Positions 1 through 64,000 of a stretch of 64,000 bases of DNA are shown here, piece after piece. The notes beneath the pieces were generated by a model. It was not told where the DNA came from. It saw only the letters and a program-made list of their open reading frames with translations, and made no database searches. The position numbers were made by a program, and so were the translations under genes. Position 1 is the stretch's first letter. Every line of letters starts with the position of its first letter. The stretch spans positions 2,356,001-2,420,000 of the forward strand of contig AP025576.1 of the NCBI GenBank assembly GCA_022845955.1. Direction: 5' to 3'. This DNA comes from Lachnospiraceae bacterium. GTDB lineage: Bacteria; Bacillota; Clostridia; Lachnospirales; Lachnospiraceae.

Positions 1-378
1 TTCGGAGACAAGGTATTGGAGGAAGTGGCCGGAAAGGTGCGTGGGAGCGTGCGTTCCAATGATATCTGTGCCCGTATCGGGGGAGATGAATTCCTGATTT
101 TTATGGAATATAAGGATAACATTGCCTTGTTGGTAGAGCGTGTATACCGGGCCATCGGCGGTCAATATCACAATTTCCGCATTGCCGCCAGTATGGGTGT
201 GGCGCTTTCCCCGGAAAACGGCATGGAATACGACCAGCTGTTTCTCCATGCGGATAAAGCCCTGTATGCTGCCAAAAAGAACGGGAGGCACCATTACTGC
301 TTTTATGATGACACCATGCAGGAGCTTCTCTCCGTACTCTCGCGGGTAGAGGAAGGGGCAGAGAAAACCCGGTATTGA
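1..378 (+). CDS. Diguanylate cyclase, GGDEF domain C-terminal fragment (cut by window start)
   Basis: The reading frame is open from base 1 and gives 125 residues; the N-terminus lies outside the window. It is the C-terminal part of a GGDEF domain, which makes c-di-GMP from two GTP. The active-site GGDEF signature lies at 79-93. An RxxD motif (RSND, 52-63) sits exactly five residues before it, the position of the inhibitory I-site, so product feedback inhibition is likely. The conserved end of the fold (ADKALYAAKKNGR) is also present. The sensor part cannot be seen. Its TGA stop overlaps the -35 box of the next gene's promoter. Identification of the domain is firm; what it senses is unknown. 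Confidence 0.93.
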   Translation, partial: FGDKVLEEVAGKVRGSVRSNDICARIGGDEFLIFMEYKDNIALLVERVYRAIGGQYHNFRIAASMGVALSPENGMEYDQLFLHADKALYAAKKNGRHHYCFYDDTMQELLSVLSRVEEGAEKTRY

Positions 379-403
379 CAATCCCTGCCCTCCTTGCTAT
401 ACT
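375..403 (+). promoter_or_regulatory. Strong sigma-A promoter for the TetM-like gene
   Basis: TTGACA (375-380), a 17-base spacer and TATACT (398-403). The -35 hexamer is perfect and the -10 matches five of six. The -35 overlaps the stop codon of the upstream cyclase. Transcription would start near 410 and enter the leader peptide and attenuator. Confidence 0.8.
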
Positions 404-435
404 GAAACAAATAAACGACAGGAGGCTGATAACAG

Positions 436-498
436 ATGCAAAAAACTTTTTCACATGGGAATTTTATAATCATTAAGTCAGCCTGCTATGTGAGATAA
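436..498 (+). CDS. 20-residue leader peptide of the TetM-like gene
   Basis: A short open frame (ATG 436, TAA 496-498) encodes MQKTFSHGNFIIIKSACYVR. It has a perfect AGGAGG ribosome site at 420-425, ten bases before the ATG. It lies between the strong promoter at 375-403 and an intrinsic terminator at 526-553 that precedes the resistance-type GTPase. This layout matches translation-coupled attenuation known for ribosome-targeting antibiotic resistance genes, including tet(M): ribosomes slowed on the leader change RNA folding so the terminator does not form. That it is translated, and that it controls the gene, are inferences from position and ribosome site. I did not work out the anti-terminator pairing. 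Confidence 0.65.
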   Translation: MQKTFSHGNFIIIKSACYVR

Positions 499-525
499 GT
501 AAAAGCGTTTTTTCGTGATCCTTTT

Positions 526-553
526 AACCACAGTTTCAGACTGTGGTTTTTTT
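526..553 (+). terminator. Attenuator terminator upstream of the TetM-like gene
   Basis: The stem AACCACAG (526-533) pairs with CTGTGGTT (541-548) around a 7-base loop and runs into a T tract (547-552). It lies between the leader peptide and the GTPase start codon, so readthrough is needed to express the GTPase from the promoter at 375-403. Confidence 0.8.
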
Positions 554-627
554 GTACGCTTTTTACCGCAGGCAGGCATTCCGTACCCATAGAAGGAATG
601 TAAAACTGGCTGGAAAGCGTGTTATAT

Positions 628-2487
628 ATGGAAAACAGAATATTGAACCTGGGCATTATGGCCCATGTGGATGCAGGAAAAACAACTTTGACGGAGAGCC
701 TTCTTTATCACAGCGGGATTGTGAAAAAAAGGGGGAGCGTGGACAAAGGGACTACCATTACGGATTCCATGGAGCTGGAGCAGAAAAGAGGGATGACTAT
801 AAAAGCGTCCACCGTTTCCTTTTCCATAGGAACGGTAAAGATCAATCTGATAGATACCCCGGGCCATGTGGATTTTATCGGGGAGGTGGAACGCTGCCTG
901 CGTGCTTTGGACGGCGTGGTTCTGGTCGTATCGGCGCGGGAAGGGGTGCAGCCCCAGACCCGTATCCTGTTTCATCAGCTGAAAAAGCTGCAGATGCCCG
1001 TAATCCTGTTTATCAACAAAATCGACCGTCTGGGAGCGGATTACGAAGCAGTCTGCAGCCAGATACGTTCCCAGCTGACAAAACGGATCCTGCTCATGCA
1101 GGATGTGAAGCAAAGTCCGGATGGCTGCCGGATCCGGGACTATGGGTTCGGGGAGGGCGTCTTTACGGAGCAGGTCCTGGTCTGTACGGAAAAGCTGCTG
1201 GAACGATACCTGGACGGGGAAAAAATAGGGGAGGAAGAGCTGGCGGCGGCTATCCGGTTCCGGACGGGAAAAGGACGGCTGTATCCGGTCTATGCCGGTT
1301 CCGCGCTGAAGGATCTGGGTATCAGGGAGTTGATGAAGGGCATTGTGCGGTGGCTTCCTTCGGGAAAGCCGGGCGGAGACAGTCTCTGCGCGTATATTTA
1401 TAAGGTGGAGCATGACGAAGGCGGGCACAGGCTGGCTTATTTCCGGGTGTTTTCCGGTACCGTAAAGCAGAAGGACAAGGTATCGGCTGCCGGGACGGAA
1501 CAGGAAATTACCGTAAATAATCTGCAGACGGTTAGAGAGGGGAAACAGCTTCGTGTCCGGGAGGTGGGCGCAAACGATATCGGAATCCTGACAGATGTGC
1601 CGGCGTTAAGGTGCGGCAGCTTTATCGGGGTTCCGGCACCCGGGAAAGGTGCCGGACGTCTGATGGAGCCGATGCTGTGTGTCAATGTACAGCCGGTACC
1701 GGCGGCGGACCGGTACCGGCTTCTGGATGCTTTGAATGTGCTTTTGGAGGAGGATCCCCTTCTTCGTGTCCGGGTTCAGGAACAAACAGGTGAAATCCTG
1801 GCGGATCTTTATGGCAAGCTGCAGATAGAGATCCTGCAGGCCATCCTGTGGGAGCGGTTTGCCGTACGGGCAAACTTTTCCGGGATGAAGACGATAGGAA
1901 GGGAGAAGCCGGCAGGACCGGCGCGTGCTGAAATCCGTCTGGGGGAAAAGGGAAATCTGCACCGGGCGGGAATCGGAATCCGGATAGAGCCTTTGGCGGC
2001 GGGGGAAGGAAACCGGTATGAGACGGAGGTCTCCTTTGGCTATATTGAAAAATCCTTTCAGAATGCGGTACAGGAAGGGGTAAGGAAAGCTCTGGAGGAG
2101 GGGCTTGCCGATGAAGTGACGGATACGCTGGCGGTATTTGAAAGCGCGGATTATGACAGCGTGACAAGCACTCCGGCGGATTATCGCAGGCTTGCGCCGA
2201 AGGTGGTCCGAAAAGCGCTCCGCCAGGCTGGGGTCATCACCCTGGAGCCTTATATGAGTTATCGCCTCATCGCTCCCGCAGGGGAGGAAAAAAGAATTAT
2301 GGGGAGGCTTGCGAAGCTGCAGGCGGTTGTCGGAAAAGTAACCTACAGTGAATGGGAAATGGAGGTTACCGGAGAGGTGCCCTTTGATACGGCGAAGGAA
2401 TTCCAGGTAGATTTAAAAAGTATGACGGACGGCAGGGGGATTTTTGAAATGGAATTTCTGGAATACAGAAGGGCCAGGCAGGGGTAG
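628..2487 (+). CDS. TetM/TetO-like translation factor GTPase (ribosomal protection family, divergent)
   Basis: A 619-residue EF-G-like GTPase of the ribosomal protection family, which in its known members releases tetracycline from the ribosome. The ATG at 628 is preferred over GTG 619: it gives the usual start-to-P-loop distance and leaves room for a weak GGAAAG site. Visible motifs are the P-loop AHVDAGKTT (residues 12-20), DTPGH (76-80), NKID (about 131-134) and, in domain IV, STPADYRRLAP, which matches the tetracycline-site loop region of TetM (STPADFRMLAP). The protein ends soon after domain V and lacks most of the C-terminal tail of TetM, which has 639 residues. The leader peptide and attenuator upstream suggest induction by a ribosome-targeting compound. 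It could be an intrinsic translation GTPase of this family that does not give tetracycline resistance. Confidence 0.85.
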   Translation: MENRILNLGIMAHVDAGKTTLTESLLYHSGIVKKRGSVDKGTTITDSMELEQKRGMTIKASTVSFSIGTVKINLIDTPGHVDFIGEVERCLRALDGVVLVVSAREGVQPQTRILFHQLKKLQMPVILFINKIDRLGADYEAVCSQIRSQLTKRILLMQDVKQSPDGCRIRDYGFGEGVFTEQVLVCTEKLLERYLDGEKIGEEELAAAIRFRTGKGRLYPVYAGSALKDLGIRELMKGIVRWLPSGKPGGDSLCAYIYKVEHDEGGHRLAYFRVFSGTVKQKDKVSAAGTEQEITVNNLQTVREGKQLRVREVGANDIGILTDVPALRCGSFIGVPAPGKGAGRLMEPMLCVNVQPVPAADRYRLLDALNVLLEEDPLLRVRVQEQTGEILADLYGKLQIEILQAILWERFAVRANFSGMKTIGREKPAGPARAEIRLGEKGNLHRAGIGIRIEPLAAGEGNRYETEVSFGYIEKSFQNAVQEGVRKALEEGLADEVTDTLAVFESADYDSVTSTPADYRRLAPKVVRKALRQAGVITLEPYMSYRLIAPAGEEKRIMGRLAKLQAVVGKVTYSEWEMEVTGEVPFDTAKEFQVDLKSMTDGRGIFEMEFLEYRRARQG

Positions 2488-2537
2488 CCGCCCTCCGGTG
2501 CGGGAGTCCGGCTCTCCGGACCCTCTGTTCCCCTACT

Positions 2538-2561
2538 GCCGGTAAAATTACCGGTGTTTTT
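2538..2561 (+). terminator. Intrinsic terminator after the TetM-like gene
   Basis: CCGGTAA (2539-2545) pairs with TTACCGG (2548-2554), followed by GTTTTT. A second GC-rich hairpin (TCCGG-CTCT-CCGGA, about 2507-2520) lies just upstream. Both sit between the GTPase stop and the next promoter. Confidence 0.75.
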
Positions 2562-2592
2562 GTGCAGATTCAGATTTTGCACAAAAAGGAAC

Positions 2593-2621
2593 TTCTCAAT
2601 ATTTTTCCGATTTGTTATAAT
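2593..2621 (+). promoter_or_regulatory. Promoter of the first YesM/YesN-sugar ABC locus
   Basis: TTCTCA (2593-2598), 17 bases, TATAAT (2616-2621). The -10 is perfect and the -35 matches four of six, as expected for a regulated promoter. Transcription would begin about 55 bases before the response regulator. Confidence 0.6.
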
Positions 2622-2683
2622 ATCCAATATCAGGTAAAAAGCTCCGGGTAAAATGGTGAAAGTATACAAAGAAAAGAGGGCAT

Positions 2684-3856
2684 ATGTACAGGGTATTATT
2701 TGCGGAAGATGAATTGCTTGTGCGTCTTGGCTTGAAAAATGCCATCAAATGGTCCGATTATGAGATGGAAGTGGTGGGAGAGGCGGATAACGGGATCACG
2801 GCTCTGGAGCTGTTTGAGGAGCTGAGGCCGGATGTGCTGATTACGGATATTAAAATGGGCGGGATGGATGGGTATGAGCTGATTAAGCGGGTGAGGGACA
2901 TTGACGGAAGCTGCGCTGTGGTGATTATTTCCTGCCTGGATGATTTTGAGACACTGCGCCGGATGATGGGCTACTGCATTATCGGCTATATCTTGAAGGC
3001 AAGCATGACGCTTGAAGAGATAGGGGATGTGCTGAACCGTACGAGGCAGTATCTTGTAAACGTGCGCAGGCAGCAGGCCGTACAGGAAGAAAATAAGGAG
3101 GAACAAAGAGAAAACGCACTGCGCAATTATCTGTGCAGCGATACCAGGCCGGAGGAAACCATCCGCTGGATGGCAGACTGGGGGATTCCCCTGGAAAACC
3201 TGCATACGCTGATCCTCCTGTCCCTGCGGGAAGCGGACAAGAAGAAAATCAATGAACTGGGTATGAAGCTGGCCTGTCAGCTTTTGCGCCAGAGCTTTCC
3301 GGGGGCAGTCTGCGTGCAGACGGGCAGTACCTGCCTGGCGGCGATTTACGCAGGGGAGGGGGAGGCGGCGGAGGAACAGCTGCTGAAATTTGACAATGCC
3401 GTCAGTAATCTTCTGGATGTGGCCTTCCGGAAAAAGAAGGGGCGCCTTTCCCGGGAACATTCCGTGTGGGAGACTTACCGTACCCTTCAGAAGGAGAAAG
3501 AAACGGCCCGGGAGGAGGATCCGCTGATGGAAAAGGCGGTCCGGTTTATGGAGGACAACCATGGAAAGCAGATCACCCTCCAGGAAATTACGGAATATCT
3601 CTGTATCAGCACCAGCTATTTCTCCTCACAGTTTAAGAAAAATACCGGAAAAAGCTTTGTGGAATATCTCAATGATATCCGTCTGGAAAAGGTGCTGATC
3701 GAACTCGGAGGCTCCCGGGATAAAATAGCCTGCATCGCGGAACGGCACGGCTTTGGCAGCCAGGAGTATTTTACCCGCTTTTTTAAGAAAAAGATGGGGA
3801 TTTCCCCGGTGAAGTGGAGACAGAGGCATTTTGGAAAGGATGGTGGTCCGCGGTGA
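2684..3856 (+). CDS. Response regulator, YesN type (REC + AraC helix-turn-helix)
   Basis: 390 residues. The receiver domain covers about residues 1-120, with acidic residues near the N-terminus (AEDE), the phosphoacceptor Asp55 (LITDIKMGG) and the conserved Lys near 105 (YILKAS). A variable linker follows, then an AraC-type double helix-turn-helix at about 285-385 (SYFSSQFKKNTGKSFVEYLNDIRLEK, then QEYFTRFFKKKMGISP). This architecture is the partner of YesM-type kinases that control carbohydrate ABC cassettes. The kinase gene begins on this gene's stop codon, so the two are co-translated. The likely targets are the downstream solute-binding protein and permease genes; no operator was identified. 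Confidence 0.93.
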   Translation: MYRVLFAEDELLVRLGLKNAIKWSDYEMEVVGEADNGITALELFEELRPDVLITDIKMGGMDGYELIKRVRDIDGSCAVVIISCLDDFETLRRMMGYCIIGYILKASMTLEEIGDVLNRTRQYLVNVRRQQAVQEENKEEQRENALRNYLCSDTRPEETIRWMADWGIPLENLHTLILLSLREADKKKINELGMKLACQLLRQSFPGAVCVQTGSTCLAAIYAGEGEAAEEQLLKFDNAVSNLLDVAFRKKKGRLSREHSVWETYRTLQKEKETAREEDPLMEKAVRFMEDNHGKQITLQEITEYLCISTSYFSSQFKKNTGKSFVEYLNDIRLEKVLIELGGSRDKIACIAERHGFGSQEYFTRFFKKKMGISPVKWRQRHFGKDGGPR

Positions 3857-5559
3857 CGAGCCGGCTTAACTGGAAAATAAAGCTTGTGATTACTATCATC
3901 GGCGCCGTCAGTCTGGTGGTAGCGATCCTTTATCTGGTGACCTATCTGTTTTTTGCATCCCAGCTGCGCAAAAACGATGAAAAGATCGCCCAGATCAATT
4001 TCGGGCAGGCGGAGGAAAACCTGGAAGAGATAATCAAGCTGGGGATCCGGGACGCCAACCGTTATGATATGGATATGCTGGCATGGAATTTCGGAAACGG
4101 GGAATATGCCGATGATGCCGGAAGAACGGCGCTGAACCGGAAAATGATCCTCCGTTTTGAAGAAATCCTCGCTATCAACCCCAATCTCAGTTCTGTGGCC
4201 CAGATGAACGGGAACGGGCAGACCGTCATATCCACCGTGAGTAAGAACCGCAGCGGTATGACCATGATACCGGAGGAATTCCGGGAAATCCTGCAGAAAA
4301 GCACACAATCCTATCCTGCTTTCCAATGGGTGCCGGGAGATGTCCTGGGAGACACGGAAATCCTGTGCAAGGCGGTGGAGGATCCTGCAATCCTGGGAAT
4401 ACGATCCATCGGCAAGTCCGATCGGATGGAGGAGGACAGCTATATTGTACTCGGCATTTCAGAGGAAAGGATACGCAGGTGTTATGAGTCGGTGGTCTAT
4501 AACGGAAGCTCCGCTATGCTTCTGGACGAAGAGGGAAAGATAATTTCCAGCACGCGGGAAGGGCTGCTCTATCGTACCTTTGAACCGGAGAAGGACTGCC
4601 AGATCGTGGTTTATCCGCTCTCCTATAATAACTGGACGCTGGTTAATATGATACCGGTCAAAAACTACCAGAGGGATATCCGTACCTTCCGCAATTTTTC
4701 CCTGGCGATTATCCTTACTGCTGCGCTGTGTGTCATTTTTATTGCGGTGATATGGAGCAGGAGGTATACGGCCCCCATCCAGAGTCTGATGGACAATATG
4801 GAGAAGGTGGGGAAGGAGCAGCTTGACATTGCTTTGCCGGAGAAAACCGGTCTTTCCGAGCTGGATAATCTCAACCAGGAATTCTGTCAAACGGTCCGGA
4901 GACTGAAAACCTATATCGCAGACCTGCAGCAGGCGGAAAAGGACAAAGCGGCGGAAGAGCTGAAGGCTCTGCAGTATCAGATTAATCCCCACTTCCTGTA
5001 TAATTCCCTGAATTCCATCCGCTGGATGGCCATGATGACAAACAACGGGAAAATCGCCGATTCCATAGTCATGCTGACTAAAATCATCACACCCGTTTTC
5101 CGAAATCCCAGCCTGACATGGAAAATCAGTGACGAGTTAGCCTTTCTGGATAATTATATCGGAATGATGATGCTGCGCTATGCAGGGAATCTCCAGTACC
5201 GGATGGAGTGCGGGGAGGAGCTGTATGAGGAGGCCTTTCCCCGGTTTGTTCTGCAGCCGGTGATTGAAAACTGCTTTGTCCATTGCCGCAGCAAAACGGA
5301 CGGCATGGAAATCCGGGTGCGGATCCGGAAGGAAAACAACAGCTTCCGGATAGAGGTCAGGAATACCGCGGATCAGGTGGATGAGGAACGTCTTGCGCAG
5401 GTCAGTGAACAGCTGAGGAGCCGCAGGGAATCGGGAAAAGAAGATGTGGGTCTCATAAATGTGGTGAAGAGACTCTCTTATCTCTATGGAGATCATAGCA
5501 GCGTCTTGCTCAGGGCAGAAGGAAAGGAAGTCGTCGGCGAAATTATGTTTTCTGTATAA
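3853..5559 (+). CDS. Sensor histidine kinase, YesM type
   Basis: 568 residues from GTG 3853, which overlaps the regulator's TGA as GTGA and has a purine-rich site (GGAAAGGA) 11 bases upstream. The frame is open further up to GTG 3814, but that would put the start inside the regulator's DNA-binding domain. One membrane segment near residues 10-32, an extracytoplasmic region of about 245 residues, a second segment near 280-300, a HAMP-like linker, and the His_kinase domain with the phospho-accepting His in INPHFLYNSLNS (near 380). The ATPase lobe has N-box VIENCFVHC and a GLINVVKRL G-box. It probably senses extracellular sugar, directly or through the solute-binding protein, and phosphorylates the upstream regulator. 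Confidence 0.92.
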   Translation: MTSRLNWKIKLVITIIGAVSLVVAILYLVTYLFFASQLRKNDEKIAQINFGQAEENLEEIIKLGIRDANRYDMDMLAWNFGNGEYADDAGRTALNRKMILRFEEILAINPNLSSVAQMNGNGQTVISTVSKNRSGMTMIPEEFREILQKSTQSYPAFQWVPGDVLGDTEILCKAVEDPAILGIRSIGKSDRMEEDSYIVLGISEERIRRCYESVVYNGSSAMLLDEEGKIISSTREGLLYRTFEPEKDCQIVVYPLSYNNWTLVNMIPVKNYQRDIRTFRNFSLAIILTAALCVIFIAVIWSRRYTAPIQSLMDNMEKVGKEQLDIALPEKTGLSELDNLNQEFCQTVRRLKTYIADLQQAEKDKAAEELKALQYQINPHFLYNSLNSIRWMAMMTNNGKIADSIVMLTKIITPVFRNPSLTWKISDELAFLDNYIGMMMLRYAGNLQYRMECGEELYEEAFPRFVLQPVIENCFVHCRSKTDGMEIRVRIRKENNSFRIEVRNTADQVDEERLAQVSEQLRSRRESGKEDVGLINVVKRLSYLYGDHSSVLLRAEGKEVVGEIMFSV

Positions 5560-5743
5560 ATGTACAAAAATAAGAATATAAGTCAGAAAATATAAGACAA
5601 AATTACAGAGCAGATGAAATCTGACAAATGAAAAGTAAAATAAGGCAGATAAAAATCCCCGATATTTGATAAAGTTTATACACAGGTAGCACAAGACGTC
5701 TGTTGCACAACTGTATCAAACGATTATTGGAAGGGGATGTACG

Positions 5744-7540
5744 ATGAAAAAGAAAAAAATTGCGGCATTAATTTGTACAGCGGCACTGGTAACCGGCTGT
5801 CTGGCCGGCTGCGGACGGAGTGACGGGGGAAATGCCGTTCCGGCGGATTCCGATAACAATACGGTGGCGGGTACGCAGGACGGCGGATCCGCAGAGGGGG
5901 CGGCAGGGGATATTTCCGAGCATGTCGCCATTTCAATCGGCGGAATCAATGTGGGAAATTCCAGCTCCGCCGACGGATGGCCCACGGAAATTGTCACCTA
6001 TATAGAAGAGAAATTCAACGTGACGCTGGAAACCAAATCCTATGATAATGAGAGCCTTAATCTGGATTTGTCAGGAGGGACCACCTGTGATATCCTGCAG
6101 ATCAATGATGAACATATTGAATCTATTTTAAAGGGGAAACACGCGGTGGAGCTGTCCCAGTACCAGGACAGCCTGGCGGCCAATATTTTCTCGGATACCT
6201 ATTCTTTCCGGAATGAAGTCCTGAAAAGCTTCAAAAGCAATGGGGAGAATAAACTGTATTTTGTGACGCCCCGTGTGACCTCGGACAATGCCCAGTCCAC
6301 CTATGGCGCTACCTTGAATTATGGTTATGTTGTACGTTGGGATCTTTATAAAGAAATCGGCTGTCCCGAAATAAAAAATGACGATGATTATGTGGACGCT
6401 CTGGTTCAGATGAAAGAGATTTACCCGGAAACGGAGGACGGTCTTCCGGTCTATGCCCTGAGCGCTTACAATGACAGTAATCTGCATCCTTATTTCTTCA
6501 TCGGCTGTCTGACCCAGGGCTACTCCAATATGGAAAGCGGTTTGTATGTAAAGGACATGAAAACGAATGACCTCATTCCGGATATCTATGATGTGGATCT
6601 GGACGGGCTTACCACTCCCTTCTGGGCGGGAATCTCCTTCTACAATAAACTGTATAATGCTAACCTGCTGGATCCGGACTGCTTTATTACCAAGGGAGAG
6701 GATCTGACGGAGAAATATACGAAGGGCCAGTATCTGGGCGGCTATGTAAACTGGCATTACGGCAATTACAATAAGAACGCCAGAACGGCGGATCCGGAAA
6801 CCCTGAAGCAGTACGTGATCCTTCCCGCCTATATGGGCTGGGCAAACGAAAGAAATTATGCCGGATGGCAGGGAAAATATTTTCTGGTATCCTCCCACAG
6901 CAAACATGTGGAACGGGCGGTGATGATTCTGGACTTTTTACAGAGCGAAGAATGCGCCAGAATCGTTGACTGCGGCGTGGACGGCAGATGGGAAACCGGT
7001 GCGGACGGAACACCGGCCCTGACGGAGGATACGATCGACATGAAATCCAACACGGCCCGTGCCGAAGAGTGGACAAAGAGCGGTATCGGCTCCACCTTTT
7101 CCGATATGGTGGGTTATGATTCCAATAACATCGCTTCCGACGGCAGTGCTATAAGCCTCTGGGAACAGCAGGAAATTATGGTGAGGAACCTGACGGCGGC
7201 GGAAAAGGATATGTGTGCCACCCTTGCTATCGAACTGCCTTCCGATCTGCTGAAGGAAAAGGTGGAATCCGGAGAAAGTATGGATTTGAACGCAGGTAAT
7301 TCCGCCATCCAGTTCGGCATGGAGATCGTTCCCAGCGATATCGGTAGGATCGACAGCAACTGCGAGCAGATTACCATTAACGCGATTCCGGGACTTGTCC
7401 AGGCCAAAACGGAAGAAGAATTCCGGGCGGCAAAGGATGCGCTGTTGGCCGAACTGAAAGCAGCGGGCGTCGAAGACTCCATTGCCTGGTGGACACAGGC
7501 CTGGAATACTTCAAAAGAAGCGATTGAAAAAATGCAGTGA
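5744..7540 (+). CDS. Extracellular solute-binding lipoprotein of a CUT1-type sugar ABC transporter
   Basis: 598 residues. The N-terminus is a lipoprotein signal peptide with lipobox LAGC ending at Cys23, followed by a Gly/Ser/Asp-rich linker, so the mature protein is anchored on the outer face of the membrane. The rest has the character of the long (about 550-600 residue) family 1 solute-binding proteins found with LplB/YtcP-type permeases. It follows the two-component pair by 184 bases and precedes two permeases and a fucosidase, which suggests an oligosaccharide ligand, possibly fucosylated. No ATPase gene is present, so a shared MsmX/MsmK-type ATPase is presumed. A strong hairpin lies directly after the stop codon. 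Confidence 0.92.
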   Translation: MKKKKIAALICTAALVTGCLAGCGRSDGGNAVPADSDNNTVAGTQDGGSAEGAAGDISEHVAISIGGINVGNSSSADGWPTEIVTYIEEKFNVTLETKSYDNESLNLDLSGGTTCDILQINDEHIESILKGKHAVELSQYQDSLAANIFSDTYSFRNEVLKSFKSNGENKLYFVTPRVTSDNAQSTYGATLNYGYVVRWDLYKEIGCPEIKNDDDYVDALVQMKEIYPETEDGLPVYALSAYNDSNLHPYFFIGCLTQGYSNMESGLYVKDMKTNDLIPDIYDVDLDGLTTPFWAGISFYNKLYNANLLDPDCFITKGEDLTEKYTKGQYLGGYVNWHYGNYNKNARTADPETLKQYVILPAYMGWANERNYAGWQGKYFLVSSHSKHVERAVMILDFLQSEECARIVDCGVDGRWETGADGTPALTEDTIDMKSNTARAEEWTKSGIGSTFSDMVGYDSNNIASDGSAISLWEQQEIMVRNLTAAEKDMCATLAIELPSDLLKEKVESGESMDLNAGNSAIQFGMEIVPSDIGRIDSNCEQITINAIPGLVQAKTEEEFRAAKDALLAELKAAGVEDSIAWWTQAWNTSKEAIEKMQ

Positions 7541-7550
7541 TTATACTTTC

Positions 7551-7579
7551 TGCGGCGGACAGAGAACCTGTCTGCCGCA
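7551..7579 (+). promoter_or_regulatory. Intercistronic stem-loop between binding protein and permease genes
   Basis: TGCGGCGGACAG (7551-7562) pairs with CTGTCTGCCGCA (7568-7579) over 12 pairs, one of them G-U, around a 5-base loop. No T tract follows. A hairpin here probably protects or partly terminates the transcript, giving more binding protein than permease, as known for maltose-type operons. This role is inferred. Confidence 0.6.
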
Positions 7580-7610
7580 ATCCGGTAAAGACGGAATCAG
7601 GAGGTTTGCG

Positions 7611-8519
7611 ATGAAAAAAACGACTGTGATACCGGGGCGGAGGAAAAAGTATAATCTGCTTTTTATGACCCTGCCTTTTATGGTTATTGTGCTTCTGTTC
7701 AATTATGTTCCTATATTCGGCTGGATTTATTCGGTATTTGACTATATACCCGGCGTATCCATTCTGGAGTGTGATTTTGTGGGACTGGATTATTTCCGGC
7801 TGATCTTCCGGGATGCCAACGTAGTTAGGACTCTGAAAAACACCTTTATTTTTGCACTGATAGGCATTGTGCTCACCCCTCTTCCCATGTTTTTTGCCAT
7901 ACTGCTCAATGAGATCAAATGCAGTCCCGTGCGGAGAGTGGTACAGACCTTCACCACCCTGCCCAACTTTATCAGCTGGGTTATCATTTTTTCCCTCGCT
8001 TTTTCCCTGTTTGCAACAGACGGTGTGGTCACCTCCCTCATCGCACGGATAACGGGAAACGAAGTGACTTCTATTTTAAGCTCGGGAGAGTCGGTTTACT
8101 GGTTCCAGACCCTGCTGGGGATCTGGAAATCCCTGGGTTGGAGCTCCATCATTTACCTGGCCGCCATAGCCGGCATTGACCAGGAACAGTATGAGGCCGC
8201 CAGAGTGGATGGAGCGGGTTATTTTCAATGTGCCGTCCATGTAACGGTTCCGGCCCTGATGGAAACCTATGTGGTGCTTTTTATCCTGCAGATCGGCAAC
8301 TTCCTCAATACCGGCTATGAACAGTACATGCTGTTCAAAAATGCACTGACGGCCAACAATATTGAGGTGCTGGATCTGTATACCTACCGTATCGGCCTGG
8401 AGAACATGGATTATTCCTACGGAGTGGCTATCAGCATCCTCAAATCCCTGGTCAGTATCTCCCTGGTGGTTCTGGCGAATATGGTAGCCAAAAGGATCCG
8501 GGGAAATACGGTAATTTGA
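7611..8519 (+). CDS. Sugar ABC transporter permease, LplB type
   Basis: 302 residues from ATG 7611, with AGGAGG at 7599-7604. The frame is open further upstream into the binding protein gene, but only this start has a ribosome site. Six hydrophobic segments are visible, beginning with LLFMTLPFMVIVLLFNYVPIFGW. The cytoplasmic EAA loop (EQYEAARVDGAGYFQ, about residues 190-205) contacts the ATPase. The N-terminal Lys/Arg-rich tail and length are typical of the first permease of LplB/YtcP pairs. It forms a heterodimer with the next gene product to import the sugar delivered by the upstream lipoprotein. Confidence 0.93.
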   Translation: MKKTTVIPGRRKKYNLLFMTLPFMVIVLLFNYVPIFGWIYSVFDYIPGVSILECDFVGLDYFRLIFRDANVVRTLKNTFIFALIGIVLTPLPMFFAILLNEIKCSPVRRVVQTFTTLPNFISWVIIFSLAFSLFATDGVVTSLIARITGNEVTSILSSGESVYWFQTLLGIWKSLGWSSIIYLAAIAGIDQEQYEAARVDGAGYFQCAVHVTVPALMETYVVLFILQIGNFLNTGYEQYMLFKNALTANNIEVLDLYTYRIGLENMDYSYGVAISILKSLVSISLVVLANMVAKRIRGNTVI

Positions 8520-8562
8520 CCAATTGAATTAATGTCCGCTGAAGCGGATAAGGGGTATAAAC

Positions 8563-9465
8563 ATGAAAATAAAACCGTCTAAATCAAGAATTGCGTTTCA
8601 GATCTTCAATTATGTGCTGATGCTGGTGGCTACCTTTGTCTGTGTGTATCCTTTCTGGTATATTGTTATTTATACCTTCAGTGATTCCGCAAAGGCCGGG
8701 ATAAACAGCCCTATTTTCCTGCCAAGAGGGTTTTCCGTTTCCAACTATGCGGATATCTTCAAGCTGAGCGGTTTTTTCCCGGCACTGGGGATTTCCGTTC
8801 TTCGTACGGTGGGGGGAACCATAGCGGCCGTGCTGGTATGTGCTTTTCTCGGCTATATGTTCACCAAAGAAGAGATGCCCGGCAGAAAGCTTTTATACCG
8901 TTTCCTGGTAATGACGATGTATATTAACGGAGGACTGATCTCCACCTTTATCGTAATGAAATCCTACGGGCTATTGAACACCTTCTGGATCTACATACTG
9001 CCCATGCTGATTTCTGCCTACAATATTGTGCTGATAAAGACCTACATGGAATCTCTCCCGGCATCCCTGGAGGAATCCGCCATGCTGGACGGGGCGGGGT
9101 ATATCCGGGTATTCACAAGCATTATCCTGCCGCTGTCCAAACCGATTATCGCCACGGTGGCGGTATTTGTGGCAGTGGGACACTGGAATTCCTGGTTTGA
9201 TAACCACATTTACACAAGGGGGGAAAGCTCCCTGACAACGCTGCAGTATCTGCTGTACAACTACCTGAACGAATCACAGAGGCTGGCGGAGCAGATTAAA
9301 AATACCAGCAACCTGAGCAGTATTGAAAATGCCATGGAAACCATTTCCCCCAAAGGGGTGAGAATGACCATAACCGTGTTGGCTTCCCTGCCTATTTTTA
9401 TGGTATATCCGTTTATGCAGAAATACTTTGTGAAAGGGATTATGATCGGGGCAGTTAAGGGATAG
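8563..9465 (+). CDS. Sugar ABC transporter permease, CarB/YtcP type
   Basis: 300 residues with six predicted membrane segments. The EAA loop reads LEESAMLDGAGYIRVFTSIILPLSKP near residues 168-195. The C-terminus (KYFVKGIMIGAVKG) is the ending characteristic of this subfamily, and the second cassette's permease at 36478-37362 ends almost identically. It follows the LplB-type permease by 43 bases; that gap holds a small inverted repeat (TCCGCT-GA-AGCGGA, about 8533-8546). It is the second half of the translocation channel of the fucosidase-linked transporter. Confidence 0.93.
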   Translation: MKIKPSKSRIAFQIFNYVLMLVATFVCVYPFWYIVIYTFSDSAKAGINSPIFLPRGFSVSNYADIFKLSGFFPALGISVLRTVGGTIAAVLVCAFLGYMFTKEEMPGRKLLYRFLVMTMYINGGLISTFIVMKSYGLLNTFWIYILPMLISAYNIVLIKTYMESLPASLEESAMLDGAGYIRVFTSIILPLSKPIIATVAVFVAVGHWNSWFDNHIYTRGESSLTTLQYLLYNYLNESQRLAEQIKNTSNLSSIENAMETISPKGVRMTITVLASLPIFMVYPFMQKYFVKGIMIGAVKG

Positions 9466-9541
9466 ATACAGGGAAGGGCGAATGCAGCGGCAAGGACAGA
9501 ACAGCTATAAAAAATACGCAAAGAAGCAGGAGGAAAAAGAA

Positions 9542-10990
9542 ATGCGGTCTGAAGAAAGATATCCCGGATATTGGGAGGATGTGAGGCTGACGGGCATTGT
9601 GCCGTCGCCCAGGCAGATTGCCCATCAGAAAATGGAGTATTTCGGCTTTATCCATTTCACAGTCAATACCTTTACCGGGAAAGAATGGGGAAGCGGGGAA
9701 GAATCCCCTTCGTTGTTCCATCCGGAAAAGCTGGATGCTGGGCAGTGGGCCGAAACAGCGGCCAAAGGAGGCATGACGGGCCTGATCCTTACCTGCAAGC
9801 ATCACGATGGATTCTGCCTCTGGCCAAGCGCTTATACGGAACACAGCGTTAAAAATTCACCCTATAAAGAGGGGAAAGGAGATATTGTAAAAGAGCTTTC
9901 CCAGGCCTGCCGGGAACAGGGGCTTCAATTCGGCGTCTATTTGTCTCCATGGGACAGAAACCATCCGGCCTACGGAACGGGAAAACCGTATGACGACTAC
10001 TATGTGAACCAGCTTACGGAGCTTCTGACGAACTATGGGGAAATTTTCACCGTCTGGCTGGACGGCGCCTGCGGGGAAGGGCAGAATGGGAAAAAACAGG
10101 TATATGACTGGGAACGGTATTATGAAGTGGTCAGGCGCCTGCAGCCCGGAGCCAATATCTTCGGATGCGGACCGGATGTGAGGTGGTGCGGCAATGAAGC
10201 CGGAGATACCAGACCCAGCGAGTGGAGTGTGGTAGCTGCCGGTCTGGCGGACGCAGAAAAAGTGGCTGCCGACAGCCAGCAGGAGGATAATGAGCAATTC
10301 CGGGAGAAAAAAATCTCCAGCACGGCGCAGAATCTGGGCGGCAGGGATGTCCTGAAGGAGGAAAAGAAGCTGATCTGGTATCCGGCGGAAGTGGATGTTT
10401 CCATACGTCCGGGCTGGTTTTACCATGAGGAAGAAAATGACAGGGTGCGCTCCTTTGAAAACCTGAAAGAGATATACCTGAAATCTGTGGGCGGAAACTG
10501 TACGCTCCTTCTGAATATCCCTCCCGATAAGGACGGGTTGATCCGGGAAGAGGACAGAAAAAGCGTGTTCCTGCTGGGAGATTTCATCCGGGAATCCTTC
10601 CGCGTGAATCTGGCGGAGAAAGCCGAAATGACGGTGCTGCCTTCTGCAGACTGCGAAGGAAAAGACGGCAGGGTTCTTTTGGAACCCGGTGACAGTACCT
10701 GGTTCCGCAATCCGGACGGACAAAGGGAGCTTCAGATAACCTTCCGCTGGGAAGAGGAATGCAGGCTTACATATCTGGTAGTGCAGGAGGCTATCGCTTT
10801 CAGCCAGCGGGTGGAACAGTTTGAAGTGTGTATTCTGGAAGAGGACGGCAGCTGGAAACCCAATGCTTCGGGAACTACAATCGGATATAAACGGATTGTG
10901 AAGCTTGGCGGAATGCGGACAAAGGGGATCCGGTTCACGGTTACAGATGCAAGGGTGGCACCTGTCCTGGCTTTTATCGGCGTGTTTTGA
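9542..10990 (+). CDS. Alpha-L-fucosidase, GH29
   Basis: 482 residues from ATG 9542, which has AGGAGG eight bases upstream (9528-9533); the 20 extra upstream codons lack a ribosome site. Hydrolyses terminal alpha-L-fucose from glycans. GH29 hallmarks are KHHDGFCLWPS (about 86-96), GVYLSPWD, and the catalytic nucleophile Asp174 in FTVWLDGA. The sequence CTLLLNIPPDKDG marks the end of the barrel, and a C-terminal beta-rich segment follows. No signal peptide is visible, so the enzyme acts in the cytoplasm on imported oligosaccharide, in keeping with the upstream permeases. It is the last gene of this locus. No clear terminator was found in the 110 bases after it. Confidence 0.92.
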   Translation: MRSEERYPGYWEDVRLTGIVPSPRQIAHQKMEYFGFIHFTVNTFTGKEWGSGEESPSLFHPEKLDAGQWAETAAKGGMTGLILTCKHHDGFCLWPSAYTEHSVKNSPYKEGKGDIVKELSQACREQGLQFGVYLSPWDRNHPAYGTGKPYDDYYVNQLTELLTNYGEIFTVWLDGACGEGQNGKKQVYDWERYYEVVRRLQPGANIFGCGPDVRWCGNEAGDTRPSEWSVVAAGLADAEKVAADSQQEDNEQFREKKISSTAQNLGGRDVLKEEKKLIWYPAEVDVSIRPGWFYHEEENDRVRSFENLKEIYLKSVGGNCTLLLNIPPDKDGLIREEDRKSVFLLGDFIRESFRVNLAEKAEMTVLPSADCEGKDGRVLLEPGDSTWFRNPDGQRELQITFRWEEECRLTYLVVQEAIAFSQRVEQFEVCILEEDGSWKPNASGTTIGYKRIVKLGGMRTKGIRFTVTDARVAPVLAFIGVF

Positions 10991-11101
10991 TGGTTTGTTT
11001 TTCTTATGGATACGCCCTTGAAAGGATACTTTAAGATTTTATCAAACTGACCGGTGCTTTTTCGTGCGCCGTATCTCCGGATCGGATGCGGTCCGGAGGA
11101 A

Positions 11102-13252
11102 TCAGTGGAGGTTTCGCTGTTTTTCGGTGCTGCCGGCTTGCAGGGGTTCTGTATGAGACTGCGTAACGCTGATATATTCCACCAACTCCGCAAGCGGCAG
11201 CGGCCGGCTGTAGTAGTATCCCTGATAGTGGTTACAGCCTAATTCCGCAAGCATATCGCGCTGCTCCTTTGTTTCCACGAACTCCGCCAACACACGTAAA
11301 TCCAGACTGTCAGCCATCCGGATAATGCCGGATATGATATCCTTGGAACGTCCGTTGCCCGGCAGCTGGGAAACAAGCTGGCCGTCCAGCTTGACTTCAT
11401 TAAAAATGCCTTCCTGGAGGTACAGAATGGAATTATGCCCCATACCGAAATCATCCAGGCTGAAGGTGATGCCGCTGCTTTTCAGCGTGTTCATGTCATG
11501 CAGCAGGGAATCGGAAATCTTCATGGCGGCCCGCTCCGTGATCTCCAGCATGAAATGAATCTGTTTCAGTTGATAGCTCTCTATGATGTCCCGTGTTTTA
11601 TCAAAAAAACCATTTTCCTCCATCTGCTTTGCCGATATGTTCACCGACAAAATCAGATCCTCGTTCAGAAGGGGTTCCAGGGTATGGGCATCCCGGCAGG
11701 CACGGTGAAGCAGATAGCTGCTCATTTCGTATAAAAAGCCCCCTTCATAGGCAAGGGCAAACACCACCGGAGGAGAGATATAGCCGGTGACAGGGTGTTT
11801 CCAGCGAAGCAGAGCTTCTATTCCATGCAAATTCCCTTCCACGGTGGTCTGGGGCTGATAAAACAGTTCTACCTGGTTGCGGCGGAGCGCATTTTTTAAA
11901 TCCAGGGAGAGCGTCTTGGCGTAGTAATTGTGGGGATATTTGTGGCTGAGAAATAACGGCAGCGTGCCGCTGCTTTCCCCCGCGGCCATATCAATCTCCA
12001 TACACCTGACGATCCGCTGGAATTCGGCAGTTTCCTTCTGCTCGCTCCGTTTGATAAAGGGAATGTAAATGCAGACTCCCAGCAGAACATTAATAAGCTG
12101 TAGGAAGCTTCCCGCAAGGGATCCGGTTGCTTTATAACCGCTGAACAGGAGCGGGACCGTCCAGTCAACAGACTGGGTCACAACAGGTACAAGCCCTGCG
12201 GCAGCTGCGAGGTAGCTGGTGAGGGTCAGCACCACGGGCGTGAGAATAAAGGGAACCGCCATGGTGAAATTGAAAATGATAGGAAAGCCGAAAACGGCAA
12301 TCTCACTGATGTTAAAGAAAGCGGAAGGCAGCGCCACATAGGCAATCTTCCGGTTATGGCTTTTTCGGGAGGCGATACAAAGGGCAATGACAAAACTCAG
12401 AGCACATCCGCATCCCCCCAGAAATACAAAGGTATCCAGAAAGGTCTTTGAGAAAATTTCCGTAGGCACATTTCCGGCCAGCAGCAAAGACTGGTTGATG
12501 GAAACATTAGGTTCCAATAAACGTCTGGATACGGCTTCCAGCGTGTTGGTCCCATGAATCCCGAAGAACCAGAGGATATGGGTAATGATGACATAAAGCA
12601 GGATGCCGAACAGGTTATTGCTGGACTTGTCAAATAGTTTCAGGAATATATAAGAACCGAAATTGGTAATATTACTGCTTCCCCATGCCGAACGGAGCAG
12701 ATATCCCATGGCAGCAAAAAAGACCAGGATGATGATAACGGGAAACAGGCTTTGTATGGATATATTGAATAAATATTCCGCTCCTGTGGTATGCAGCCGG
12801 TCAAGGCGGTTGCTCAGCTTCAATATCCGGCGGAACAGGATACAGGAAAGCAGGGTAATGCACATGGCGGTAAATACCCATTCTGCGTTGAAAATGTATT
12901 CTTTTTGCTCCTGGATACCTCCGCAGAAGGCCAGATAGGAGCATACGGAAACAACAGGATAGAGGATAAACGTATCCGGTTCAGCCAGAAGCCCATAGGA
13001 CAGGCTGATGGTGACGGACAGGATGAGGGCCAGCGATCCAAGACTGATGTTGTATAGGGTATCAAGAAGGGCAACGGCAGCTCCATCCAGATAATTCCGG
13101 ATAAATAGCTGATAGCTGTCACTCGGGAAGTTCCTGAAAAGCAGGGAGAAGGATCCCATGATGAGAAAAGGGATAGCCAGTGTGAGGCCGCGCCTTATGG
13201 ATTGGGAGGCGATTGAATTTCTGAAACGGGATATAAGACGATTGGATTCCAT
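11102..13252 (-). CDS. PTS EIIC-like membrane domain fused to an EAL c-di-GMP phosphodiesterase
   Basis: 716 residues from the ATG at 13252 (AGAGG five bases upstream); an ATG at 13270 lacks a ribosome site. Residues 1 to about 400 hold many membrane helices and the lactose/cellobiose EIIC hallmark WFFGIHGTNTLE. Residues about 440-700 are an EAL domain with all catalytic elements: EALLRW (Glu near 479), the Asn in LSVNISA, EITER, DDFGMG, KLDG, the Glu of EFVE and QGYYYSRP. It should hydrolyse c-di-GMP, with the EIIC part acting as a membrane sugar sensor rather than a transporter, since no EIIA or EIIB domain is attached or adjacent. The sensing role is inferred. It stands alone between the fucosidase and an AraC gene. 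Confidence 0.9.
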   Translation of the reverse strand: MESNRLISRFRNSIASQSIRRGLTLAIPFLIMGSFSLLFRNFPSDSYQLFIRNYLDGAAVALLDTLYNISLGSLALILSVTISLSYGLLAEPDTFILYPVVSVCSYLAFCGGIQEQKEYIFNAEWVFTAMCITLLSCILFRRILKLSNRLDRLHTTGAEYLFNISIQSLFPVIIILVFFAAMGYLLRSAWGSSNITNFGSYIFLKLFDKSSNNLFGILLYVIITHILWFFGIHGTNTLEAVSRRLLEPNVSINQSLLLAGNVPTEIFSKTFLDTFVFLGGCGCALSFVIALCIASRKSHNRKIAYVALPSAFFNISEIAVFGFPIIFNFTMAVPFILTPVVLTLTSYLAAAAGLVPVVTQSVDWTVPLLFSGYKATGSLAGSFLQLINVLLGVCIYIPFIKRSEQKETAEFQRIVRCMEIDMAAGESSGTLPLFLSHKYPHNYYAKTLSLDLKNALRRNQVELFYQPQTTVEGNLHGIEALLRWKHPVTGYISPPVVFALAYEGGFLYEMSSYLLHRACRDAHTLEPLLNEDLILSVNISAKQMEENGFFDKTRDIIESYQLKQIHFMLEITERAAMKISDSLLHDMNTLKSSGITFSLDDFGMGHNSILYLQEGIFNEVKLDGQLVSQLPGNGRSKDIISGIIRMADSLDLRVLAEFVETKEQRDMLAELGCNHYQGYYYSRPLPLAELVEYISVTQSHTEPLQAGSTEKQRNLH

Positions 13253-13384
13253 GTGTACCTCTTTCGCCATTTGGAGGAGTACCGTTATGTTCTATAATAA
13301 GAGTTACTTTAACAGTGTATAATAAACCGGCGCATAAAACAATAGAAAAAAATATACCGATATTGATTAACCCATCGTTACCAA

Positions 13385-14191
13385 TCAGTTCAGCCTCCTG
13401 AATTCCAGCGGCGTAAGTCCGGTCACCTTTTTAAACATGGCAATAAAGTGGCTGGTATCCAGAAAGCCCACCCGCTGTGCGATTTTCTGGACCTCCATCC
13501 GGGGATCGGTCAGGAGGAATTCCTTTGCCTTGTTAATTCGGTAAGTGGTCAGATATTCATAGGCAGAGCATCCCAGAAAACGCCCGAACAGCCGGGAGAG
13601 ATACTGCGGGGTAATATATACCTGCCCGCTCAGCCCATTTACCGTCAGCTCTGAGTCATAATTTGTTTCGATCTCTTTTATTACAGGTGCTATATATCTT
13701 TGATACAACGGATCTTCCATGAGGTCACGGGTATACACGCCATCCACAAAATGCAGAAGCAGGCCGTAGCAGTCAAGGGAAAGGGCTTTGGCATCCACCG
13801 GCGGATTTTCATATTTGCCCATGATGGAAACGATCAGGGAGGCAATCTTTGTCCCCTGGTCTTTCCCGATGAAAACGATTTGCCGGTTTCCGAGAATTTT
13901 GGCAATACTGCTTTCGATGGTTCCCGTAAATGTGGAAAACAATGTAAGCCATTCCTCTGTTTTCCCGGAATAGGAATGGCGTACAAAGGGAGCGGTCAGC
14001 ACACCTTCCCCTTCATTCAGCAGATATGATTTTCCCTGGATTTCAATACACCCGCACCCCTTTTCCGTCTGAAGATAGTGATAGAGGGGATAGCCCTTCG
14101 GGCGCCGGACGCTTTCCTGGGACCAGTGGTTTCCTACGGAATCAAAGGTTAAGGGTTCGCTTACCGGTGTGCTGCGGAATATGATTGGCAT
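13385..14191 (-). CDS. AraC family transcriptional regulator
   Basis: 268 residues. The N-terminal half is a cupin-like effector domain (KGCGCIEIQGKSYLLNEGEGVLTAP). The C-terminal AraC double helix-turn-helix is at about 165-268 (YITPQYLSRLFGRFLGCSAYEYLTTYRINKAKEF, then DTSHFIAMFKKVTGLTPLEFRR). It is divergent from the GH42 beta-galactosidase gene across a 150-base intergenic region whose promoter has a good -10 but no clear -35. That pattern fits an activator-dependent promoter, so activation of the beta-galactosidase by this protein in response to a sugar is the simplest reading. Confidence 0.92.
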   Translation of the reverse strand: MPIIFRSTPVSEPLTFDSVGNHWSQESVRRPKGYPLYHYLQTEKGCGCIEIQGKSYLLNEGEGVLTAPFVRHSYSGKTEEWLTLFSTFTGTIESSIAKILGNRQIVFIGKDQGTKIASLIVSIMGKYENPPVDAKALSLDCYGLLLHFVDGVYTRDLMEDPLYQRYIAPVIKEIETNYDSELTVNGLSGQVYITPQYLSRLFGRFLGCSAYEYLTTYRINKAKEFLLTDPRMEVQKIAQRVGFLDTSHFIAMFKKVTGLTPLEFRRLN

Positions 14192-14260
14192 ATACTCACC
14201 TGTTTCATAATGTTATATTATTTAGCTTAACATATTACACATCCGGCTGTCCATCCATAA

Positions 14261-14266
14261 TATAAT
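14261..14266 (+). promoter_or_regulatory. -10 box for the GH42 gene (no recognisable -35)
   Basis: A perfect TATAAT lies 79 bases before the GH42 start. The expected -35 position (14238-14243) reads CACATC. The missing -35 is consistent with dependence on the divergent AraC activator. Confidence 0.45.
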
Positions 14267-14344
14267 GACGGTGCAGAGGGCTTGCGGCCGGAACCGGCGG
14301 CTCTTGCAAGGCGGAAGCTCATGAGGAAGAAAGGACAGGATGTT

Positions 14345-16354
14345 ATGAAAAGTCAGTTTAAAAGAATTTTATACGGGGGAGACTACAATCCCAACCAGTG
14401 GCCCAGGGAAATATGGGAAGAAGATATGCGGATATTTAGAAATGCCCGCATTAACAGCGCAACGGTAAATGTATTTTCCTGGGCTAAAATCCAGCCGGCA
14501 GAAGAGAGATATGATTTTTCCGAGTTGGATGATATAGTGGATATGCTGAGCCGGGAAAACTATGATATTGTGCTGGCAACCTCCACTGCGGCCCTTCCGG
14601 CGTGGATGGTGAAACGCTATCCGGAGGTATCCAGGACCGATTACGAAGGAAGGCACCATAAATTCGGACAGCGCCACAACGCATGCCCGAATTCCCCGGT
14701 TTACCAAAGATTTGCGGCGGCCCTTGCTGAAAAGCTGGCGGAACGATATGGGAAGAACGGACGCATAGCCTGCTGGCATGTAAATAATGAGTACGGCGGG
14801 GAATGCTATTGTGAAAACTGTGAAAAGGCATTCCGTATTTGGCTGCGGAAAAAATACAAGACGCTGGAGGCTCTTAATCAGGCATGGAACCTGGAGTTCT
14901 GGGGACATACCATTTATGACTGGGATGAAATTGTACTTCCCAATGCATTGAGTGAAGGGCTGCAGGGCGGAAAAACAGCTTTTGCAGGAATTTCGATAGA
15001 CTACCGAAGATTTATGTCCGACAGCATGCTTTCCAATTACAGGATGGAAAGGGACAGTATACGCCGTTTTGATACGGAAGCGCCGATCACCACGAACCTG
15101 ATGGGGACTTATAAAGGGCTGGATTATTTTAAGTGGGCGAAAGAAATGGATGTGGTTTCCTGGGATAATTATCCCAGATACGATACACCCTGGAGTTATA
15201 CGGCGATGTGCCATGATTTGATGAGAGGGTTAAAGGATGCGCCGTTCATGCTCATGGAACAGACACCCAGCCAGCAGAACTGGCAGCAGTATAATTCCCT
15301 GAAAAAGCCGGGGCAGATGCGCGCCCAGAGTTATCAGACCATAGCCCACGGAGCGGATACCATACAATTTTTCCAGCTTCGCCGGAGTGCGGGAGCCTGT
15401 GAAAAATTCCATGGAGCGGTGATTGAGCACGCGGGGACGGATAATACCAGGGTATTCCGTGAGGTACGCCAGCTGGGACTGGAGCTGGAACGTCTTTCGG
15501 CGGTGACTCCCGGTTCCGTAAATGAGGCGGAGACCGGTATTATCTTTGACTGGGATAATTACTGGGCTTTGGAATACACCAGCGGGCCGTCTGTTGACCT
15601 TACCTATGTAAAACATATCCATCAGTATTATACCTATTTTTATGAACGCAATATTCCGGTGAATCTCATTCCCTTCGATGCGGATTTCAGCCGCTATAAG
15701 GTGGTGGTGGCACCTGTGCTTTATATGATAAAGGAAGGGATGAAGGAAGCGCTCACCTCTTTTGTGGAAAAGGGAGGTGTGCTTATTCTTACCTACATGT
15801 GCGGGATTGCCGATCAGTCGGATAATGTGTTTCCCGGAGGTTACCCCGGACCGCTGCGGGAGCTTGCCGGCGTGTGGGTGGAAGAAGTGGATGCCCTTTC
15901 TCCGGAACAATCCAATGAAGTGGTTTTCAAAGATGGTACAAAGGTATCCTGCGGGCTGGTATGTGAACTGATGCATACGGAAGGGGCCGAAATCCTGGCG
16001 GAATACGGAAGTGATTTCTTCGCCGGATGCCCTGCCGTTACAAAAAATCATTTTGGTGAGGGATTTGTCTATTATATAGGTACCAATGTCGAGGAAGAAG
16101 GTCTTTCCCGGGTGATGGACATGGCTGTGGCTGATGCGGCGGTACAGCCTGTAATAAGCGGTGCTGGGGGACTTGAAATCACATGCAGGGAAACGGATGT
16201 CTGCAGCTTTTATTTTGTCCTGAATTTCAAGGATCAAGAACTTCCGGTACCGGAAGAGTTGACGGGATATATGGATATGATTACCGGTGAGAAGGTACCG
16301 GAAGGAGAAATGCTTTCCAAATATGATGTGAAAATAATCCGTGTGGAAAAATAA
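14345..16354 (+). CDS. Beta-galactosidase, GH42
   Basis: 669 residues from ATG 14345, which has AGGA just upstream and begins like other GH42 enzymes (ILYGGDYNPNQWP near the N-terminus). Hydrolyses terminal beta-galactosides. The acid/base Glu149 lies in HVNNEYGG and the nucleophile Glu305 in LMEQTPS. Cys residues in the CYCENC segment after the acid/base resemble the zinc site of many GH42 proteins. A full-length trimerisation domain and a C-terminal beta domain follow. There is no signal peptide, so it is cytoplasmic. A terminator follows directly, making it a single-gene unit controlled by the divergent AraC gene. Confidence 0.94.
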   Translation: MKSQFKRILYGGDYNPNQWPREIWEEDMRIFRNARINSATVNVFSWAKIQPAEERYDFSELDDIVDMLSRENYDIVLATSTAALPAWMVKRYPEVSRTDYEGRHHKFGQRHNACPNSPVYQRFAAALAEKLAERYGKNGRIACWHVNNEYGGECYCENCEKAFRIWLRKKYKTLEALNQAWNLEFWGHTIYDWDEIVLPNALSEGLQGGKTAFAGISIDYRRFMSDSMLSNYRMERDSIRRFDTEAPITTNLMGTYKGLDYFKWAKEMDVVSWDNYPRYDTPWSYTAMCHDLMRGLKDAPFMLMEQTPSQQNWQQYNSLKKPGQMRAQSYQTIAHGADTIQFFQLRRSAGACEKFHGAVIEHAGTDNTRVFREVRQLGLELERLSAVTPGSVNEAETGIIFDWDNYWALEYTSGPSVDLTYVKHIHQYYTYFYERNIPVNLIPFDADFSRYKVVVAPVLYMIKEGMKEALTSFVEKGGVLILTYMCGIADQSDNVFPGGYPGPLRELAGVWVEEVDALSPEQSNEVVFKDGTKVSCGLVCELMHTEGAEILAEYGSDFFAGCPAVTKNHFGEGFVYYIGTNVEEEGLSRVMDMAVADAAVQPVISGAGGLEITCRETDVCSFYFVLNFKDQELPVPEELTGYMDMITGEKVPEGEMLSKYDVKIIRVEK

Positions 16355-16374
16355 ACAAAATACCGGATACAGAA

Positions 16375-16404
16375 GGGCCCGCGGTTTTCCGCGGACCCTG
16401 TTTT
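16375..16404 (+). terminator. Intrinsic terminator after the GH42 gene
   Basis: GGGCCCGCGG (16375-16384) and CCGCGGACCC (16389-16398) form a stem with one mismatch around a TTTT loop, followed by TGTTTTC. Confidence 0.75.
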
Positions 16405-16452
16405 CATGGCTCTTCTTTTCGCGGATCTGTTTCCATAGAAGGATCCTTATTT

Positions 16453-18111
16453 TCAGGGGATTGCCGCTGCCTGAAAGGAGCTGTAATCCAGGATACGATG
16501 TCCTTGTTTTCCGTTGTTCTTAACCTGATACATGGCGGCATCCGCCATGGTGATCACCTTTTCTGCGTCCGGAGCTTCGTCCGGGGAAGCGGCAAAGTCT
16601 ATCTGTACGGCGCCGATGCAGCAGAAGATAGGCAGCCGGCAGCCGCTGCCGCGTACTACAAACTGGCTCCGGGCGGCTTGTTCGATCCGCAGCAGACACG
16701 AATCCAGATTACGGACATTTTCCTGATCTTCCACTATCACCAGGAATTCATCTCCGCCAACCCGACCTACGGTGCCGCCGGATTCCCGGGTAAGCAGGGA
16801 GGTCAGAAACAGCAGAACCTGATCGCCCACATGATGTCCATAATTGTTATTAAATATTTTAAAATCGTCAATGTCAAGGAAAAGTACGGCAATGGCTGTG
16901 CCGTCAGAACGATGCTTTTCCAGGGATTCCTGGAGAAACTGGCTGATTCGTTCCCTGTTCAGTACCTTGGTAAGAGCATCCTGTTCGGCCTTTTGCTGCA
17001 GAAGCCGTTGTGTCTGTGCTTTGTACAGATTTTCTGTTTCAATATAATCAATCAGATTATTGATTTCCACAGACAGGCTGCCTATTTCATCCTTGCGTCC
17101 TGCAGGCACCCGGAGAGAATAATCCTGGGTCCGGCGGATATTTTTCAGGGTATCGGAAATGCTTTTTACCGGATGGACAATACGTCTGGAAGCAAAGGCC
17201 CCGATCCAGACAGCAAGAATAGAGCAAAGGAAAACCATAAAAAAGGCCATGACATAATAAACACTTTTCCGTGACTGATAGTTGTCCAGATTCACTGACA
17301 GCATAATCCGCCAATGCGTATAAGTAACATCGGAATAGTAGGTGATATAGCTTTTGCCCCCGACCTTATACTGGAAGCTGCCCCGGGGATTGGTTTCGAA
17401 ATCAATTTCCCTGTATTTATTGAGGTAATCTTTCCGTTCTGCGGCGGAAGTGACAAAATCGTCCCGGCGTTCTTCCACTGTGCCGGCACTGATAATCTGC
17501 ATATTTCCGTCCAGAAGATAAAAGGTGGCATCATTCCACAGCTCCGCCCGTTTCCGTATATTTTCGTAAAAATCCAGATTGATTTCCATCAGGGAATATC
17601 CAAGCGTTTCCCCCTGGTGCTCAATCCGTGCAATGGCAACCAATGTTTTGCTGCCCTGACCGTCGATTAAAATATCGGAAAAATAAAACGGCTGACCGCC
17701 CATGTTTTGGATTAACGTACGGATCCCGTCATCAGCAATATCACTGTGCTCTTCGCTGCAGGCAGCTACACGGAGGTCCCGGTCAACCAGGGCCAGCACC
17801 TTCAGATAGTTCATGCTTTCCACCCTGGAGTAAAACATATTATCAAGGTACCTATGCATATCATCGTCCAGTTCTCCCCGCATCGCGGCGAGACAAATAT
17901 CCATGGAGCCGATCATAGTCAGGTAATCCTTCTGCTGTTCACAAAAGTCCGTCATTTCCGCCACCTGTGTACCGGCTACCACCTGCAGGCTTTCCGTGAG
18001 TGCTTTTTCCAGTCTGGAAGAGTATATATAGGTGATTACCATGCTGAAAAGCAAAAAAGGAAGAGCTATGAGCAGGAAAACTATCCGGTACATAGAAGTT
18101 CGAATGTTCAT
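16453..18111 (-). CDS. Membrane-bound diguanylate cyclase (Cache-like sensor, HAMP, GGDEF)
   Basis: 552 residues from the ATG at 18111, which has AGGTGG six bases upstream; an ATG at 18126 overlaps that ribosome site. One membrane segment lies near residues 8-30 (YRIVFLLIALPFLLFSMVITYIYSS). An extracytoplasmic region of about 240 residues has a Cache character, then come a second membrane segment, a HAMP linker (SRRIVHPVKSISDTLKNI) and a GGDEF domain with intact signature (RVGGDEFLV, near 451-455). The five-residue-upstream I-site is missing (RESG instead of RxxD), so feedback inhibition is not expected. It makes c-di-GMP in response to an unknown extracellular ligand. It faces the GH42 gene tail to tail. 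Confidence 0.92.
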   Translation of the reverse strand: MNIRTSMYRIVFLLIALPFLLFSMVITYIYSSRLEKALTESLQVVAGTQVAEMTDFCEQQKDYLTMIGSMDICLAAMRGELDDDMHRYLDNMFYSRVESMNYLKVLALVDRDLRVAACSEEHSDIADDGIRTLIQNMGGQPFYFSDILIDGQGSKTLVAIARIEHQGETLGYSLMEINLDFYENIRKRAELWNDATFYLLDGNMQIISAGTVEERRDDFVTSAAERKDYLNKYREIDFETNPRGSFQYKVGGKSYITYYSDVTYTHWRIMLSVNLDNYQSRKSVYYVMAFFMVFLCSILAVWIGAFASRRIVHPVKSISDTLKNIRRTQDYSLRVPAGRKDEIGSLSVEINNLIDYIETENLYKAQTQRLLQQKAEQDALTKVLNRERISQFLQESLEKHRSDGTAIAVLFLDIDDFKIFNNNYGHHVGDQVLLFLTSLLTRESGGTVGRVGGDEFLVIVEDQENVRNLDSCLLRIEQAARSQFVVRGSGCRLPIFCCIGAVQIDFAASPDEAPDAEKVITMADAAMYQVKNNGKQGHRILDYSSFQAAAIP

Positions 18112-18225
18112 AAAGAGCCACCTCATCGAGTCGTATATTTCGCACCGAACGGCAGCCGTACAGCCCTGGGGAAGGCAGTTTAGATCCGGGGTACTACCTA
18201 CATTATAAACTTCCTGGATATACCG

Positions 18226-18756
18226 TCAATAGGAATCTCTTTGATTCAGTTCCACTATTTCTCCGTTGGCCGGATGGCGGACATTGCATACTGCTTTTAT
18301 AAGCATTCCATGACAGGCTACGATTACTTTATCGTATTCCCTGTATTTGTCCAGTACAGCCATAGCTCTTTTTTTCATGGCGGAACAGTCTTCCCATTCT
18401 TTTTCTTCTCCGGCAGGGTATACGCCGCCGGAAGAAAGGAATTCATGGTAACTTATTTCTGCCTTTTCGTCCGTTTCGTATATGTAGTGTTTGTTTGCCA
18501 TCCATTCATGCAAATCGGTTTCCACGATGATATCTGCGCGGAGCTCCCGGGATAAAATAGCGGCAGTCTGCAGCGCCCTCGTATATGGAGAAGACAGGAT
18601 AATATCTGCGCCCTGAAGTCGGCTGTCCTTTGCCGAAGCTTTTATTTGTTTCACTCCTTCCGGTGAAAGAGGGGCAAGATTAACGCCGAAGTCCTGATAT
18701 ATTTTAGTGTTCCGCTCCGAATAGTCGGCGGAACCATGTCTGATAAAATAAAACAT
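18226..18756 (-). CDS. Histidine phosphatase superfamily protein
   Basis: 176 residues. The catalytic motif RHGSADYSE near the N-terminus places it in the phosphoglycerate-mutase-like histidine phosphatases. The second active-site elements LSSPYTRALQTA and VIVACHGMLIKAV are also present. It transfers phosphate from a small substrate to the RHG histidine and then to water; the substrate cannot be told. The ribosome site AGGAGG lies 11 bases before the ATG. It lies between the diguanylate cyclase and the SDR/TetR pair on the same strand. Confidence 0.9.
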   Translation of the reverse strand: MFYFIRHGSADYSERNTKIYQDFGVNLAPLSPEGVKQIKASAKDSRLQGADIILSSPYTRALQTAAILSRELRADIIVETDLHEWMANKHYIYETDEKAEISYHEFLSSGGVYPAGEEKEWEDCSAMKKRAMAVLDKYREYDKVIVACHGMLIKAVCNVRHPANGEIVELNQRDSY

Positions 18757-18822
18757 TTGTTAATAACCTCCTGCAGGCAGACATAAACAAAGTTTACGCC
18801 CGCCCTGGTTCTTTCTCAGGTT

Positions 18823-19575
18823 TTACGATACACTTCGCTTCTTTTTTAACAGTTTACTCATGGATTCACCCATTTTAACGGGGAAAAGATAACATAAAGC
18901 CGTCAGCAGCTGCTGCCTTGCCGTATGGCAGATATAGAAGCTTTTTTTGTTAATACGGCGGGCAAGGCCGTGTCCCACCGCTAGCGGATCGGCCATAAAA
19001 TCCTTGGGGATCGGAAGCGGGGCGGCGGATTTGGTCCGGGTAAGAGGCGGATGAAAGAGCTGGAACCGTATCCCTTTGTCCATATATTCAAGGTTCAGGC
19101 ATTTGGCGAGGGCTTCCACGGCGCCTTTTGAGGAGGCGTAGGGGCTGATATCGGGAAAACCCATTACACCTACGCCGGAACTTGTGAAAATCACCCTGCC
19201 TTTTCCCTCCTTTTCCATATACGGAACAACAGCCCTGGCAAGCCGCAGCGCCCCATAATAATTTACATTGAATACTTCTTCGTATACAGGGTTACCGGTA
19301 TCCTTCATGGAGCCAAAGGTACAAAGGCAGGCATTATGGATGGCGATATCAATAGCGCCATAGGTATCGGCACTTTTTTGCACGGCGGCCCGCATACCGG
19401 CCGTATCCCTGACATCACAGACAAGGGGCAGAAGCTGTCCGGGATATTTCTCCTGCAGTGTAAGCAGCTTTGTGGTTTCCACACCCAATACGGTCACCCG
19501 GTGTCCCAGTTCCAACAGACCTTCTGCCAGATAATAACCGATTCCCTGATTTGCGCCGGTGATAAATATATTCAT
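18823..19575 (-). CDS. Short-chain dehydrogenase/reductase
   Basis: 250 residues. Classical SDR features are the nucleotide-binding TGANQGIG at residues 6-13, the Asn-Ala motif region (IHNACLC), a catalytic Ser in FTSSGVGV and the YASSK active site (Tyr and Lys). The C-terminus is longer than in minimal SDRs and rich in hydrophobic and basic residues (LLTALCYLFPVKMGESMSKLLKKK), as seen in some membrane-associated members. It starts one base after the TetR stop codon, so the two are translationally coupled and probably share the TetR-controlled promoter. The substrate is unknown. Confidence 0.92.
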   Translation of the reverse strand: MNIFITGANQGIGYYLAEGLLELGHRVTVLGVETTKLLTLQEKYPGQLLPLVCDVRDTAGMRAAVQKSADTYGAIDIAIHNACLCTFGSMKDTGNPVYEEVFNVNYYGALRLARAVVPYMEKEGKGRVIFTSSGVGVMGFPDISPYASSKGAVEALAKCLNLEYMDKGIRFQLFHPPLTRTKSAAPLPIPKDFMADPLAVGHGLARRINKKSFYICHTARQQLLTALCYLFPVKMGESMSKLLKKKRSVS

Positions 19576-19576
19576 A

Positions 19577-20182
19577 TCAGTTCCCCTTCCGATAGGTTGC
19601 TAAAAAGTTCTGTGCCGCAGACATTACCGCTTTCCTGAAGCGTTCCTTCTCTTTCTCCGTATAGGAATGGTTCATATATTGACTGAAATATAAGAAGATC
19701 GGAGAATAGTATTCCAGGGCGATATGGGCGGGATCCTTTCCTTCCAGATAACCGATGTCCAGCAGCTTCTTCATGACCATTGTCTGAAAGGCAAGAGGCT
19801 TTTCTATACACCAACGGACATATTGATCCCGGATTCTGTCATTATGGCTGCGTTCATGATTCATGAGCATAATCATCCGGCTGATAAAAGGATCCAAAAA
19901 AAAGTACCGGATGTATTGTTCCGTAACCGCGTAAAAATGTTTATCATCCATTGCCGTAATGTGGCCCAACCCTTCCTCCAAACGGTCCATCATCTGCCGG
20001 GATATCTGGATATACCGGTCCATGAGAGAGTCCAGTATCGCCTGCTTATTCTTAAAATGAAAATACAGGGAACTGTCCCTGATGCCGGTTTTTGCCGCAA
20101 TATCCCGCACCGAAGAGGAATCAAAGCCCTTGTGTGAAAATAAATCCAAAGCGGCTTCCTGTATCAGCTCCTTCGTTTCCAT
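19577..20182 (-). CDS. TetR/AcrR family transcriptional regulator
   Basis: 201 residues. The N-terminal helix-turn-helix covers residues 1-50 (ALDLFSHKGFDSSSVRDIAAKTGIRDSSLYFHFKNKQAIL), followed by an all-helical ligand-binding domain with many aromatic residues. Its own promoter has a perfect inverted repeat in the spacer between -35 and -10, which is the expected place for an autorepressor. It is the first gene of a two-gene operon with an SDR enzyme, so the inducer is probably related to the SDR substrate. Confidence 0.93.
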   Translation of the reverse strand: METKELIQEAALDLFSHKGFDSSSVRDIAAKTGIRDSSLYFHFKNKQAILDSLMDRYIQISRQMMDRLEEGLGHITAMDDKHFYAVTEQYIRYFFLDPFISRMIMLMNHERSHNDRIRDQYVRWCIEKPLAFQTMVMKKLLDIGYLEGKDPAHIALEYYSPIFLYFSQYMNHSYTEKEKERFRKAVMSAAQNFLATYRKGN

Positions 20183-20221
20183 GGTATGCCTCCTTTACGT
20201 ATGTGACATTTGCTATATATT

Positions 20222-20250
20222 ATTATACCTAGCAACTGCTAGGCGGTCAA
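20222..20250 (-). promoter_or_regulatory. TetR-SDR promoter with perfect operator in the spacer
   Basis: Read on the minus strand: -35 TTGACC (plus 20245-20250), a 17-base spacer, -10 TATAAT (plus 20222-20227). The spacer is almost entirely the inverted repeat CCTAGCA-AC-TGCTAGG (plus 20228-20243), with 7-base arms and a 2-base centre. A TetR dimer bound here would block RNA polymerase. Confidence 0.8.
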
Positions 20251-20524
20251 GTACATAAAAAGCTTATGTAAATCCATATCCATGAAGAAAATTTAGGAAA
20301 TATAGCAAAAAGAGGAAGCGGTGCCGTCAGGAGAAGATAGTTCTTCCGATCATACGTGAATTCATAGCAGAAAAGGTTAACAATTAGCAAAGTATGATAT
20401 TTACTTAACTACTGCAATTCCGTATAAATGAAGTATAGCGGTGTGAACGGGCTGCAGACAAGGATTGCGGTGAGTGACAGCCCTGGGGGGAGTGTCCGAC
20501 ACACGGAAGGAAGGAAAATAAGAA
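20251..20524 (+). promoter_or_regulatory. GH43 upstream region with candidate promoter
   Basis: A gene-free region of about 340 bases runs between the TetR start and the GH43 start. Besides the TetR promoter it holds a plausible promoter for GH43: TTTACT (20400-20405), 17 bases, TATAAA (20423-20428), leaving an untranslated leader of roughly 90 bases. A short inverted repeat GTGTC-C-GACAC lies at 20492-20502. I see no riboswitch or small gene here. Confidence 0.45.
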
Positions 20525-22375
20525 ATGGCTTTTGTATTTGCTTATACCAAAAAAGGGGATCCCTGTTATGACAGCGGAAACAGCGGCAATTATCCCGGGC
20601 TTACGGCCAGGAACTGTGATGTGAATGATGCCATGCACCTGGCGGTAAGCCGTGACGGTAAGGAATATATTCCGCTGCGGAATAATACGGGTATCCTGTT
20701 TCCTGAAGCGGATTTTACAGAAGGGAGACCGGGAGGGACGACCAAGACACTTCTGGATCCCTGGCTTTTCCGAAAACAGGATGGAACCTTCGGCGTCTGT
20801 GCCGTACGCCGAAACCAGGAGGCACCGGATCCGCTGAGCACGGGTTGCATCATGTTGTTCTGGTCTGAAGATCTGGTGCGTTTCCGGGAAGGCGGATTCC
20901 TGAAGGCTGGCGGGGAAGAGATACGCCGACCCCGGTGCCGTTGGGAGGAAGAAAAACAGTCCTACCGTCTGGAATGGGAGAATAGGAAAGGGCATATGTG
21001 CGGCCGTACCCGTTTTTTTCAGGAGATGGAAGAGATACAGGTTTGCCCGGAGACGGTCTTTGAAGAAGCCGGAAGCTGTGGGATAGACAATGCCGTACCG
21101 GGGAGTATCCTGGAGGTAAGCGAGGAAGAAGTCCAGCGGATGGAACGGTATCTGGGGGAGATATCCCATACCGGCACCGCTCCGGTTACGCTCACTGTGA
21201 AAGCAGGGGAAAAACCGGAATTTGGCAGTCTGCCGGGAGCTGTATGTCTGTACAATGACGGTTCCACTCATGAAAAGTCTGTCTGCTGGAACCGTGAGGA
21301 ATGGGAAGCCATTAACTTTTCCTGTCCCGGCAGAGTCAGTATAAGCGGGGAAATAAGGCAGAGGCATTACCCGTTCCCTTTCCTGGATGCGCATATGTCG
21401 GATCCGTGTATCTGCCGGATAAACGGTAAATTCTACTTATCTGCATCCGGCCAGAGGAGCGTAACCCTTCGGATAAGCGATACCCTGGAAGGGCTGGCGG
21501 AGGCAGAACCGGTTGCGGTGTATACCATGCCTGAGTCCGATACCATACATGCCAATATGTGGGCTCCGGAACTGCATATCATCTGCGGAGTCCCGTATTT
21601 GTTCACTACGGTAGGAGAGAAATCCTGGACTACGGTACGAAGCCATGTGCTTCGGTGTAATGGGGATCCGGCAAAACCGCAGGATTGGGAAGCTCCCCGG
21701 CTGGTGGTGAAACCGGACGGCACGGAATTGCGGGAGGACGGTATTACCCTGGACATGACCTGGTTCTGTGTGGACGGTGTACATTATATCATGTGGTCGG
21801 ACCGGTGTTTTGCGGATAAATCACCGGATCATACGGTTGCCGAATCGGCAGACATATATATAGCAACAATCGATCCGGCTGCGCCCTGGCAGCTGACTAC
21901 TAATCCGGTCCGAATTCTCCGGCCTGTATATGGCTGGGACCGTTATGAGACGGAGGTGGATGAAGGCCCTTATCTGCTCCGGCATGGGGACGATCTGTTT
22001 GTTACCATATCCGGATCCAGTACCGGGCTGGCGGATTTGTACTGTGTCGGCCTTCTCCATGCCCGCAGAGGCAATAATCTGCTTTCACCGGACGGCTGGG
22101 ACTGGCTGCCTTATCCTGTCCTGACAAAGGAAAGTGTTCCGGGGGAATTCGGGCCGGGACACAATTGTTTTATTAAAGATCCGGAAAGCGGGGACGACTT
22201 GCTGATATATCATGCGGTGCCTCATGACAGAGAAGGTAAGACATTGGGAAGGCATATGGGTATCCGGCGGGTACACTGGAGCGCAGCGGGGTACCCTTAT
22301 CTGGAAATGACGGAAGATAAGGATCTGAATCCGGACTTGCGCAAGGTAACCATGCAAATTGAAATTATGTTATAA
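20525..22375 (+). CDS. GH43-type glycosidase with a second, incomplete N-terminal propeller segment
   Basis: 616 residues. The C-terminal part (about 285-616) has the GH43 catalytic trio: Asp293 (HMSDPCI), Asp410 (LDMTWF) and Glu480 (VDEGPYL). The enzyme would act on arabinose-, xylose- or galactose-type linkages; specificity cannot be read from sequence. Residues 1-180 resemble the first blades of another GH43-like propeller (DAMHLAVSRDGKEYIPL, LLDPWLFRKQDGTFG), joined by a linker of about 100 residues. No signal peptide is visible. The ribosome site is the AAGGAAGG stretch at 20508-20515. It is convergent with an AraC gene that may control it. Confidence 0.85.
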   Translation: MAFVFAYTKKGDPCYDSGNSGNYPGLTARNCDVNDAMHLAVSRDGKEYIPLRNNTGILFPEADFTEGRPGGTTKTLLDPWLFRKQDGTFGVCAVRRNQEAPDPLSTGCIMLFWSEDLVRFREGGFLKAGGEEIRRPRCRWEEEKQSYRLEWENRKGHMCGRTRFFQEMEEIQVCPETVFEEAGSCGIDNAVPGSILEVSEEEVQRMERYLGEISHTGTAPVTLTVKAGEKPEFGSLPGAVCLYNDGSTHEKSVCWNREEWEAINFSCPGRVSISGEIRQRHYPFPFLDAHMSDPCICRINGKFYLSASGQRSVTLRISDTLEGLAEAEPVAVYTMPESDTIHANMWAPELHIICGVPYLFTTVGEKSWTTVRSHVLRCNGDPAKPQDWEAPRLVVKPDGTELREDGITLDMTWFCVDGVHYIMWSDRCFADKSPDHTVAESADIYIATIDPAAPWQLTTNPVRILRPVYGWDRYETEVDEGPYLLRHGDDLFVTISGSSTGLADLYCVGLLHARRGNNLLSPDGWDWLPYPVLTKESVPGEFGPGHNCFIKDPESGDDLLIYHAVPHDREGKTLGRHMGIRRVHWSAAGYPYLEMTEDKDLNPDLRKVTMQIEIML

Positions 22376-22392
22376 AACAGGGTAAACGCAAC

Positions 22393-22450
22393 GACTCAAA
22401 CTGCACAGCTGCCAAATGCCCCTTCACCCGCTGTCTGCAAAGTTTGAGTC
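22393..22450. terminator. Inverted repeat between convergent GH43 and AraC genes
   Basis: GACTCAAACT (22393-22402) pairs with AGTTTGAGTC (22441-22450), closing a 38-base loop; the right arm covers the AraC stop codon. It may be a bidirectional transcription end, but neither side has a clear T tract. Confidence 0.4.
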
Positions 22451-23234
22451 ATTGATAAAAGGAACTGCGGTAAACGGAAGGCGTGGTTCCTGCAATTCGG
22501 CGGAACTGTCTGTAAAAATGGATTTTGCTGGAATAGCCGCTGGCCTCGGCGATATCCTCTATGGACATGTCCGTATTCTGCAGCAGGCCCTTTGCATATT
22601 CAATACGCATCCGTATCAGGTCGGAACGCAGGGAAATATGGAAAAATTCTGTATACAGGTGCTGAAAATAAGAGGCGCTTATTCCCATCGGGCCGGCCAG
22701 AAGCGCCGGCGTATACTCACGGTAGGGTTCGGATGCCAGGGACAGGCGCAGGTTCTGCATTTTGGAAAAATAAGGGCTGCAGAGCCTGTCCCTGGCCTTT
22801 TTCATGCAGGCAAGCCGCAGATTATTAAAGAGAACGCAAAACAACATATGGATATTCTGGTTCCTGTACTCCTCCGAAATGCAGGACTTTTCCAGCAGGA
22901 TCTGCCTGATATAAGAGGATGACATATCCGGATTGCCGATGGGGATGCTCATATGAAAATCAATACCGGAATTTCGGAAGGCCTCCGGATCCGGACAAAG
23001 GAAACTCAGCCAGTCGTCGGAATATTCGCTGCCGGTGCCATGGTACCGGTATGGGGTATTCGGATGAATAAGGACAATGCTGCCGGATTCAGCCGCAAAA
23101 CTGTGCCCGTCTATACAAAATGCGGTCTGTGTCCTTACCAGGAGCAGCAGAAAGTGATCGGAGCCTTGGGGACGGGAATTGAAAAAGGTCCGGGGATGGC
23201 GGGTATTATAGCCTCCTTGCAGGCATGTAAACAT
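22449..23234 (-). CDS. AraC family transcriptional regulator
   Basis: 261 residues with a GGGAGG ribosome site six bases before the ATG. The N-terminal half is a cupin-like sensing domain (IDGHSFAAESGSIVLIHPNTPYRYHG). The C-terminal AraC DNA-binding domain is at about 155-258 (ISASYFQHLYTEFFHISLRSDLIRMRIEYAKGLL, then SSKIHFYRQFRRIAGTTPSVYR). It lies tail to tail with the GH43 gene and 32 bases after the XRE gene on the same strand, so it may be the third gene of that operon or have its own promoter. Control of the GH43 gene is plausible but not shown. Confidence 0.91.
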   Translation of the reverse strand: MFTCLQGGYNTRHPRTFFNSRPQGSDHFLLLLVRTQTAFCIDGHSFAAESGSIVLIHPNTPYRYHGTGSEYSDDWLSFLCPDPEAFRNSGIDFHMSIPIGNPDMSSSYIRQILLEKSCISEEYRNQNIHMLFCVLFNNLRLACMKKARDRLCSPYFSKMQNLRLSLASEPYREYTPALLAGPMGISASYFQHLYTEFFHISLRSDLIRMRIEYAKGLLQNTDMSIEDIAEASGYSSKIHFYRQFRRIAGTTPSVYRSSFYQ

Positions 23235-23266
23235 AGGGAACCTCCCAAAACAGATTGCGGGTTACT

Positions 23267-23476
23267 TCAGCCAAAATAAAATAATTCTTCGAATTTCTTG
23301 TCCAGTGCAATGCTCAGGATGAGAGCAAGCTTGGCAGTGGGGCTGAACTGTCCGGTTTCGATGGAGCTTATGGTGTTGCGGGATACGCCTACCAGTTCCG
23401 CCAGCTGGGACTGGGACAGCTTCTTTTCATTTCTGGCTTCTTTCAGACGGTTCTTCAGGATGAGGTCTTCGTTCAT
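23267..23476 (-). CDS. Small XRE (Cro/CI) family repressor
   Basis: 69 residues, almost all of it one HTH_3 domain: LKEARNEKKLSQSQLAELVGVSRNTISSIETGQFSPT, with the recognition helix at VSRNTISSIE. Stand-alone regulators of this size bind DNA as dimers. The gene follows the DUF6442 gene by 12 bases in one operon. The operon promoter holds two identical 17-base sites, one over the -35 and one over the start point, which are the obvious autorepression targets. Confidence 0.92.
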   Translation of the reverse strand: MNEDLILKNRLKEARNEKKLSQSQLAELVGVSRNTISSIETGQFSPTAKLALILSIALDKKFEELFYFG

Positions 23477-23488
23477 AATACCACCGCC

Positions 23489-23824
23489 TTACCGTACTGC
23501 CGGCGCCGTGAACAGGTTAAAGATATGGGCTGCGGAGAGTGCAAGAACAAAAACGGTATAAAACACCGACATTGCGATTTCGTGCCTGCGCCTCATGCGG
23601 ACGGCTTTCACGGTAAAGGCGGCCGAAGGGATAGAAAATACCACGGCATACAATCCGTAATTGATACCCCCGCCCGCTGCTATCTGCAGAATAAAGAACA
23701 GGGTCGCCAGGATTCCGGCGGCAATGCCTCCGATATTCCCGCCTTCCTTCAGAACCTCTTTTTCAAAAATATCCCGGTTCTTATTTTCCTTACGGCTTTT
23801 TTCCAGTATTTCTTCCTTTTCCAT
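23489..23824 (-). CDS. DUF6442-like small membrane protein
   Basis: 111 residues from the ATG at 23824 (GGGAAAG ribosome site); an upstream ATG at 23851 would begin inside the operator. The N-terminus is charged and cytoplasmic (EKEEILEKSRKENKNRDIFEKEV). Three hydrophobic segments follow (IAAGILATLFFILQIAAG, YGLYAVVFSIPSAAFTV, SVFYTVFVLALSAAHIFNLF). Function is unknown. Proteins of this type are commonly paired with a small XRE regulator, as here, which suggests the membrane protein modulates or is controlled by the repressor. Confidence 0.8.
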   Translation of the reverse strand: MEKEEILEKSRKENKNRDIFEKEVLKEGGNIGGIAAGILATLFFILQIAAGGGINYGLYAVVFSIPSAAFTVKAVRMRRRHEIAMSVFYTVFVLALSAAHIFNLFTAPAVR

Positions 23825-23847
23825 AAAGAGCTTTCCCTTTCTGAATA

Positions 23848-23897
23848 CCAAGTTAACTTGTCAAACACAGAATAACACTGCCAAGTTAACTTGTCAA
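23848..23897 (-). promoter_or_regulatory. XRE/DUF6442 promoter with two identical operator sites
   Basis: On the minus strand: -35 TTGACA (plus 23892-23897), 17 bases, -10 TATTCT (plus 23869-23874). Two exact copies of CCAAGTTAACTTGTCAA lie at plus 23848-23864 (over the start point) and 23881-23897 (over the -35 and spacer), 33 bases apart. Each contains the palindrome AAGTTAACTT. Confidence 0.75.
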
Positions 23898-23926
23898 CAT
23901 ATTCTTTGGTTATCCGTGCAATAAAA

Positions 23927-24027
23927 GTGACAGCCTTGTTTCCGCAGCCACGGGTTCAAAGCCTCTCTGTAAGGTATGGAAGCTGCTAAAGCAGCCACGG
24001 CAGAACATTGTCACCCGCCGGAGGCGG
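23927..24027. other. Structured non-coding segment between divergent promoters
   Basis: Part of a 357-base stretch without a gene (23825-24181). GTGACA (23927-23932) pairs with TGTCAC (24009-24014) to close an 88-base region that holds a GCTGC-TAAA-GCAGC hairpin (23982-23995) and two copies of GCAGCCACGG (23944-23953 and 23991-24000). A CCGCC-GGA-GGCGG hairpin follows (24015-24027). Read on the minus strand, the closing helix is followed by TTTTATT. It may be a leader RNA, small RNA or terminator; I could not match it to a known RNA family. Confidence 0.35.
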
Positions 24028-24082
24028 ATTCACCGGATGGATGCTGTTATTGTTATTATTTTGTAGAAATATAACAAAAAAA

Positions 24083-24111
24083 TTGTATAATCAGGTATGG
24101 TGTTATATAAT
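24083..24111 (+). promoter_or_regulatory. Promoter of the oxidoreductase-HypA-DUF5692 operon
   Basis: TTGTAT (24083-24088), 17 bases, TATAAT (24106-24111), in an AT-rich stretch, with a leader of about 60 bases before the start codon at 24182. Confidence 0.6.
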
Positions 24112-24181
24112 ATAAATAATGAATAAGCAGATGCTTTGTTCGGAATGATGTGAATATTGCCAAAAACAAAGGAGATGAAGT

Positions 24182-26905
24182 ATGGCGGAGGGAAGAGAGC
24201 TGATTCTGAAACTGGGTCAGAAAATAACGGACCGGATCGGCGTGAAGGTGACCGTGGAGGATCCGGAGTACTGGGGACTGGCATGTGTGATAACGGATGA
24301 GATGGCGGAGGTTGCCCTGGCCATGAAGGTGAGGGTTCCGGCTACGGCACAGTGGATTGCCAGGCGGTGTAAAAAGAGCGTGGAGCGCACCGAAGAACTG
24401 CTTCAGGAGATGAGCGTAATCGGCCTGATTGAATACAACTGGGAGAATGAGGATCACCATAAACAATATGTGCTTCCTATGTTTGTCCCCGGCTGTGCGG
24501 AATTTATGATGATGAATGCAAAACAGGTGGAGGAGCATCCGGAGCTGGCTGATTTCTTTGAACAGATGGCCAGGCTTCCGCTGGAAAAGGTAACACCCAT
24601 GGTGCCTTACGGCGGAGCGGGAATCGGCATGCATGTCATCCCTGTGGAAAAAGCGATTCCGGCCAGGCAGGAGTCGGCGAGCATCGAGCATATTTCCTAT
24701 TGGCTGAATAAGTACAAGGATAAATATGCGGTAGGGGCCTGCTCCTGCAGGCGCCAGCAGCGCGTGCGCGGGGAAGGGACCGGCGATTTGGAGGATGATC
24801 TGTGCATAGGCGTGGGGGATATGGCCGATTACCTGGTGGAAACGGGGAAGGGCCGCTATATTGATATCAATGAAGTCATGGAGATCCTGCAGCGGGCAGA
24901 GGATAACGGCTATGTCCATCAAATCACCAATATCGACGGAGAAGAGAAAATTTTTGCCATATGCAACTGTGCGGTGGGCGTGTGCAACGGTCTGCGGACT
25001 TCCCAGTTGTTCAATACCCCGAATATGTCCCGCTCGGCCTATCGCGCCAGCGTGACAAAAGAAGACTGTGTGGCCTGCGGCAGATGTGTGGAATACTGTC
25101 CTTCCGGAGCCGCCAGACTGGGGCAGAAGCTGTGTACCAAAAGCGGGGAGATCGAATATCCCAGGCAGGAACTGCCGGATGAAACAAAATGGGGCAGGGA
25201 AAAGTGGAGTGTGGACTACCGGGACAAAAACCAGATCAACTGCTATGATACCGGGACGGCTCCCTGCAAGGCGGCCTGTCCGGCCCATCTTCCGGTACAG
25301 GGTTATATTAAGATGGCTTCCCAGGGCAGATATATGGATGCGCTGAAGCTGATTAAGACGGAAAACCCGTTCCCGGCGGTATGCGGCGCTATCTGCAACC
25401 GGCGCTGTGAGGATGCCTGTACCAGGGGAACGGTTGACAATGCGGTGGCAATCGACGAGATCAAAAAATTCATTGCAGAGCAGGAGCTGTATGCCCGGAA
25501 CCGTTATATTCCGCAGATGCTGAATTATTCAGGAAAGCCCTTTCCGGAAAAGATTGCCGTGATCGGAGCGGGGCCTGCGGGAATGTCGGCTGCCTTTTAT
25601 TTAAAAAGAAGCGGATATCCGGTTACTGTTTTTGAAAAGGAAAAACGTCCCGGCGGTATGCTGCTGAACGGCATCCCGTCTTTCCGGCTGGAAAAGGATG
25701 TCATCGAGGCGGAAATTGATGTCCTTCGGTCTATGGGAGTGGAATTCCGGTGCGGGATAGAAGTGGGGCGGGATACTACCATAGAGAAGCTGCGCAGGGA
25801 AGGTTATAAAGCGTTTTATGTTGCCATAGGGGCCCAGGACGGACGCCGGGCGGGAATTCCGGGAGAAGAGGCGGAAGGTGTGCTTACAGGTCTGGAATTC
25901 TTACGTTCCGTGAATCAGGATGCGGCTGACGTCCGGCTTGCCGGCCGCACTGTGGTAATCGGCGGCGGGAATGTGGCGGTGGATGTGGCGAGAACGGCTC
26001 TGCGTGCCGGTTCCGAAGCCGCAGCCATGTATTGCCTGGAAACACGGGAAACCATGCCCGCAGCGGCGGACGAGGTTGCGGAGGCACTGGAAGAGGGAAT
26101 TACGATTTGCAATTCCTGGGGACCGAAGGAGATCCTTATGGAAAACGGAAGAGTATCGGGAGTGGTATTTAAAAAATGTATTTCTGTATTTGATGAGAAC
26201 GGCCGGTTCCATCCCCGGTATGACGAAGAACAGCTGCTCCGGGTGGCATGCGAGTCTGTCCTGGTATCTATCGGACAGTCCGTCCGGTGGGGAGAGCTGC
26301 TAACGGGAACGAAGGTGGAAATCAATAAAAACGGAACCGTAAAGGCCGATCCTCTGACGTATCAGACCGGGGAACCGGATATCTTTGCAGGAGGTGATGT
26401 TTATACGGGGCCGAAATTTGCCATTGATGCCATTGCGGCAGGAAAAGAAGGCTGTGTATCCATACACCGGTTTGTACATGAAGGACAGAGCCTTACAATA
26501 GGCAGAAACCGGAGAATGTTTGTGGAGCTGGATAAAGAGAATCTCAGGCTGGATCCGGAATCCTTCGATAATGCGAAGCGGCAGGTTCCGGGACGGAAAA
26601 GCCCCGATGCCGGGACGGACTTTAGTGATTTACGCAGTACTTTTACCGAAGAGCAGGTAAAAGCGGAAGCGAACCGCTGCCTGGGCTGCGGAGCCACGGT
26701 GGTGGATCCCAATAAGTGTATAGGCTGCGGCATTTGTACCACCAAATGCGAATTTGATGCGATTCATCTCAGCAGAGATCTGCCGGAGGCCAGCAAGATG
26801 TATAAGGCGGAGGACAAGATGAAGGCCATTCTTCCTTATATGCTGAAGCGCGAAATCCGGATTCTACGAAAAGGAAAGAAGGGACGGGAAAGCGGGAATG
26901 CATGA
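24182..26905 (+). CDS. Multi-cluster Fe-S / FAD / NAD(P) oxidoreductase with N-terminal winged-helix-like segment
   Basis: 907 residues. About 1-100 looks like a winged helix (ITDEMAEVALAMKVRVPATAQWIARR). Cys-rich motifs follow: GACSC (near 188), AICNCAVGVC (about 259-268), a ferredoxin-type CVACGRCVEYCP (about 296-307), and then the GltD-type Fe-S domain (APCKAACP near 360, VCGAICNRRCEDAC near 400-414). The flavoprotein part has an FAD site VIGAGPAGMSAAF (near 460), an NAD(P) site VIGGGNVAVDVA (near 593) and the second FAD motif IFAGGDVYTGP. A C-terminal ferredoxin segment (CLGCG, then CIGCGICTTKC, near 833-856) completes it. It resembles GltD/SfrB-type NADPH oxidoreductases that pass electrons through Fe-S clusters. 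The electron acceptor is unknown. It overlaps the next gene by 8 bases. Confidence 0.88.
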   Translation: MAEGRELILKLGQKITDRIGVKVTVEDPEYWGLACVITDEMAEVALAMKVRVPATAQWIARRCKKSVERTEELLQEMSVIGLIEYNWENEDHHKQYVLPMFVPGCAEFMMMNAKQVEEHPELADFFEQMARLPLEKVTPMVPYGGAGIGMHVIPVEKAIPARQESASIEHISYWLNKYKDKYAVGACSCRRQQRVRGEGTGDLEDDLCIGVGDMADYLVETGKGRYIDINEVMEILQRAEDNGYVHQITNIDGEEKIFAICNCAVGVCNGLRTSQLFNTPNMSRSAYRASVTKEDCVACGRCVEYCPSGAARLGQKLCTKSGEIEYPRQELPDETKWGREKWSVDYRDKNQINCYDTGTAPCKAACPAHLPVQGYIKMASQGRYMDALKLIKTENPFPAVCGAICNRRCEDACTRGTVDNAVAIDEIKKFIAEQELYARNRYIPQMLNYSGKPFPEKIAVIGAGPAGMSAAFYLKRSGYPVTVFEKEKRPGGMLLNGIPSFRLEKDVIEAEIDVLRSMGVEFRCGIEVGRDTTIEKLRREGYKAFYVAIGAQDGRRAGIPGEEAEGVLTGLEFLRSVNQDAADVRLAGRTVVIGGGNVAVDVARTALRAGSEAAAMYCLETRETMPAAADEVAEALEEGITICNSWGPKEILMENGRVSGVVFKKCISVFDENGRFHPRYDEEQLLRVACESVLVSIGQSVRWGELLTGTKVEINKNGTVKADPLTYQTGEPDIFAGGDVYTGPKFAIDAIAAGKEGCVSIHRFVHEGQSLTIGRNRRMFVELDKENLRLDPESFDNAKRQVPGRKSPDAGTDFSDLRSTFTEEQVKAEANRCLGCGATVVDPNKCIGCGICTTKCEFDAIHLSRDLPEASKMYKAEDKMKAILPYMLKREIRILRKGKKGRESGNA

Positions 26906-27242
26906 ATTGGGTATTATCGTACATATTTCCCGGACGCTGGATGCGGTGGCAGAGGAAAACCGGCTGACGGAAATCGGATCGGTGACGCTTGAGGTGGGAG
27001 AGGTGAGCGGAGTGGTTCCGGAGTATATGACGGACTGCTGGAAGTATTACCGTAAGAAATCGGAGCTGTTAAAGGATTCGGATTTGAAAATAGAAATACT
27101 TCCTGCCGTGACGCTTTGCGAAGCCTGCCAAAAGACCTACCCCACTGTGCGTTACGGACGGCAGTGTCCCAGCTGCGGCAGCTGGGATACCTGTCTGGTT
27201 ACGGGAAATGAGTGCAGCATTAAAGAAATTGAGGCCTGTTGA
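26898..27242 (+). CDS. HypA/HybF-like nickel-binding protein
   Basis: 114 residues, the normal length for HypA. The N-terminal MHE (His2 and Glu3 bind Ni in known HypA) is kept, as are the family's LEVGEVSGVVPEYM segment and the zinc site of two CxxC pairs (CEAC and CPSC). HypA delivers nickel to [NiFe] hydrogenase. No hydrogenase or other hyp gene is in this window. It starts inside the oxidoreductase gene and is co-translated with it, so either it serves a nickel enzyme elsewhere or it has a role with this oxidoreductase. Confidence 0.85.
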   Translation: MHELGIIVHISRTLDAVAEENRLTEIGSVTLEVGEVSGVVPEYMTDCWKYYRKKSELLKDSDLKIEILPAVTLCEACQKTYPTVRYGRQCPSCGSWDTCLVTGNECSIKEIEAC

Positions 27243-27279
27243 AAGCGGCTGACGGAAAGAAAGGCGAGGAGGGGAGTTT

Positions 27280-28329
27280 ATGTTATTTCATGTTTACGGC
27301 AGTAATGCGGTTTATCAGTGGGTTGCCATGCTGGCTGTTCTGGCGGCGCTTATCCTGCTGAATGAATTTTCAAGAAGGAGCAAATTCGGAGGCTTGTTCA
27401 TGTTCGGCGTCCTGCCGGCAGCGCTCACGGTTTATTTTGTGGTAATAGAAGCTGCGGCCGGGCAGGGGGCGGAGTGGGCGCTTCAGAACCAGACCCATCT
27501 GTATATGAACGGGTGGTTCCATTATGCCAAGCTATATGCGTCACTGGCCGGCTGTATCGGTTTTATGATGATTAAATATGGCTGGGGTATCGGCAAAAAG
27601 CATTGGTTCAGGGCATTTCCTTTTGCTATTGTGGCGGTTAACATCCTGATTGCCGTTGCGAGTGATTTTGAATCGGCGGCTAACGGCTGGAATTCCTGGT
27701 GGATGTCGTCGGAAAGTGTCTGGCTGTATGGCGGCTGGCATAATATCATGAACGCAGTCGCAGGGATTCTCAACATCCTGTGCATGACCGGCTGGTGGGC
27801 GGTTTACGCTTCCAGGGATAAAAAGGACATGATATGGCCGGATATGATCTGGGTCTATATCGTGGTATATGATATATGGAATTTCGCCTATACTTATAAC
27901 TGCCTGCCCACCCATGCCTGGTTCTGCGGGGTGGCGCTGCTGCTGGCCCCTACGATTGCAGCTCTTTTCTGGAACAAGGGCGGCTGGATCATGAACCGCG
28001 CCAATACGCTCTGTATGTGGTGTATGTTCGCCCAGGTTTTCCCGCTTTTCCAGGAAACCTTCCCGGACGGCTCCGCAGTATATAAATGGGCAGCCATACC
28101 GGTTCAGTATGCGGACGGCACCATGAACGGTATTGCCGCGGGCGGTGCGGCCAATGCCAACCCTACGGCAATGTTTGTTGTCAGTGCCCTGGCGCTGCTC
28201 ACCAACGCCGCCGCATTGGGCTATATTGTATACAAGTCGGTGAAAAATAAGAAGAATCCCTATACCGGAGAAGTGTTTACCGAATTTAAGTATTATAAGG
28301 ATGCCCTGGCAAGAGCGGATGTGAAATAG
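27280..28329 (+). CDS. DUF5692-like multi-spanning membrane protein
   Basis: 349 residues with about nine hydrophobic segments, starting with VAMLAVLAALILLNEFS. It is notable for aromatic-rich loops (WNSWWMSSESVWLYGGWHN, WVYIVVYDIWNFAYTYNCLP, WGIGKKHWFRAFP) and several membrane-level His residues, a composition seen in heme- or quinone-binding proteins, although no known cofactor motif is recognised. Ribosome site GAGGAGGGG; 37 bases after the HypA-like gene and clearly in its operon, which ends at the terminator at 28371-28405. Function unknown; a membrane partner for the oxidoreductase is an inference from the operon. Confidence 0.75.
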   Translation: MLFHVYGSNAVYQWVAMLAVLAALILLNEFSRRSKFGGLFMFGVLPAALTVYFVVIEAAAGQGAEWALQNQTHLYMNGWFHYAKLYASLAGCIGFMMIKYGWGIGKKHWFRAFPFAIVAVNILIAVASDFESAANGWNSWWMSSESVWLYGGWHNIMNAVAGILNILCMTGWWAVYASRDKKDMIWPDMIWVYIVVYDIWNFAYTYNCLPTHAWFCGVALLLAPTIAALFWNKGGWIMNRANTLCMWCMFAQVFPLFQETFPDGSAVYKWAAIPVQYADGTMNGIAAGGAANANPTAMFVVSALALLTNAAALGYIVYKSVKNKKNPYTGEVFTEFKYYKDALARADVK

Positions 28330-28370
28330 GCCCGGAATACAGCGGGCAGGGATCCGTAAAACAGATTGAT

Positions 28371-28405
28371 AAAACGGCCATACCATAAAAAGTATGGCCG
28401 TTTTT
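28371..28405 (+). terminator. Intrinsic terminator of the oxidoreductase operon
   Basis: AAAACGGCCATAC (28371-28383) pairs with GTATGGCCGTTTT (28392-28404) around an 8-base loop, ending in a run of T. With A on the left and T on the right it could act in both directions. Confidence 0.88.
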
Positions 28406-28487
28406 CCTACAGGCAATTACCCGGCTTATTCCTGTTTCTTGGTTAAGGGGCGTAATACCCTGTATCTTTCTTATAATAAAAGCTTCA

Positions 28488-29261
28488 TCATACGTTAGGC
28501 ATTTTGGAAACCGGCGCCATCAGGATCTTTCCGGTGCCCCGGTATACATTTACAAGACCTTCCCCGGAGGCAGCGGAACCAATCAGGGATTTCCCGGAGC
28601 GTTCCACCGTAAACTGCAGGCTGCCGCTCCAGGCGATTGCCATATTCCCGTCTACCTTCAGCACATCGTTCTGGAGGGTGATTTCCACCAGTTCCTCCTT
28701 CGGGCAGTCCGCTTCGATGCAGAATACGCCGCTGCCGTTCAGGCTCAGGTTAAACAGGCCTTCCCCGCCGGCGACCGCAGAGGAGAGGTTGGAACGCATA
28801 ACCGCTTTATGCTGGAGCCTGGAATCACACGCAAGGAAAAGACCGTCATCCAGGACGACGGAACCGCCCCAGTCTGCGGCATCCATCAGAATCAGATGCT
28901 TGTATGTAGGTTCCAGTACCAGGACGCCGTCCCCGGTGTATTCCGGTTTGATTGCGGATTCGCCGGTAACCTTGCCGCGCACGGCTTTTCCGAACAAGTC
29001 GCCCACTCCCTTAATACCGGTGGTGGCATTTACGTTTCCCAGCATCCACTGCATGGCTCCGGCCTGGATGGTCACATTAGCCTTGCTCAGGTCGCAGACC
29101 ACCTGACGCTTACGCACATTCATTTTACTGCTGAAATAGGCCACTGTGGCAGATGAGGGCATCACACTGAGATCCCGCTCGTATTCAATAACCGTAAACG
29201 GGCCGGCATTTGCCAGCGTCTTGATATCGTCATTGTCCATGAAATTAGAAATCTGATACAT
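28488..29261 (-). CDS. AIM24 family protein
   Basis: 257 residues from the ATG at 29261, which is correctly spaced from AAGGAGGT; the ATG at 29267 touches the ribosome site. Bacterial AIM24 proteins are made of a triple beta-helix-like fold rich in Gly and Val. Visible here are KMNVRKRQVVCDLSKANVTIQAGAMQWMLGN, GEGLFNLSLNGSGVFCIEADCP and GSAASGEGLVNVYRGTGKILMAP. The biochemical role is not established; the mitochondrial namesake affects membrane organisation. It is followed on the same strand by the small zinc-ribbon gene's neighbour region and stands convergent to DUF5692, separated by the strong terminator. Confidence 0.88.
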   Translation of the reverse strand: MYQISNFMDNDDIKTLANAGPFTVIEYERDLSVMPSSATVAYFSSKMNVRKRQVVCDLSKANVTIQAGAMQWMLGNVNATTGIKGVGDLFGKAVRGKVTGESAIKPEYTGDGVLVLEPTYKHLILMDAADWGGSVVLDDGLFLACDSRLQHKAVMRSNLSSAVAGGEGLFNLSLNGSGVFCIEADCPKEELVEITLQNDVLKVDGNMAIAWSGSLQFTVERSGKSLIGSAASGEGLVNVYRGTGKILMAPVSKMPNV

Positions 29262-29349
29262 TTTCATACCTCCTTCAAAGGGTTTATATAAGTTAAGTGT
29301 AGCATTTGGGAATGCGGTGTTCAGACCGTTACCGGTGCGCTAGCCGGCC

Positions 29350-29793
29350 TCAAGCGTCTTCCGTCTTTATACACCTCTCAAAAATCAGAATGGTCTGATC
29401 TATAGTTGCATTGAGACTAATCTGGATAAACATCATAGGGCTTACCGTTTTGCCTACTTCATTTACAAAAACAGAATGGAGCCTCCATCCTTGTTCCGCA
29501 TATTCGCTCAGCGCCATATTAAAGGCTTTGCCGTCAATTTCCCCGGTGGATAAATCGTTTATAATGACTGTTTTATATTCATATAGAGGATTCTTTTTAA
29601 GCTGGGCTTCTTTCTGCCTTTCTTTTTCTTTCTGCTGTTCCTCCCTTTCACGGGCCAGCTGCTCATTAGCATAACGGATATTGGCTATTTCATTGGAGTT
29701 TATCACGCGTCTGTGAAAATAACTATAATGGCAGTTGAAACATTCCTTGACATCATCGCCGATAAGTTCTCCGCAGTTGGGGCACTGTTTCAT
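29350..29793 (-). CDS. Zinc-ribbon protein with C-terminal DUF4177-like domain
   Basis: 147 residues from the ATG at 29793 (GGAGGG seven bases upstream; the ATG at 29808 overlaps that site). The N-terminal zinc ribbon has CPNCG and CFNCH pairs. A highly charged helix follows (NEQLAREREEQQKEKERQKEAQLKK, about 45-70), probably a coiled coil. The C-terminal part reads YEYKTVIINDLSTGEIDGKAFNMALSEYAEQGWRLHSVF, the pattern of DUF4177 (Glu-Gly-Trp). Function unknown. It lies upstream of the AIM24 gene on the same strand with an 88-base gap. Confidence 0.78.
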   Translation of the reverse strand: MKQCPNCGELIGDDVKECFNCHYSYFHRRVINSNEIANIRYANEQLAREREEQQKEKERQKEAQLKKNPLYEYKTVIINDLSTGEIDGKAFNMALSEYAEQGWRLHSVFVNEVGKTVSPMMFIQISLNATIDQTILIFERCIKTEDA

Positions 29794-30017
29794 AGGAAAT
29801 CCCTCCATTTCTTCCTGTGTACTTTATAAAAATTCTACCACAATAAGGGGATAATTGCCAGAGCGTGTATTTCATAATTCATTCCCGCTAATGGTAATGC
29901 ATAACTTGCACAACATATTTGGAATCATATTCCAAAGCCGCCCCTAAAAAATAATTAATTATTTATAATATAAAATTAAAATAATAAATACAAATATTAA
30001 TTATATTAATTTTAATA

Positions 30018-30046
30018 TTGACATTATTAAAATTGGGGTTTATATT
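30018..30046 (+). promoter_or_regulatory. Promoter of the DUF2089/SHOCT operon
   Basis: TTGACA (30018-30023), 17 bases, TATATT (30041-30046). It lies at the end of an unusually AT-rich stretch (about 29945-30060) that would act as an UP-element-like or bent region. Confidence 0.75.
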
Positions 30047-30097
30047 AAACACATAATAAGTAAACAGAAAGCAGCGGAAAGGAAAGAAGGTGACAGA

Positions 30098-30472
30098 ATG
30101 TACCAGGTTATAAGCAGCTGCCCCGTATGCGGGAAAAAGCTTAAAGTTGTCAAGCTCCAATGTGAAAACTGCGATACGGTCATTGAAAATGATTTCTGCC
30201 TCAGCAAATTTGATTATCTCAGTACCGAGGACCTCTTTTTTGCGGAAACCTTTTTGAAATGCCGGGGAAACATAAAGGAAGTGGAAAAGGAACTTAAGAT
30301 TTCCTATCCGACGGTGCGATCCAGGCTGGATGATATCATAGGAAAACTGGATGGAAAGCCAAAGACAGCCGTCCCTGCCCCCTCTTCTTCGCGCAAAAAG
30401 GAAATTCTGAGCGCTTTGGAAAACGGGGAAATCACCCCGGAAGAAGCATTGGAGCAGATGAAGGAAAAGTAA
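30098..30472 (+). CDS. DUF2089 family protein
   Basis: 124 residues. The N-terminal zinc-binding part has CPVCG (near residues 8-12) and CENCD (near 22-26). The middle holds a helix-turn-helix-like segment typical of DUF2089 (VEKELKISYPTVRSRLDDII), so DNA binding is likely. The C-terminus carries a short helical hairpin, ILSALENGEITPEEALEQM, of the SHOCT type. The same motif begins the next gene product. It is the first gene behind a strong promoter and probably regulates its own operon. Confidence 0.88.
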   Translation: MYQVISSCPVCGKKLKVVKLQCENCDTVIENDFCLSKFDYLSTEDLFFAETFLKCRGNIKEVEKELKISYPTVRSRLDDIIGKLDGKPKTAVPAPSSSRKKEILSALENGEITPEEALEQMKEK

Positions 30473-30580
30473 TCAGGGCCGTAATGGGCGGACACGGATC
30501 GGATGTCCGGCGGATTCGGCTGACAGATAAGCGCTGGCCGGAAGGAACGGTGATGACAGCGCGGAAATGAGGAAAAGGAT

Positions 30581-31003
30581 ATGGATGAAAAACTAAGAAT
30601 CTTAAAAATGGTAGAAGAAGGGAAGCTTTCCGCAGAACAGGCTGTGGAATTGTTAAAAGCGCTGGAAGGCACCGTGCCGGAAGGGGAAACGGCTGATTAT
30701 GATCAAGATGCATATGAACAGACGGCAATTGTTAACAGCAATATTCCCTATGAAAATAAAATGCTGCGTGTGATTGTGGACAGTCCGGCCGGGGATAAGG
30801 TAAATATCCAGCTTCCGGTAAAAATTATACGACAGATGCTAAAGGTAACGGGAAAGCTTCCTATTAAAAGTGAAGAGCTGGAAGGGATCGATCTGGAAGC
30901 GCTGACGGCCTCGGTTCTTGAATGCATTGATAATGAAACCCTGGGAAATATAGTGGAAGTGAACAGTTCTGACGGCACGACGGTCAGAATTTATATCGGA
31001 TAG
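30581..31003 (+). CDS. SHOCT-type protein with C-terminal alpha/beta domain
   Basis: 140 residues. The N-terminal motif ILKMVEEGKLSAEQAVELL matches the C-terminal motif of the upstream DUF2089 protein and of YvlB/LiaX-type proteins, where it is thought to mediate oligomerisation. Residues about 60-140 form a domain starting LRVIVDS and ending VEVNSSDGTTVRIYIG. This second part is clearly related to the whole of the next gene product. No membrane segment or signal peptide is seen, so it is cytoplasmic. Function unknown; a role in envelope stress is suggested only by resemblance to YvlB/LiaX proteins. Confidence 0.75.
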   Translation: MDEKLRILKMVEEGKLSAEQAVELLKALEGTVPEGETADYDQDAYEQTAIVNSNIPYENKMLRVIVDSPAGDKVNIQLPVKIIRQMLKVTGKLPIKSEELEGIDLEALTASVLECIDNETLGNIVEVNSSDGTTVRIYIG

Positions 31004-31021
31004 TGGCGGGAGGAGGAGCTG

Positions 31022-31285
31022 ATGCGCATTATTATCCGTTCCAAGGATGTGAATATGCGGCTGCCTGTTCCGTTGGCTCTGGCAGATGCAGCAGTCCGTT
31101 TCCTGCCGGAAGCCGTCGTGGAGGATTTGAGAAAATCGGTTCCGGCACCCTATGGGGAGGTGATTACCAAAGAGCTTCTTCAGTCGCTGGTGCGGGAATG
31201 CCGTATGGTATTAAAGGAATACAAAGGGCTTGAGATAGTACATGTGGAAGCCAGGGACGGTACCTTTGTTTCTGTCCGGTTATAA
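31022..31285 (+). CDS. Small protein paralogous to the C-terminal domain of the previous gene
   Basis: 87 residues with a GGAGGAGG ribosome site and an 18-base gap from the previous gene. It begins MRIIIRSKDVNMRLPVPL and ends VHVEARDGTFVSVRL. This parallels the neighbour's LRVIVDSPAGDKVNIQLPV and VEVNSSDGTTVRIYI, with a matching L--SLVREC / LTASVLEC helix between. The two therefore look like products of a tandem duplication that kept the domain and lost the SHOCT hairpin here. Function unknown; a complex with the neighbour is plausible. Confidence 0.72.
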   Translation: MRIIIRSKDVNMRLPVPLALADAAVRFLPEAVVEDLRKSVPAPYGEVITKELLQSLVRECRMVLKEYKGLEIVHVEARDGTFVSVRL

Positions 31286-31291
31286 CAGAAG

Positions 31292-31318
31292 ACAGCGTGT
31301 GTTTGTAAAACACGCTGT
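31292..31318. terminator. Hairpin between the convergent 87-residue protein and LysR genes
   Basis: ACAGCGTGT (31292-31300) pairs with ACACGCTGT (31310-31318) around a 9-base loop. It lies between two convergent stop codons but has no clear T tract on either side, so it is a likely but unproven end point. Confidence 0.5.
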
Positions 31319-31322
31319 AGTA

Positions 31323-32213
31323 CTAGTACTGTACAATATTCATTTCTTCCTGAAGCCGGCTCAGGAAAATCCTGGCCGCTTTGGAAAATACCTGGTATTT
31401 TTTCCACACAATATTCAGGCCTGCTTTCAGGGCAGGCTTCAGCGGACGGAATACCAGATTGCTGTTTCCGCTGGTGTTAACCAGCTTATCCAGAGTTAAT
31501 GCATATCCGACGCCTTCCTCCACCATGAGGGAGGCGTTGTAGATCAGGTTATAATTCGCTACGATATTCAACGTTTCAAAGTTTTTGCCCACCCATCCGG
31601 AAAACTCATTATGCACCGAAGTCTGGCGGGAGCACAGGAGAGGAATATCCATCAGATCCCCGGGACTTATGAATTCATGGGAAGCCAGGGGACTGTCCTT
31701 TTGCATCAGCAGCCCCCAGGTATCGGAGGCGGGCAGTCTCAGATAATCATATTTTTTAATGTCTGCGGGTTCAATCAGAATGCCGAAGTCCAATAGCCCT
31801 TTGTCCAGACGTTCCGATACATCATCCGCATTACCGCTGTAAAGATAGTAATGAATATGAGGGTAATCCTCCCGCAGTCCTTTGGCTGTCCGGGCGATGA
31901 GACGCATGGCGTCGGTTTCCCCGCCGCCGATATACACATCGCCGCTGACAAACTCATCCGGTTTCAGAAAATCATTTTCCGTCTTATCCGTCAAATCCAC
32001 GATTTCCTGTGCCCTTTTTCGCAGAAACAATCCTTCCTCCGTGAGCGTTATTTTCCGGTTTCCGCGGATGAAAAGCTGTTTTCCCAGCTCATCTTCCAGC
32101 TCCTTCAGCTGTTTGGAAAGCGTAGGCTGCGTGACATGCAGGGAATCTGCCGCTGCCGTGATGCTTTCTTCCCGTGCAACCGCCAAAAAATATCGTAATA
32201 CCCGTAGTTCCAT
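31323..32213 (-). CDS. LysR family transcriptional regulator
   Basis: 296 residues. The N-terminal winged helix is canonical: MELRVLRYFLAVAREESITAAADSLHVTQPTLSKQLKELEDELGKQLF. The rest is the two-lobed periplasmic-binding-like effector domain (GDVYIGGGETDAMRLIART, PADIKKYDYLRLPASDTWGLLM). It is divergent from the DUF3737/small protein/MalY operon with a 236-base gap, the usual layout when a LysR protein controls the neighbouring operon. The effector is unknown. Confidence 0.93.
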   Translation of the reverse strand: MELRVLRYFLAVAREESITAAADSLHVTQPTLSKQLKELEDELGKQLFIRGNRKITLTEEGLFLRKRAQEIVDLTDKTENDFLKPDEFVSGDVYIGGGETDAMRLIARTAKGLREDYPHIHYYLYSGNADDVSERLDKGLLDFGILIEPADIKKYDYLRLPASDTWGLLMQKDSPLASHEFISPGDLMDIPLLCSRQTSVHNEFSGWVGKNFETLNIVANYNLIYNASLMVEEGVGYALTLDKLVNTSGNSNLVFRPLKPALKAGLNIVWKKYQVFSKAARIFLSRLQEEMNIVQY

Positions 32214-32320
32214 TCTGCCGTCCCCCTTTTCCTTTCCCGCGGCGCGGTAATGCCTGTGGTTTTATTATACTTTCATCCAGCTATTCCTGTCAACTATGGG
32301 TAAGTATTCTATATAACTAT

Positions 32321-32349
32321 TTGCTATTAAAAGTGCCGGGAAATATAAT
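32321..32349 (+). promoter_or_regulatory. Promoter of the DUF3737 operon
   Basis: TTGCTA (32321-32326), 17 bases, TATAAT (32344-32349), in the LysR/DUF3737 intergenic region. The AT-rich stretch just upstream (32305-32320) is a candidate LysR site. Confidence 0.6.
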
Positions 32350-32449
32350 AAAGGTAAGAAAAGAGAAAAGACAGGAACGGATGGTAACAGTTCGGATCTG
32401 TCTGACCTGTTACAACTGATGCGGCAGCATATATATGGAGGTAACTGCT

Positions 32450-33310
32450 ATGAAAAAAATGAAAGAACAAAAATTTACAGGAGAAAGAGCTTTGTTCCAG
32501 AGTAAGGGGCTGCAGCTTTCCTATTGTACCTTTGCGGAAGGGGAATCGCCGCTGAAGGAAAGCCGGGATCTGGATATTGACAACAGCCTTTTCCAATGGA
32601 AATATCCCCTCTGGTACTGCAGCAGCGTAAAGGTAGAGGACAGTACCCTCTTTGAAACAGCCAGGGCGGGGATCTGGTATACCAACCGGATCCGTATGAA
32701 AAACATAACCATACAAGCGCCTAAAACCTTCCGCCGCTGCCGGGATATAAAGCTGGAAAAAGTCACTATGACAAATGCGGCCGAAACCCTGTGGAACTGC
32801 CGGGATGTGGTCATGAAGGAGATTACGGCGGCGGGGGATTATTTTGCCATGAACAGCATGGATATGGAAATCGACGGATTTATCCTGACGGGGAACTATG
32901 CCTTTGACGGGGTGAAGAATCTGACAATACGCAATGCGAAGATGCTCACCAAAGACGCTTTCTGGAACTGTGAAAACGTAACGGTGTACGATTCCTTTAT
33001 CGCAGGCCAGTATCTGGGGTGGAATTCAAAAAATGTGACGCTGGTGAACTGTACTGTGGAAAGCGAGCAGGGAATGTGTTACATGGATAACGTGGTCATG
33101 AAGAACTGCCGCCTTCTGAATACGGATCTTGCCTTTGAATATTCCACGGTGGATGCGGAAATTGACGGAAGGATCGAAAGTGTGAAGAATCCCTGTTCCG
33201 GCAGGATAACGGCGCGGGAAATCGGTGAGCTGATTTTTGATAATCCGGATATGAAACGGGAGGACACGCGGGTCATGCAGCGTATTACGCAGGCGGAAAA
33301 GGCGGGCTGA
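32450..33310 (+). CDS. DUF3737 family right-handed beta-helix-like protein
   Basis: 286 residues from ATG 32450, seven bases after GGAGGT; an ATG at 32435 overlaps the ribosome site. The sequence is built of short beta repeats in which NC and RC pairs recur (FRRCRDIKLEKVTM, LWNCRDVVMKEITA, FWNCENVTVYDSFI, GWNSKNVTLVNCTV), typical of a parallel beta-helix. No catalytic residues of polysaccharide lyases are recognisable. It has no signal peptide. It heads an operon with an 87-residue protein and a PLP enzyme. Function unknown. Confidence 0.85.
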   Translation: MKKMKEQKFTGERALFQSKGLQLSYCTFAEGESPLKESRDLDIDNSLFQWKYPLWYCSSVKVEDSTLFETARAGIWYTNRIRMKNITIQAPKTFRRCRDIKLEKVTMTNAAETLWNCRDVVMKEITAAGDYFAMNSMDMEIDGFILTGNYAFDGVKNLTIRNAKMLTKDAFWNCENVTVYDSFIAGQYLGWNSKNVTLVNCTVESEQGMCYMDNVVMKNCRLLNTDLAFEYSTVDAEIDGRIESVKNPCSGRITAREIGELIFDNPDMKREDTRVMQRITQAEKAG

Positions 33311-33312
33311 AT

Positions 33313-33576
33313 ATGGAAGAGAAGGAAAAAGGCCGGCAGATTCAGGCCCGGCTGCTGGTACAGAACCTTGAGGATGCCGGCTGTACGGAAGAATTTATCC
33401 GGCGGTTTCTGGAATCCCGGAAGGAAGGAAACCGGGATAAGCAAAAACGTCTCCTTGCCGGGCAGCGATGCCGCCTTCTGGATGATGTCCACGAAAACCA
33501 GAAACGTCTGGATTGTCTGGATTATCTGATTTATGAAATAAAAAAAGAAGAAAAGGAAGATGAAAATGACATATGA
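33313..33576 (+). CDS. Small charged helical protein of unknown function
   Basis: 87 residues beginning two bases after the DUF3737 stop codon and overlapping the start of the aminotransferase gene by 11 bases, so all three are translationally coupled. The sequence is highly charged and almost entirely helical (QIQARLLVQNLEDAGCTEEFIRRFLESR, then DDVHENQKRLDCLDYLIYEIKKEEKED). It contains two Cys. I do not recognise the family. The tight coupling argues that it is a real gene. Confidence 0.72.
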   Translation: MEEKEKGRQIQARLLVQNLEDAGCTEEFIRRFLESRKEGNRDKQKRLLAGQRCRLLDDVHENQKRLDCLDYLIYEIKKEEKEDENDI

Positions 33577-34747
33577 TTTTGACAGAATGACAGAGCGCCG
33601 GGGAACGAACTCCCTGAAATGGGAGGTAGGGGAAAAAGAGCTTCCCATGTGGGTGGCCGATATGGATTTCGAAACGGCGCCGGCGATCCGGGAAGCGATA
33701 GAAAACCGCGCTGCAAACGGGATATTCGGTTATGAAACGGTGCCCGGGGAATGGTACCGGTCCATACAGTCCTGGTGGGCGGACCGGTACGGTTTTGTTA
33801 TAAAAAAGGAATGGCTGGTTTTTGCAGGCGGCGTTATTCCCACAGTATCCAGTGCAGTCAGGAAATTTACGACAGTGGGTGAAAAAGTGTTGGTTCAGAC
33901 GCCGGCTTATCCTGTTTTTTTCCACTCCATCCGTAACAACGGCCGTCATGTGGCGGAAAACAGGCTGCGCTATGATGGAATACAATACAGGGTAGATTTT
34001 GCGGATTTGGAAAAGAAGCTGTCTGATCCGCAGACAACCATGATGATTCTCTGCAATCCGCATAATCCGGCAGGGAAGCGTTGGGATGCGCAAACGCTGG
34101 AAAGAATCGGTGCATTATGTGCAAAATACCATGTCCTTGTGCTGGCGGATGAAATCCATTGCGATTTGACCGATCCCGGATATGTGTATGTGCCCTTCGC
34201 ATCCGTTTCGGAAGAATGCGCAGCGAACAGCATTACCTGTATTTCCCCCTCTAAATCCTTTAACCTGGCGGGGCTGCAGTCTGCGGCGGTCATCGTGCCG
34301 GATGAGAACCTGCGCCATAAAATGGAACGGGCACTGAATACCGATGAGGCGGCAGAACCCAACAGCTTTGCTGTCTGCGCCGCCATAGCCGCATATACAA
34401 AGGGAGCAGAATGGCTGGACGCCCTGCGGGAATACCTGTATGAAAACAAGAAATTCGCTGTGGAATTTCTGGAAAAGGAAGTGCCGGGCATAACTGCCGT
34501 ACCGTCAGAGGCCACCTACCTTCTTTGGCTCGATTGCAAAGGAACCGTGGGAAGTGCCTCACAGCTGTGCCGCTATACCAGACAGAATACCGGATTGTAT
34601 TTGTCGGACGGCGCGGCGTACGGGGGAAATGGGGAACGGTTCCTGCGTATGAATCTTGCCTGCCCAAGGGAAAGGCTGGCGGATGGGCTTAAGAGACTGA
34701 AGGAAGCGGTACCGGGATTTGAGAAATGGGAGGTTTCCTTGTGCTGA
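33566..34747 (+). CDS. PatB/MalY-type PLP-dependent aminotransferase / cystathionine beta-lyase
   Basis: 393 residues from the ATG at 33566 (AGGA eight bases upstream); an ATG at 33560 sits directly on that site. MalY/PatB proteins cleave C-S bonds of cystathionine-like substrates to give homocysteine or thiols, pyruvate and ammonia. Family features are LPMWVADMDFETAP near the N-terminus, NPHNPAGKRW, the aspartate motif VLADEIHCDL and the PLP lysine near 230 in SPSKSFNLAGLQ. The C-terminal NGERFLRMNLACPRERL is also typical. The LysR regulator divergent to this operon may respond to a sulfur metabolite, which is an inference. Confidence 0.92.
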   Translation: MTYDFDRMTERRGTNSLKWEVGEKELPMWVADMDFETAPAIREAIENRAANGIFGYETVPGEWYRSIQSWWADRYGFVIKKEWLVFAGGVIPTVSSAVRKFTTVGEKVLVQTPAYPVFFHSIRNNGRHVAENRLRYDGIQYRVDFADLEKKLSDPQTTMMILCNPHNPAGKRWDAQTLERIGALCAKYHVLVLADEIHCDLTDPGYVYVPFASVSEECAANSITCISPSKSFNLAGLQSAAVIVPDENLRHKMERALNTDEAAEPNSFAVCAAIAAYTKGAEWLDALREYLYENKKFAVEFLEKEVPGITAVPSEATYLLWLDCKGTVGSASQLCRYTRQNTGLYLSDGAAYGGNGERFLRMNLACPRERLADGLKRLKEAVPGFEKWEVSLC

Positions 34748-34763
34748 TGACGGCAGAGGAAGA

Positions 34764-34794
34764 GCAGGTAAACAGATATCTCCTGTTAACCTGC
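34764..34794. terminator. Hairpin between convergent aminotransferase and solute-binding protein genes
   Basis: GCAGGTAAACAG (34764-34775) pairs with CTGTTAACCTGC (34783-34794) with one mismatch and a 7-base loop, in the 63 bases between two convergent stop codons. There is no T tract on either strand. Confidence 0.5.
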
Positions 34795-34810
34795 CCTTAT
34801 CGATTGGATC

Positions 34811-36391
34811 TTACCTGGTCTCTGCTATCAATTCATCGTACTGTGCCTTCAGTTCCGGGTAGCTGGCATTCCCGTAATCCTCAAGTGTTTTCATCCCGAT
34901 CTGTTCGGCCTGCTGGATCATGGCGTGAAACGCTTCTTCACAGGCTTCTTCGGATTCCGCCATGAAAATGTTGGTATTCTGGTTTTTTACCATTTCATCC
35001 AGTTTCGCATTAATATTGGCTTCGTCCGAATCGGTTGCAAACCGGATCATACCGATTACAGGATTTCTATTCACATATTCTGTCAGATTTTGCCTGTCTA
35101 CTGCGGTCTGGGAATCCGAGTTGGCTTCCGCAATGCTGGTAACAATGGCGTTGTGGACCAGCCAGCCCCAGTATTTCAGGCCTCTGGGCTGGAGCACGGA
35201 ATTATCACCCTGGAAGTCGTAAGTAAAGGTGGGATAGCCGTCGGAATCCAGGGAATAATCATCCCCTTCAATTCCCCACATCAGAAGCTTCATGCCTTCT
35301 TCGCCGTAAGCATAGGCGAGCAGTTTATAAGCGGCTTCCACGTCCTTACAGGAACGTGTGATATACAGGCCGCGCCCCCCGCAGTTGGTATCATAGGAAG
35401 CACAGGAATCACTCAGTTCATTCGTTACGAGCGTGAAGCGGAAGTTATCTTTATTTGCGGTAATAGCAGCATTGTAATTATCCGCATGGTTATCATAGCC
35501 GAAGTTGGCGAATACGTTGCCGCCCACACAGATCTCCTTGGTTTCATCTTCGGACTGGTAAGCGAAGTTTTCCGCTGTCAGATAACCCAGGCGGTACCAT
35601 TCATTGATTTTTTTGTAATAATCAAGCAGACCATCCTGACGGAGCCACCATTTCAGTGTGCCGTCCGGGGCTTCATAATAGCCGTTTCCCTTGAGTCCGA
35701 GCTGCTGCATCAGCCAGTTGAATTTATGGGCGCTGTTGAAAGAGCACACGGTCATATCGGGGTGGGCCTTTGCTACTTTATCAAAAGCGGAGTCCAAATC
35801 TTCCAGTGTCCGGAATTCAAGTCCCAATTCTTCGGCAATATCGCTGCGATACATAAAACCCGGACCTTCAGACAGTATTTTATCATATTTATCGTACTCA
35901 TATTCCGGAGAAAAACCACAGCCAATCGTATAATAATGACCATCCGCAGCCTGGTTTACGAATTGGTATATCGGATCTACATTAAACTCGATTTCCGGAT
36001 AGGTTTCATGCAGTTCGTCCAAAGGATAGCACACCTGGGAGTCCGCAAGATATTGATATCGGTAAGAACAGATAATGTCAGGCATATCGCCGGAAGCTAC
36101 CATAAGGGACAGCTGGTTTTCGTCGGCGGCTCTGGTTACTTCGATGTTGACACCCAGCCGTTTCTCTAATTCCTCAGGGACCGCGCCTTCCCATTTCTCA
36201 TAGGGCCACCAGGTCTCATCCACAAACAGAGTCAGAGTCGGAACCTGTCCGTTTTCCGTCTGTGCGGTTTCCGTCCCCTGTGCAGCAGTATTGCTGTCAT
36301 CGGGAGAGGCTTCCCGGGTACTTCCACATGCTGCCGTCGTTGCGGCAATTACCATTGATAACAGAACCGCTGTTACTTTTTTCCACTTCAT
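34811..36391 (-). CDS. Extracellular solute-binding lipoprotein of the second sugar ABC cassette
   Basis: 526 residues. The lipoprotein signal peptide ends with lipobox TAAC at residues 19-22 (Cys22), then a Ser/Asp/Thr/Gln linker. The body is a family 1 sugar-binding protein of the long type used by LplB/CarB-type permeases (VDETWWPYEKWEGAVPEELEKRLGVNIEVTRA). It is the last gene of a leftward cassette after two permeases and has its own promoter in the 86-base gap, which would allow more binding protein than permease. No ATPase is encoded in the cassette. The ligand is unknown. Confidence 0.92.
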   Translation of the reverse strand: MKWKKVTAVLLSMVIAATTAACGSTREASPDDSNTAAQGTETAQTENGQVPTLTLFVDETWWPYEKWEGAVPEELEKRLGVNIEVTRAADENQLSLMVASGDMPDIICSYRYQYLADSQVCYPLDELHETYPEIEFNVDPIYQFVNQAADGHYYTIGCGFSPEYEYDKYDKILSEGPGFMYRSDIAEELGLEFRTLEDLDSAFDKVAKAHPDMTVCSFNSAHKFNWLMQQLGLKGNGYYEAPDGTLKWWLRQDGLLDYYKKINEWYRLGYLTAENFAYQSEDETKEICVGGNVFANFGYDNHADNYNAAITANKDNFRFTLVTNELSDSCASYDTNCGGRGLYITRSCKDVEAAYKLLAYAYGEEGMKLLMWGIEGDDYSLDSDGYPTFTYDFQGDNSVLQPRGLKYWGWLVHNAIVTSIAEANSDSQTAVDRQNLTEYVNRNPVIGMIRFATDSDEANINAKLDEMVKNQNTNIFMAESEEACEEAFHAMIQQAEQIGMKTLEDYGNASYPELKAQYDELIAETR

Positions 36392-36410
36392 AATTCATTC
36401 CTCCTGCTAT

Positions 36411-36439
36411 ATTATATTCTTATGTTACAGACCGGACAA
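36411..36439 (-). promoter_or_regulatory. Internal promoter for the solute-binding protein gene
   Basis: On the minus strand: -35 TTGTCC (plus 36434-36439), 17 bases, -10 TATAAT (plus 36411-36416), 19 bases upstream of the start codon. It would give extra binding-protein transcript independent of the permease operon. The distance to the start codon is short, so the leader would be only about 12 bases. Confidence 0.45.
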
Positions 36440-36477
36440 GCTGGCAAAGCTTTCTGGTCGGACTGCCTTTCAAAACC

Positions 36478-37362
36478 TTATTCTTTTACGGCACCGATCA
36501 TCATGCCCTGTACAAAATACTTTTGAAGAAACGGATATACACACATAATGGGAATCATGGATACGGCCATGGCAGTGGCCTGTACAGTAAATGATGTGGC
36601 CGTGTTTGCCTGTGAGATCTGTCCGGCTGCATCTGCATTGGCAGCGGTCGCAAGCGTTTGGTTAATGGTGGTCATCATCTTGTAGGAGAGGGTATGCAGG
36701 TTGATATCCCTCACATAATAAGCGGAATCCAGCCAGCTGTTCCATTGGCCTACGGCAGCAAAAAGGGACAGGGTGGCAAGGAAAGGTTTGGATACAGGGA
36801 GTACCACTTTGGATAAAACCTGAATTTCCCTGGCACCATCTATTTTAGCCGCTTCAATCATCGATTCAGGGATGGCACTAAAAAAATTGATGCCCGTCAT
36901 TACAAAAAAGCCGTTTACCATGCCCGGAATTACGTATACCCAGAAGGTATTCAGAAGCCCTAATCCCCGGAGAAGAACATAATAGGGAATTAGTCCGCCG
37001 GAGAAATACATAGTGAATACAACCAGGAAACGATATGCTTTTTTAAACATCAGATTGTTTCTTGACAAAGCATAACTGAACATGCTTGTAAAGCCTGTAC
37101 ATAATATAGTCCCGGCCAGGGTTCTTGACACTGAGATAAGAAAAGCATGCCTCCAGTCCGCGTCACCGATAAACAGCTCGTAATTGGACAGGGTGAATTT
37201 ACGCGGCCAGAAATAAATGCCGCCTTTCATAAGATCCAGTCCATCGTTAAAGGAACACAGAATCGTATAGTAAAAAGGGTATAAGGTAATGAGCCCTATC
37301 AGGGACAGCAGGATGTAGACGATGATGTCAACCGCCCTATCTTCATTTATTTTCACTTTCAT
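36478..37362 (-). CDS. Sugar ABC transporter permease, CarB/YtcP type (second cassette)
   Basis: 294 residues with six membrane segments (IIVYILLSLIGLITLYPFYYTILCSF at the start). The EAA loop is PESMIEAAKIDGAREIQVLSKVVLPVSKP. The C-terminus, KYFVQGMMIGAVKE, is nearly the same as that of the first cassette's permease at 8563-9465, so the two cassettes are paralogous. The gene follows the LplB-type permease by 11 bases. It is the second half of the channel for the sugar bound by the lipoprotein at 34811-36391. Confidence 0.93.
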   Translation of the reverse strand: MKVKINEDRAVDIIVYILLSLIGLITLYPFYYTILCSFNDGLDLMKGGIYFWPRKFTLSNYELFIGDADWRHAFLISVSRTLAGTILCTGFTSMFSYALSRNNLMFKKAYRFLVVFTMYFSGGLIPYYVLLRGLGLLNTFWVYVIPGMVNGFFVMTGINFFSAIPESMIEAAKIDGAREIQVLSKVVLPVSKPFLATLSLFAAVGQWNSWLDSAYYVRDINLHTLSYKMMTTINQTLATAANADAAGQISQANTATSFTVQATAMAVSMIPIMCVYPFLQKYFVQGMMIGAVKE

Positions 37363-37373
37363 AACAATCCTCC

Positions 37374-38309
37374 TTAAAAAAGCCCTTCGCCGGATACTTT
37401 TTTTGCTGCCTGGTTACTGATAATCACTAAAAATATGGACAGAACCGACTGGATCAGATCAACAGCAGTAGCGTAAGAAAAACGGCCCTGGGCCATTCCC
37501 ATTTTAAATGCATAGGTCTGAATGATTTCCGAGGTGGCGTTATTTACCGTATTTCCCATAAGGAAAGACTGTTCGAAATTAGAACCTACCATGCCGCCCC
37601 CCAGAAAGCTGCCTATTGACAGGATAAGGACTGTAACAATGGAACCTTTAATACCCGGCAGCGTGATATGCCAGATCCTTTTCAGCCTTCCTGCGCCATC
37701 AATACCGGCGGCTTCATACAAGGTACTGTCTATTCCTGATATAGCAGCCAGAAATATGATTGCCCACCAGCCGGAGCTTTTCCATATGGATAGAACGACC
37801 GTAGTACCCCAAAAGTAGTCCGGATCCGTAAGGAAAGGAATTCCCTGTGATACAATTCCCAATTTCACCAGAAGCTGGTTGATAACACCGCTGTTCTGGG
37901 AAAGCAGGGCGCTGCTGATACCATATACAAGAACCCAGGATACAAAATTGGGCAGATAGCTTGCTGTCTGGATCAGCCTTTTAAATGGCTTGTTATGACA
38001 CTCGGATATCAGTATGGCAAGAATGATGGGAACTGGAAAGGCGAATATCATTTTCAGTGTACTGATAGCAATTGTATTCCGCAGCAGCTCTGCAAACCGG
38101 TAATCGGTAAAGAACTCCCTGAAATATTTTAGACCTATCCACTCACTGCTGAATATTCCTTGTATTCCTGATGTTATTTTGTAGGACTTAAAGGCAAGTA
38201 TTATGCCAAACATTGGAATTACAGAAAAAAGCAGGAGGTATAGCACACCGGCCAGTGCAAAAAACTGAATTTCGATTTGCCGTCCGAATTTTCTAACCCC
38301 TTTTTTCAT
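37374..38309 (-). CDS. Sugar ABC transporter permease, LplB type (second cassette)
   Basis: 311 residues from the ATG at 38309, with a GGGGG ribosome site 12 bases upstream; an ATG at 38363 has none. Membrane segments start at FFALAGVLYLLLFSVIPMFGIILAF. The EAA loop is DSTLYEAAGIDGAGRLKRIWHITLPG. It is the first gene of the leftward cassette and divergent from the kinase/regulator pair at 38696-41901, which most likely controls it. A palindrome (38421-38437) lies in the shared upstream region. Confidence 0.92.
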   Translation of the reverse strand: MKKGVRKFGRQIEIQFFALAGVLYLLLFSVIPMFGIILAFKSYKITSGIQGIFSSEWIGLKYFREFFTDYRFAELLRNTIAISTLKMIFAFPVPIILAILISECHNKPFKRLIQTASYLPNFVSWVLVYGISSALLSQNSGVINQLLVKLGIVSQGIPFLTDPDYFWGTTVVLSIWKSSGWWAIIFLAAISGIDSTLYEAAGIDGAGRLKRIWHITLPGIKGSIVTVLILSIGSFLGGGMVGSNFEQSFLMGNTVNNATSEIIQTYAFKMGMAQGRFSYATAVDLIQSVLSIFLVIISNQAAKKVSGEGLF

Positions 38310-38695
38310 GCTGTTGGTTATCCCCCTTTTATGTATTGTCTTTTTACAGATGTATTGTAACATTGCAGAAAGTGCACTCGAAATGGTATATATTTTGGAC
38401 GGAACAGATACTGGGAGATATCATTTAAAATAAATGACATTTTTATATATTTCTTTTGAATGCAGGCCATTTTGTTAAACAGGCGTTTCTTTTGGACAAG
38501 AGCCGGCTAAAAAAAGTTGACAAATCCAAAGAATTTGCACACCGTAATTGCGCAGCCTGTCTTGTGTTTTACCGGCGTTTCAGTGATAATAAAAAAAGGG
38601 GCGATATTACAGAAAGCAATGTCCCGGCAGGGACAAACATGGGAAAGGAACGCGGTTTGCTATACCCATCCCCAAAGTACCGCAGAGGAAAAGAT
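38310..38695 (+). promoter_or_regulatory. Divergent control region between the second ABC cassette and its kinase gene
   Basis: 386 bases without a convincing gene. It holds the perfect inverted repeat TCATTT-AAAAT-AAATGA (38421-38437), a possible regulator site. A weak candidate promoter for the kinase gene is TTGTGT (38562-38567), 17 bases, GATAAT (38585-38590), giving a leader of about 100 bases. The kinase frame is open back to 38456, but the added 80 codons do not resemble any kinase N-terminus. No convincing leftward promoter was found. Confidence 0.35.
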
Positions 38696-40438
38696 ATGTT
38701 TTCTAAAATAACCAGGTTGCAAACGCGTTTTTTTATTTGTTATATGCTGGCAATATTTATACCCATTATGTTTCTGAGCAGCGTGATATATTACTATCAT
38801 AATGATCAGCGGACAAAAGAATATCTGAATGAAAAAAGGAATTCTCTTATTACGGAACAGAATTATCTGGAAAACCAGCTGGACAGTGCACAGATATATT
38901 TTAATCAGCTGAAATCCAATTATGAACTGCAGAAGCTGCTCAGGGGCTTTTATACTACGGAACAGGAAATTGTATATGCTTATAACAGTCAGATATATTC
39001 GCTTCTCAGCAGCATTTTCCTGTATGATCCCAATCTCGCGGATTTGACCATTTATGCTGAAAACCAGAAGGCGGCAGAAATTCTTAGGTTCTTTGAGCCG
39101 ATATCTGCTTTAGCTCCAGGAATCAAATCCCGTCCGGAACTGATAGACGGGTTCTGGTCTGTCGGAGATGACGGGAAGTCTATGGGATTTTCCTTCTATA
39201 TTGGATTCCCAAATCCTCCCATGACCGTGTTTCCGGGTATTGCACGGCTGAACTATAATAACAACATTTTCGATTCTTATGCGGCGGCGAATCCGGAGGC
39301 ATCGGTATATGTCTGCCTGAACGGTAAGCTTCTGTATGAAAGCAATTCATCGGCGCAGACGGCGATGTGCCTGGAAAATTATAAAGAGCAGCTTGGTTCC
39401 GGCAGCCTGGAAAGTGCGGTACAGATTATTCCGGATAAACAAAGCCGGTGCATTTTAAGCAGCTTTGCTCTAAACAATGGTGTGTTTCAGGTGATAAAAA
39501 TAACCCCGGAAGCAGGTAATATTTTTTCCTACAGGCCGTTTCTGCTGAGTTTTCTTGTATCCATTTTTATTTTGTTCTGTGCCAGTATTATCATGTTTCT
39601 TTTAATCTTCAGGCCATTTAAAAATATAGTCAGGCTTTCCGAGCATATGAACCGGCAGAATAACCATACGCTGGCTCCCTATTCAGGAAAGCTGTCAAAG
39701 GATGAGACGGGAGAACTGATTCTTTCCTTTAATAAAATGACGCAGCGGATTAATGAGTTGTCCTCCAGTCTTTTAAATAATGAAATGCAGCTGAAAAATG
39801 CCCAGATAGAAGCCCTGCAGGCCCAGCTTAACCCTCATTTTTTTTACGGCACATTAGAAAGCATACGCATGATCGCGGAAGCCAGTCATCAGGAGCTTAT
39901 TTCCGATATCGCTTTTTCCTTCGGTATGCTTATGCGCTATTCCCTTTCCCGGGAATATTTGGTTCCTGTTTCCCGGGAAATTGATATGACACAGCAGTAC
40001 GTTTCCATCCAGGAAAAAAGGCTGGTTAACCGTTTTTCCGTGGATTGGCAGCTCTGCGGACTGGATGACAAATGGCGCTGCCCGAAATTTGTGCTGTTCA
40101 GCATGGTGGAAAATGTATTTTCACACAACGTGAGCAAGTGCAGAGGATATATCCGTATTGTCATCAAGGTGGAGAAGGAGGGAGAGGATCTTACTTTTAC
40201 GGTTTCCAACACCGGTCCGGGAGTATCCCCCCAAAGACTTAATGAACTTCATTATCTGTTGGAGCATCCAAAGGAGCGGGATACACTGAAAAGTGAAAAT
40301 AATGGACGCAGTATCTTTAATATCAGCGACCGGCTGAAACTTTTTTATGGTGAGGGTTATTATTTTACGATAGAAAGCGAAGAAAATGTACTCACTACCT
40401 GCAGTGTGCGCATTCACAGGCATCTTATTAATTTTTGA
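38696..40438 (+). CDS. Sensor histidine kinase, YesM type (second locus)
   Basis: 580 residues from ATG 38696, which has AGAGGA six bases upstream and begins MFSKITRLQTRFFICYMLAIFIPIMFLSSVIYYY, giving a normal first membrane segment. An extracytoplasmic domain of about 240 residues, a second membrane segment (FLLSFLVSIFILFCASIIMFLLIF), a HAMP-like linker, and the His_kinase domain with His381 in LNPHFFYGTLESI follow. The ATPase lobe has SMVENVFSHNVS as N-box. It pairs with the regulator that starts 11 bases later and faces the second sugar ABC cassette. Confidence 0.92.
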   Translation: MFSKITRLQTRFFICYMLAIFIPIMFLSSVIYYYHNDQRTKEYLNEKRNSLITEQNYLENQLDSAQIYFNQLKSNYELQKLLRGFYTTEQEIVYAYNSQIYSLLSSIFLYDPNLADLTIYAENQKAAEILRFFEPISALAPGIKSRPELIDGFWSVGDDGKSMGFSFYIGFPNPPMTVFPGIARLNYNNNIFDSYAAANPEASVYVCLNGKLLYESNSSAQTAMCLENYKEQLGSGSLESAVQIIPDKQSRCILSSFALNNGVFQVIKITPEAGNIFSYRPFLLSFLVSIFILFCASIIMFLLIFRPFKNIVRLSEHMNRQNNHTLAPYSGKLSKDETGELILSFNKMTQRINELSSSLLNNEMQLKNAQIEALQAQLNPHFFYGTLESIRMIAEASHQELISDIAFSFGMLMRYSLSREYLVPVSREIDMTQQYVSIQEKRLVNRFSVDWQLCGLDDKWRCPKFVLFSMVENVFSHNVSKCRGYIRIVIKVEKEGEDLTFTVSNTGPGVSPQRLNELHYLLEHPKERDTLKSENNGRSIFNISDRLKLFYGEGYYFTIESEENVLTTCSVRIHRHLINF

Positions 40439-40449
40439 GGGAGGAAAAA

Positions 40450-41901
40450 ATGGGATTGAAAGTACTGTTGGTGGATGATGAATATATCGTACTGAAAGGG
40501 CTGGAGATTATGCTGGGGGAACAGAAGGAGGTTGCGCTTGAACTTATGACCGCCATGGACGCGGTGGATGCCATGGAAAAGATGGATTTCTGGCAGCCGG
40601 ATGTAATCATTGCAGACATCAATATGCCGGAGGTGGATGGACTGACTATGCTGGAAGAGATTTACAGGGGGAATCCGGAATGTAAGTTCATTATTGTCAG
40701 CGGATATGAGGATCAGGAGTATTTGAAAAGAGCGCTGAGGCTTCATGTGGCGGATTATTTGACGAAACCGGTTGATAAGGCTTGTCTGATTCACCGGCTG
40801 AAAGAGATCGGTGAAGAGAAACAGACAAAGCAGCAGCATACACTCTTGAAAATCAGACTTTTATTGTTTTCAGGTGAACGGTTCCAGCCACGGGAATTAA
40901 CAGATGATGAGATTAGGAGGCTGTTTCCGGACACTTATTTTGCACTTTGTACGGCAGGTGTTTTTTCGTCGGAAGCGGAAAAGCTGCGTTATCGTATTGC
41001 TGCCTATTTTGACAACTGCTATATGTTCTCCCAGAATAATTGGAGTGTTTTCCTTATTAATTATTCTGTCAGAATTAGTGAAGAAGAACTGCGTTCCCTT
41101 TTGGAGGAAACTTTTTCAGGCATGGCCTGTGGGATTTGTCTTTTTAACGGAGAAAACCTGGGAGCAGGAATCAGAAATATTACCCTGCCGTACCAGACCG
41201 CATTGTGTGATCTTGTTCTGTCCCTTCTTCCGGTATCGCAAAGCATGAAAGAAAGCACTGCCGAAAGAATTACCGAACGTACGCTGCAGCCGGCAGTTAA
41301 AGTACTGATGTTTGAGTATAGTATTTCAGATTATATCAATACAGCCTATGATCCCGGCCGGGATACTCCGTTTAATTTCCTTCTGGTATTTACCGAAGCA
41401 CTCGCGGCTTATATTATGATTGCCGGGATCTATCTGCCGCCGGAAACGATACTTCAACTTTACCGGGCGCAGGCGGAAACCGTTCATGATAAAAAGACGC
41501 TTTCCTTATTTATGGAGAAAACGTTGAATTTTTGGTACGATTCCTTTACGCCGACCGAACAGGAGCAGTATTCTTCTAAAATTGCCATGGCCTGTGGATA
41601 TATCGATCTGCATTCCGGCCAGGATATTGCATTGGAGCAGGTTGCTGCGTATATTTCCATCAATCCCAGCTATCTCAGTTATATATTTAAAAAAGAAACG
41701 GGCAGTACGTTTTTGCAGTATCTTACCAATATAAGGCTGCAGAAAGCATGCAGGCTTATGGCAGACAATCCGGAGCTGTCGCTGGATGAAGTGGCGGCGA
41801 GGACCGGTTATCATTCCGCCTCGTATTTCCATAAAATATTCCGTGGAAAATTCGGTATCAGTCCCAGGCAATGGCTGCAGAAGGAACGGAACTGTACCTG
41901 A
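40450..41901 (+). CDS. Response regulator, YesN type (REC + AraC), second locus
   Basis: 483 residues from ATG 40450, directly after a GGGAGG site. Receiver domain with acidic pair in LLVDDEY, phosphoacceptor Asp56 (IIADINMPEVDG) and Lys in YLTKPV. A long central region of about 250 residues follows, and then the AraC DNA-binding domain at about 380-480 (NPSYLSYIFKKETGSTFLQYLTNIRLQKACRLM, then SASYFHKIFRGKFGISPRQW). It is the cognate regulator of the preceding kinase and probably activates the divergent permease operon. Confidence 0.93.
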   Translation: MGLKVLLVDDEYIVLKGLEIMLGEQKEVALELMTAMDAVDAMEKMDFWQPDVIIADINMPEVDGLTMLEEIYRGNPECKFIIVSGYEDQEYLKRALRLHVADYLTKPVDKACLIHRLKEIGEEKQTKQQHTLLKIRLLLFSGERFQPRELTDDEIRRLFPDTYFALCTAGVFSSEAEKLRYRIAAYFDNCYMFSQNNWSVFLINYSVRISEEELRSLLEETFSGMACGICLFNGENLGAGIRNITLPYQTALCDLVLSLLPVSQSMKESTAERITERTLQPAVKVLMFEYSISDYINTAYDPGRDTPFNFLLVFTEALAAYIMIAGIYLPPETILQLYRAQAETVHDKKTLSLFMEKTLNFWYDSFTPTEQEQYSSKIAMACGYIDLHSGQDIALEQVAAYISINPSYLSYIFKKETGSTFLQYLTNIRLQKACRLMADNPELSLDEVAARTGYHSASYFHKIFRGKFGISPRQWLQKERNCT

Positions 41902-41967
41902 GATCATGTACTGTGTGAATTGTTACAACTATAAAAAGCACAGCAGCTGATTGTCCGCCGCAGGGAC

Positions 41968-41996
41968 TTGACAAAAGAAACAATCCAGCGTTTAAT
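41968..41996 (+). promoter_or_regulatory. Promoter of the DUF4430/ECF pair
   Basis: TTGACA (41968-41973), 17 bases, TTTAAT (41991-41996). The leader of about 60 bases shows no riboswitch-like structure. Confidence 0.7.
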
Positions 41997-42062
41997 TAAT
42001 AAGAATTACCGTTTGGGGAACAGTAAATTATTTTACAATGAGTTTTAGTAAGGAGCGGTGGC

Positions 42063-42458
42063 ATGATGGGGAAAAAAGGAACGATTGCAGCGGCGGTTCT
42101 GTTGGTTCTGGTTTGCGTGGGAGCGGGGGCCTTGTATCTGAAATTCCGGCCTTCTGTGAATGAAGGCAGCAAAAACATTACGGTAACGGTGGTTCACGGG
42201 GACGGCAGTGAAAAGAAGTTCCGGTATACTACGGATGCGGAGTATCTGGGAGAGGTGCTGGAGGCTGAAAAGCTGGTGGAGGGTACCCAGGGGCAGTACG
42301 GGATGTTTATCACCGCTGCGGACGGAGAACAGGCGGACGATTCCAGACAGCAGTGGTGGTGTATCACCAAGGGCGGGGAAACCGTGAATACCTCCGCGGC
42401 TCAGACACCGATAGCGGACGGGGACAGCTATGAGCTGACTCTGAAGGAGGGCTATTGA
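42063..42458 (+). CDS. DUF4430 domain surface protein
   Basis: 131 residues. A single N-terminal membrane anchor (IAAAVLLVLVCVGAGALYLKF, residues 8-28) puts the rest outside the cell. The external part ends in the DUF4430 pattern (EYLGEVLEAEKLVEG, QQWWCITKGGETVNTSAAQTPIADGDSYELTL), which is related to the C-terminal domain of transcobalamin-like proteins. AAGGAG ribosome site. It shares one base with the next gene, an ECF S-component, so the two act together, probably as surface capture and membrane uptake parts for one small ligand. Confidence 0.87.
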   Translation: MMGKKGTIAAAVLLVLVCVGAGALYLKFRPSVNEGSKNITVTVVHGDGSEKKFRYTTDAEYLGEVLEAEKLVEGTQGQYGMFITAADGEQADDSRQQWWCITKGGETVNTSAAQTPIADGDSYELTLKEGY

Positions 42459-42970
42459 TGCTGCGCCTGAGGGCGAAGGAGATGGCGCTCCTGGCACTGT
42501 TGAGCGCCATTTTGCTGATCGGGCAGATTGCGCTGGGGTTTCTGCCCAATATAGAGGTGGTAACCCTGCTCCTTATGGTTTATACCATTGTATTCCGTAA
42601 AAAGGTCTTTTTCATCATATATATTTTTGTCCTGGCGGAAGGGCTGGTATACGGTTTTGGTATCTGGTGGATTAACTACCTGTATGTATGGAGCATACAG
42701 GCGGCGGTCAACCTTCTTTTCCGGAAGCAGAAGTCTGTGGTGTTCTGGAGCATACTGGCAGGCTTTTACGGCATAACCTTCGGGGCGCTCTGTTCGCTCC
42801 CCTATTTTGCCATAGGAGGCCCGTCGGCTGCGTTTGCCTACTGGGTATCCGGGCTGGCCTATGACATTCCTCATTGTATCGGAAATGTGGTTTTGTGCCT
42901 GGTTCTGTTCAGGCCTCTGGTCTATATTCTGCGGAAATGCTGCAGGGAAATCGATGTCTGTATGGAATGA
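42458..42970 (+). CDS. ECF transporter S component
   Basis: 170 residues from the ATG at 42458, which overlaps the previous stop by one base (TGATG) and has AAGGAGG upstream. About five to six hydrophobic segments (MALLALLSAILLIGQIALGFLP, VVTLLLMVYTIVF, VFFIIYIFVLAEGLVYGFGIWW and more). S components bind a vitamin or cofactor and dock to a shared ECF energising module encoded elsewhere. The partner DUF4430 protein hints at a corrinoid-like or similar ligand, but no substrate motif is clear. Confidence 0.85.
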   Translation: MLRLRAKEMALLALLSAILLIGQIALGFLPNIEVVTLLLMVYTIVFRKKVFFIIYIFVLAEGLVYGFGIWWINYLYVWSIQAAVNLLFRKQKSVVFWSILAGFYGITFGALCSLPYFAIGGPSAAFAYWVSGLAYDIPHCIGNVVLCLVLFRPLVYILRKCCREIDVCME

Positions 42971-43151
42971 TTTCCCTGCAGCATTTGTGCTGCGATTCTT
43001 AGCGGAACGTTAGCACATCTGACGGGACCGTCATTTTTGCAGTAAAACAGGGGACATACGAATCTGCGAGGGGGCGTATCCTTCCAAAATGCCTGACAGC
43101 CCGTAGAAAAAGTTGTGAGATATTGCCATATCCTTCCGTGACTTTTTGTAC
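42971..43151 (+). other. Intergenic hairpins after the ECF gene
   Basis: Two hairpins follow the ECF stop codon: GCAGCA-TTTG-TGCTGC (42978-42993) and GACG-GGAC-CGTC followed by ATTTTT (43021-43038), the second being a short terminator-like element. Nothing else is recognised up to the next promoter. Confidence 0.45.
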
Positions 43152-43197
43152 TATAATAACAAGCCGGGTATCAGAAATCCTGTTTCTGACCCGGTTT
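43152..43197 (+). promoter_or_regulatory. -10 box and 5'-end stem-loop of the SLC13-type permease gene
   Basis: TATAAT (43152-43157) lacks a good -35. A 15-pair stem follows at once: 43161-43177 pairs with 43183-43197 with a 2-base bulge and a 5-base loop (TCCTG). Transcription from this -10 would begin inside the left arm, so the mRNA would start with the hairpin, a layout that protects RNA ends. No T tract follows, so it is not a typical terminator. Confidence 0.45.
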
Positions 43198-43238
43198 AGC
43201 TATATCTTAAGTATTCTACATGAGGAGGAAGATAGGAC

Positions 43239-44594
43239 ATGACGGTAGCACAGATAGTAGCTGTTGTTATTTTTGTGGCAATGTTCGGATTGATTGTGTC
43301 GGAGAAAATAGAGCGTCATCTCGTTTCCCTGGGCTGCGGGTTACTGATGATCATCCTGGTTTTCGGGTTAAGCATGCACAGTATGCAGGCTATCTGGAAT
43401 ACGCTTGCGCTGAAGGATTTTCTGGCTGCGGGCTTCTGGTACCAGGCGGGGGAGGCTTCAGAGTCATCCTCCGGGATTAACTGGGCCACGATTTTGTTTA
43501 TTGCGGGAATGATGCTGATGGTGGAAGGGATGGGACGCGCCGGGTTTTTCCGGTGGCTTTGCCTGCGGATTGCCAAAGCGGTAAAATACAGGACGATCCC
43601 GCTTTTCGTCACATTTATGGTGATGTCCAGTATTCTTGCTATGTTTATTGACAGCATTACGGTTATTCTGTTTTTGGCGGCGGCAACCGTGGAACTGGCA
43701 CGGCTGCTGAAGTTCAACCCGGTTCCTATGATTATTTCGGAGATTTTCTGTGCCAACCTGGGAGGTTCAGCCACGATGTGCGGCGATCCGCCGAACATTA
43801 TCGTGGGAACATCGCTGGGGTATTCCTTCGGCGATTTTATCAGGAATACGGGAATGATTGCCCTGATCGCACTGGTTTTTACCATTCTTTATTTCTATTT
43901 CTGCTTCCGGAAGGAGCTGCAGCAGAATGCAGCGGGAAGAGGGGCGGTGTCTTATCCGGATCCCAAAGACGCAATAGATAATAAAAAGGATTTTCTTATC
44001 AGCTGTATCATATTTGCCTGTGCGGTGGTTCTTTTGATCACCCATGCACAGACGGGATTGACGGTAGCCGCTATCGGAGTGTTCATCGGCGCGGTTTCCC
44101 TGGTGACGGCGGGCAGGGATGCGGTGATCCTGCTGAAAAAAGTGGATTACAAAACCCTTCTGTTCTTTATCGGCCTGTTCATCGTGGTCGGCGGATTGGA
44201 GCAGACAGGAATCCTGGAGCTGATTGCGGGCTTCATTGCCAGGATAAGCGGCAGCAACGCCATGCTGATGATTGCTATTGTATTGTGGATTTCCGCCATT
44301 GCCAGCGCATTTGTGGATAATATCCCTTTTGCGGCGACGATGGTTCCGGTTATCAAAAGCCTGTCGGCGGCCCAGGGAGTGGATCTTTCCGTGCTGGCCT
44401 GGACACTTGCCATGGGAACCGATATCGGCGGAAGCGCCACTCCTATCGGCGCTTCCGCCAATGTTGTGGGTATTTCCGTTGCGGCGAAGGAAGGGCATAT
44501 GATCGGCTGGGGAAAATACTGCAAATATGCGGCTCCGGCAACGATTATGGTGGTGCTGATATCGATGGTTTGTATTTATATCCGGTATTTTTAA
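43239..44594 (+). CDS. SLC13/ArsB-NhaD superfamily permease
   Basis: 451 residues with about eleven membrane segments. Ion transporter superfamily features are the twin inward-facing loops with NLGGSATMCGDPPNIIVGTSLG and, in the second half, DIGGSATPIGASANVVGISVA. The two motifs reflect the inverted repeat of this fold and bind cation and anion substrates. Such proteins carry citrate, dicarboxylates, arsenite or act as Na+/H+ exchangers; which one cannot be read here. GAGGAGG ribosome site. It appears to be a single-gene unit with a stem-loop at the mRNA 5' end. Confidence 0.88.
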   Translation: MTVAQIVAVVIFVAMFGLIVSEKIERHLVSLGCGLLMIILVFGLSMHSMQAIWNTLALKDFLAAGFWYQAGEASESSSGINWATILFIAGMMLMVEGMGRAGFFRWLCLRIAKAVKYRTIPLFVTFMVMSSILAMFIDSITVILFLAAATVELARLLKFNPVPMIISEIFCANLGGSATMCGDPPNIIVGTSLGYSFGDFIRNTGMIALIALVFTILYFYFCFRKELQQNAAGRGAVSYPDPKDAIDNKKDFLISCIIFACAVVLLITHAQTGLTVAAIGVFIGAVSLVTAGRDAVILLKKVDYKTLLFFIGLFIVVGGLEQTGILELIAGFIARISGSNAMLMIAIVLWISAIASAFVDNIPFAATMVPVIKSLSAAQGVDLSVLAWTLAMGTDIGGSATPIGASANVVGISVAAKEGHMIGWGKYCKYAAPATIMVVLISMVCIYIRYF

Positions 44595-44735
44595 CACCGA
44601 AGCGCCGGCGGCTTATGTCAAAAATACTTGCCATTGTGTGTAATAATGCTAAAATAAAAGTGAAGGAAGCAAATGCAGGTGATCGTTCCGAACGGTCCGG
44701 ACAGTCACCAATTTCATAAGCTTGGGGGAAATGGT

Positions 44736-45338
44736 ATGGGAAAACAGTTGATTATTTCCGTAGGACGTGAATTTGGCAGCGGCGGCCATGTGATCGCTGA
44801 GGAGCTTGCCGGGAGGTTTGACCTTCCGCTGTATGACAATAACCTGCTGGAGCATATTGCAGAAGAAAAGGAAATTTCCCACGATGGACTGAAAAAGTAT
44901 GATGAGAAGCCGAAGAACAGGCTGTTTTCCAGAACAGTCCGGGGGTATTCCAATTCCATGCAGGAGAATCTTGCCAATATGCAGTTCGATTACCTGAAAA
45001 AGAAGGCGGCCGACGGGGAATCCTTTGTTGTTGTGGGGCGCTGTTCGGAAACGATTCTGAAGGGGAACGAAGGGCTGGTGACGGTATTTGTCCTGGGGGA
45101 TCCGCAGGTAAAGGCGGAACGGATTAAGACAGTGTACGGCGTATCGGAAGAAGAAGCCAGACGTATGATGAAGCGGGAGGACTGGAACAGGAAATCCTAT
45201 CATAATTATTATTGTAAAGGGAAATGGGGAGATTCCCGGAATTATGATTTTTCTATCAACAGCAGCAAGCTGGGAATAGATAAGACAACGGATATGCTGG
45301 AAACCTGTATCCGGGCATGTATGGAGCAGAACGGGTAA
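44736..45338 (+). CDS. Cytidylate kinase-like family protein
   Basis: 200 residues from ATG 44736, with a GGGGGAA ribosome site; the frame extends 21 codons upstream without one. The P-loop variant is ISVGREFGSGGHVIAEELA near the N-terminus. VVVGRCSETIL and the LID-like EEARRMMKREDWNRKSYHNYY follow. This small kinase-like family is widespread in Bacillota; phosphorylation of CMP has not been established for it. It is followed by a strong terminator. Confidence 0.85.
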   Translation: MGKQLIISVGREFGSGGHVIAEELAGRFDLPLYDNNLLEHIAEEKEISHDGLKKYDEKPKNRLFSRTVRGYSNSMQENLANMQFDYLKKKAADGESFVVVGRCSETILKGNEGLVTVFVLGDPQVKAERIKTVYGVSEEEARRMMKREDWNRKSYHNYYCKGKWGDSRNYDFSINSSKLGIDKTTDMLETCIRACMEQNG

Positions 45339-45373
45339 CGGCGGATAACGTATCGGGAATATAATAAGTTTCG

Positions 45374-45435
45374 GGAAGGCTTCTTTCCGGCAGGAACAGT
45401 AATGTATACTTCTGCCGGGGAGAGGCCTTCCTTTT
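45374..45435 (+). terminator. Long terminator hairpin after the cytidylate-kinase-like gene
   Basis: GGAAGGC-TTCTTTCCGGCAG (45374-45393) pairs with CTGCCGGGGAGAGGCCTTCC (45412-45431) with a few mismatches, followed by TTTT. Confidence 0.7.
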
Positions 45436-45566
45436 ATACGAATATTGCCGACGGGAGAGGTTATGGTGAAGGATAAGAAACAGGAAAAAATAATATCGTA
45501 TTGGGATGATAAAGTTGGAAACGAGTGTTATAATGATACCAAATATCAGTTCCGGGGAGAGGGTTT

Positions 45567-46874
45567 ATGAAAAAGAAAAGGTTACCGGGTATCCTTCTGT
45601 TATGTTTCTGTTCCGTCCTGCTGGGCGGCTGTTCCCAAAAGGACGGCGGTGTCCCGGGGGCGGCCGCTGCCGGGCCGCAGTATGAATGGGGAACCGTATC
45701 CGGCCGCACGCTGACGGTTTGGGGGCGGGAGACGGATTTGAACCGTATTTACATGAAACGGGCGTTCCAAAGATATGAGGAGCTGACAGGCAACCGGGTC
45801 CAGGTGGTAGCCATGGAGCCGGGAGAGCTGGAGGAAAAAGGCGCGCAGGCCCTGAAAAGCGGGGAAGGGGCGCCGGATCTTCTCCTGAGCTTTGGCGGCG
45901 TTAATATGGAAGTCTTCTCTCCCGATGAAAGTTTTTATGATTTCAGCGATGCGGCCTGGGTGGATGATCTTACCGACACATCCATCAACCAGACAATTTA
46001 TAACGGCAAGGTGATGGGGCTGCCCCACTGGGAGGCCTCTGTTTCAGGCACTATTTACAATAAGGAAATCTTTGAAAAACTCCATATAGATCCGCCGCGG
46101 ACGCAGGAGGAATTTATGGAAGCCTGCAGGATACTTCTGGAAAACAAGGTTACGCCGCTGTATCTGCCTTGTGCGGAGGATACCATGCTTCTTTACCAGT
46201 TCCCGCTGGATTGCCTGGTGGAGGATGCGCAGGTGCTTCAGGAGCTGAACGGAGGCCGGATCGGTTACCGTGATCTGCCTCAGATGGAGGTTATCGTGGA
46301 ATGGTACCGCACCATGGCGGAAAACGGGTATCTGGGCAGTGACTATATGCAGAATGACTGGAACGGGATGAATTCCGCTATGGACAGCGGGGAATATGCC
46401 ATGATGCTTTGCTGGGATACCTGGCTCTATACGGATTTTGAAGGCGATGCGTCCCGGTTCGGGCTGATGCCTGCATTTGTGGGGCTTCCGGAAAAGGGGA
46501 CTTTTGAGGGGCCTAATCTGGCGCTGCTTCTGGTGAACCGGAATGGGGCACAGGTGGATGCGGCGCTGGATCTGGTTACCTTTATGGCGGATCCCTATAA
46601 TTACAATGCGGCGTTTGAGGGGATTTATACAGCACCGGTTTTCAAAGGGCAGCAGGCCAGCATTTCCACGCCACAGTATGCGGAAAATGCCGGATGGATA
46701 GAAGAAGTATACCATGACTCCGTGGCCTGGCTGCGGATCCGGGGATTTTCCCAGTCAGATGCCTCCTGCATTCTGGATTATATGCAGGCCGGCGGGGACT
46801 ATACCGTACAGCAGTGCCTGACGGATATGGACAGGCTGCGCAGGGAACGGGCGGATACTATGGGCGTGAAGTGA
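45567..46874 (+). CDS. Extracellular solute-binding lipoprotein next to a hybrid kinase (no permease)
   Basis: 435 residues. Lipoprotein signal peptide with lipobox LGGC (Cys22). The mature part is a sugar-type family 1 binding protein (LTVWGRETDLNRIYMKRAFQRYEELTGNRVQVVAMEPGELEEKG, and EDTMLLYQFPLDC). A TATAAT lies at 45529-45534, just upstream. No permease is adjacent; the next gene, 20 bases on, is a hybrid histidine kinase. The protein is therefore more likely a ligand-sensing partner of the kinase than a transporter part. That role is inferred. Confidence 0.9.
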   Translation: MKKKRLPGILLLCFCSVLLGGCSQKDGGVPGAAAAGPQYEWGTVSGRTLTVWGRETDLNRIYMKRAFQRYEELTGNRVQVVAMEPGELEEKGAQALKSGEGAPDLLLSFGGVNMEVFSPDESFYDFSDAAWVDDLTDTSINQTIYNGKVMGLPHWEASVSGTIYNKEIFEKLHIDPPRTQEEFMEACRILLENKVTPLYLPCAEDTMLLYQFPLDCLVEDAQVLQELNGGRIGYRDLPQMEVIVEWYRTMAENGYLGSDYMQNDWNGMNSAMDSGEYAMMLCWDTWLYTDFEGDASRFGLMPAFVGLPEKGTFEGPNLALLLVNRNGAQVDAALDLVTFMADPYNYNAAFEGIYTAPVFKGQQASISTPQYAENAGWIEEVYHDSVAWLRIRGFSQSDASCILDYMQAGGDYTVQQCLTDMDRLRRERADTMGVK

Positions 46875-46894
46875 GAGAACAGGAGCTGGCCGGT

Positions 46895-49411
46895 ATGAAA
46901 AAGATCATGCAAAACCAAAAAGAGATGTGCAGGGCCGCCGCTGTTTTCATCGGTTCGGTCCTCTTGTTCGGCGTGCTTCTGTATCTGTATATCCTTCAGT
47001 TTGAGAGCACTCTTCTGGAGGAAAACCAATCGCGCCTTTCCGACGCTTCCGGTCATATAGTGAACTTTATGACCAGCATGGTGGAAGAACAGAAGAAGGA
47101 GCTGATCATTATTGCTTCCTCGGTGGGGCTGTTTCCTGACAGGGAGGAACAGACGGCTTATCTGGAGGAAATGGCCCGGGAACTGGATTTTGAGTATATC
47201 GGGATTGCGGGGGCAGACGGCCTCCTTTTTACCACGGCTTTCCCGGAGCCTAAGGATATTTCCGGGGAAGTATATTTTCAGGCGGCTATGGATAACCGGA
47301 TATATATCAGTGACATCACCCGTCAGATTTTTAATGACAGGGCGGTGGGAGGAATTCTGCTGGCCGTTCCTGTGCCGGACGGGTCCGGGCAGGCACTTGT
47401 GGCGATGCTGAGTACAGTGGAGCTGGGAAAGAACCTCCAGGCGGACAGCTTCGGGGGTGAGGGGTATTCCTACATCATTGATAAAGAAGGAGCTTTGGTG
47501 CTTCATGCCAAAAGCATGAACTTCAACAATTTCTACCAGTATATGCAGAATGTGGAATTCGACCAGGGTTTTACCCTGGAGGGGCTGCGTGCCGATATCG
47601 ACAGGCAGACAGAAGGGATGGTTTCCTATTCTGAGCTGGGAGTGGAGAAATACGCCTATTACTGCCCGCTGGGACTGAATAACTGGACGGTGGTCAGTAC
47701 GGTTCCCCGGGACGTGGTTACGGAACGGACGGCGGTGCTGTCACGGAATATGGTTATCCTTTGTGCAGCGGCTCTTCTTGTGTTTCTCGTCCTTCTTTCT
47801 TCTATCTGTATTCTGTATCTGCGTCTGGAAAGCAGACGCAGGGCCAATAAGGCCAAATCCGCTTTCCTTGCCAATATGAGCCATGATATGCGCACCCCCA
47901 TGAATGCGATTATCGGAATGGCAGGAATTGCGGGGAGCCATGCCGGGGATCCGGCGGCCGTGCAGGATTGCTGCCGTAAGATTATCTCATCGGGCAGACA
48001 TCTTCTGGGGCTGATCAGTGATGTGCTGGATATGTCTAAAATAGAAAGCGGAAGGCTTACCCTTTCCCGCAGGCCCATGTCGCTGGCGGAAGTGATGGAA
48101 AACACCGTCACGCTTGTATATCCCTATATGCAGGAAAAACATCACCGGTTTGCCGTCCGTATCCATAAATTGGATCATGAATATTTTCTGGGTGACAGTC
48201 TCCGGTTAAGCCAGATCTTTGTCAATATCCTGACCAATGGGGCAAAATTCACACCGGAGGGCGGAGAGATCACGGCGGAGGCGGAGGAACTGCCGCCGCA
48301 GAAAGAAGGGACCGCCAGGCTGTCCTTCACTTTTTCCGATAACGGAATCGGTATGAAGCCTGAGTTCCTGAAGCATATTTTTGATGCGTTTTCCCGGGAA
48401 CAGGACAGTAAAGTGGATACGATCGAAGGAAGCGGCCTGGGGATGGCAATCACCAAACGGATTGTGGATGAAATGGGAGGAGAAATCCATGTGGACAGCC
48501 AGGAAGGAAAAGGGACTGTTTTTACCGTGACCCTTTCCCTGGAACCGGATCCGGAAGCCCCGGAGAAGCCGGTTCTGCCCGGATGGCGTGTGTTGGTCGT
48601 GGATGGGGATGAAAAGCAGGGAAGGGAACTTGTGCGGATGCTGGGGGAAATGGGAGCGGCTGCCGATCTGGCTGACGGAGGTCCCGGAGCCGCTGCGCTG
48701 TTGGAACAGGCCGGTGCAGCGGGGGAAGGCTATCAGGCGGTGCTGCTGGATCAGGGTGTGTATGAGGCCGGAGAGACAGCAGCCATCGCCGGGGCGGGCG
48801 GAAAACCTCTCATCCTGTATGCGTATGGGTGGGAGGATATCCGTTCCCTGGCGGAGGCCGCCGGAGTCAGGGGCTTTCTGCAGAAGCCCGTGTTTTCCGC
48901 CGCGCTTGCCTCCTGTCTGCTGGGGCTTGCCGGCAGTGAAACGCAGGAAGGGGACCGTATGCAGGAAGGAGACGGCGTACGCCGGGATGATTTTGCGGGT
49001 AAGACTATCCTGGTGGTGGAGGACAACGAAATTAATCGGGAAATCGCCCAGCTGACCCTTGCGGAAACAGGAGCCTGTGTGTGCAGCGCGAGGGACGGAC
49101 AAGAGGGGGTGGAGCTATTCGGTTCTTCGCCGGAAGGCCGGTTTGATATGATCCTAATGGATATCCAGATGCCGCATATGGACGGTTATGAGGCCACGCG
49201 CCGGATACGGAAAATGAACCGGACGGATTCCCGCTTACCTATTCTGGCTATCAGTGCCAACGCGTTCCCGGAGGACATGGCCGCCGCCGGGAAGGCAGGA
49301 ATGGACGGCTATCTGACCAAACCAATTGATGTGGAGAACTGGATGAAGGAAATCAGAAAATATCTCGGCCCAAAGCAGCCGCCGGAGGACGGTTACTGTG
49401 CGGATATATAG
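46895..49411 (+). CDS. Hybrid sensor histidine kinase with two receiver domains
   Basis: 838 residues from ATG 46895 (AGGAG nine bases upstream); the frame is open back to 46814, inside the binding protein gene. Membrane segment near 10-35, an external Cache-type region of about 230 residues, a second membrane segment near 285-310, HisKA with the His near 329 (MSHDMRTPMNAIIGM), HATPase (DNGIGM, EGSGLGMAITK), a degenerate first receiver (about 565-680, with LLDQ where the phospho-Asp is expected) and an intact second receiver with Asp755 (ILMDIQMPHMDG). No DNA-binding output is present. It converges on, and overlaps by 19 bases, the large c-di-GMP gene. Confidence 0.92.
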   Translation: MKKIMQNQKEMCRAAAVFIGSVLLFGVLLYLYILQFESTLLEENQSRLSDASGHIVNFMTSMVEEQKKELIIIASSVGLFPDREEQTAYLEEMARELDFEYIGIAGADGLLFTTAFPEPKDISGEVYFQAAMDNRIYISDITRQIFNDRAVGGILLAVPVPDGSGQALVAMLSTVELGKNLQADSFGGEGYSYIIDKEGALVLHAKSMNFNNFYQYMQNVEFDQGFTLEGLRADIDRQTEGMVSYSELGVEKYAYYCPLGLNNWTVVSTVPRDVVTERTAVLSRNMVILCAAALLVFLVLLSSICILYLRLESRRRANKAKSAFLANMSHDMRTPMNAIIGMAGIAGSHAGDPAAVQDCCRKIISSGRHLLGLISDVLDMSKIESGRLTLSRRPMSLAEVMENTVTLVYPYMQEKHHRFAVRIHKLDHEYFLGDSLRLSQIFVNILTNGAKFTPEGGEITAEAEELPPQKEGTARLSFTFSDNGIGMKPEFLKHIFDAFSREQDSKVDTIEGSGLGMAITKRIVDEMGGEIHVDSQEGKGTVFTVTLSLEPDPEAPEKPVLPGWRVLVVDGDEKQGRELVRMLGEMGAAADLADGGPGAAALLEQAGAAGEGYQAVLLDQGVYEAGETAAIAGAGGKPLILYAYGWEDIRSLAEAAGVRGFLQKPVFSAALASCLLGLAGSETQEGDRMQEGDGVRRDDFAGKTILVVEDNEINREIAQLTLAETGACVCSARDGQEGVELFGSSPEGRFDMILMDIQMPHMDGYEATRRIRKMNRTDSRLPILAISANAFPEDMAAAGKAGMDGYLTKPIDVENWMKEIRKYLGPKQPPEDGYCADI

Positions 49412-52400
49412 AATCCATCCTTTCCCCGCTCCTTGACTCTGTACAGAGCGCTGTCGGCGCGGCGGAACAGATCATAAAAATGAGTGCCGTCCCCGGGATA
49501 ACAGGAGAGTCCTATACTGATACATGGATGGCAGATTCCTCCGTCCACGGCAATCGCTTCATGCAGAACCTCCAGTATAGTCTGCGCCTTTTCCTCCAGC
49601 AGCTGCGTGTCACCGGAAAAGGGAAGGAAAGCCATAAATTCATCACCGCCCACACGTCCCACGATATCGGTATTTCCGAACAGGCAGCGGAGACGGGCGG
49701 CTATGACGCGCAGGATCTCATCACCGTTAAAGTGCCCGTAAGTATCGTTGATGCTTTTAAAATTATCGATATCCATCATAAGAAGGGCGTAATGGTCTTT
49801 TTTCATAGAGGCGTGTGACAGGATTGAACGGATGCGTTCCTCGGTAGTTCCCTTATTGAGCAGGCCGGTGGTGCTGTCATGCTGGGACTGCTCCAGGAGA
49901 CGGATCCGTTCCCTGCGCTGCGTATCAATGTCGGTAATCCGCCCGATGACCGTTATCGGCGTGTCACGGAATTTTTCCGGCAGGCTGAAAGCCGCTGAAT
50001 ACCAGCGGTAGCTGCCGTCAGGCTGGCGGAAACGCATTTCCACAGGCCGGGGCCGTTTCCCTCCCCGGGCTTCTTCCACTGCCTCCCGGAAAGAGGCAAG
50101 CTCGTCCGTATGGACGAAACGGAATACCTCATCCAGGGATAGTTCATTAGCCGCTTCAAACTGTTCTCCGAAATTTTCCGAAAACATAACCATCCGGCTG
50201 GGAAAATCTATTTCAAATAAATATTCCCCCCATTGTGCGGTAACCATCTGGTATCGGTTTACAATATTCAATCCGCGGCTGTTCTGCCCAAGCTCCCCGT
50301 CAATATCCGTTATCTGTATTACGCCGGAGCAAGCCCGCTGGATGCCGTCGGCATCAGGGGCACAGAGACGGGATATGGTTTCCACCCAAAGCAGGCGTCC
50401 GTCTCTGCACAGACTGCGGTAGCGCATATGAACTACATCGCTCAGCTTCAGCTGTTCCAGGATATCGTTGCTGACTACTTTACGATCCTCCTCATATATG
50501 AGATTAATGTATTTATCATCAAACAGCCGGCTGATATCTTCACGGCTGTAGCCCAGAAGCTCCAGAAATCCCGGGGATATGTAATCGATGGTAAAATCCG
50601 GGTCAAAGCGTACACATTTGATTCCCACCGGAAGATGATCCAGGAGTTTTTTATACAAAGCATGTTCTTCGGCCAGGGCCAGTTCTTTCTTTTTCAGCCG
50701 GTCGTTATTAACGATTACCACCACAAGGCTTGAGGCACCGTGCCGTCCTCTTACCACGTTGCCGGTGCCCAGAATCCAGATAGGAGAGCCGTCCTTGCGC
50801 ACGACGCGGAATTCAATGGTTATCGTGTCCCCCTGTCCGAGCTGCCGGCGGATTTCCTCGTTTACATACCGCATGTCATCGGGATGGACAAAACCCAGCG
50901 CGTGGTTTTTGAAATTATGCTCCATTTCAGCGGCCGTATAGCCCAGCATTCGGCGGTAGCCTTCATTACAGGTCAAGAAAGTGAATTCGTTGTCCATGCC
51001 GACCTGAAAAACCCCGGCATGGGCGTTGTCAACCAGTGCGTCGATACTCAGCGGCTGTGCCGGGCGGAAGGCGGAGTATACCATGCTCTGGGTATATTCG
51101 GAAGGAACCTGTCCTTCTGCTTCCGAAGAAGGGGAGGTGCCGTCAAAATATGCCGCGGCAAAGGCATCTGCGGTCAGAGGCCGGTTATAGTAATACCCCT
51201 GAAGCAGATCCGGGCCCAGCTGACGGACAACGGATTCCAGTTCCTGGCTCTCGATACCTTCCACACAGACCTTCATACAGATGCTGTGGCACAGATCCAC
51301 CAGAACGGATATCAGCTTCTGATCAATGACGTCATAAGTGATGCGGTCAAGGAAGGAACGGTCGATTTTAAGCTCATCGGCACTGAGCACCCGGAACACA
51401 TCCAAAGAGGCATAACCGGTCCCGAAATCATCCAGGGCGATATTGACGCCCTGGCTTCGCAGAAAATCAAAGGTACTTCGCACGAGCTGTGTTTTTTTGA
51501 TTTTGCCGCTTTCGGTAAGCTCCAGGGTGATATTACAGGGATTAAGCCCATATTTGGCCAGTGTATCTATAACAAAGAATTTAAAGCCCGGTTCTTCAAA
51601 CTGGACACTTGCCACATTAATATTCATCTGGAAATCAGGCATGAAGGAAATCCAGCGGGCGCATTGCTGCACTGCCTGTTCAAGGACCCAGCGTCCCACC
51701 TCGAGTATCAGCCCGCTCTCTTCCAGAACGGGAATAAAACGGCAGGGGCCTTCGCAGGGCGGAAAAGCAGGATCGTCCCAGCGCAGCAGGGCCTCCGCAC
51801 CGCTGATCCGGCCGCAGTCCGCGTGGACAATAGGCTGGTAGTGCAGGGAGAAACCCCGGAAGCCTGTGATGACGGACTGGCGCAGATTAGTCCGCAAAAG
51901 CATACGGGCATGATCCTCATCCACCAGTTTCCCCGTATAACGGGCAAGCTGATCCTTTCCGTTCTGTTTGGCGGCGTAAAGGGCCACACGGGAGTTGCGG
52001 TACAGGATTTCATGCTCCCGCCCATCCTCCGGATAGAGGCAGAGACCTGCGGAAATCGAGATGGAAACGCGGATTTCATCGATTTGGACAGGACGCCTTA
52101 TCCGGTGCTGCAGCCGGCTGAACCAGTCCTGTACGCTCTCCGGCTCCATACCTGAAAAAAGAATTCCGAAGCCGTCTCCGTCCAGACGGAACATCATGGC
52201 ACAGCGGGGCAGGCTGGATAAAATAAAGTCCGCATAATACGCCAGAACCTTATCGCCGAAGGAATAGGAGTAAAAATCATTGATGTTCTTGAATTCGTCA
52301 ATCCCTATCATGAGAACGGCGCACGGCTCGTTTTTCCCGGCTATATCTTTGAGGGCGCTGCGGAAATCATTGTTGCCGGGCAGACCCGTTACCGGATCAG

Positions 52401-52791
52401 TGGTTTCATTCCTTTTCAGAAAGCTGATAAGGCCGGAAATAAGTCTGGCAGGCTCCCTTTCCGGATCCGTGTCCGCCCAGGCTTCGAACCGGCACAGGAA
52501 ATAGACACCCGAATTTTCCCTGAAACGGTAATCCCCGCTTATCCGATCCTGTTTTCCGGCGGCAAGCTCCAGATACTTAGAGGAAAAAGCGGCATAGTCC
52601 TCGGTGTGAAGGAGTCTGGCCCACAGATCCTCCATCACAAAGGTTTCACCGGGCAGACCGAAATGTTCCATGCCGTTGCGGGAAAAGCGGTATTGGCCGG
52701 CAGCGGTATCGCAGAGAAACACGTAACTGCTGCTGTTTTGTTCCAGCGCGTGGAAAACATGGGACTGTAGGTGCTTTAACTCTAGTGCCAT
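49393..52791 (-). CDS. Multi-domain c-di-GMP protein: PAS, degenerate GGDEF, EAL, three PAS, GGDEF
   Basis: 1132 residues from the ATG at 52791 (AGGAGG nine bases upstream); the frame runs back to 52851 without a ribosome site. After an N-terminal sensor region comes a first GGDEF domain with a broken signature (RLDGDGFGIL, near 204). The EAL domain is complete: EALLRW (near 332), ELTES, DDFGTGYAS, KIDRSF, EGIE and QGYYYNRP. Three PAS-type segments follow (about 560-960, for example FVHPDDMRYVNEEIRR and EMRFRQPDGSYRWYS). A C-terminal GGDEF domain with intact RVGGDEFMAF (near 1048) lacks an I-site. Both synthesis and breakdown of c-di-GMP are possible. No membrane segment is seen. Confidence 0.92.
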   Translation of the reverse strand: MALELKHLQSHVFHALEQNSSSYVFLCDTAAGQYRFSRNGMEHFGLPGETFVMEDLWARLLHTEDYAAFSSKYLELAAGKQDRISGDYRFRENSGVYFLCRFEAWADTDPEREPARLISGLISFLKRNETTDPVTGLPGNNDFRSALKDIAGKNEPCAVLMIGIDEFKNINDFYSYSFGDKVLAYYADFILSSLPRCAMMFRLDGDGFGILFSGMEPESVQDWFSRLQHRIRRPVQIDEIRVSISISAGLCLYPEDGREHEILYRNSRVALYAAKQNGKDQLARYTGKLVDEDHARMLLRTNLRQSVITGFRGFSLHYQPIVHADCGRISGAEALLRWDDPAFPPCEGPCRFIPVLEESGLILEVGRWVLEQAVQQCARWISFMPDFQMNINVASVQFEEPGFKFFVIDTLAKYGLNPCNITLELTESGKIKKTQLVRSTFDFLRSQGVNIALDDFGTGYASLDVFRVLSADELKIDRSFLDRITYDVIDQKLISVLVDLCHSICMKVCVEGIESQELESVVRQLGPDLLQGYYYNRPLTADAFAAAYFDGTSPSSEAEGQVPSEYTQSMVYSAFRPAQPLSIDALVDNAHAGVFQVGMDNEFTFLTCNEGYRRMLGYTAAEMEHNFKNHALGFVHPDDMRYVNEEIRRQLGQGDTITIEFRVVRKDGSPIWILGTGNVVRGRHGASSLVVVIVNNDRLKKKELALAEEHALYKKLLDHLPVGIKCVRFDPDFTIDYISPGFLELLGYSREDISRLFDDKYINLIYEEDRKVVSNDILEQLKLSDVVHMRYRSLCRDGRLLWVETISRLCAPDADGIQRACSGVIQITDIDGELGQNSRGLNIVNRYQMVTAQWGEYLFEIDFPSRMVMFSENFGEQFEAANELSLDEVFRFVHTDELASFREAVEEARGGKRPRPVEMRFRQPDGSYRWYSAAFSLPEKFRDTPITVIGRITDIDTQRRERIRLLEQSQHDSTTGLLNKGTTEERIRSILSHASMKKDHYALLMMDIDNFKSINDTYGHFNGDEILRVIAARLRCLFGNTDIVGRVGGDEFMAFLPFSGDTQLLEEKAQTILEVLHEAIAVDGGICHPCISIGLSCYPGDGTHFYDLFRRADSALYRVKERGKDGFYISAQ

Positions 52792-52984
52792 AACGACATT
52801 CCTCCTATAAGTATCAATCATCCGTCTGATTCGGAAAACATAGACAGCCAAAAGATCCGAATATACTGAATATCGGCATTAACTATGGTTTGCATAAGCC
52901 AAATCAGGCATTTTTTCAGGATAGATGCGTTGCGGCAGGAGGCTATGCTGCGGGATCGGAGAGAACAGCGTGTAATGCAGCGGG

Positions 52985-54781
52985 TTATTCTTCCCCCATT
53001 TGCGTCCGGTACATCCGTGCATATCTTCCGTCTAATGCCATCAGCTCCTCATGGGTTCCCCGTTCGGCGATCCGCCCATCCTCCATCAACAGGATCAGAT
53101 CCGAGTCCCTGATTGTGGAAAGCCGGTGGGCGATGATGAAGGAGGTCCGGCCTTCCGTGATAGTGAGCATGGCCTTGCGTATCCGCTGTTCCGTTACAGT
53201 ATCCACAGAACTGGTGGCTTCATCCAGAATCAGGATGGGGGCATCCTGGAGAACCGCCCTGGCGATTGTCAGAAGCTGCCTTTCCCCCTGGCTCAGGGCG
53301 GAACCGCCCTGGGTGAGCAGCGTATCATAGCCCTGGGGAAGCCTGCGGATAAAGGAATCCGCGCCTGCCATTTCAGCGGCGGCCCGTATGCTCTTAAGCG
53401 GTACCTCTTGTTTCCCATAGCTTATATTGTCCCGTACACTCATGCAGAACAACGCCGTATCCTGGAGAACCACGCCGAAGGTTTCCCGAAGATCCTGCAG
53501 CCTGTAGCTGCGCAGATCCTGCCCGTCCAGCAGGATACTGCCCGAATTAATATCATAAAAACGGGTCAGAAGGTTGATTAATGTGGTTTTCCCGGCGCCT
53601 GTGGAGCCTGCCACTGCCACCCGGGTGCCGGCAGGCACATGGAAGCTCACATCCTTTAAAACAGGATCCTGCGGACGATAGCCAAAGGTTACATGGGAAA
53701 ATTCCACTTCACCCCGGGGATGGGAGAGGGGGAGAGGCTCCTCTTTATCGGCAGGCTCCGGCTCCTCTTCCAGGATTTCAAAAATACGTTCCGCACCGGC
53801 TACAGCGGTCTGGAAGTTATTATAGATATTGGCAATATCCACAAAGGGTCTGGAAAACTGCCTGGAATACAGCAGAAAACTGGAGATAAGCCCGACGCTT
53901 ATCCGACCGGTTGCCGCCAGGATACCGCTGATCACAGCGATAATAACAAAATTGAGGTTGTTGATCACATTGGTGAGCGGCATGAGAAAACCGGACCAGA
54001 TCTGCGCTTTTGTGGCTACCTGGCACAGCTTTTCATTGTTTTCCTCAAACTGTCTTATCATTTCCGGCTCCCGTCCGAAGGCCTTTATCATATTCAGACC
54101 GGAAATGCTTTCCTCCACCTGGCCGTTAAGCCGTCCCAACAGCTGCTGCTGGGAGGCGAACAGCTTTCTGGTGTGTTTTGTGATGGTACGTGTCAGCAGA
54201 AAGATCAGCCATACGGATAAAAAGGCGAGGCAGGTCAGGCCGGGGCTTAAATAAACCATGATACACAGCACACCCAGAATGGTGAACGCATAAGTCATGA
54301 GCTGTGTCAGGGAGTCGGAAATGGTGGTGCTGATATTATCCACGTCGTTGGTGAGGCGGCTCATTAACTCCCCATGCTGCCGGCTGTCAAAAAAGGCCAG
54401 GGGCAGCGCTTTCATTTTATCAAACAGCGTGCTGCGGATATGCAGGATGATACGCTGCCCGATGGATGCCATGAAAAACTGCTGCAGAAACCGCACCAGC
54501 CAGTCCGTGAGATATAAGGCGGCCAGAAACAGAAGAAGCTGCACAGCCGGATTGCCGGTATCGATGGCAGTAACGGTATTGCCTATTAACAGCGGGGACA
54601 GGATGGCGGAGGCGCTGGCTGCGGCAGACAATAGCAGCAGCCAGGCCAGCCCGCCGCGCTGCCCGCTTGTGAGCTCCCAGAGCCTGCGCAGGGTCCCTTT
54701 CATATCCTTTGGCTTTACCACCGGTTTTCCGCGCTGTCCCTTTCCGAAGGAGGAAGGGGGCGGGGTCATATCCTTATTCAT
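52985..54781 (-). CDS. Heterodimeric ABC exporter subunit, competent ATP site
   Basis: 598 residues from the ATG at 54781 (AGGAGGT seven bases upstream). Six membrane helices at about 35-330 are followed by one nucleotide-binding domain. Walker A is GSTGAGKTT, Walker B with the catalytic Glu is ILILDEATSSVD, and the switch His is present (IIAHRLST). Its signature is changed from LSGGQ to LSQGE. The gene overlaps the preceding subunit gene by 8 bases. Together they form an LmrCD/BmrCD/TM287-288-type exporter of drugs, lipids or peptides. Confidence 0.93.
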   Translation of the reverse strand: MNKDMTPPPSSFGKGQRGKPVVKPKDMKGTLRRLWELTSGQRGGLAWLLLLSAAASASAILSPLLIGNTVTAIDTGNPAVQLLLFLAALYLTDWLVRFLQQFFMASIGQRIILHIRSTLFDKMKALPLAFFDSRQHGELMSRLTNDVDNISTTISDSLTQLMTYAFTILGVLCIMVYLSPGLTCLAFLSVWLIFLLTRTITKHTRKLFASQQQLLGRLNGQVEESISGLNMIKAFGREPEMIRQFEENNEKLCQVATKAQIWSGFLMPLTNVINNLNFVIIAVISGILAATGRISVGLISSFLLYSRQFSRPFVDIANIYNNFQTAVAGAERIFEILEEEPEPADKEEPLPLSHPRGEVEFSHVTFGYRPQDPVLKDVSFHVPAGTRVAVAGSTGAGKTTLINLLTRFYDINSGSILLDGQDLRSYRLQDLRETFGVVLQDTALFCMSVRDNISYGKQEVPLKSIRAAAEMAGADSFIRRLPQGYDTLLTQGGSALSQGERQLLTIARAVLQDAPILILDEATSSVDTVTEQRIRKAMLTITEGRTSFIIAHRLSTIRDSDLILLMEDGRIAERGTHEELMALDGRYARMYRTQMGEE

Positions 54782-56489
54782 GCTGTCCACCTCCTATCTG
54801 TGATGCGTATATGGACTGGTAGACCGGACAGTTTTCCAAGAGTTCTTTGTGCGTCCCGAAGCCCATCACCCGTCCGTCTTGCAGGCAGAGAATCCGGTCG
54901 GTCCGCATGACGGTGGAAATGCGCTGGCTGATTAAGAGAACCGTCATTTGGGCGCACTGTTCCCGGAGCATTCCCAATACAGCCGCTTCCGTTGTGGCAT
55001 CCAAAGCGCTGGTACAATCATCCAGAATGAGAATATGGGGATTTTTCAGCAGCGCCCGTGCCAGGGAAAGCCGCTGCTTCTGCCCACCGGACAGATTCAC
55101 CCCTCCCTGCCCCAGGAAGGTTTCATAGCCGTCCGGGAAACTTTGGATAAAAGTATCCGCACAGGCGGTTCCGGCGGCCTGGCGCAGCTCTTCCTGTGTG
55201 GCATCCGCCTTTCCCCAACGCAGATTCTCCGCGATGGTACCGGAAAACAGCAGCGCCTTCTGGGGAACAACGGCAATCCCGGCCCGGAGCATTTCCGGAT
55301 CCAGCCGGGTTACATCGATCCCGTCTACCAAAAGTCTACCTTCCGTTACATCATAAAAGCGGGGCACCAGATTTACCAGGGTGGATTTCCCGGAACCTGT
55401 AGGCCCTATTATGCCAATGGTTTCTCCCGGCTCTGCCGTAAATGTCACATGCTCCAGTGCAGGTTCCGGAGTTCCGGCGTAAGAAAAGGAGACGTCCCGG
55501 AAGGAAACCGAACCGTTGCCGGGAAGCGCTATGGGATCCGCCGCCTTTTTCTGGGCAGGCTCCTCCTTCAGGATTTCTTCCACACGCCCTGCGGAAGCCA
55601 CGGCCCTTACCGCGGTATTGAGTATGTTGGAAACCATACCCAGCGAAAAAAGAACCTGGGTCATATAGTTTACCGATGCCATCAGACGGCCGATCTGCCC
55701 GCTGTCCTGATGGCCGGAGAGCCACAGGAGCACGACGATTCCGGCATTGACGGTGAGATTGATCAGCGGGGAAAAGACAGCAGAAACCCGCATGGCACAG
55801 ATGCCGGCCCCGGCAAATTCCTCCGCCGCAGCCCGGAATTTCTCCCCTTCCTGCTCCTGGGCACAGAAAGCCTTTACTACCCGGATGGAGGAAAGGAATT
55901 CCCGGCTCACCTCATTCAGGCGGTCCAGCTTCTGCTGCAGCCTTCCGAACCGGGGATAACCCAGCGCCATGTTTGCCGTTATGAGAAGAAAGGATAGGAA
56001 CAAAATAAAAATCATCATGGGGATCTGCTTTGGTGTCTGCAGGATGATTAGAAGGATTGCTCCCAGACAGGTAACAGGCGCTTTCATCATGATACGCATG
56101 CTGCCGTTGATAAAATTCTGAATCTGGGTTACATCATTGGTGATCCGTGTGATAAGGGAAGAGGGCTGCAGCCGGTCTATGTTTTCAAAGGAAAGCGTCT
56201 GCACCTTCCGGTAAATATCGCCGCGCATTTCCCGGCTGATCTGCTGGGAGGTACGGCTTGCGTAAATATTACGCATTACGGCTCCCAGCGCCCCCAGTGC
56301 TGCAATTCCCAACATGACGGCGCCGTACATCAGTATTTTGCCGACGTCCCGGCCCTTTACCCCATTGTCCACAATGTAGGACATGAAGGTGGGCTGCATC
56401 AGGTCAGCCAGCGTTTCCAGACTCAAAAAGAACAGCGCTGTGGCAAACATGCCGATGTGGCGCCGGATGTAAGAGAGGATGAGTTTCAT
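54774..56489 (-). CDS. Heterodimeric ABC exporter subunit, degenerate ATP site
   Basis: 571 residues from the ATG at 56489 (AAAGG site); 15 further codons upstream lack one. Six membrane helices (FATALFFLSLETLADLMQPTFMSYIV first) and one nucleotide-binding domain. Walker A GPTGSGKST and signature LSGGQ are canonical. The catalytic Glu is replaced by Asp (ILILDDCTSALD) and the switch His by Gln (LLISQRIST), so this subunit's own ATP site is impaired. That is the usual asymmetry of heterodimeric exporters. First gene of the two-gene operon; no regulator is adjacent. Confidence 0.92.
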   Translation of the reverse strand: MKLILSYIRRHIGMFATALFFLSLETLADLMQPTFMSYIVDNGVKGRDVGKILMYGAVMLGIAALGALGAVMRNIYASRTSQQISREMRGDIYRKVQTLSFENIDRLQPSSLITRITNDVTQIQNFINGSMRIMMKAPVTCLGAILLIILQTPKQIPMMIFILFLSFLLITANMALGYPRFGRLQQKLDRLNEVSREFLSSIRVVKAFCAQEQEGEKFRAAAEEFAGAGICAMRVSAVFSPLINLTVNAGIVVLLWLSGHQDSGQIGRLMASVNYMTQVLFSLGMVSNILNTAVRAVASAGRVEEILKEEPAQKKAADPIALPGNGSVSFRDVSFSYAGTPEPALEHVTFTAEPGETIGIIGPTGSGKSTLVNLVPRFYDVTEGRLLVDGIDVTRLDPEMLRAGIAVVPQKALLFSGTIAENLRWGKADATQEELRQAAGTACADTFIQSFPDGYETFLGQGGVNLSGGQKQRLSLARALLKNPHILILDDCTSALDATTEAAVLGMLREQCAQMTVLLISQRISTVMRTDRILCLQDGRVMGFGTHKELLENCPVYQSIYASQIGGGQHE

Positions 56490-56648
56490 AAGAATGCCTT
56501 TCTGATGCCGCATCCTTGCTTTAGGATTACGCATCTTTACTATATTCTATTAAAATACCATTGGTTTCAGATGTCAAGAAGGGGGAATTTTGAACGGAAT
56601 TTTACCTGACGTGCAGATATCCTATTACGAGTCGGAAAAAGAATAGAT

Positions 56649-56677
56649 TTGTAAAAATGCCTGTGTTAGATTATACT
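56649..56677 (+). promoter_or_regulatory. Promoter of the TPR-GGDEF/GntR pair
   Basis: TTGTAA (56649-56654), 17 bases, TATACT (56672-56677), leaving a leader of about 45 bases before the start codon at 56730. Confidence 0.6.
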
Positions 56678-56729
56678 TGGATCAGTACAGATTAGGATCG
56701 GAATTCAAACTGAAGTTGAGGTTGAAAGA

Positions 56730-58292
56730 ATGGCGGATAAGAGATACGACAGTTGGAGTATTGATAGAATAGAAGAAGAGATATGGAAGGTGCGTTTAAT
56801 TGATCTGGTACGGGAAAGAGAACTGTGCTTTACGCTGTCGGAAAAAGCCAAGCTGAAAAATGATCACTACGCGCTGGCTTTTTCCTATACCTACTTAAGC
56901 GATTGCTTCCTTGCTGAAAGAGAAAACAGCAGATGTATACCTTATCTGAACCTGGCAAAAGAATTGAGCGAAGCGGGGCATTATGAGGAGCTGCTGACCA
57001 GGATTTATAACTTTTACGGGATGTTTTGCAATGCGATCTCCGATGAAGTGAATGCCCTTGACTACTTTCTGAAGTCTCTCGATATCTCCGAAAAACAGCA
57101 GGAGCCTGTCCAAATGGCAAGCGCCTACAACAACATTGCCACCTGCTTTGATATAAAACATAATTACAAAGAAGCGGTTTCCTATTATAAAAAGAGCTGT
57201 GAAATCCTGTCCGATACCGATCCCAAAATGAAATACTCCAAAGCGGTTTCCTTAACAAATTTATGCCGCTGTGCGTATAAATTACAGCAATCTGAAGAAA
57301 TTGGGAATATTCTGACTCATTTTCAGGTGATATGTCATGAGGATGGCGATGAAAAACATATATTGAAAATTCTGCATCTTTATTGTACGGCGATGAAGCA
57401 GCACCTGTCGAAAGAGTATGCCGCTTTTTATCAGACGTTGGAACAGATGCTTGCATTACAGAAGATGGTTCAAAATAAACTGCTGGTTCATCAGATTTTC
57501 ACGACGATATGCGAGATGCTGCTTGCCATCCGGGATCAGGCGTATTCCTATCAGGTATTGCAGCTGCTGTCGGATATCAATCAGAAAAATGAAATCAAAA
57601 CCAGGAAAGAGCTGCAGAAGCTGATCGTGGGATATTGTGAAGCCTTTGAAACCAGGGACCGGCAGCTGGAAGCCCTGCAGGAATATTACAGGATCATGAC
57701 GGCCATTGAAGATATGGAACAGGAACATTACAGCGCCGGACTGCTGGCCAAGCTGGAGCTTCATAACGCAGCGGAACAGCAGGGAGATCTGAAAAAAGAA
57801 AATGAGCATTTGGAGCAGCTGATGAATACGGATGATCTCTGCGGAATTATGAACCGCCGCAGCCTGAACAGTGCCATTGCAGATAATAGGCGGAAACCGG
57901 CTGAAAATGTGGGTGTTGCCATGCTGGATATCGACTATTTTAAAGAATATAACGATACCTACGGCCATCAGAAAGGGGATATGGCTCTTATGGCGATCGG
58001 TAAGATACTCCATACGGTTTCCTCTGAGAAGATACGTGTCTATCGGTATGGCGGTGATGAATTTACTATCCTCTTCCTCGATCAGAACGAAGAAAGAATC
58101 AGGGAAGTCCTGGAACGGATTGAAAGGGAAATACAGGAACTGGAAATTCCGCATACCGGTTCCAAAACAAGCGGCAAACTGTCTGTTTCCTATGGGTACG
58201 CTTATACGGAGAAAGCGGAAAGAAACATGGAACAGCTTTTGAACGAGGCAGATTCCAGCCTGTACGAGGTGAAAAAGAAACGGGGCCGCTGA
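56730..58292 (+). CDS. TPR-repeat diguanylate cyclase
   Basis: 520 residues. Residues about 1-340 form helical repeats of the tetratricopeptide type (HYALAFSYTYLSDCFLAERENSRCIPYLNLAKEL, MASAYNNIATCFDIKHNYKEAVSYYKKSCEIL). A coiled-coil link (LKKENEHLEQLM) leads to a GGDEF domain with intact signature (RYGGDEFTILF, 441-445). No I-site is at the usual place. No membrane segment or signal peptide is present, so it is a cytoplasmic c-di-GMP synthase probably controlled by protein or peptide binding to the TPR part. It lies 34 bases before the GntR-type gene and is probably co-transcribed with it. Confidence 0.92.
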   Translation: MADKRYDSWSIDRIEEEIWKVRLIDLVRERELCFTLSEKAKLKNDHYALAFSYTYLSDCFLAERENSRCIPYLNLAKELSEAGHYEELLTRIYNFYGMFCNAISDEVNALDYFLKSLDISEKQQEPVQMASAYNNIATCFDIKHNYKEAVSYYKKSCEILSDTDPKMKYSKAVSLTNLCRCAYKLQQSEEIGNILTHFQVICHEDGDEKHILKILHLYCTAMKQHLSKEYAAFYQTLEQMLALQKMVQNKLLVHQIFTTICEMLLAIRDQAYSYQVLQLLSDINQKNEIKTRKELQKLIVGYCEAFETRDRQLEALQEYYRIMTAIEDMEQEHYSAGLLAKLELHNAAEQQGDLKKENEHLEQLMNTDDLCGIMNRRSLNSAIADNRRKPAENVGVAMLDIDYFKEYNDTYGHQKGDMALMAIGKILHTVSSEKIRVYRYGGDEFTILFLDQNEERIREVLERIEREIQELEIPHTGSKTSGKLSVSYGYAYTEKAERNMEQLLNEADSSLYEVKKKRGR

Positions 58293-58326
58293 CTCCTGGC
58301 AGAATAAATGGAGGAAGGAGAGAGTT

Positions 58327-59793
58327 ATGGAATATGAGCACCAGCTATCCAAGCTGGTTTATGAGTATCTTGTTGACAGATTCCGGTTTGGATACTATCA
58401 ATATGGCGACAGCTTGCCCACCGTAGAGGCATTCTGCAGCCAGTTTAATGTGTCTGTACATACTATATGGGCCGCATTGCGCCGTCTTCGTACAGAGGGT
58501 TATATCGATATGAAAAATGGCCGGACAACAAAAGTGATTTATAAACAGACGGAGCAGGAACGAAAGGATTTGATTGTCAGATATTTTTCGGAAAGATGGC
58601 TGGCTAATATTGACCTCTATCAGGCCACGGAGTTGTTGTATATACCAGTTCTGGTCGAGGGGTTCCGCCGCATGGATGAAACGGATATTGGTTTTATAAC
58701 TCGTCTGGCGGAACATGCTGACAGGGAGGATCATATCCTTTTCTACAGTTTTGTGCTGCAAAAGATCAATAATCCGCTGCTTATGAACCTGTTTTGGGAG
58801 ACATCGCTTTTTTTGGGATATCCGTTTGCAAAGAACGGGTATCGTCCTTTTGCGTATAATGCGGAGAGCGGCCGCCGGCAGCTGAACGCGCTTGTTCAGT
58901 TTGTAAAAGAGGGAAACTGGGCAAGAGTCCGCAGCCAATTGCAGCGGCACCACTGGAAGGTTATAGATAATTTGAAGAGGAACATGGGAACTCAGCTCCG
59001 GACGGTTCCTAAAGAGATGCAGAAGTCATTTGTGTGGCGGGTCTATAATGATTATCCTCAGGTATGCTATGATTTGGCCTCCCGCCTGTTGTATGAAATA
59101 TATATGGGAGAATATAGGAAAACGGAATTTCTCCCGTCTTATGAAAAATTATCGGAGAAATACAGGGTATCGGTCAGTACCGTACGCCGTACAGTCCGTA
59201 TGACGAACAGAATGGGGGCCACACAATCTGTTAATGGTAAAGGAACCCGTATTATTGGGCCTGGCGAATCCCCCATGCAGCCGGATTTTACATGCCACGC
59301 GATACGACGCAGTCTGTCCTGTCTTATCCAGTCATTGGAGCTGCTGCTCTACACGTGCGAAACGGTTTCCTGTCAATTTTTCCGGAATCTTCTTCCGGAG
59401 GAGCGGGAAGCGCTGCTCACCCGGTTTGAGGAAAACCAGCGTTCGGGGAGCGGCAAGTTATCGATTTATACTTATCTGCATTTTGTAACACAATACAGCC
59501 GCATACAGGCGATCAGAGAGATCTACGGTACCATTTATGGCCTTTTTCTTTGGGGGTATCCTTTGCGGGATTCCCTTGAAACGGAAGATGCAATGGTGCA
59601 AAGGGGAATGGATTTCACCGCTTCAATGATTTGCTATATGAAGAAAAATGATGTGTCTCATTGCGTGCAAACAATCCGGGAGTACTTAGAAGAACAGCTG
59701 CCTGTTGGTACCAGATATTTGGAACGGCATGGTATTTCTGCAGAAGATCTGAAAGGGACTCCTTCTTTACGGTTGATGATTGCGGAGGAATGA
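58327..59793 (+). CDS. GntR-type regulator with two winged-helix modules
   Basis: 488 residues with a GGAGGAAGGAG ribosome region. Two GntR winged helices are visible. The first is near 1-70 (VYEYLVDRFRFGYYQYGDSLPTVEAFCSQFNVSVHTIWAALRRL). The second is near 240-310 (LLYEIYMGEYRKTEFLPSYEKLSEKYRVSVSTVRRTVRM), ending in NGKGTRII. Each is followed by an all-helical stretch of about 160 residues, so the protein looks like two fused GntR regulators. Normal GntR proteins are about 230-250 residues and act as dimers. Targets and ligand are unknown; the neighbouring cyclase or the next kinase are candidates. Confidence 0.85.
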   Translation: MEYEHQLSKLVYEYLVDRFRFGYYQYGDSLPTVEAFCSQFNVSVHTIWAALRRLRTEGYIDMKNGRTTKVIYKQTEQERKDLIVRYFSERWLANIDLYQATELLYIPVLVEGFRRMDETDIGFITRLAEHADREDHILFYSFVLQKINNPLLMNLFWETSLFLGYPFAKNGYRPFAYNAESGRRQLNALVQFVKEGNWARVRSQLQRHHWKVIDNLKRNMGTQLRTVPKEMQKSFVWRVYNDYPQVCYDLASRLLYEIYMGEYRKTEFLPSYEKLSEKYRVSVSTVRRTVRMTNRMGATQSVNGKGTRIIGPGESPMQPDFTCHAIRRSLSCLIQSLELLLYTCETVSCQFFRNLLPEEREALLTRFEENQRSGSGKLSIYTYLHFVTQYSRIQAIREIYGTIYGLFLWGYPLRDSLETEDAMVQRGMDFTASMICYMKKNDVSHCVQTIREYLEEQLPVGTRYLERHGISAEDLKGTPSLRLMIAEE

Positions 59794-59840
59794 AAACCGG
59801 CTCAGGATTCCATACGTCTTACTTTATAAAAGGTAGGAAT

Positions 59841-59877
59841 GTCCTTCGGTCTGGATTGCCGGACCGGGGGACTTTTT
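59841..59877 (+). terminator. Terminator after the GntR-type gene
   Basis: GTCC-TT-CGGTC (59841-59851) pairs with GACCG-GG-GGAC (59862-59872) around a 10-base loop, followed by TTTTT (59873-59877). Confidence 0.65.
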
Positions 59878-59959
59878 ACTTATAATTTTAAACAAGGTTG
59901 TGCCTTTGTAACAGTTCTGACGCCCCTTTGCCGATTTGGACAGATATCCCGGTACTTTA

Positions 59960-59988
59960 TTGCGTTTTAGGTGGAGGCGCTGTATAAT
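59960..59988 (+). promoter_or_regulatory. Promoter of the second hybrid kinase operon
   Basis: TTGCGT (59960-59965), 17 bases, TATAAT (59983-59988). The leader before the kinase start is about 115 bases. Confidence 0.55.
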
Positions 59989-60108
59989 AACCACAAAGCA
60001 ACTATTGTGAACAAGGTTGATCCGTATATATCTGATGAGTCATAAAACCGGTAGGGCTGAATGGGCGGAAGCATTAAAGAGGCCATAGGAGTGAGGTGAA
60101 CTTTCATT

Positions 60109-62337
60109 ATGAGAGATAAAACAACTACAGCAGAAAGCAACACCTTTTCCGGTGAAATTCCGAAGAAAACGATAAAGTTTGGCGGTACGGCGGTTGGAGC
60201 AATCGTTTTTATTTTGATTGCGTGTGCGGCAGTTTCTATTGTGAACTTTTATAATTATTTAGGTGACCAGCTATTTGAAGAAAGAAAGGCCCATTTAATA
60301 GAAATATCTGAAAAAGTATCGGAAGTGGTCGATACGGTAATCGATTCCTCCTGGGACAAGGCGAGATCCTGCTCACGGATTATTCTTCGGCAGGAATTTC
60401 AGGATGAAACCGCACTGCTGGAGAGCCTGGCTGAAGCAGCAGATATTATTGACGGCAAAGAGACTATTGTTATGGCATTTGACCAGGATGCCAATTTTTA
60501 TACATCAGACGGAAATACCGGATATTGGAATGATCCGTCTGTATTTCTTCCTGATAAGGAAACGGAGCAGGAAGTGCTGTCCTCCATTCCCTATCAGGAT
60601 GATGAAGCTACATTCATGATTTTTATCTGCCGGATGTCTGAGCCAAAGATTCTGGAAGAATCCGGCAAATTGATTTCTCATGTCGCCCTGGCGGTAAATC
60701 TGGATTCGCTGCGGGAGGTATTTACGGTTTCCGGTTTTCAGGATCAATGCTATACCTATATTATCAATCAGGAAGGCAGGCGCTTGTACCGCCATACCTT
60801 TTCCCGAAGTTTTATTGACGGCTACAATATACTCAGTTCTCTGGAGCAATATGAATTTACCCGGGGCGGGACAATTGATGACTTGAAGCAGTATATTGCC
60901 GAAGGCGGCTCCACTGCACTGGAATTTGATTATGAAGGAACCGGTTTTTTTGTTGCGAGCACCGATATCCGTGCGGAGGAATGGCGGGTTATGCTGTTTG
61001 TGCCGACCGAGGTCCTGGGAGCCAATACCAGTGATTTGATGAACCGGACGATCCATTCTCTCCTGATTATAGGGCTGCTGGCCGTAACCTTGATTTCTGT
61101 TACGGTATATATGGTGACGGCATCCAACAGTGATAAGCGTCTGCTCCGGCAGCAGGAGCAGACGAATGCTTTACTGACCAAAGCGGCGGAAGAGGCGCAA
61201 AGTGCAAATGCGGCGAAAAGTGAATTTCTGTCGCATATGTCCCATGATATCAGGACCCCCATTAACGGTGTTATGGGTATGACAAGCATTGCCATGCAGA
61301 ATGCGGACGATCCGGAGAGGGTTTTAGACTGCCTGAAGAAAATAGAAGGTTCATCCCGGCATCTGCTTTCTCTGGTTAATGACGTCCTGGATATGAGCAG
61401 AATTGAAAGCGGCAGAGTCTCGATCAGCCATGAATTGATGGATATAAGGACAGTGGCCGATCATTGCACTTCCATCATCAGCAGTCAGCTGGCCGGCCGG
61501 AATGTAGAATTTATAAGTGATTTTGAGGACTTCCGCCACCCCAATCTTATGGGGGATGAATTGCACCTGCGTCAAATCCTGCTTAATATTCTGGGCAATG
61601 CGGCCAAGTTTGTGAAGGATGGTGGAAAGATCATATTTCGGATGAAAGAGCGGGCAGAGTCGGATGGAAAAGTGATTTATCATTTTGAAATTGAAGATAC
61701 CGGTATTGGTATGAAACCGGAATTTTTGCCTCATATATGGGATGCTTTTTCTCAGGAAAACGGCGGTAACCGCACCAACTACAAGGGGACGGGCCTGGGT
61801 ATGGCCATTACCAAACAGTTTGTGGATTTGATGGGCGGTACCATTGCGGTGGAAAGCGAATGGAATGTGGGCAGCCGGTTTACGGTTGAACTTCCTTTTG
61901 CTATTGCGGATGAACCGGTAAAGGCTGAGGAAGAGGAATATAAGAAGGTCGTTCTGTCCGGTATGCGGATTCTTCTTGTGGAGGACAATGAACTGAACAT
62001 GGAGATTGCCCAATATATATTGGAGAACAGCGGGATCGAGGTAAAGACGGCAGAAAACGGGCAGATCGCTGTGGAACTGTTTCAGAAAAACGCACCAGGT
62101 ACCTTTGATGCGATTTTAATGGATGTAACGATGCCCGTTATGGACGGGCTGACAGCGACGAGAGTGATCCGTGGTCTGGAGCGAACGGATGCGGCGGACA
62201 TTCCGATAATTGCGATGACGGCTAATGCTTATGAAGAGGATATTAAGAAAGCGAGGGATGCAGGCATGAATCTTCACCTGTCAAAGCCTATAAACGCGGA
62301 TGATCTTCTAAAAGAATTGGGAGCCTTTAAGAAATAG
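60109..62337 (+). CDS. Hybrid sensor histidine kinase with one receiver domain
   Basis: 742 residues. Membrane segment near 30-50 (AVGAIVFILIACAAVSIVNFY), an external Cache-type region of about 260 residues, a second membrane segment near 320-340 (SLLIIGLLAVTLISVTVYMV), HisKA with His379 (SHMSHDIRTPINGVMGM), HATPase (EDTGIGM, YKGTGLGMAITK) and one receiver with Asp672 (ILMDVTMPVMDG). It is the paralogue of the hybrid kinase at 46895-49411, but with one receiver. The next gene, 47 bases on, encodes a solute-binding lipoprotein, again with no permease between. No DNA-binding output domain is present. Confidence 0.92.
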   Translation: MRDKTTTAESNTFSGEIPKKTIKFGGTAVGAIVFILIACAAVSIVNFYNYLGDQLFEERKAHLIEISEKVSEVVDTVIDSSWDKARSCSRIILRQEFQDETALLESLAEAADIIDGKETIVMAFDQDANFYTSDGNTGYWNDPSVFLPDKETEQEVLSSIPYQDDEATFMIFICRMSEPKILEESGKLISHVALAVNLDSLREVFTVSGFQDQCYTYIINQEGRRLYRHTFSRSFIDGYNILSSLEQYEFTRGGTIDDLKQYIAEGGSTALEFDYEGTGFFVASTDIRAEEWRVMLFVPTEVLGANTSDLMNRTIHSLLIIGLLAVTLISVTVYMVTASNSDKRLLRQQEQTNALLTKAAEEAQSANAAKSEFLSHMSHDIRTPINGVMGMTSIAMQNADDPERVLDCLKKIEGSSRHLLSLVNDVLDMSRIESGRVSISHELMDIRTVADHCTSIISSQLAGRNVEFISDFEDFRHPNLMGDELHLRQILLNILGNAAKFVKDGGKIIFRMKERAESDGKVIYHFEIEDTGIGMKPEFLPHIWDAFSQENGGNRTNYKGTGLGMAITKQFVDLMGGTIAVESEWNVGSRFTVELPFAIADEPVKAEEEEYKKVVLSGMRILLVEDNELNMEIAQYILENSGIEVKTAENGQIAVELFQKNAPGTFDAILMDVTMPVMDGLTATRVIRGLERTDAADIPIIAMTANAYEEDIKKARDAGMNLHLSKPINADDLLKELGAFKK

Positions 62338-62384
62338 ATGAACGCATGTGGATGCGGTAATCAAAATAGCAGGGAGGGAGCGCT

Positions 62385-64000
62385 ATGAAGAAAATGGGAT
62401 ACAGAACCGGATTGTACTTATCGTTATGCATCTTGATGATGTTGGGAGGACTGACCGGCTGCGGAAAGCAGGTGCATGAAAAGGAGAGCAGCAGTACAGA
62501 GACGGAAAAAGAAGGAACCCACGAGGCGATCACTTTAGTTACCAATAATATTGATTACCGTGGTTTCGCGGAGGCATTAAAACAGGTTTACCCGGAAATC
62601 AATATTGAATTCATAAGTTATGCAGGGGCGAACGGCAGTTATTTTGCCAAACAGACACTGGAAAACGGGGATATCCCGGATATTTATTCTTCCACCCGTT
62701 TTTTTGCACCCGATGCGCAGAGGGAATATCTGCTGGATCTTTCCAACTATCATTTTATTAACAATTATTCTACACATATTCTCAATGAGTTGGACAATGA
62801 AGGCGGGATTTATCTGCTGCCATCCTCCTATAATCTGAACGGTATGTACTATAATAAGACTATTTTAGAGGAAAAAGGATGGACACTTCCTGAAAGCTTT
62901 CAGGAACTGCAGGCCCTGGCGCCGGACATTGAAGCCGCCGGATACGAGGTATGCCGCAGCGTTATGGATTTGGAAGGGTATCCGTTCGTATATTATTTCA
63001 GTCTGGCTGATACGGCTTTTTTCTATACACCTGAGGGTGCCAGATGGAAAGAGGATTTTTTGTCAGGAGAGGCCGCTGCTGCCGGAAACAGCGGGCTTAT
63101 AGCAGCAACGGAATATGTGCAGAAGTGGATTGATGCGGGGTTCATCAGCCCGAAGGATAGTAATTCCGATGCGGGGAAGACCGCATTTTTGAATGGGGAA
63201 TGTGTGTTCTATCTCTCGCTGGGGCTTAGCTCCTATGAAACAACGGATGCAGACGGCAAAACCTATGAACTGGGAGCGATGCCCTGGCTCAGCGATGACG
63301 GTGAAAGCAATATTCTGGTCCGGAGTGTTAACCGGTATTATGGTATCAGAAAAGGGCTGGAGGAAAAAGGAAATGAGCAGAAACTGGAAGATGCCCTGCA
63401 TGTTTTGGAGTTCATGTCCAGCGAAGAGGGACAGAAGGCATTATTCGGGGGAAGTTTTCTGGTGGTCACACCTTTAACCAACAGCGAGATACCAGCGGAA
63501 AATCCATATTACGAGGTCAGGGATTTGATCTCCCAGGGGCGTACCGTACCGGAGGCTTACGTAGGCTGGGAGGACTATACGATTCCCATGGCGGCCCAGA
63601 TAGAAGCCTTGATTTCGGGAAATTTAGATACCGATGGGCTGCTGGCCGCTTTTGACCGGATTCATGAGACTGTGGAGCAGGGAGAGCGGGAGGACCAGTA
63701 TGCAACGGTGCCTGAACGGATGACATTGGAAATGACCGCAAGGCTCTGTGCAATTGCAGAAGGGAAAGCTGTGGATGCTGATGCGGCGCTTGTTTCTTTT
63801 GGCGGTTATCATGATGGAGAGCAAAATAAATTCGGTGTTAATTGGTACTTATATCCTGGTATAGTGGATACGCAGGTGGTAAATATGGTCAAGCCAAAGG
63901 CAGCGTCTATTGCTGTATTGGAATTGACAGGTGCGGAAATTAAGGAAATGGCTGAGTCGGGTTTGGATCTTCAGGAAAATGGGAACCCATACCCCTACCT
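62385..64000 (+). CDS. Solute-binding lipoprotein with 5'-nucleotidase C-terminal-like extension (cut by window end)
   Basis: 538 residues are visible and the frame is still open at the window end. GGAGGGAG ribosome site. Lipoprotein signal peptide with lipobox LTGC (Cys26) and a Ser/Thr/Glu linker. Residues about 45-420 are a family 1 solute-binding domain (LVTNNIDYRGFAEALKQVYPEINIEF, then LPSSYNLNGMYYNKTILEEKGWTLPESFQEL). From about 446 the sequence changes to the pattern of the C-terminal domain of 5'-nucleotidases: DADAALVSFGGYHDG, then GIVDTQVVNMV, then IAVLELTGAEIKEMAESG. No metallophosphatase domain is seen before it. The fusion is unusual; the nucleotidase similarity is read by eye only. 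Confidence 0.8.
   Translation, partial: MKKMGYRTGLYLSLCILMMLGGLTGCGKQVHEKESSSTETEKEGTHEAITLVTNNIDYRGFAEALKQVYPEINIEFISYAGANGSYFAKQTLENGDIPDIYSSTRFFAPDAQREYLLDLSNYHFINNYSTHILNELDNEGGIYLLPSSYNLNGMYYNKTILEEKGWTLPESFQELQALAPDIEAAGYEVCRSVMDLEGYPFVYYFSLADTAFFYTPEGARWKEDFLSGEAAAAGNSGLIAATEYVQKWIDAGFISPKDSNSDAGKTAFLNGECVFYLSLGLSSYETTDADGKTYELGAMPWLSDDGESNILVRSVNRYYGIRKGLEEKGNEQKLEDALHVLEFMSSEEGQKALFGGSFLVVTPLTNSEIPAENPYYEVRDLISQGRTVPEAYVGWEDYTIPMAAQIEALISGNLDTDGLLAAFDRIHETVEQGEREDQYATVPERMTLEMTARLCAIAEGKAVDADAALVSFGGYHDGEQNKFGVNWYLYPGIVDTQVVNMVKPKAASIAVLELTGAEIKEMAESGLDLQENGNPYPY

Follow-up and report, generated by a model that had tools for sequence, protein, structure and literature searches.

The fat of milk and meat is influenced by bacteria that hydrogenate polyunsaturated fatty acids from the diet. 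In this process a linoleate isomerase converts linoleic acid to conjugated linoleic acid (CLA), and a CLA reductase takes cis-9,trans-11 CLA on to vaccenic acid. The linoleate isomerase of Butyrivibrio fibrisolvens has been described as membrane-bound and its CLA reductase as 0.5% of cell protein, and the passages of the literature available to us assign no sequence to either enzyme; a Butyrivibrio genome paper, in the part available, reports having found no linoleate isomerase gene (PMC6249431). IsrA, in turn, was named by Kronen 2023, who described it in Acetobacterium wieringae as a putative isoprene reductase (PMC10134865). The available passages of that paper report that isoprene induces IsrA (log-fold change 10.7), that HypA (0.73) and DUF5692 (0.40) are among the neighbours of IsrA homologues, that an oleate hydratase adjoins the homologues of A. 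woodii and A. fimetarium, and that the clade 9 IsrA homologues (988 in the neighbourhood network) have HypA, HypB, TetR and DUF5692 as neighbours. The same passages give no role for DUF5692, and words beginning with 'linole' or 'isomerase' are absent from the main text. In the sources as available, the isoprene response is the sole set of induction data seen for the IsrA family. Our search of the open-access literature turned up no paper that connects IsrA or DUF5692 with fatty acids; DUF5692 is named there in one paper and isoprene reductase in two (among papers from 2021 on), and neither of these two contains a word beginning with 'linole'.

The window analysed here (64,000 nucleotides from the genome of a gut bacterium, an Eisenbergiella-type Lachnospiraceae) carries the clade 9 arrangement on its forward strand, with an isrA-like gene (24182..26905; 907-aa FAD/NAD(P)/Fe-S oxidoreductase), hypA (26898..27242; 114 aa, nickel metallochaperone family) and a gene for DUF5692 (PF18948; 27280..28329; 349-aa membrane protein). 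An earlier note on this DNA had put the operon forward as its best candidate for an undescribed system, a description that can no longer be used because the available passages of Kronen 2023 already name IsrA together with its HypA and DUF5692 neighbours (PMC10134865). What is new here is the co-occurrence of DUF5692 with IsrA, that of polyunsaturated-fatty-acid isomerase (PAI) with IsrA, and runs of PAI, IsrA, DUF5692 and HypA genes outside Lachnospiraceae. The IsrA of A. wieringae ISORED-2 (901 aa) is close in length and alike in domains to the window protein, and hypA is found in both operons. However, the isr operon of ISORED-2 includes a ferredoxin and another hypA but not DUF5692, whereas the window operon has DUF5692 and is without ferredoxin, second hypA and hypB.

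Judged by its sequence, the first gene is built like isrA; the operon falls in a family of enzymes that has been little explored and whose members are believed to hydrogenate C=C bonds. The protein matches the Pfam domains Pyr_redox_2, Fer4_20 and Fer4 and, like clade 9 IsrA, is full-length (~900 aa), joins an FAD/NAD(P) core (residues 457-754) to DPYD domain II (GltD/DPYD domain II clusters, C362-C413), and has two further ferredoxin-type [4Fe-4S] sites (Cys 296/299/302/306 and, C-terminally, Cys 846/849/852/856). The FAD/NAD(P) core is common to GltD, NfnB and DsrL-type flavoproteins. The clade 9 pattern of six cysteines with two CxC motifs (Cys6: C187, C189, C208, C261, C263, C268) is also present; all six are invariant in 122/122 homologues and in 7 more, and the CxC-CxC spacing of 74 residues is identical in A. 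wieringae IsrA. The winged-helix-like N-terminus that had been read from the letters reappeared in the predicted model, where residues about 28-100 matched ArsR/MarR-type folds with middling Z scores (up to 7.5). A fold search with residues 1-345 matched nothing beyond this part, and the model of the N-terminal part has pLDDT <50 at residues 105-108, 138-162 and 271-345. The protein matched 122 NCBIfam families and scored under the cut-off in each of the 25 that were listed.

Within a sample of 299 Lachnospiraceae genomes, IsrA was found in 42/43 of those with DUF5692, compared with 62/299 overall (Fisher p 1e-34); the 43 exclude one of 44 DUF5692 genomes (G104), whose match was of 20 bits over 31 positions. 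The neighbourhood in other genomes had been set beforehand as the refuting test for the unit, and the linkage held, with IsrA in the fetched flank of 48/80 DUF5692 loci (the 80 of 204 with the highest similarity rather than a random sample) and 40 of these 48 on one strand. For the remaining loci, 24/31 of the genomes carry IsrA elsewhere; here, 27 genomes match IsrA at 1e-50, G322, G328 and G334 were excluded as matching only as GltD-like, and G326 was counted as IsrA-bearing on two fragments.

A link to fatty acids comes from the gene neighbours of relatives. These encode a homologue (E 1e-108) of PDB 2b9w ('putative aminooxidase'), which we take to be PAI. Six PAI crystal structures and a flavin amine-oxidase description in the available part of PMC2885616 fit this entry. 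PAI was detected in 11/299 Lachnospiraceae genomes, and all 11 carry IsrA (p 1.4e-8). In 6/11 the two share one locus, where PAI is either directly 5' of IsrA (L126, L128, L132) or heads a PAI-CrtI-FNR-IsrA run (L134, L143, L148); in the other 5/11, PAI and the IsrA found are on different contigs. Outside Lachnospiraceae, PAI, IsrA, DUF5692 and HypA occur in one run at four loci (L276, L278, L279, L281), which represent only two families, with three loci from one; a further locus, L271, has a PAI-DUF5692 pair. The PAI-linked IsrA group with the clade of the window's IsrA (local support 0.97, midpoint root).

These isomerase-gene neighbours suggest that the operon helps saturate unsaturated fats. 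Our preferred, though tentative, explanation, in which our confidence is a little short of even, is that the operon is an IsrA-type fatty-acid biohydrogenation unit, composed of a HypA-matured C=C reductase and DUF5692 as a membrane fatty-acid partner. It is favoured because of the DUF5692-IsrA co-occurrence, the PAI-IsrA association and the four-gene runs in other families; the oleate hydratase reported next to the Acetobacterium homologues of IsrA also speaks for it. In the mechanism that we infer, NAD(P)H would supply electrons that travel via FAD and successive [4Fe-4S] clusters to a metal site formed by the six cysteines in the N-terminal part of IsrA; there, a (poly)unsaturated fatty acid would have one of its conjugated C=C bonds reduced. 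HypA, with a HypB encoded elsewhere in the genome, would deliver the metal (probably nickel) to this site, and DUF5692 may bind the fatty acid within the bilayer, either presenting it to IsrA or acting on it before reduction. The benefit to the cell could be detoxification of polyunsaturated fatty acids, an electron sink, or both. The PAI link with IsrA and DUF5692 provides named candidate genes for biohydrogenation; if the reading is true, nickel chaperones would also serve an enzyme outside the hydrogenases and ureases, and DUF5692 would gain a first testable role. The fatty-acid evidence reaches the window operon by homology only, because its genome has no PAI match at E 1e-60 and PAI was found in 0/42 of the Lachnospiraceae genomes with both IsrA and DUF5692.

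An unlikely alternative is that the substrate of this IsrA is isoprene, as proposed for Acetobacterium, or else a terpene or a further conjugated hydrocarbon that is not a fatty acid, with DUF5692 passing the hydrophobic substrate. The strong induction of IsrA by isoprene and the identical Cys6 pattern would be consistent with this, but the isoprene-linked operon, as described in the available passages, does without DUF5692 and differs in its ferredoxin and second hypA, and the PAI neighbours point to fatty acids. The unit might instead serve anaerobic respiration by reducing a C=C or CoA/carboxylate compound of another kind, which seems to us rather improbable. In favour of this, an HGD-D pair and activase adjoin IsrA at six loci (L117, L153, L155, L168, L170, L197) and an activase alone, at a contig start, at a seventh (L195); HypA follows in 6/7 of these double-cubane-type loci, and the DUF5692-linked IsrA of L158 lies in a clade that holds five of the seven. 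With double-cubane reductase genes next to these IsrA paralogues, substrates within the family may vary. However, DUF5692 is among the nearest genes in 0/7 of the loci, and the seven IsrA lie in clades other than that of the window.

A bolder form of the fatty-acid explanation, which we regard as improbable, would see in the unit the missing genetic basis of gut/rumen biohydrogenation: IsrA would be a nickel/Fe-S enzyme of a new kind that acts as the CLA reductase, and in Lachnospiraceae the membrane-bound linoleate isomerase would be DUF5692. The proposed reaction is like that of the B. fibrisolvens linoleate isomerase and CLA reductase. DUF5692 would then fill in Lachnospiraceae the place that soluble PAI has in other IsrA genomes, an idea that arises because the two are mutually exclusive among the 62 IsrA genomes of this family (PAI in 0/42 with DUF5692 vs 11/20 others, p 3.3e-7). 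On an RpoB tree, PAI must have changed at least 6 times to fit the supported branches. Among independent pairs on such branches, an average of 3.7 showed DUF5692 changing opposite to PAI, 0 changing with it and 2.3 no difference; a sign test of this opposition was not significant (p 0.125). The tree draws on 60/62 IsrA genomes (without G210 and G286), of which 56 gave RpoB (none from G013, G046, G057 and G078; partial from G120). We also considered DUF5692 as a mere substitute for PAI, which the mutual exclusion suggests and the joint occurrence of both in other families weakens. A simple replacement is disfavoured because both occur there in one gene run, although this could also mean that they act on different double-bond positions.

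DUF5692 itself was identified with 438 bits (Pfam cut-off 27, residues 8-344) and is predicted to form a bundle of about 8-9 helices, each of at least 15 residues (AlphaFold2 pLDDT 89, pTM 0.87). No solved relative was found by sequence and no convincing one by fold, so that no function is read from the structure; the best match to a 7TM receptor/rhodopsin fold had Z 6.8 (rmsd 5.1, 178 aligned), a value common for helical bundles, and the best Foldseek E was 0.31. The earlier note had cast DUF5692 as the membrane electron acceptor or donor of IsrA (through quinone or haem), with HypA supplying or sensing a metal. The tight gene linkage, the predicted membrane location and the invariance of H81 and H212 in the 80 nearest members would agree with such a role. 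However, more distant members, including several that are linked to IsrA (L274, L276, L277, L278, L279, L281), have one or both histidines replaced, and a family-wide bis-His haem is therefore unlikely. Furthermore, in fetched stretches of 18-21 kb, DUF5692 occurs without IsrA at L261, L272, L273 and L280 (a statement on the stretches, not on whole genomes) and at L271, outside Lachnospiraceae, where it is paired with PAI. Overall, the electron-carrier role found no support, and we consider it doubtful.

The HypA protein was assigned by its Pfam match (PF01155, 103.9 bits vs cut-off 28.9), with the conserved residues M1, H2 and E3 and C74, C77, C90 and C93 (CxxC...CxxC), while the score against the hydrogenase equivalog TIGR00100 of NCBIfam (66.7 bits) lies below its cut-off of 88.1. 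The earlier note had called the protein an orphan and had seen no hydrogenase or other hyp gene in the window. The orphan status was not borne out for the genome, where another hypA stands next to a hypB-like gene and where hypF/D/E-like genes accompany an Ech-type [NiFe] hydrogenase (the names are our interpretation of the sequences); the host's PF00374 match sits in the cluster of this hydrogenase. HypA is nonetheless present in 45/48 of the IsrA-bearing DUF5692 loci. The earlier note had asked whether the unit occurs in genomes without [NiFe] hydrogenase or urease; neither a [NiFe]-hydrogenase match nor a full-length urease was found in 35/42 IsrA+DUF5692 genomes, counting as [NiFe] any PF00374 match (39 genomes; the first ~70 positions only, except in G094 and G175) and as urease only near full-length PF00449 matches (20 genomes; 29 with short matches uncounted). 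When short PF00449 matches are counted as urease, five of the 42 are affected (G017, G057, G175, G276, G303) and the figure becomes 32/42. That HypA merely serves the host's [NiFe] hydrogenase and stands in the operon by chance is thus very hard to credit, for although the host has the Ech-type enzyme and PF00374 matches are commoner among IsrA genomes (16/62 vs 23/237 others, p 0.002), these counts and the second hypA with its hypB all stand against it.

As a transcription unit, the three genes are as compact as the earlier note had described, with an isrA/hypA overlap of 8 bases and a gap of 37 bases between hypA and the DUF5692 gene. They are followed by a strong intrinsic terminator (28371..28404, forward strand) with a 13-bp perfect stem (28371-28383/28392-28404), an 8-nt loop and a T-run (dG -19.8 kcal/mol, z = -7.2), a hairpin absent from the list of a consensus scanner run on the stretch. 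The promoter that had been proposed at the other end fared less well: the site 5' of isrA (24064..24091, forward strand; 10/12 matches) is weak evidence because eight such sites were found in the stretch, compared with 5.3 expected by chance. Gene order is kept in a genome of the same genus, with identities of 91, 86 and 93% for IsrA, HypA and DUF5692. On the reverse strand, the window has a short-chain dehydrogenase (18823..19575), a TetR-family regulator (19577..20182) and a small DUF6442 protein (23489..23851). At the same-genus locus L006, the dehydrogenase likewise adjoins the TetR gene, and only a small DUF6442-like gene, adjoining isrA, lies between TetR and isrA. In the window, this interval also holds an ORF of 616 aa and one of 261 aa, the latter reading like an AraC-type regulator.

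The operon in the window consists of three genes on the forward strand: an isrA-like gene (24182-26905), whose product of 907 aa combines a GltD-like FAD/NAD(P) core with the cluster region of DPYD domain II and two more sites of ferredoxin type; hypA (26898-27242; 114 aa), whose product was accepted by Pfam and scored below the NCBI cut-off for the hydrogenase HypA equivalog; and a DUF5692 gene (27280-28329; 349 aa), identified by profile match. The first two genes overlap by 8 bases, a further 37 bases separate hypA from the DUF5692 gene, and the 3' end of the operon is a perfect 13-bp stem followed by a T-run, which bears out the linked genes and terminator described in an earlier note. The whole block recurs in G012, a congeneric genome (protein identity of 91%, 86% and 93% for IsrA, HypA and DUF5692, respectively), and DUF5692 was detected in only 2/13 genomes of the genus. 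The host genome is 7.29 Mb in size. The window operon is real and conserved, and its family is known but barely characterised; its proposed link to unsaturated fatty acids is new and testable.

Judged by the published description of the Acetobacterium wieringae protein IsrA, a putative isoprene reductase (PMC10134865), the window protein appears to fit this family. For the 901-aa IsrA, that paper describes four [4Fe-4S] clusters together with a Cys6 site, whose CxC motifs fall at 180/182 and 254/256 (PMC10134865). The motifs of the window protein lie at 187/189 and 261/263, a step of 74 residues in both proteins, and are joined by C208 and C268; all six cysteines were invariant in 122/122 homologues and in 7 further ones from other families. 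Neighbours reported for 988 IsrA homologues include HypA (~73%), HypB (~56%), DUF5692 (~40%) and TetR (~21%)(PMC10134865). Because of these frequencies, the linkage as such was already known, and the earlier proposal of an undescribed system did not hold. No role is given to DUF5692 in the accessible portion of that paper, and the accessible portion of the one paper found to name DUF5692 contains no assay of it. In A. woodii and A. fimetarium, an oleate hydratase adjoins IsrA homologues (PMC10134865); the accessible text draws no fatty-acid conclusion from this neighbour and contains no word starting with "linole" or "isomerase".

Linkage of DUF5692, HypA and this oxidoreductase was also found in other genomes. 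In the fetched flanks of the most similar 80 of 204 DUF5692 loci (named genomes), IsrA was present in 48/80, HypA in 47 and HypB in 31, with IsrA and DUF5692 on the same strand in 40 of the 48 IsrA-bearing loci. Among the 31 genomes behind the 32 loci without flanking IsrA, 24 encode IsrA elsewhere and 7 do not; in at least two of these loci (L017, L077), HypA lies at a cut contig edge. In a second sample of 299 Lachnospiraceae genomes (almost one per genus, with a few genomes common to the 80-locus sample), 62 encode IsrA and, after removal of one weak match, 43 encode DUF5692; 42 of these 43 had both.

The window HypA had been regarded as an orphan. Genome-wide it is not: the host has a second hypA adjoining a hypB-like gene, and an Ech-type [NiFe] hydrogenase cluster next to hypF/hypD/hypE-like genes (locus L116:2125-12069, G000:C1 ~4.124-4.134 Mb; names read from sequence). 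The outcome that the earlier note had set as refuting its proposal, a HypA found only where a [NiFe] hydrogenase lacks its own hypA, was not seen. Of the 42 genomes with both IsrA and DUF5692, a PF00374 match was present in 7 and a full-length urease in none, so that 35 had neither; this falls to 32 if short PF00449 matches, present in five genomes, are counted as urease. Pointing the other way, IsrA and PF00374 were mildly associated in the 299 genomes (16/62 with IsrA vs. 23/237 without). A conserved, hydrophobic-looking protein of ~112 aa lies directly 3' of HypA at L048:3713-4024 (-) and 12 other loci, mostly of Bacteroidales, and the one member scanned had no Pfam match.

The predicted structure of DUF5692 is a helical bundle (pLDDT 89), for which no solved relative was found by sequence or structure comparison. 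Across 93 members, little or no variation was seen at N28, E29, R32, K84, N155, N158, D183, D188, W200, N201, Y204, Y206 and R240. H81 and H212 do not vary among the 80 nearest members but are replaced in several distant, IsrA-linked ones. The conserved charged residues would be more in keeping with a carboxylate-binding enzyme or carrier than with a haem protein.

Following the scheme of PMC10134865, electrons from NAD(P)H would reach the Cys6 site of IsrA by way of FAD and the chain of clusters; HypA (possibly with HypB) would mature this site, at which a conjugated double bond would be reduced. Butyrivibrio uses biohydrogenation to detoxify polyunsaturated fatty acids, and its conjugated linoleic acid reductase makes up 0.5% of cell protein (PMC2836310). 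The linoleate isomerase of Butyrivibrio is described as membrane-bound (PMC12254105), and its gene was not found there (PMC6249431), as far as the accessible portions of these papers go.

We fetched IsrA neighbourhoods from genomes without DUF5692, together with IsrA paralogues from others. A homologue of PDB 2b9w, which we take to be the polyunsaturated-fatty-acid isomerase PAI of P. acnes, adjoins or precedes IsrA in six genomes: it lies immediately before IsrA in three loci (L126, L128, L132), and in three more (L134, L143, L148) it is the first gene of a run that also encodes a CrtI-like flavoprotein and a reductase of ferredoxin type. P. acnes PAI is an FAD enzyme with six crystal structures (PMC2885616). 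PAI was detected in 11/299 family genomes, all 11 of which encode IsrA (p 1.4e-8) and none DUF5692; in the five remaining PAI genomes, PAI and the IsrA found are on different contigs. In a midpoint-rooted tree of 122 IsrA sequences, a 21-leaf clade with 6 PAI-linked leaves groups with the window's 27-leaf clade (local support 0.97). The latter is DUF5692-linked in 26/27 leaves, and the contig of the single exception, from a 74% complete genome with no DUF5692 match, stops just after IsrA. PAI is absent from the host genome at E 1e-60, so the putative fatty-acid role reaches the window operon by family resemblance. At L173 and L127, a CrtI-like flavoprotein, possibly another polyene-active enzyme, adjoins IsrA without PAI.

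Simple replacement of PAI by DUF5692 would account for their mutual exclusion in Lachnospiraceae, a striking pattern that lost significance after correction for relatedness (sign test p 0.125). Shared runs outside the family argue against it. In a phylum sample of 393 genomes, 11 had DUF5692 (two Lachnospiraceae, nine others), and four of the nine carry PAI, IsrA, DUF5692 and HypA in one run (L276, L278, L279, L281), with HypB also in two; three of the four are from one family, and two of those from one genus. Gaps in these runs are 246-424 bases after PAI and 12-92 between later genes. IsrA-HypA-DUF5692 occurs in two of the same four genomes (L274, L275) and in a fifth (L277). The other genomes have a PAI-DUF5692 pair (L271) or DUF5692 (L272 and L280 in one genome, L273 in another), with IsrA absent within 18 kb, or a fragment (L282). 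PAI identity was confirmed at L278 (E 1e-54) and L271 (E 2e-68).

Several other genes adjoin these loci. A transposase-like HTH gene, perhaps a domesticated regulator, lies directly 5' of PAI (L271:5979-7016, L278:14303-15364, L279:13751-14815, L281:13568-14689; two scanned), and FecB/FecCD-type ABC importer genes, possibly for metal uptake, adjoin the DUF5692 operon (L275:6352-8641, L281:6207-7256). A distant DUF5692-like paralogue (L272:7692-8549; 22.9 bits, under the cut-off) lies beside genes for DUF5692 and TetR. DUF5692 also occurs on plasmid CP117684.1 of the lactic acid bacterium Latilactobacillus curvatus (L261:9926-10855), a record in which IsrA was not found at E 1e-100. IsrA paralogues linked to double-cubane reductases are a separate context: a reductase pair (HGD-D) and activase lie upstream of IsrA in six loci (L117, L153, L155, L168, L170, L197) and the activase alone in L195, and HypA follows in 6/7.
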